DNA of 16,500 nucleotides from Prochlorococcus sp. scB243_496M6 (GTDB taxonomy: Bacteria; Cyanobacteriota; Cyanobacteriia; PCC-6307; Cyanobiaceae), in contig JFMF01000003.1 in NCBI GenBank assembly GCA_000635535.1, forward strand, positions 1 through 16,500. The letters are read 5' to 3'. Positions within the stretch are counted from its first letter, which is position 1. Each line of letters opens with the position of its first letter. A program made the translations under genes and the position numbers. The notes under the pieces were generated by a model that was given only the letters and a program-made list of their open reading frames with translations, searched no databases and was not told where the DNA came from. Below are positions 1 to 16,500 of this stretch, one piece after another.

Positions 1-72
1 TTTAGGCATAAATTTTCCTAGCCTATTTATTAATTCTTTTTCCCCTATATCTTTTAATATTTCTTTATGCAT
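1..72 (-). CDS. thiL: Thiamine-monophosphate kinase, N-terminal fragment (cut by window edge)
   Basis: Reading the minus strand from an ATG at 72 gives 24 open codons to the window edge, starting [20 protein letters not shown]. The stretch G-E-x-E-L-I-x-R-L resembles the N-terminus of ThiL, which phosphorylates thiamine monophosphate to the cofactor thiamine diphosphate. The start overlaps the end of the upstream cyclophilin by 8 bp (ATGCATAA shared), so the two genes are probably co-transcribed and translationally coupled. The ATP-binding domain lies outside the window. The identification rests on this short N-terminus plus my memory that thiL sits beside this cyclophilin in Prochlorococcus, so it is likely but not certain. 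Confidence 0.7.
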   Translation of the reverse strand, partial: MHKEILKDIGEKELINRLGKFMPK

Positions 73-1156
73 TTAATTTGAGGTTTTCAATACCTTCTAA
101 AACATCAATTGAAATTATTGTGTCATCTTTACTAAGCTCTTCTAATACGTCAAATCCATCTACAACGTAACCAAAGGCAGCATTTCTACCGTCAATCAAA
201 TTGCGACCTGCTGGATTTAATTCGGCTTCATATAAAAAGAAGAAAAATTGCGATGAGCCATCATCCACTGCGGTATTTGAATGGGACCATCCTAGAGTTC
301 CAAGTGTTGCAAAAGGTAATGTTGGCGTCTCTGTGTAAAGACCTAAATCTTCAAAAGTTTGATTATAAAAAGTATCTTTTTCATCAGGAATTCTAATTTC
401 TAAGGGAACGTGACGTTCTTCGTTTGTTTCAGGATCGATATAACCAATATCTTCACCCAATGGATCACCTGTTTGCAGTACAAAAAATTCTTCTGCTCTG
501 TTGATAGGTAAATCTTTGTAGAAATTTTTTGAAGATAAATCTATAAATGCTCCTGCTGTGAGTGGTGCGTTAAATCCATCCACAATAGCTTGCATATCAC
601 CTTTGGAGGTTTTTATATTAACTTTTGCTCTGCCAAGTAATCTTGGTAAATTATCAAATTCCTGGGGAATAGAGTATGGAAATTCATTTGGTAGAAAATA
701 TTCTTCTAATCCACCAATTTTATTTAAAGCATCTTTTCGGGTCGCTATAAATGAGTATTTGTCCTTTGATTTAGAGAAATCTTGAAGACTATCAAAATTT
801 TTTTCGAGCTCTAAAAATGTTTTTTCAGCAATTTTCTTTTTATCTTTTGGTAATTCTTGAATAATTTTACTCTGGTATTTTTTTAGTAAAGATTGACATT
901 TTGTAACAGTTTTCGTAAGAGCGGGCCATCTTCCTCCTCTGACAAGATCACTAGTATCTTCCAATTTGTGTTGAAGTTCTTGTAACTCAACTTGCTTTAT
1001 GGGAAGTGCGTTTCTGAGGATTGCACTAGGGTCTTTTACTGCATTTCCAGTAGGTAAATCAGCCAATACTTGAATAGGTTTTAAGAGAAAAACCTGTAAA
1101 ATTACAATCGATAGACTTAAGAAAAGTTTGTTCTGATTTGATAAGAATTTTTGCAT
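65..1156 (-). CDS. TLP40/CYP38-type thylakoid-lumen cyclophilin (peptidyl-prolyl isomerase)
   Basis: This 363-residue protein has a basic start, a hydrophobic core at about residues 10-26 and a likely cleavage after VLA (residue 32), so it should be exported, most likely to the thylakoid lumen. Residues of about 40-170 form a charged helical region ([27 protein letters not shown]) matching the N-terminal helix bundle of TLP40/CYP38. Residues of about 178-360 are a cyclophilin domain with divergent landmarks: [33 protein letters not shown] and [12 protein letters not shown]. In plants this family supports photosystem II assembly and may have weak isomerase activity; a similar role here is inference. 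The start codon lies only 43 bp from the divergent efp start. Confidence 0.88.
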
Positions 1157-1178
1157 AGCACTCTTGCAGGTTTATGAT
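1151..1178 (+). promoter_or_regulatory. Candidate sigma-70-type promoter for efp-accB
   Basis: TTGCAT at 1151-1156 and TATGAT at 1173-1178 are 16 bp apart, close to the -35 and -10 consensus. Transcription would start near 1185, about 15 nt before the efp ATG at 1200. The -35 box overlaps the start codon of the divergent cyclophilin gene, so expression of the two directions may interfere. This is a motif match only. Confidence 0.45.
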
Positions 1179-1199
1179 CCTTGGGGATGTAATACAGGA

Positions 1200-1760
1200 A
1201 TGATTTCCAGTAACGATTTTCGCACAGGTACTACCATCGAATTAGATGGACAAGTTTGGCGTGTTGTAGAATTTCTACATGTCAAGCCTGGCAAGGGTTC
1301 TGCTTTCGTGCGAACAAAATTAAAATCAGTTCAAAGCGGCAACGTGGTTGAAAAAACTTTTCGAGCCGGAGAATCAGTACAACAGGCTATCCTTGAGAAG
1401 TCTAACCTGCAGCATACTTATGTGGAGTCTGGTGATTATGTTTTTATGGACATGACGAGTTTTGAAGAGACAAGGCTCACCTCTGAACAAATCGGTAAAG
1501 GTGCAAAGTATTTGAAAGAGGGAATGGAGGTTAATGTAATTTTTCATAATGGTAAAGTTTTAGAAGTGGAACTTCCAATATCTATTACTTTGAAAGTTAC
1601 AGAGACTGATCCTGGTGTTAAAGGTGACACTGCTAGTGGGGGCACGAAACCAGCTATTCTAGAAACAGGTGCTCAAGTTATGGTTCCTTTATTTATTTCT
1701 GTGGGAGAAATGATTAAAGTTGATACTCGTAATGACAGTTATCTTGGACGTGAAAATTAA
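1200..1760 (+). CDS. efp: Translation elongation factor P
   Basis: EF-P binds the ribosome between the P and E sites and relieves stalling at polyproline stretches. The 186-residue product has the family layout: an N-terminal KOW-like domain with the loop [10 protein letters not shown], whose tip Lys32 corresponds to the modified Lys34 of E. coli, and then OB-fold domains ending in [20 protein letters not shown] place the start at the ATG at 1200 ([10 protein letters not shown]), which gives the usual cyanobacterial length. The frame stays open back to an ATG at 1164, but those 12 extra codons ([12 protein letters not shown]) overlap the predicted promoter and do not resemble EF-P. The stop overlaps the accB start by one base (TAATG), implying coupled translation. 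Confidence 0.95.
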
Positions 1761-2266
1761 TGGCTATGAAATTAGATCATGATGACTTAGATCGCTTAAT
1801 AGAGAAAATCTCTACAAGTGACATACAAGAGTTCTCGCTAGAGGGAGAAGATTTTAAGCTCGAAATAAAAAGGAACTTATTTGATCAGAATCAAGTTATT
1901 AATAATTTAGTTTCAAATACTTCATTTGATAAGCAGACAATTGCTAATCAAAAAACTACAAATGATAAAATAGCTGTCGTTAATGAGCCTGAAGCCCCTC
2001 AGGTGGCGCCCCCAGGACGCTCTGATCTAACTGAAATTACATCTCCTATGGTTGGGACATTTTATAGGGCTGCAGCACCTGGTGAGGAGCCATTTGTCGA
2101 AATAGGGAATAATGTTAAGGTCGGTCAAACTATTTGTATTTTGGAAGCAATGAAGTTAATGAACGAAATTGAATCTGAATTTAATGCTGAAATAGTTGAG
2201 ATCTTAGTTGAAAATGGAACACCAGTTGAATTTGGTCAAGTTTTAATGCGGGTTAAGCAGTCTTGA
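1760..2266 (+). CDS. accB: Biotin carboxyl carrier protein of acetyl-CoA carboxylase
   Basis: This 168-residue protein carries biotin between the biotin carboxylase and carboxyltransferase parts of acetyl-CoA carboxylase, the first committed step of fatty-acid synthesis. The C-terminal biotinyl domain (about 93-168) contains SPMVGTFYRAAAPGE, the thumb region seen in bacterial AccB, and EAMKLMNE with the biotinylated Lys132. Residues 1-40 form a dimerisation-type helix region, followed by a linker with a short Pro/Ala-rich part (EPEAPQVAPPG). The start ATG overlaps the efp stop by one base; an ATG two codons later is a possible alternative. The last 24 bp overlap the convergent pdxA gene. The efp-accB pairing is common in cyanobacteria. 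Confidence 0.95.
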   Translation: MAMKLDHDDLDRLIEKISTSDIQEFSLEGEDFKLEIKRNLFDQNQVINNLVSNTSFDKQTIANQKTTNDKIAVVNEPEAPQVAPPGRSDLTEITSPMVGTFYRAAAPGEEPFVEIGNNVKVGQTICILEAMKLMNEIESEFNAEIVEILVENGTPVEFGQVLMRVKQS

Positions 2267-3277
2267 ATTGTTAGTCATTTCTACGGCAGCCTTAATAGCC
2301 TCAATCATGCTCTGAGATTGAGCAATTCCTTTGCCAGCAATATCAAATCCCGTTCCATGATCTGGGGATGTTCTTATAAAAGGTAAACCGATTGTAGTAT
2401 TGACTGAGTAATTAAGAGCTATCACTTTCATTGGTATTAAACCTTGATCATGATACATAGCAAGAATGCCATCATGCTTTTCAGCATTTTTGTCATTCCA
2501 TGCTTTTACAGAAGAATTCCAACAACTATCAGGTGATAAAGGGCCTAATAATTTAATACCTCTATTCTTTTCATTCCAAGTAATTAATGCATCATTGAGC
2601 CAATCTCTCTCTTCACAACCTAAAATACCTTCTTCGCCAGCGTGAGGGTTTAATCCTGCTACTTTTAAACTAGGGTTAATAGTGTAGGTATTACAAAAAT
2701 CTTTAAAAAGATCCAATTTAGAATGGATTAATTCTGTAGTTAATTTCTTGGGAACCTCAGAAAGGGCTATGTGCGTTGTAGCTAATAAAGTATTAAATCT
2801 CCAACCTGTAATTGGTGATTTAGCTGTGAATAACATTCCAAAGTTTTTAACTCCACATAAATTTGCTAGTACTTCAGTTTGACCAGAGAAGTAATGACCT
2901 GCTAGATACCATGATTTCTTGCAAATTGGTCCAGTTACAAGTGCTGAATTAGGATATTGTTTTACAATTTCTATTGCTTTAGTTAAATATTGAAAACTTG
3001 AATCACCGTAACTTGATTTAGGGTTAATATCTGATGAAGAAATTTCGATATCAAGTATCTTTAATTTTTTTGGATTTGCAAGGTTTTTTAATCCTAAGGA
3101 TCTAAGATTATTGTATGTATTTTGTAATTTTTTTTTTGATCCAACTAATATATAATCAACATTTTCTGGTATCTCATTAGAACAAAGCGCTTTTAAGATT
3201 ATTTCAGGTCCAATACCTGACTCATCTCCTACGCTTAATACTATTTTCAATATTTTATTTGTATTTTGAAAATCCAT
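2243..3277 (-). CDS. pdxA: 4-hydroxythreonine-4-phosphate dehydrogenase (vitamin B6 synthesis)
   Basis: PdxA oxidises 4-phosphohydroxy-L-threonine with NAD in the DXP-dependent pyridoxal-phosphate pathway. The 344-residue length fits the family. Visible landmarks are GDESGIGPEI near residue 17, TGPICKKSW near 115, and the three expected metal-binding histidines in ATTH (His169), NPHAGE (His212) and YHDQGLIP (His276). TSPDHGTGFDIAGKG near 303 is the conserved C-terminal motif. The gene ends 24 bp inside the convergent accB gene and starts 22 bp after the epimerase-like gene on the same strand, so those two are probably one transcript. Confidence 0.95.
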   Translation of the reverse strand: MDFQNTNKILKIVLSVGDESGIGPEIILKALCSNEIPENVDYILVGSKKKLQNTYNNLRSLGLKNLANPKKLKILDIEISSSDINPKSSYGDSSFQYLTKAIEIVKQYPNSALVTGPICKKSWYLAGHYFSGQTEVLANLCGVKNFGMLFTAKSPITGWRFNTLLATTHIALSEVPKKLTTELIHSKLDLFKDFCNTYTINPSLKVAGLNPHAGEEGILGCEERDWLNDALITWNEKNRGIKLLGPLSPDSCWNSSVKAWNDKNAEKHDGILAMYHDQGLIPMKVIALNYSVNTTIGLPFIRTSPDHGTGFDIAGKGIAQSQSMIEAIKAAVEMTNNSRLLNPH

Positions 3278-3299
3278 AAAAATTTTTTAATTTTATTTT

Positions 3300-4082
3300 T
3301 TAACTATTCAGATAGCAATTTTTTAAGCCTATTTTATAGTTTTTATAAATCAGCCTATATCCCAGTGTCTCGCATAAAAGTTTGTTAGAAATTCTTCTAT
3401 TTTCCATCCAAAAAGATTGAGCGATAGGTGATAATTCATCTTTTGCATCCTCAAATAATCTTGGCTTTGGCATTTTTAAACCAAGCAAACTATAGCAATA
3501 CTGAATAACCTCTATCTGAGAGCAGGGTTCATCATCTGCAATATTAATGATTTGGTTAAATTTTAAACAATTTTTATTTTGTAATAAATAAATAATCGCA
3601 TGTGTAATATCAGCAACATGAACTCTTGAAAATACTTGAGCTTTTTTTAAGATAACTCGAATTTTTTGATTTTTGATTGCTTCAAAGGTGGATCTTCCAG
3701 GTCCATAGATTCCAGGTAATCTAAAAATTTGTACTGGTAAAGTGGATTCAATCCATTTTTTTTCACAATTTAATCTATTTTGACTTCTTTTTTGAAGAGG
3801 ATTCGGCGGATCTATCTCAGAAACCCAACCACCTTCAGTGTTTCCATAAACTCCTGTGGTAGATAAGTATCCAACCCATTCAAGGGATAAATCTTGTAGT
3901 TTACTTTGAAGGCTTTTTAAAACAGGATCGTTACCATTTTTGTCAGGAGGTATGCAACTAAGAATATGCGTGACTCCATCAAAAATTTCTGCATGAGGAA
4001 TCACATTGTTTTCACTATTGAAAATAAAACTATTTGGATCTTTGCTTGCAGACCTTGAGCTTGTTAAAACAGTGCAACCCAT
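3300..4082 (-). CDS. YeeZ-like NAD(P)-dependent epimerase/dehydratase-family protein (first ATG too late; see upstream stretch)
   Basis: From the first in-frame ATG the product is 260 residues with extended-SDR landmarks: THILSCIPPD, the Ser/Tyr region YLSTTGVYGNTEGGWVSE, the Arg-Leu-Pro motif FRLPGIYGPGRSTF and RVHVADITHAI. This pattern matches the YeeZ group of atypical NAD(P)-binding proteins, whose substrate is poorly known. The ATG at 4082 omits the nucleotide-binding glycine loop, which is present just upstream in the same frame (FGCGFSGSYFAK), so the true protein is almost certainly longer. It sits 22 bp before pdxA on the same strand. I can assign the fold but not the reaction. Confidence 0.8.
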   Translation of the reverse strand: MGCTVLTSSRSASKDPNSFIFNSENNVIPHAEIFDGVTHILSCIPPDKNGNDPVLKSLQSKLQDLSLEWVGYLSTTGVYGNTEGGWVSEIDPPNPLQKRSQNRLNCEKKWIESTLPVQIFRLPGIYGPGRSTFEAIKNQKIRVILKKAQVFSRVHVADITHAIIYLLQNKNCLKFNQIINIADDEPCSQIEVIQYCYSLLGLKMPKPRLFEDAKDELSPIAQSFWMENRRISNKLLCETLGYRLIYKNYKIGLKNCYLNS

Positions 4083-4177
4083 TTTTCTAATAGTTTTTGC
4101 AAAATAACTGCCGCTGAAACCACATCCAAAGATTAAAAATTTATTTTTTTTTCCGAGTAAACTTGGGGATTTTTCAT
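4083..4177 (-). other. Missing N-terminus of the YeeZ-like gene, probably separated from its ATG by a one-base frame error
   Basis: The frame of the YeeZ-like gene stays open upstream to a TAG at 4179-4181 and encodes KFLIFGCGFSGSYFAKTIRK, a Rossmann beta strand plus GxGxxG loop. No ATG, GTG or TTG exists in this frame before the loop. An ATG at 4175-4177 lies in another frame. Adding one base in the A9 run (4144-4152) or in the C4 run (4165-4168) would join them into a 292-residue protein starting MKNP. Sequencing error, real mutation, slippage or a rare start codon are all possible. Confidence 0.6.
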
Positions 4178-4210
4178 ACTAGACTAAAGTAGTACATATG
4201 TATTATTAAA

Positions 4211-4441
4211 ATGATGAAGACAGTTCTTGAGCCTGATTTAAAATCAAAAACTTTTTCTAATAGCAAAAGTTACTTCTGTCTTGTAGAAAAAAAAGTAAGT
4301 TCAGTTAATTATAAATTCTACCAAAAGTTATTTGTCTTGCTTATTTCATTTTCTACCATTTTAATATTTCCAGAATCGCCAAGAGAATTGGAAAATATAT
4401 GTGAGAATTATAATCCTACAAAAGTATGTAATGTTTGGTAG
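4211..4441 (+). CDS. Small hypothetical protein with one membrane segment
   Basis: This 76-residue reading frame starts at a double ATG (MMK). It has a polar N-terminal half and one hydrophobic segment of about 16 residues (LFVLLISFSTILIF, roughly 41-56). A short tail follows with two cysteines (ENICENYNPTKVCNVW), which could be lumenal or periplasmic. I do not recognise a family. Its stop codon directly abuts the stop of the convergent HNH gene (TAG then TTA, no spacer), a tight packing that supports a real gene. The divergent YeeZ-like gene starts about 30 bp upstream. No function is proposed. Confidence 0.6.
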   Translation: MMKTVLEPDLKSKTFSNSKSYFCLVEKKVSSVNYKFYQKLFVLLISFSTILIFPESPRELENICENYNPTKVCNVW

Positions 4442-4843
4442 TTAAGCTGCTTTATATTCTGATGAATCTTTTATGAAATTTTTATTTTTTATCTTACTTC
4501 TGGGATTAGCCCATTGGAGTAATCTAATCGCTAATCTTAAATCTCCTTCTAGCCAGGCTCTTATAGCCATTGCTCTTCGAGGATCGTAAAATTTTTGCCT
4601 TCTATACCAATACAAAGCATTTTCATCAGATTTATCCCCATTACAAGAAAGACAGGCAGGGACGCAGTTTTCTGTTGTACTTAAGCCTCCTTGGCTTTGT
4701 GGTATGACATGGTCAATAGATTCAGATGGTTTTCCGCAATATATACAACTTTTTCCTGTAAACTTATGAATAGATTTTCGCCATTGTCTTAATCTGAACT
4801 TAGGACATAAATCCTCTAAAAACACCGCATCATTAATATGCAT
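4442..4843 (-). CDS. HNH endonuclease-family protein
   Basis: This 133-residue protein has a complete zinc-associated HNH core. CIYC (33-36) and CLSC (64-67) are the two Cys pairs, DHVIPQSQGG (44-53) supplies the Asp-His start of the catalytic motif, and the Asn is at 59 or 68. The family includes nicking and double-strand nucleases with many roles. Free-standing copies like this are common in cyanobacteria, often with no known job. The C-terminal part (YRRQKFYDPRRAMAIRAWLEGDLRLAIRLLQW) is a conserved-looking basic and aromatic extension. It is separate from the restriction-modification genes 6 kb away, and nothing here links it to an intron or intein. Confidence 0.88.
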   Translation of the reverse strand: MHINDAVFLEDLCPKFRLRQWRKSIHKFTGKSCIYCGKPSESIDHVIPQSQGGLSTTENCVPACLSCNGDKSDENALYWYRRQKFYDPRRAMAIRAWLEGDLRLAIRLLQWANPRSKIKNKNFIKDSSEYKAA

Positions 4844-4923
4844 TCAGAATATTTAATTAAATAAATGATGGCTTGAATATATTAAAAGTCAATATTTATT
4901 TATGCTTTTTAGCTTTAATTTCT

Positions 4924-4948
4924 CACTAAAATGTAATTTAGTGTTTTT
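4924..4948 (+). terminator. Terminator-like hairpin on the plus strand
   Basis: CACTAAA (4924-4930) and TTTAGTG (4937-4943) form a 7-bp stem with a 6-nt loop, followed by five Ts. No plus-strand gene ends nearby (the closest stop is at 4441), so it either ends a small unannotated RNA or is a chance hairpin in AT-rich DNA. I see no other feature in 4844-5006. Confidence 0.3.
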
Positions 4949-4991
4949 AGATACAAAATAGTATTCATTAAATTTGGCAAAAAGTATTATC

Positions 4992-5053
4992 TTTCTGAAA
5001 CCTTTTTTAATAACTATATCTATCAAGTGTTTCATCACTAAAGGTTTCAGAAA
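4992..5053 (-). terminator. 14-bp perfect inverted repeat at the 3' end of the small secreted-protein gene
   Basis: TTTCTGAAACCTTT at 4992-5005 is exactly complementary to AAAGGTTTCAGAAA at 5040-5053, leaving a 34-nt loop. On the minus strand the first arm is the coding tail of the frame-corrected protein (codons for ISETF), the stop codon is in the loop and the second arm is 3' UTR. It has no strong U tract, so it may stabilise the mRNA end or act as a weak terminator. Confidence 0.5.
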
Positions 5054-5136
5054 TTTCCTCATTAGTTTCTTCTAATTCTTTTTCTAATTTTTTTCTTTTC
5101 TTTTCTCTATCTTTTGCTTCCTTTTCTTTTCTTTTT
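5007..5136 (-). other. Out-of-frame C-terminal extension of the small secreted protein (frameshift candidate)
   Basis: In the frame one base off from the preceding gene, this stretch reads as a highly charged Lys/Glu coiled-coil-like tail (EKEAKDREKKRKKLEKELEE), then TNEEISETFSDETLDRYSY and a TAA at 5007-5009. It looks like the genuine end of the protein. Removing one base from the A6 run at 5132-5137 joins the frames into 152 codons. The acidic, aromatic end is unlikely to arise from random AT-rich DNA. Confidence 0.6.
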
Positions 5137-5466
5137 TCGTTCTAAATCTCGTATTAGTTTTCTATTTGGATGAAGATTATCTAAATATTCAACGCAATAA
5201 CTAAATTTTTCTCTTTCTCTTATAACTGTTTCAGTAATTTGCGCGGCTGCATTTTTTGGTGAAACTTTGAAGAATCCTCCCTTTTGTTTTTTTATATATG
5301 TGTAAGCTGCTTCCCAACTACTTTCATGGTCATTTCCGCCATCTCTCATAGTACAAAAAATTTCCGCTCCAAATGAACTTGCATTCACTATTGGAGTTGT
5401 GAGGGTTAGAGGAGTGAAAATTCCCAACGCAAACGGTATTAGTTTTTTCTTCTTTAATCTTTGCAT
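5107..5466 (-). CDS. Small exported cyanobacterial protein of unknown function (C-terminus probably frameshifted)
   Basis: The 119-residue frame begins with a clear signal peptide: KKKK, a hydrophobic stretch LIPFALGIFTPLTLTTPIV, and a likely cleavage after VNA or NASS. The mature part carries GAEIFCTMRDGGNDHESSWEAAYTYI, which I believe is the signature of a small cyanobacterial DUF family, with Cys residues near 38 and 91. The function is unknown; a periplasmic or lumenal location is inferred from the signal. The frame ends abruptly in RKKKRKGSKR, while a second frame continues with a plausible charged tail down to 5007. The complete protein is therefore probably about 152 residues. No partner is evident; the downstream HNH gene is on the same strand. 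Confidence 0.78.
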   Translation of the reverse strand: MQRLKKKKLIPFALGIFTPLTLTTPIVNASSFGAEIFCTMRDGGNDHESSWEAAYTYIKKQKGGFFKVSPKNAAAQITETVIREREKFSYCVEYLDNLHPNRKLIRDLERKKKRKGSKR

Positions 5467-5522
5467 TAGCCTTTTATCTTCTATTTAAAAATATCTTTTA
5501 TTGTGGATATGTCTATAGAAAT

Positions 5523-6044
5523 TTAAGATTTAATCACTCCAAATATATTCAAGCATTTTACAACTAAAGGAAGAATTAATAGTACAGTAATCAATCTTAC
5601 AGCGTGTAAAGTTGCTACCGCAGGTCCCACTCCGTACTCAGACCCTACAAGACTCATACCGCTAATTCCTCCGGGTGCAGCTCCTAAAATTGTTGTAATG
5701 ATATCTATATTAAGTAATCTGCTTGTCCATAAACCAATTGCTAATCCAGTAATAACTAAAGTAAAAGTTATTAATATAGCTGGCCTCCATAAATTTTGAA
5801 TATCAACTAATGAGTCTTTTGTTAATGATGTACCAATGACTGTTCCAATTCCGATTTCTAAAATTGTTCTTGTTCCGATTGGCCACTCTGCGATATCGAC
5901 TTTGCCACTAATGCTAAGTATGCTTGCACCAATTAAAGCACCTGCTAGAGGGGCCGCAGGAATACCTGTTTTTAGAGCTAAAGCTCCAAAAATACAACCT
6001 GCAAAAATATAGTAGATTAGATTTATGTTGGGCATAAATTTCAA
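5523..6044 (-). CDS. AbrB-duplication-type membrane protein (half-length)
   Basis: This 173-residue, strongly hydrophobic protein has about five membrane segments and the conserved end motif APGGISGMSLVGSEYGVGPAVATLHAVRL, which marks the membrane 'AbrB' family (Gneg_AbrB_dup). This family is unrelated to the Bacillus DNA-binding AbrB. Typical members have two such repeats in about 350 residues; this one has a single repeat and would probably work as a dimer. The family is often annotated as a putative transporter or ammonia-monooxygenase-associated protein without firm evidence, so the substrate is unknown. It starts MKFM at 6044; an ATG three codons later is an alternative. It is divergent from the 65-residue gene at 6169. 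Confidence 0.8.
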   Translation of the reverse strand: MKFMPNINLIYYIFAGCIFGALALKTGIPAAPLAGALIGASILSISGKVDIAEWPIGTRTILEIGIGTVIGTSLTKDSLVDIQNLWRPAILITFTLVITGLAIGLWTSRLLNIDIITTILGAAPGGISGMSLVGSEYGVGPAVATLHAVRLITVLLILPLVVKCLNIFGVIKS

Positions 6045-6168
6045 GGATGTTTGAACATAATATTAGAAAAAATTTTATTTGTTTAAGTTTATAGTCAAAT
6101 AATATTTTTAGTTTCCTCTCGTAATGTCCCCTTTTGTTGGCATAATATTAACTAAAGCATGATTTTTT

Positions 6169-6366
6169 ATGTCTTCACAAATTTCTTATAAAGATAATAA
6201 AAACCGCATAAAGAAAAAATTATCTTTTTTTGAGGGTGGTCACCAGCTTGAAAAATTGGAGTTTGCCCTTGCAATAGCTCAAACAAAGGGGGATGAAAAA
6301 AAATCAATCGTTCTTAGAAAAAAGATTGTTGAACTAGGTGGCAATGTTGAAGAGCCAGGCACTTAA
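6169..6366 (+). CDS. Small conserved-looking soluble protein, unknown function
   Basis: This 65-residue frame starts MSSQISYKDN. It is basic at the N-terminus (NRIKKKLSFF) and then mostly helical and charged (LEKLEFALAIAQTKGDEKKSIVLRKKIVEL), with no membrane segment or cysteines. It looks like a short helical-hairpin protein. I do not recognise a named family, though small proteins of this type recur in marine picocyanobacteria. The stop is one base from the stop of the convergent aminotransferase gene. The 124 bp upstream, shared with the divergent AbrB-like gene, hold AT-rich -10-like boxes but no clear promoter. Confidence 0.65.
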   Translation: MSSQISYKDNKNRIKKKLSFFEGGHQLEKLEFALAIAQTKGDEKKSIVLRKKIVELGGNVEEPGT

Positions 6367-6367
6367 C

Positions 6368-7531
6368 TTAATTTTCCTCTAGATATTTTGATACCATAAC
6401 TAATCCTTCACCAGCTTGATGGGCTGTAATCTTGCCGAGGCTTAGAAGTGTATTACTTATTGCAGAAACTACAGTAATAATATCTCTATCATTTACATAT
6501 CCTAAATGTCCGACTCTGAATATTTTTCCCTTCAGATGATCTTGACCACCTGCAAGTAAAATATCAAAATTATTCTTTATTGTTTTTCTAAATTCTTCAG
6601 CATCAATTCCTTCAGTTTTTATTGCAGTAATTGAAGGACTTAAATATTTTTCATCAGCAAATAATTTTAGATTTAAAGCCTTCACTGCATTGCTCATAGC
6701 TAATTTGTGTTTATTGTGTCTTCGGAATATGTTATCCAAGCCTTCTTCTTTCATCATTTTTAAAGCTTCATCTAAAGCAAAAACTAAATTAACTGCTGGG
6801 GTGTATGGATTACTGTTAGCTAAAAGACTTTTTTTGTAAGATTTTAAATTTAAATAAAATTTTGGTAAATTAGATTTTTCTGTAGCTTCCCATGCTTTTT
6901 CGCTCATTGCTATAAAGCTAAGTCCAGGAGGTATCATATATCCCTTTTGTGATCCAGAAGCAACGACATCTAATTTCCATTCATCTACTGGTACATTGCA
7001 AGCTCCAAGACTTGTAACGCAGTCAACAATTGATAAAGCTTTGTTGTGTTGACGAATATATAAACTAATAGTTTCTAAATCATTAATTACACCTGTTGAG
7101 GTTTCAGAATGAGTCAAAATAACCGCCTTTATCTCTTTTTGTTTATCTTCCTCTAATATCTTTTTGAATTCTTCTGGATCAAGCGGAGTACCCCATTCGG
7201 AATCAATTGTTATTACTTCCAGACCAAATTCTTTAGCAACTTTTACCCATCTTTCGCCAAATTTTCCATTTTCTCCACAAATTACTTTATCTCCTTTACT
7301 TAAGGTATTTATTATTCCAGCCTCCATTGCGGCAGTCCCACTACCAGTGATTGTTAGAACATCATTTTGAGTTTGATGAAGCCACTGTAAATTTTTAGTT
7401 GTACTCTCTACGAGATCTTGAAATTCTTTACTGCGATGGCCTATTGGATGCTTACTTAATGCTTGTAAAACTTTTTCTGGAACTGGTGTGGGTCCAGGAA
7501 TCATCAATGATAATTTTTGTTGTATGGCCAC
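6368..7531 (-). CDS. Class V aminotransferase (serine/alanine-glyoxylate type)
   Basis: This 387-residue PLP enzyme has the alanine/serine-glyoxylate aminotransferase signatures: MIPGPTPVPEKVL at the N-terminus, ITGSGTAAMEA for phosphate binding near 61, VDCVTSLGA with the PLP-contacting Asp170, SGSQKGYMIPPGLSF with the Schiff-base Lys196, and a C-terminal FRVGHLGYVND around 343. The family moves amino groups from serine or alanine to glyoxylate or hydroxypyruvate, which in an oxygenic phototroph fits photorespiratory glycolate salvage. The exact donor cannot be read from sequence. It is divergent from cbiD across 60 bp and converges on the 65-residue gene. Confidence 0.92.
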   Translation of the reverse strand: MAIQQKLSLMIPGPTPVPEKVLQALSKHPIGHRSKEFQDLVESTTKNLQWLHQTQNDVLTITGSGTAAMEAGIINTLSKGDKVICGENGKFGERWVKVAKEFGLEVITIDSEWGTPLDPEEFKKILEEDKQKEIKAVILTHSETSTGVINDLETISLYIRQHNKALSIVDCVTSLGACNVPVDEWKLDVVASGSQKGYMIPPGLSFIAMSEKAWEATEKSNLPKFYLNLKSYKKSLLANSNPYTPAVNLVFALDEALKMMKEEGLDNIFRRHNKHKLAMSNAVKALNLKLFADEKYLSPSITAIKTEGIDAEEFRKTIKNNFDILLAGGQDHLKGKIFRVGHLGYVNDRDIITVVSAISNTLLSLGKITAHQAGEGLVMVSKYLEEN

Positions 7532-7591
7532 TTTTTATTAAATAGGTCATTCTTAGATTAGTTCTCATTATATATTTTTCAATTACTTGAT

Positions 7592-8704
7592 TTGAAAAAA
7601 GGATTTTCTTTACCTTTGTGGGTTGCTGGAGCTGCTAAGTCAGCATTAAATAAACTAGCAGGTTTACCATTTAAGAATCATGAACTAATAAAAATTCCTA
7701 ATGAAAAAAAAGAAATAAATATCGAGATTCATTCGGTTGGTTTACTTAAAAATGAATCGCATGCACTAGGAATTACCTTTGCAAAGTCTGGTTTAGATCT
7801 TGATATTACGCAAAACTTAGAGATATGGACAATAGCCTCTTTAGAAAAAATTTCTTTTAATAATCCTGTTCAAACAATTCCAATAAATATTATTGCAGGA
7901 TCTGGTGTAGGCATAAAAGAAGAAACATCTGAGATATGCATTTCTAATTTTGCCAAAGAAGTTTTATATGAAAATTTGTTAGATAGTATTCCTGCCGGCT
8001 TTAATTTGAAATTAGAAATTATTTTCCCAAATGGGAAGTTTTTAGCAGAAAGAACAAGTAACAAGTCATTTGGTATTGTTGATGGATTATCTATTATTGG
8101 TACTTCTGCTGAGACTTATTCGAGTGCTTCACCTGATCAGTTAGAAGAGGCTAAAAAAAATTTAGAAAAGTTAATTCAAAATGATTTTAAAGGTGAAGTT
8201 ATATTTGTTATTGGTGAAAATGGATTAAATTTGGCCAAAACTTATAATGTTAATTTGCCAATTATCAAAATTGGAAATTGGATAGGACCATTATTAGTTG
8301 ATGCTGCAATAAAAAAAGTTAAAACCGTAATTCTTTTTGGTTATCACGGTAAATTAATTAAATTAGCAGGCGGTATTTTTCATACACATAATCATTTGGC
8401 TGATGCAAGAATTGAGATTCTTGTTTATTTAGCCGTTCAAGAAAAGTTACCGCTTGAAATAATAGTTGAATTATCTCAGTTAGATAATCTTGAGAATGCA
8501 TTACAACTTCTTGAAAGATTTAATAAATCTTTAGCTGATAAATTATTCAATAATTTATCAAATACGATCGAAAAGCGTTCTCTTACTTATGTAAATAGGT
8601 ATGTAAAAACCGATATGGAAATCGCATCAATAATTTTTGATAGAAGAAGGAAAATTAGGTGGGCTGGAATTAACGGCAAAAATTATATTTCTTATTTTCA
8701 ATGA
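7592..8704 (+). CDS. cbiD: Cobalt-precorrin-5B (C1)-methyltransferase
   Basis: CbiD methylates C1 during corrin ring contraction in the oxygen-independent cobalamin pathway. The 370-residue protein shows GFSLPLWVAGAAKSAL at the start, INIIAGSGVGI near 98, FGIVDGLSIIGTSAETYSSAS near 160, VIFVIGENGL near 204 and a glycine/histidine-rich ILFGYHGKLIKLAGGIFHTH near 247. It starts with TTG at 7592. There is no ATG in frame between the upstream stop at 7559 and this codon, and the sequence before it is not CbiD-like. guaA follows 54 bp downstream on the same strand and may share its transcript. Confidence 0.9.
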   Translation: MKKGFSLPLWVAGAAKSALNKLAGLPFKNHELIKIPNEKKEINIEIHSVGLLKNESHALGITFAKSGLDLDITQNLEIWTIASLEKISFNNPVQTIPINIIAGSGVGIKEETSEICISNFAKEVLYENLLDSIPAGFNLKLEIIFPNGKFLAERTSNKSFGIVDGLSIIGTSAETYSSASPDQLEEAKKNLEKLIQNDFKGEVIFVIGENGLNLAKTYNVNLPIIKIGNWIGPLLVDAAIKKVKTVILFGYHGKLIKLAGGIFHTHNHLADARIEILVYLAVQEKLPLEIIVELSQLDNLENALQLLERFNKSLADKLFNNLSNTIEKRSLTYVNRYVKTDMEIASIIFDRRRKIRWAGINGKNYISYFQ

Positions 8705-8758
8705 GATTAATTTGTGATTCATTATGCTTTTGTAAATAAATTGAGTTAACTTTTATAC

Positions 8759-10345
8759 ATGAGTCAAATAATTTTAAAAAAAGAACGAGATCCTTCAATA
8801 TTAATCTTGGATTTCGGATCTCAATATTCTGAATTGATTGCAAGAAGAATTAGAGAAACTAATGTTTTTTCTCTTGTAGTAAGTAATTACATTTCAATTG
8901 AGGAAATTAAAAATATTAACCCTAAAGGGATTATTTTGAGTGGGGGGCCAAATTCTGTATATGAACAAAATGCGCCTAAGTGTGATGAAAAAATTTTTAA
9001 TTTAGGAATTCCTATTCTTGGCATATGCTATGGAATGCAATTAATGGTTAAAGAACTTGGAGGATCTGTTATTTCAGCTACAAAAAGAGCTGAATATGGA
9101 AGAGCACCAATTAATATAGACCAAGAATCTGACCTCCTTTCTGATGTAGAAGATAAATCTATTATGTGGATGAGTCATGGCGATTCTATTAATTGTTTGC
9201 CTGATGGATTTAATAAAATTGCTCATACCGAGAATACACTCCATGCAGCAATTTCAAATGATGTAAAGAAATTATTTGGCGTACAATTTCATCCTGAAGT
9301 CATTCATTCAGAGTTTGGGATGACGGTAATTAAAAATTTTGTTTATAAAATTTCTTGCTGTGCAGCTGATTGGACAACCGAAACTTATATAGAGGAAACT
9401 ATTCCCAGGATAAGAGAGCAAGTTGGTAATAAAAAAGTTTTGCTTGCCTTATCTGGAGGAGTGGATTCCTCAACTCTTGCTTTTCTTCTCAATAAAGCTA
9501 TTGGAAATCAGCTTACATGCATGTTTATAGACCAGGGTTTTATGAGAAAAGGTGAACCAGAATTTTTAATGAATTTTTTTGATAAGAAATTTCACATAAA
9601 AGTTGAATATATTAATGCAAGGGAAAGGTTTATTGCCAAATTAAAAGGTATTACTGATCCAGAACAAAAAAGAAAAATTATAGGTGAAGAATTTATTAGA
9701 GTATTTGAGGAAGAAAGTAATAGATTGGGACCTTTTCAGTATTTAGCCCAAGGTACTCTTTATCCTGATGTCATTGAAAGTGCTGGGACTAATATTGATC
9801 CTAAAACAGGAGAAAGAATAGCTGTAAAAATAAAGAGTCATCATAATGTGGGTGGATTGCCAAAAGATTTACAATTTAAATTAGTTGAGCCATTAAGAAA
9901 ACTTTTTAAGGATGAAGTCCGAAAAGTTGGAGCTGCTTTAGGTTTGCCGGATGAAATTATAAAAAGGCACCCATTTCCAGGTCCAGGATTAGCTATAAGA
10001 ATTTTGGGAGAGGTGAATAATGAAAAACTTGATTGTTTAAGAGATGCAGACTGGATAGTAAGAGATGAAATTAAAAAAGCAGGTCTTTACAATGATATTT
10101 GGCAAGCTTTTGCAGTATTGCTACCTGTAAAAACAGTAGGAGTTATGGGTGATAAAAGGACTTATGCATGGCCAATAGTTTTACGTTGTGTATCTAGTGA
10201 AGATGGTATGACAGCTGATTGGTCAAAAATTCCTTTTCATATTTTGGAGAGGATTGCAAATAGAATTGTAAACGAGGTAAGTTCAGTGAATCGAGTTGTT
10301 TATGATATTACAAGCAAACCTCCTGGAACTATTGAGTGGGAATAG
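8759..10345 (+). CDS. guaA: GMP synthase (glutamine-hydrolysing)
   Basis: GuaA converts XMP to GMP using ATP and glutamine. The 528-residue protein has a class I glutamine amidotransferase domain with GICYGMQ (nucleophile Cys90) and FGVQFHPEV (His178, Glu180). It then has an ATP-pyrophosphatase domain with the P-loop [10 protein letters not shown] (232-237 core) and a C-terminal dimerisation domain ending KPPGTIEWE. This fits the full family length and ending. The last six codons, TIEWE-stop, occur again at 12878-12895, which suggests that the 3' end of this gene is the insertion target of the DNA that follows. The gene itself is intact. Confidence 0.97.
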
Positions 10346-10386
10346 TCCAAGAGTAGAGATCCCAGTTATAACTTGAAAAACGTGTG

Positions 10387-10404
10387 CTCACCCGAAGATC
10401 ACCC
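10387..10404 (+). repeat. Arm-type repeat pair 1 of the left block (CTCACCC / ATCACCC, 11-bp phase)
   Basis: CTCACCC at 10387-10393 and ATCACCC at 10398-10404 start exactly 11 bp apart, one helical turn, in direct orientation. This spacing is typical of arm-type or excisionase binding sites of tyrosine-recombinase systems; the binding protein here is inferred. Confidence 0.6.
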
Positions 10405-10447
10405 GTCTTTTTGTTTGCCATTTTGCAATGGATCTGACGTGATCCTG

Positions 10448-10465
10448 CTCACCCTTGTCTCACCC
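10448..10465 (+). repeat. Arm-type repeat pair 2 of the left block (CTCACCC twice, 11-bp phase)
   Basis: CTCACCC at 10448-10454 is repeated exactly at 10459-10465, again 11 bp apart and 61 bp after the first pair. These G+C-rich heptamers stand out in DNA that is mostly A and T. Confidence 0.6.
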
Positions 10466-10514
10466 AGAGCATCATGACTGTCTCTATGGAGAAGTCGTAA
10501 ATCATATAATTTCT

Positions 10515-11513
10515 CTACAAATTTTTAGATCTAAAAATACTTCCAAAATTATATCGCCACTGCAAAGCAAAACTCATTCCAATTTTTCCGTCAAGAGGAC
10601 TTTTTAAAAATCTTACCCATTCATTATCATTCGGCATTCTTGCAAAATCTTTGTGATTATCAATTACCCAATCATTGCAACAATTTATAATAGTATCTTG
10701 TTTATTATTGGCAGATTTAATTTTTTTAAAACAATTTATTTCACTATTATTGATGTTTTCAATGTTCGTTTCTTCATTGGAATTAAAAGATTTGATGTAA
10801 GATTTCAAAATTTTTTCAATTTCTTTCTCAATTTTTTCATCGCTTTCTTGAAGTTTATCTAGCAATGCTAAAAGATTTTTACCTCTCCAATCAGATTGAT
10901 TTAAGTGCGTTAGAAATTGGATCATTTTTTTACAACTTGCCTCATCGTAATTTTCCAAAAGAAATTCTTTATTTTTTAGAGCAATAGAGCAAAGTTTTTT
11001 GTCAGCAATTTCGCTTCCTCTTAAATATTGATATTTAATAATTTGTATTCTTATTGGAGGGGGATTCTTTTTTGCTGTTTGATAATCAGTTAAAAGAATT
11101 AAGGCATCATGTTCGTTACCTAGTATTCTTTCATATGCTGAAAAAAAAGGTTCACTAGTGCAGTAGTTTTCAGAAGGGGATTTTATACCAAGATTGATGG
11201 AAGGAATATCAACTCCTTTGGCAGGATTGATTTTTAATGGATTTGTTTTTAAATCTGAGAATATGTGTTTTTCTAAAGTTCCGACTAATGTCATCTCTAT
11301 TACGCTCCCAATAGTTTTACCATCAAGATTCGACATGGATTGTCCACTTTCTAGTAATTCATACCAATCAGGTAATTCATTATTTCTACCTAATCTTTTT
11401 AATTCATCTTTTATTTCTCCAACATTTTTTCCGCTTAAATAACTATTCAATTTTGCAACAATAGACTTTAAATTATTCTTGATAAGATCTCTTAATTCTT
11501 TTTCTGATTTCAC
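10515..11513 (-). CDS. Probable type II restriction endonuclease, partner of the adjacent methyltransferase
   Basis: This 332-residue soluble protein is called mainly from context: it is translationally coupled to a C5-cytosine methyltransferase, as restriction genes often are. It starts with GTG at 11513, which overlaps the methyltransferase stop as GTGA. No canonical PD-(D/E)xK motif is obvious; the best candidate is the region from Glu73 to Lys111, including GVDIPSINLGIKSPS. Other conserved-looking parts are SEPFFSAYERILGNEHDALILLTDY (about 120-143), NQSDWRGKN (205-213) and the basic C-terminus ALQWRYNFGSIFRSK. An Asn/Glu-rich, low-complexity linker lies at about 243-275. Target sequence unknown. 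Its stop codon falls within the last motif of the left att-like block. Confidence 0.65.
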   Translation of the reverse strand: MKSEKELRDLIKNNLKSIVAKLNSYLSGKNVGEIKDELKRLGRNNELPDWYELLESGQSMSNLDGKTIGSVIEMTLVGTLEKHIFSDLKTNPLKINPAKGVDIPSINLGIKSPSENYCTSEPFFSAYERILGNEHDALILLTDYQTAKKNPPPIRIQIIKYQYLRGSEIADKKLCSIALKNKEFLLENYDEASCKKMIQFLTHLNQSDWRGKNLLALLDKLQESDEKIEKEIEKILKSYIKSFNSNEETNIENINNSEINCFKKIKSANNKQDTIINCCNDWVIDNHKDFARMPNDNEWVRFLKSPLDGKIGMSFALQWRYNFGSIFRSKNL

Positions 11514-12646
11514 AATAGACTTAGTTGTTTTGTGATTTCTTCCAGATTAACTCCATTTTGTGAAATAATTTGGTTTATTGCCCATTTTGCCAATTGGGGA
11601 GGCACCGCGTTTCCATATAGAGAATATTGTCGATAAATAGATGCTGCAGAGCAGTGATGATCGGGAAATCCTTGAATGCGTGCGTATTCAACATTAGTAA
11701 GACGTCTGTAAGAGTTACCAATTTTGTACCTTTCATAATGTCTGCTTGTAGTACATGTCAATGTAGGAGCGATACCCTCGCTTCCGAATATTGTATAACC
11801 CATTCTTGCTCCTCCTTTTTGGTTATATAAAATTTGTACGCCATTTACAAATTTATTCACTAAAGAACTATTTTCGATTCTCTTTAAAGTATCTGAAGTA
11901 AAATAAAAACTTTCGTCTGGATTTTTTTCTAATATTTCTTTTAATCTCTTTCTTGATTTAATTGATGAAAATGTTTTCACTTTTGCGTGAAAGAATTTTC
12001 CATTTTTTGCGATTCCCCAAGGAAAAAATTGCTTTGTATGTTCTTCAATATTTTGCCAAAGTTTATTGTTAGTAATGTTTGATATTAAGTTTGGTCGTAA
12101 ATCCAGCAAATCCTCTTTATTGCATAAGTATGAAAAATTTGCATTAGTTTTTCTTCCAGTGATTACTATTCTCTCTCTAGATTGAGGTAATCCAAAATTG
12201 ACTGCATCTAGTATTCTCCATTCGATTATGTAATCTAGTTGAGAAAGGGTTTTTAAAATGACTGCGAAGTGTCTGCCATTTTCCATTGATAATAATCTTT
12301 TTACATTTTCTAGTACAAAAAATCTTGGTTGCTTTTTTTTAAGAATTTGATTGATTGATTCAAATAAAGTTCCCCTAGTATCATTAATTCCAAGTTTCTT
12401 TCCAGCACTGGAAAATGGTTGACAGGGAAATCCTGCAGTAAGTAGATCATGATCTGGAATGTCTTCATAAACTTTGTTTATATCATCATTAATATGATTT
12501 TTTGATCCAAAATTTTGTACATAAACTTTTGATGCTAATTTATCAATCTCATTACTCCAAATAGTTTCAATACCTAATTCGTCACATCCAATACGAAATC
12601 CACCTATCCCACAAAATAATTCTACTGTTTGAGAGTCAATTCTCAT
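11510..12646 (-). CDS. DNA (cytosine-5)-methyltransferase of a type II restriction-modification system
   Basis: This 378-residue enzyme transfers a methyl group from SAM to C5 of cytosine, protecting host DNA from the partner nuclease. Motifs occur in family order: I, ELFCGIGGFRIG (9-20); IV, GFPCQPFSSAG with catalytic Cys75; VI, ENV (113-115); VIII, QSRERIVITGR (155-165). A target-recognition region follows at about 210-310 (including GGARMGYTIFGSEGIAPTL), then motif IX RRLTNVEYARIQGFPD (314-329) and X, YGNAVPP (344-350). All catalytic residues are present, so it should be active. It precedes the endonuclease on one transcript, an order that lets protection come first. The recognised DNA sequence cannot be deduced. 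Confidence 0.93.
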   Translation of the reverse strand: MRIDSQTVELFCGIGGFRIGCDELGIETIWSNEIDKLASKVYVQNFGSKNHINDDINKVYEDIPDHDLLTAGFPCQPFSSAGKKLGINDTRGTLFESINQILKKKQPRFFVLENVKRLLSMENGRHFAVILKTLSQLDYIIEWRILDAVNFGLPQSRERIVITGRKTNANFSYLCNKEDLLDLRPNLISNITNNKLWQNIEEHTKQFFPWGIAKNGKFFHAKVKTFSSIKSRKRLKEILEKNPDESFYFTSDTLKRIENSSLVNKFVNGVQILYNQKGGARMGYTIFGSEGIAPTLTCTTSRHYERYKIGNSYRRLTNVEYARIQGFPDHHCSAASIYRQYSLYGNAVPPQLAKWAINQIISQNGVNLEEITKQLSLL

Positions 12647-12661
12647 TTTATATATAGCGTT

Positions 12662-12667
12662 AGTATA
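12662..12667 (-). promoter_or_regulatory. Candidate -10 box for the methyltransferase-endonuclease pair
   Basis: Read on the minus strand, TATACT at 12667-12662 lies 15 bp upstream of the methyltransferase ATG at 12646, inside the small palindrome GTATAC. No good -35 box is visible. A palindrome here could also serve autoregulation, as some C5 methyltransferases repress their own promoter, but that is speculation. Confidence 0.3.
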
Positions 12668-12787
12668 CTTTTTTAAAAAAAGGTTTCATTAAAATTTCTT
12701 GAATGGTCATATTAAAAAAACCTTAGATGATTTCTTTAAAATAGTTTCGTATTTTATATAGTGCATATTTTTTTGTCAGGTTTCAGT

Positions 12788-12805
12788 CTCACCTCATGCT
12801 CACCC
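12788..12805 (+). repeat. Arm-type repeat pair at the right end of the cassette (CTCACCT / CTCACCC, 11-bp phase)
   Basis: CTCACCT at 12788-12794 and CTCACCC at 12799-12805 are 11 bp apart and match the heptamers at the cassette's left end, not the TTTCACGT type found just to the right of the next core. This ties 10345-12895 together as one element with matching ends. Confidence 0.55.
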
Positions 12806-12877
12806 AATAAAAGTCTGTTAGTATATCCCCAAGCATCCATTGCAATAACTGATGTTTTCTTTTTTTTTACAACTAGA

Positions 12878-12895
12878 ACCATTGAGTGGGAGTAA
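12878..12895 (+). pseudogene. guaA: Remnant of a guaA 3' end (TIEWE-stop)
   Basis: ACC ATT GAG TGG GAG TAA repeats the last six codons of guaA (ACT ATT GAG TGG GAA TAG). All three base differences from the intact gene in these codons are synonymous, including the stop. The sequence before it (a T-rich run, then AACTAG) is not guaA. It fits an attachment core displaced from guaA by the cassette insertion. Confidence 0.7.
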
Positions 12896-12933
12896 AAAAT
12901 CTTTAACAACCTTGTTATAGACTGAAAAAAAGG

Positions 12934-12952
12934 TTTCACGTAGGTTTCACGT
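12934..12952 (+). repeat. Arm-type repeat pair 1 of the right block (TTTCACGT twice, 11-bp phase)
   Basis: TTTCACGT occurs at 12934-12941 and 12945-12952 with identical AGG spacers before each, 11 bp apart. It occupies the same relative place as the CTCACCC pair at 10387-10404 but has a different heptamer end. Confidence 0.65.
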
Positions 12953-12991
12953 GAATTAGTAACTTATTTGCAATGCTTTTTGATCAGTAGT

Positions 12992-13010
12992 TTTCACGTA
13001 GGTTTCACGT
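12992..13010 (+). repeat. Arm-type repeat pair 2 of the right block (TTTCACGT twice, 11-bp phase)
   Basis: TTTCACGT at 12992-12999 and 13003-13010 repeats the first pair 58 bp downstream, the same layout as the two pairs beside guaA (61 bp). Confidence 0.65.
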
Positions 13011-13228
13011 CAAGGTAAAAGTCTATCTCTGTAGAGAAATCTTATAAAAATAATTTTCTCTACGGTGAATAATCTTCCAAGCTAAATTAATAATTTCTTG
13101 TATTACATCTATACAGAAACTGCTAATGATTAGAATTTTTTTGAGATTTTTCTTTGAAATTACTTGTCTTTATTGATTTTTGTTTATAAAAATGTAGTTA
13201 TCGGCACAAATTTTAGAACTTTAATATT

Positions 13229-14341
13229 TTGGGATCAAATACAGTAAAAACCTTACATAAGGAAAAATCATATTCTTTTTCAAGAATAGGACCTGATATT
13301 TATGGCTCCACTCATCCTCAGAATTTATTATCTGAAATAAAGGAAAGAGCGGAATTTTTATATGAGTTATTGGACAGGCATGTAATTTCCATAGACCCCT
13401 TCAGTAAAGATTGTCTTCTACAACTTTTCAGGCTGGCGGCAAAATTTGAAAGTAATCCAAACAGATATATTTCCCATAACAGTCCCCTCAAAGGAAAGAT
13501 ACTCATAAATGCCTTCTATGAACCAAGCACCAGAACAAGGCTATCGTTTGATAGCGCATGGCACAGGCTGGGTGGGGATTCAATAAATATCACCGATAAA
13601 AGTTCCACTGGAATTGCCAAGGGAGAGACCCATCTGGATATTGCTCATATGTTTAATAATTATGGTGACTGCGTTGTCCTCAGAGAAAGTGACAATGAGG
13701 CGATCTTTGAAATGACAAAATCATTGAGAATTCCAATAATCAATGCCGGTAACGGAATCGATGAACATCCCACTCAAGCTATGTCTGATCTTTATACGAT
13801 TTTTAAATGGAGACCGCATCTGGTTAACAAATCAATTGATGATAGTGAAAAAATAACCATTGGTATCATCGGAGTTCCATCACGAATGAGAACAGTCAGA
13901 TCTCTTCTGAAATTATTCTGCAAGTTTCCATATTTCATAAAAAAAATTATTGTCATTTACGATGACAAATCCATAGATCAGAACGATCTATTTGATGAAG
14001 GCCAGCTGGAACAACTTATTGAATCTGATCTAAAGATTGAGCTGGAGACGGATATGCAAAAAGTATTGCCTTCCCTGGACGTTACCTATATAAATGCAAT
14101 TGCATGGGTTGGAGAAAATTATGAGGTTCATGGAAGTTCATTTAAATTGCACAGTGAATTGCCATTTAAAAAAGATTCCATAATATTGCATCCACTTGCT
14201 CGAGGACCTGAATTGTCAACATCATTAGATCAGACCTCAAAAAATTGGTATTTTGCTCAGGCAAGAGGAGCGGTATTTGTAAGAATGGCATTACTTACCT
14301 GTTTGATGGATAGAACAACAAGAGTGATGGATGTCGTTTAA
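13229..14341 (+). CDS. Aspartate-carbamoyltransferase-like protein in a putative second guaA-linked element
   Basis: This 370-residue protein has the aspartate/ornithine carbamoyltransferase fold signatures. They are the carbamoyl-phosphate loop FYEPSTRTRLSF (97-107), an active-site SSTGIAKGET with Lys131, HPTQAMSDLYTIF (180-192), RMRTVRSL (219-226) and HPLARGPEL (321-329), where pyrimidine-pathway enzymes have HPLPR. It is longer than typical PyrB (about 310-340), with about 50 extra N-terminal residues. HPLxR favours the aspartate type over ornithine, but the Pro-to-Ala change suggests an altered acceptor. The start is TTG at 13229; later starts are possible because ATGs are absent until well inside. 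The amidotransferase gene follows after 4 bp, so the two are likely co-transcribed. A role in pyrimidine synthesis is unlikely, since a core pyrB would be expected elsewhere. Confidence 0.82.
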   Translation: MGSNTVKTLHKEKSYSFSRIGPDIYGSTHPQNLLSEIKERAEFLYELLDRHVISIDPFSKDCLLQLFRLAAKFESNPNRYISHNSPLKGKILINAFYEPSTRTRLSFDSAWHRLGGDSINITDKSSTGIAKGETHLDIAHMFNNYGDCVVLRESDNEAIFEMTKSLRIPIINAGNGIDEHPTQAMSDLYTIFKWRPHLVNKSIDDSEKITIGIIGVPSRMRTVRSLLKLFCKFPYFIKKIIVIYDDKSIDQNDLFDEGQLEQLIESDLKIELETDMQKVLPSLDVTYINAIAWVGENYEVHGSSFKLHSELPFKKDSIILHPLARGPELSTSLDQTSKNWYFAQARGAVFVRMALLTCLMDRTTRVMDVV

Positions 14342-14345
14342 CTAG

Positions 14346-16358
14346 ATGTGTGGAATAGGCGGGGTTTTTAATAAATCAAAAGATAAATCTGTTGAGCCTC
14401 AGATTCTTGTAAATATGGCAGCTATTCAAAGCCACCGTGGACCGGACGGTTTTGGATATAAATTATCAGATGATGCTTCTGTAGGATTCTGTCATGCGAG
14501 ATTATCAATAATAGATTTAAATGAAAATCGAGCCAGACAACCTTTTGTCGGAGGTGCCGAAAATCATATTCTGATGGCACATAATGGTGAATTTTATGAC
14601 TTTCAGAGAATCAGGGCTGATCTTGTTGCACAGGGCGTAAGCTTTTCTTCAAAAAGTGATTCGGAAATATTGCTTAGGCTTTATGAGAAATATGGCATTG
14701 ATGAGTCATTATCTTATTTGCGAGGAGAATTTGCCTTTTCATTGTTTGATGCAGAACAGGATTGTCTTTATCTTGTAAGAGATCGTTTTGGGATTAAACC
14801 TCAATACTGGATTGAGACTGATGATTCTTTAATATTTGGCTCTGAATTAAAAGTATTATTCGCCCATCCATCAGTTGAAAGAAAATTTACCGGTGAAGGA
14901 TTGGTTCATCAATTGATGCAGGTAATGGTTCCTGGCTCTACAGCATTCGCCGGTGTTAAACAAGTTAAACCCGGATATATCCTTAAGGTCAAAAGAGTAA
15001 ATAATAAATTTCAGATAACAGAGGAAAAATTCTGGGATATAAATTTCCCTAAGAAAAACACTTATGAAAGAGATAAAAGTGAAAAATATTATATTGAAAA
15101 TATTAGAAAAGAATTGTTGAGAGCAGTTGAATTAAGAATGGTCGCTGATGTTCCTGTCGGCTGTTATTTGTCCGGTGGAATTGATAGTTGCTCAATTTTG
15201 GGATTGGCTTCTGCCATAAGTCAAAAATCAGTAAAGGCATTCACGATTGGTTTCAGTGATGAAAGATATGATGAAACTTTGATAGCAAAAGAGATGGCTG
15301 TCGCCACAAATGCAGATCATGAGATTTTAAAAATAAATGGAGATGATCTGTATGGGAATTTTGAAAAGGTTCTATGGTTTACTGAAAGATCTATTTATAA
15401 CACCCTTGCAATTGCCAAATACCTTATGAGTAAAAGAGTGAATGAGCTCGATTATAAGGTTGTTATGACAGGAGAGGGCTCAGATGAATTATTTGGTGGC
15501 TATCCCGCTTTTAGAAAAGATATGTATACCTATGGGGTCGGAATTTCTAATTCAGAATCTGAGAATCTTAAAGAGAATCTGGAAAATTCGAATGATATTT
15601 TCAAGGGTGCGATGTTGGCTAATGAAGAGATAAGTAATCGATCTTTCAAGGAATATTTAGGATTTACGCCAAGTTGCCTTCAACCTTGGCTCGCATGTGA
15701 AACTTACGCGAAAAGTCTAGTCTCAATTAAATATAAAGAGATAACGGAAAATTATGATCCCGGCGCGGCAATTTTTAGAGAACTTGATCTTGAACAGTTA
15801 GAAGATAGATACGCAATTGATCAGGCTCAGTACGTTTGGATGAAGACTATGCTTGAGGGCCAAATTCTTACATGGGGTGGAGATAGAGTAGATATGTCAA
15901 ATTCAATGGAAGCTAGACCTGCATTCTTAGATCATCACCTAGCTGAAGCTGCCGTTACTGTTCCTCCTGAATTAAGGATTAAAGACAATGTCGAGAAATA
16001 TGTTTTAAGAGAAGCCATGTCAGGATTGCTGCCTGAATCATTATATAAACGTGAAAAATTCCCTTTCATGGCTCCCCCTTCCCATGCAGATAAAGATAAT
16101 TTAAGTTCTATGCAGGAAATTGTGAATGAATTTTTAAGTCCTGAGAGGATAAGAGAATTTGGAATCTTGGATGCAACAGAAGTAAATGATTTGCTGAATA
16201 AATTTTTTAGTTCAGAGCTAGATGCCTCAGAAAAAGTACAATTGGATGCAATAATCAATCATCTTTTAAGCGTTCAGATCTTATATAAGATTTTTATAAT
16301 TGATGATATCCCTGATAAGGCTCAAAAGATGGCTGATAATTTGGGCTGGAAAGTTTGA
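14346..16358 (+). CDS. Asparagine-synthetase-type glutamine amidotransferase (670 residues)
   Basis: The N-terminal class II glutaminase domain starts directly with the nucleophile (MCGIGG, Cys2) and has SHRGPDGFG (29-37), ARLSIIDL (51-58), MAHNGEFYD (77-85) and DSEILLRLYEKYG (105-117). The synthetase domain has the ATP-pyrophosphatase loop YLSGGIDSCS (274-283) and GEGSDELFGGYPAFR (376-390), then DRVDMSNSMEARPAFLD in the 500s. It is over 100 residues longer than E. coli AsnB (554) and closer in size to enzymes that amidate glycans, peptides or cell-wall precursors. All catalytic features are present, so activity is expected. The acceptor may be aspartate or another carboxylate, perhaps the product of the carbamoyltransferase 4 bp upstream. 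Confidence 0.88.
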   Translation: MCGIGGVFNKSKDKSVEPQILVNMAAIQSHRGPDGFGYKLSDDASVGFCHARLSIIDLNENRARQPFVGGAENHILMAHNGEFYDFQRIRADLVAQGVSFSSKSDSEILLRLYEKYGIDESLSYLRGEFAFSLFDAEQDCLYLVRDRFGIKPQYWIETDDSLIFGSELKVLFAHPSVERKFTGEGLVHQLMQVMVPGSTAFAGVKQVKPGYILKVKRVNNKFQITEEKFWDINFPKKNTYERDKSEKYYIENIRKELLRAVELRMVADVPVGCYLSGGIDSCSILGLASAISQKSVKAFTIGFSDERYDETLIAKEMAVATNADHEILKINGDDLYGNFEKVLWFTERSIYNTLAIAKYLMSKRVNELDYKVVMTGEGSDELFGGYPAFRKDMYTYGVGISNSESENLKENLENSNDIFKGAMLANEEISNRSFKEYLGFTPSCLQPWLACETYAKSLVSIKYKEITENYDPGAAIFRELDLEQLEDRYAIDQAQYVWMKTMLEGQILTWGGDRVDMSNSMEARPAFLDHHLAEAAVTVPPELRIKDNVEKYVLREAMSGLLPESLYKREKFPFMAPPSHADKDNLSSMQEIVNEFLSPERIREFGILDATEVNDLLNKFFSSELDASEKVQLDAIINHLLSVQILYKIFIIDDIPDKAQKMADNLGWKV

Positions 16359-16452
16359 ATTCGTTTCTTAAATTAATTTCTGAAAAGGTGTCAACCAATA
16401 CAGGTTTTATTTGAATAATAAGAGACCTTAAATAGGTTTAGGTAAAAGAAGT

Positions 16453-16500
16453 ATGAGCTATAGCACTGGGTTAAATATCCTAGAGCCACAGGTAATAAAT
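16453..16500 (+). CDS. Probable start of another gene, cut by window edge
   Basis: An ATG at 16453 opens 16 codons (MSYSTGLNILEPQVIN) to the window end, with AGAAG a few bases upstream as a weak ribosome-binding site and an in-frame stop at 16429. It lies 94 bp after the amidotransferase on the same strand and may belong to the same cluster. Too short to identify. Confidence 0.4.
   Translation, partial: MSYSTGLNILEPQVIN

Follow-up and report, generated by a model that had tools for sequence, protein, structure and literature searches.

What does it mean that the end of guaA occurs twice in a stretch of Prochlorococcus DNA, with an apparent restriction-modification (R-M) system in between? 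In the window analysed here, 16,500 nucleotides of Prochlorococcus sp. scB243_496M6 (contig JFMF01000003.1), the GMP synthase gene guaA (8759..10345, plus strand; NF000848, 800 bits) is the target gene and its 3' end the attachment site. One copy of the core, GGAACTATTGAGTGGGAATAG, forms the guaA end at 10325..10345 (plus strand), and another, AGAACCATTGAGTGGGAGTAA, follows at 12875..12895 (plus strand), an offset of 2550. The first-pass annotation took the blocks of about 190 bp headed by these cores for the attL and attR of a single element. The repetition itself is borne out, the block at 10323-10520 aligning globally with that at 12873-13063 at a score of 39.0, whereas none of 299 further 191-bp stretches taken from the window exceeds 8.5, and the near-constant offsets noted for six motifs are explained by the one left-end plan on which both blocks are built. 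The attL/attR assignment is not: insertion is expected to produce a direct repeat of the core only, about 21 bp. Instead, each block is a left end, block 1 that of the R-M cassette and block 2 that of another cassette stacked in tandem behind it, with the right-hand core serving as the end of the first and the start of the second.

The left-end plan consists of the core, a CCCAGTTATA-like box, two 11-bp repeat pairs and an inverted repeat; in both window blocks the box lies at about +16, the first repeat pair at about +39, the second at about +100 and a TCTCTATAGAGAAATCGTA-like motif at about +136. In the R-M cassette these are the conserved CCCAGTTATA box (10361..10370), arm pair 1 with its 11-bp period (TGCTCACCCGA AGATCACCC; 10385..10404), arm pair 2 (TGCTCACCCTT GTCTCACCC; 10446..10465) and, at +136, the conserved TCTCTATRGAGAARTCGTA motif (10481..10499), all on the plus strand. 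The second cassette, read on the same strand, has arm pair 1 (AGGTTTCACGTAGGTTTCACGT) at 12931..12952, arm pair 2 at 12989..13011 and an inverted repeat at 13026..13063, the counterpart of 10481-10520. The box is found in 31 of 46 cassettes (at most two mismatches, first 60 bp) and the TCTCTATRGAGAARTCGTA motif in 35 of 46 (at most four mismatches), with no match to the latter in 70,000 control bases from the plus strand of 10 empty loci. Right ends carry a third arm-repeat pair followed by a core. The right arm pair of the R-M cassette (GTCTCACCTCATGCTCACCC; 12786..12805, plus strand) is of the same TCACCC type as its left pairs and aligns with the right ends of L019, L030, L147, L158, L159 and L161; lying upstream of the second core, it had been missing from the earlier motif list. 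The cassette is a linear unit: a left end, one or a few cargo genes, a right end with one arm pair, and a core. Integrase-less segments range from 0.75 to about 7 kb, and cargo-free cassettes of 139-148 bp also occur.

As had been proposed, only a C5 cytosine DNA methyltransferase gene (11510..12646, minus strand; PF00145, 7e-78; TIGR00675) and an ORF for a 332-aa probable restriction endonuclease (10515..11513, minus strand), the two overlapping by 4 bp, lie between the guaA-end copies. These are the two sizeable ORFs of the cassette, and no integrase match is found within it. The PF00145 match supplies the cognate methyltransferase, and with it the predicted protection, expected of a type II system. 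The restriction half of the earlier claim leans on a weak NCBIfam match of the 332-aa protein (NF052465, 37 bits, below the cut-off of 290). That protein has 1029 homologues, yet none in plasmids, phages or 266 genomes of the genus; it matches no PDB sequence, and its model finds no PDB fold at E <= 0.001, the best being DpnI at E 0.23. For these reasons the endonuclease stays probable, and the cassette probably carries an R-M, that is, DNA-protection, enzyme pair. The second cassette carries an aspartate/ornithine carbamoyltransferase-like gene (13229..14341, plus strand; PF02729) and an asparagine-synthase-like gene (14346..16358, plus strand; TIGR01536). The carbamoyltransferase-like cluster also lies behind guaA in L044, L052 and L071, and the asparagine-synthase-like cluster recurs in L052 and L071; a Pfam scan took in 50 of 148 listed ORFs.

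Prochlorococcus has an insertion hotspot at the guaA 3' end, a larger finding than the single R-M cassette. Among the best 80 of 576 confirmed guaA loci, 61 have a guaA 95-99% identical to that of the window; 23 are empty, the next core gene starting no more than 100 bp from guaA, and at least 36 bear inserts, many of them bordered by copies of the guaA end. A clean empty site, which the first-pass annotation had predicted, is represented by these 23 loci and by L044, where guaA joins directly the sequence that the window has after 12895 (identity at 337 of 359 aligned positions, gaps uncounted); by this alignment L044 is an empty-site counterpart of the R-M cassette. For 18 of the 36 filled loci, a segment spanning the last core (16 bp) and the 70 bp behind it is about 80% or more identical to an empty site, whereas the equivalent segment at guaA itself reaches 62-74%. 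The other 18 lack such a clean last core, nine having no core near c1 and nine scoring 64-73%, by a core pattern (at most two mismatches) that lets in chance cores. Nor is the block a dispersed repeat unrelated to guaA: the strong left-block copies examined lie behind guaA or within the guaA-c1 stretch, except that of G257, where the piece examined contains neither gene. A minimal integrase-less element delivering R-M genes into guaA is therefore supported, as one of many such cassettes with other cargo.

Could ordinary homologous recombination through guaA and the conserved downstream genes account for this, with the guaA-end copies as relics? Cyanobacterial populations recombine, and both flanking genes, guaA and c1, are conserved. 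Such exchange, however, leaves unexplained the core copies at cassette boundaries, the matched arm repeats and the existence of integrases with the same ends, and we consider it unlikely as the source of the cassettes, although it may spread arrays once they have formed.

The arm repeats are of several types, among them TCACCC and GTTTCACGTG. Left and right arm pairs of the same cassette match at a mean of 8.98 of 11 positions in 46 cassettes, against 6.50 (sd 0.21) for shuffled pairs, and none of 10,000 shuffles reached the observed value; only segments with a repeat pair found at both ends were scored, the repeat finder sets some pairs out of register (L159, L161), and this shuffle, like that for the integrases below, ignores kinship by descent. 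Similarity falls below 8 in nine of the 46, including the window cassette, which scores 7. Ends like those of the window cassette enclose different cargo (left ends compared with those of seven other TCACCC elements, right ends with those of six). We also considered, and rejected, the idea that two cassettes of one arm type are excluded from the same array, for which a permutation test gave no signal (three same-array pairs at 10/11 or better, 2.97 expected; 40 pairs, 18 arrays). Mini-cassettes with an ordinary left end (for example L059 and L067) fit a deletion between left and right repeats, but such deletions do not explain all of them, 10 of 15 short segments having a left sequence of their own.

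Which recombinase, then, would read these arms? Rare autonomous elements at the guaA core encode a lambda-type tyrosine integrase, and intact integrase genes occur there together with the same left-end plan. Loci that encode an integrase of their own include L036, L069, L077, L147 and L148. The guaA-adjacent tyrosine recombinases sought in relatives are thus present: in 266 genomes of the genus, the L036 integrase has five relatives (counting itself) with at least 40% identity, and in 400 genomes of the family the L147 integrase has 10 near-full-length matches of at least 37% (two of them the same genes as in the L036 set), every one behind guaA. Weaker matches (22-35%) are not behind guaA, and L177 and L178 contain no guaA on either strand. 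No tRNA gene was found near the integrases in the 12 short loci scanned, an uninformative negative. The L147 element carries TCACCC repeats and is 77% identical to the left and 77% to the right block of the window, and in its array another right-block match (85%) closes an integrase-less neighbour; arm pair 1 of the second window cassette includes a 20-mer present in the L184 guaA integrase element. The integrase N-terminal domain covaries with the arm repeats: across 12 integrases, N-terminal identity tracks arm similarity at rho 0.67 (0/5000 shuffles), the catalytic part at 0.43 (1/5000) and the middle part at 0.19 (650/5000). The modelled N-terminus is a sheet plus helix, and the best fold matches of the integrase include the Tn1549 and lambda integrases. 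For arm types GTTTGTCACG, GTTTTACGTG and GTTACACGTG, the set of 12 intact integrases contained no case of matching arms.

Overall, on comparative evidence, we think it likely that the integrase-less cassettes are CIME-like satellites, mobilised in trans by those guaA integrases that recognise matching arm repeats. Applied to the window, the R-M genes would be cargo of a small site-specific cassette inserted at the guaA 3' end, with a second, older cassette lying beyond it. The integrase would come from an autonomous element of matching repeat type, here an L147-like TCACCC element; it would bind the arm repeats through its N-terminal domain and, by recombination of core x core, release the cassette as a circle. 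In another cell the circle would insert at the end of guaA, restoring the last guaA codons and pushing earlier cassettes outward. Many cassettes may be fossils, because an integrase is seen in only three of the best 80 of 576 guaA loci, within the sequence covered.

That scarcity bears on the strongest alternative, in which the cassettes are remnants of autonomous guaA elements that lost the integrase and move in cis with their neighbours, as classical CIMEs by accretion, or never. Accretion fits the tandem arrays, broken integrase copies adjoin guaA in L174, L175 and L090, and left ends retain a motif that in autonomous elements sits between attL and the integrase gene. Yet similar ends enclose different cargo, matched-end cassettes are commoner than integrases, and pure decay would be expected to erase the arms; we take this possibility seriously while leaning away from it. 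We disfavour, as very improbable, an integron-like system in which a conserved host tyrosine recombinase of about 389 aa is the fixed mover. Such a protein is a core feature (22 of 39 PF00589 matches in 34 genomes are open frames of 389-390 aa, with fixed neighbours in the four of four loci read), but it is not easy for a single conserved protein to read many different arm types, and at the same core the guaA elements bring an integrase family of their own. A viral source was likewise rejected: the integrase-alignment scan of viral_contigs found no relative, an exact 23-base arm string had no match, and the methyltransferase search gave one partial match at 37%.

Returning to mobilisation in trans, its broadest form, in which the guaA end serves as a common docking platform for decentralised exchange and arm codes decide which rare integrase moves which recombinase-less cassette, is almost as easy to believe as to doubt. 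If true, marine picocyanobacteria could acquire and exchange genes one at a time (defence, sulfotransferase-TPR, R-M) with no recombinase of their own, by interchangeable arm-repeat codes also borne by the cargo-free 139-148-bp cassettes. The arm codes predict which integrase moves which cassette, in a form testable with plasmids, and the covariation of integrase N-terminus and repeat is a natural data set for arm-site recognition. On the question of how flexible genes turn over in streamlined Prochlorococcus genomes, a hotspot that has inserts at no fewer than 36 of the best 80 of 576 guaA loci, with cassettes that are small and arm codes that can be read, would add a second route beside tRNA-targeted tycheposons. 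A literature search whose scope did not extend to the original tycheposon paper returned no report of such cassettes in picocyanobacteria.

Several known systems come close. CIMEs are integrase-less units retaining attL and attR, in a setting of ICE/IME accretion (PMC5704250); the window cassette resembles them in lacking an integrase or transfer gene, in its cores and arm pairs at both ends (candidate attL/attR) and in tandem stacking at one gene end, and differs in that guaA cassettes are small, often hold just one or two genes, and bear arm-repeat codes specific to each cassette, with mobilisation proposed to occur in trans. GIsul2 and other guaA islands are inserted at GAGTGGGA in the guaA 3' end, and the GIsul2 integrase also moves an integrase-less unit (PMC9376610). 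The window cassette sits at the same core, which contains GAGTGGGA, but encodes no integrase, and the hosts and cargo of GIsul2 are different. The ssrA islands of Dehalococcoides are stacked in tandem at one gene end and bordered by 20-bp gene-end copies, 15 of them without an integration module (PMC3146451); they use a serine recombinase rather than a lambda-type tyrosine integrase, and the portion of that description available mentions no arm-repeat code like that of the guaA cassettes. Tycheposons, known here from a secondary description (PMC10872708), share the host genus and the combination of tyrosine recombinase and cargo, and are elements of 4-200 kb at tRNA sites; the guaA cassettes are mostly below 8 kb and use guaA instead of a tRNA, and the hallmark tyrosine recombinase is absent from the window cassette. 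Integron gene cassettes are marked by an attC site and IntI; guaA cassettes are built of a core and arm repeats, and the integrases at their site are of lambda type.

The probable restriction-modification cassette in the window is bounded by two copies of the end of guaA, the GMP synthase gene: the guaA stop ends at 10345, and the last 21 bases of the gene, here the core, recur at 12875-12895. The two copies enclose a pair of minus-strand genes that share a 4-bp overlap, one for a C5 methyltransferase and the other for a protein of 332 aa. The ~190-bp block that the first-pass annotation saw recurring with the guaA terminus is borne out as well, the likeness of its two copies standing far above that of all 299 other stretches tested. 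Its reading of the region as an element integrated at guaA is supported at its core, with the amendment that the ~190-bp block is the left end of a cassette. The broader result is that guaA is a hotspot for cassettes that carry arm codes. For the 332-aa protein, a search at E <= 0.001 gave 1029 homologues; it matches an NCBIfam type II endonuclease model weakly (37 bits, cut-off 290), has no Pfam match at 0.001 and finds no significant PDB fold match, the best being DpnI at E 0.23. An HNH endonuclease-like ORF lies 5' of guaA (4442-4843). The carbamoyltransferase-like and asparagine-synthase-like pair at 13229-16358 is the cargo of a second, tandem cassette, and since L052, a relative, adds an M20 peptidase, the pair may belong to a small biosynthetic cluster.

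Relatives supply the clean empty site predicted for some strains. In one, L044, guaA runs directly into window sequence 3' of 12895, the two sharing 337 of the 359 positions aligned, gaps excluded; the same carbamoyltransferase cassette occurs in L052 and L071 after inserts of 139 bp and 842 bp, respectively. We searched for guaA in one genome per species and compared the best 80 of 576 confirmed loci, nearly all titled Prochlorococcus. The next conserved core gene, c1, starts less than 100 bp from the guaA stop in 23 of these 80, at 100-600 bp in 9 and at 600 bp or more in 27, and is not reached in 21, several of which are contig ends. The last core plus 70 bp matches an empty site at ~80% or better in 18 of 36 filled loci (99% for L019 against the empty L001), as against 62-74% for the comparable stretch at guaA itself in those 18; nine others match at 64-73%, and in nine no core was found near c1.

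Many inserts are flanked by guaA-end copies, and their cargo varies. A Pfam scan of 50 of the 148 insert ORFs listed found sulfotransferase-TPR and TPR proteins, type I and NotI-like restriction-modification systems, an acyltransferase, a DnaB-like helicase, HNH proteins, MreB-like and other products, with many of the 50 lacking a match. In L051 and L075 some four or five cassettes are stacked behind a single guaA, their repeat types mostly differing; no avoidance of repeated arm types within one array was detected.

The cassette ends follow a common plan. On the left the core is followed by a CCCAGTTATA-like box at ~+16 (31 of 46 cassettes), an 11-bp repeat pair at ~+39, a second pair at ~+100 and a TCTCTATAGAGAAATCGTA-like motif at ~+136 (35 of 46; no match in 70,000 control bases), while the right end has a single repeat pair ~100-110 bp 5' of the core. 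In the window these arm repeats, all of the TCACCC type, lie at 10385-10404, 10446-10465 and 12786-12805. The second block, 12875-13063, has the same plan but TTTCACGT repeats, and this shared left-end plan accounts for the near-constant motif offsets noted earlier. Inverted repeats conserved within left ends (10470-10520 and 13018-13068) also occur in autonomous elements, the inserts encoding their own tyrosine integrase, where they lie after attL and ahead of the integrase gene. Folded as RNA and compared with shuffles, that of the second block is stable (z -4.96) and that of the first weakly so (z -1.74); an operator, a directionality-factor site or a leader hairpin are possible identities. 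Miniature cassettes without cargo, each 139-148 bp long with one repeat pair between its two cores, make up 14 of 15 short segments (the other is 211 bp) and stand directly behind guaA in L012, L027, L037, L046, L052, L058, L062 and others; a common left sequence like CGGAAAATTGCCTTATTTCATC, noted for the miniatures, occurs in 13 of 80 loci.

Arm repeat sequences vary between cassettes and tend to agree within one. Among 89 loci examined, 46 segments longer than 400 bp had a pair at both ends, and their left-right similarity averaged 8.98 of 11 versus 6.50 (sd 0.21) with right ends shuffled, a value reached in 0 of 10,000 shuffles, which ignore relatedness. Similarity fell below 8 in nine segments, including the window's own (7). 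The window's left block has matches at E <= 0.001 in 58 of the 266 genomes of the genus, and 12 of these reach at least 75% over ~150 bp or more; the right block has matches in 20 of the 266, nine of which reach at least 77% over ~90 bp or more. In the pieces fetched, these matches are found behind guaA or, as in G225 and the weaker G059, at a more distal position ahead of c1 (named by ORF lengths in both); the piece from G257 contained neither gene. The TCACCC-type elements set against the window encode a 315-aa protein without Pfam match (L019), a NotI-like restriction-modification system (L030), methyltransferase domains (L153, L161), an HNH protein with a PADLOC type II match (L159), an integrase (L147) or nothing matched (L158). 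Judged by sequence comparison with the window, similar cassette ends carry different cargo.

The guaA-adjacent tyrosine recombinases that the first-pass annotation proposed seeking do exist. The L036 integrase matched in 12 of 266 genus genomes; all five matches with at least 40% identity, L036 included, lie behind guaA, a sixth guaA-linked match is a fragment next to the gene (L090), and seven weaker ones had no guaA in their surrounding DNA examined. The L147 integrase matched in 16 of 400 family genomes, and all ten near-full-length matches at 37% or better lie behind guaA (one with an internal stop, two shared with the L036 set), as does a broken copy in L175; the remaining five had no guaA in the surrounding DNA examined. 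The integrase gene starts ~0.2-1.0 kb behind the core. L036, L069 and L147 each encode a resolvase as well; L069 adds a DUF5906 protein, and L147 a DUF5906 match just below cut-off. A separate ~389-aa tyrosine recombinase is conserved in Prochlorococcus with fixed neighbours (L189:3515-4684, L190:3022-4191, L191:2971-4140, L192:3007-4185).

The integrase structure model has an N-terminal sheet and helix followed by core-binding and catalytic parts, and its best PDB matches include Tn1549 Int and lambda Int. Across 12 integrases, two of them nearly identical, arm similarity is tracked best by N-terminal identity (rho 0.67, versus 0.43 for the catalytic and 0.19 for the middle part). In L147 both ends of the autonomous element carry TCACCC pairs, and its matches to the left and right blocks of the window cassette reach 77% in each case; an extra right-block match (85%) lies in the last, integrase-less cassette of its array, which has a different type of left pair. 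An arm 20-mer of the L184 element is present within the second window cassette. With site, boundaries, stacking, matched arms and integrases of the same plan established, we propose that the integrase N-terminal domain would bind the arm repeats, that cassettes could be excised and inserted in trans, and that they may pass from cell to cell. An integrase is visible in only 3 of 80 guaA loci; thus, most cassettes need one from elsewhere or have stopped moving.

Among the matches listed in open-licence literature on guaA (GMP synthase) in Prochlorococcus or Synechococcus and on tycheposons, CIMEs, arm sites and attachment sites, no title or abstract concerned a picocyanobacterial guaA hotspot. 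The known systems for comparison, as passages of the respective sources describe them, are guaA islands with a GAGTGGGA core (PMC9376610), CIMEs (PMC5704250), the ssrA islands of Dehalococcoides (PMC3146451) and, in a secondary description, tycheposons (PMC10872708).
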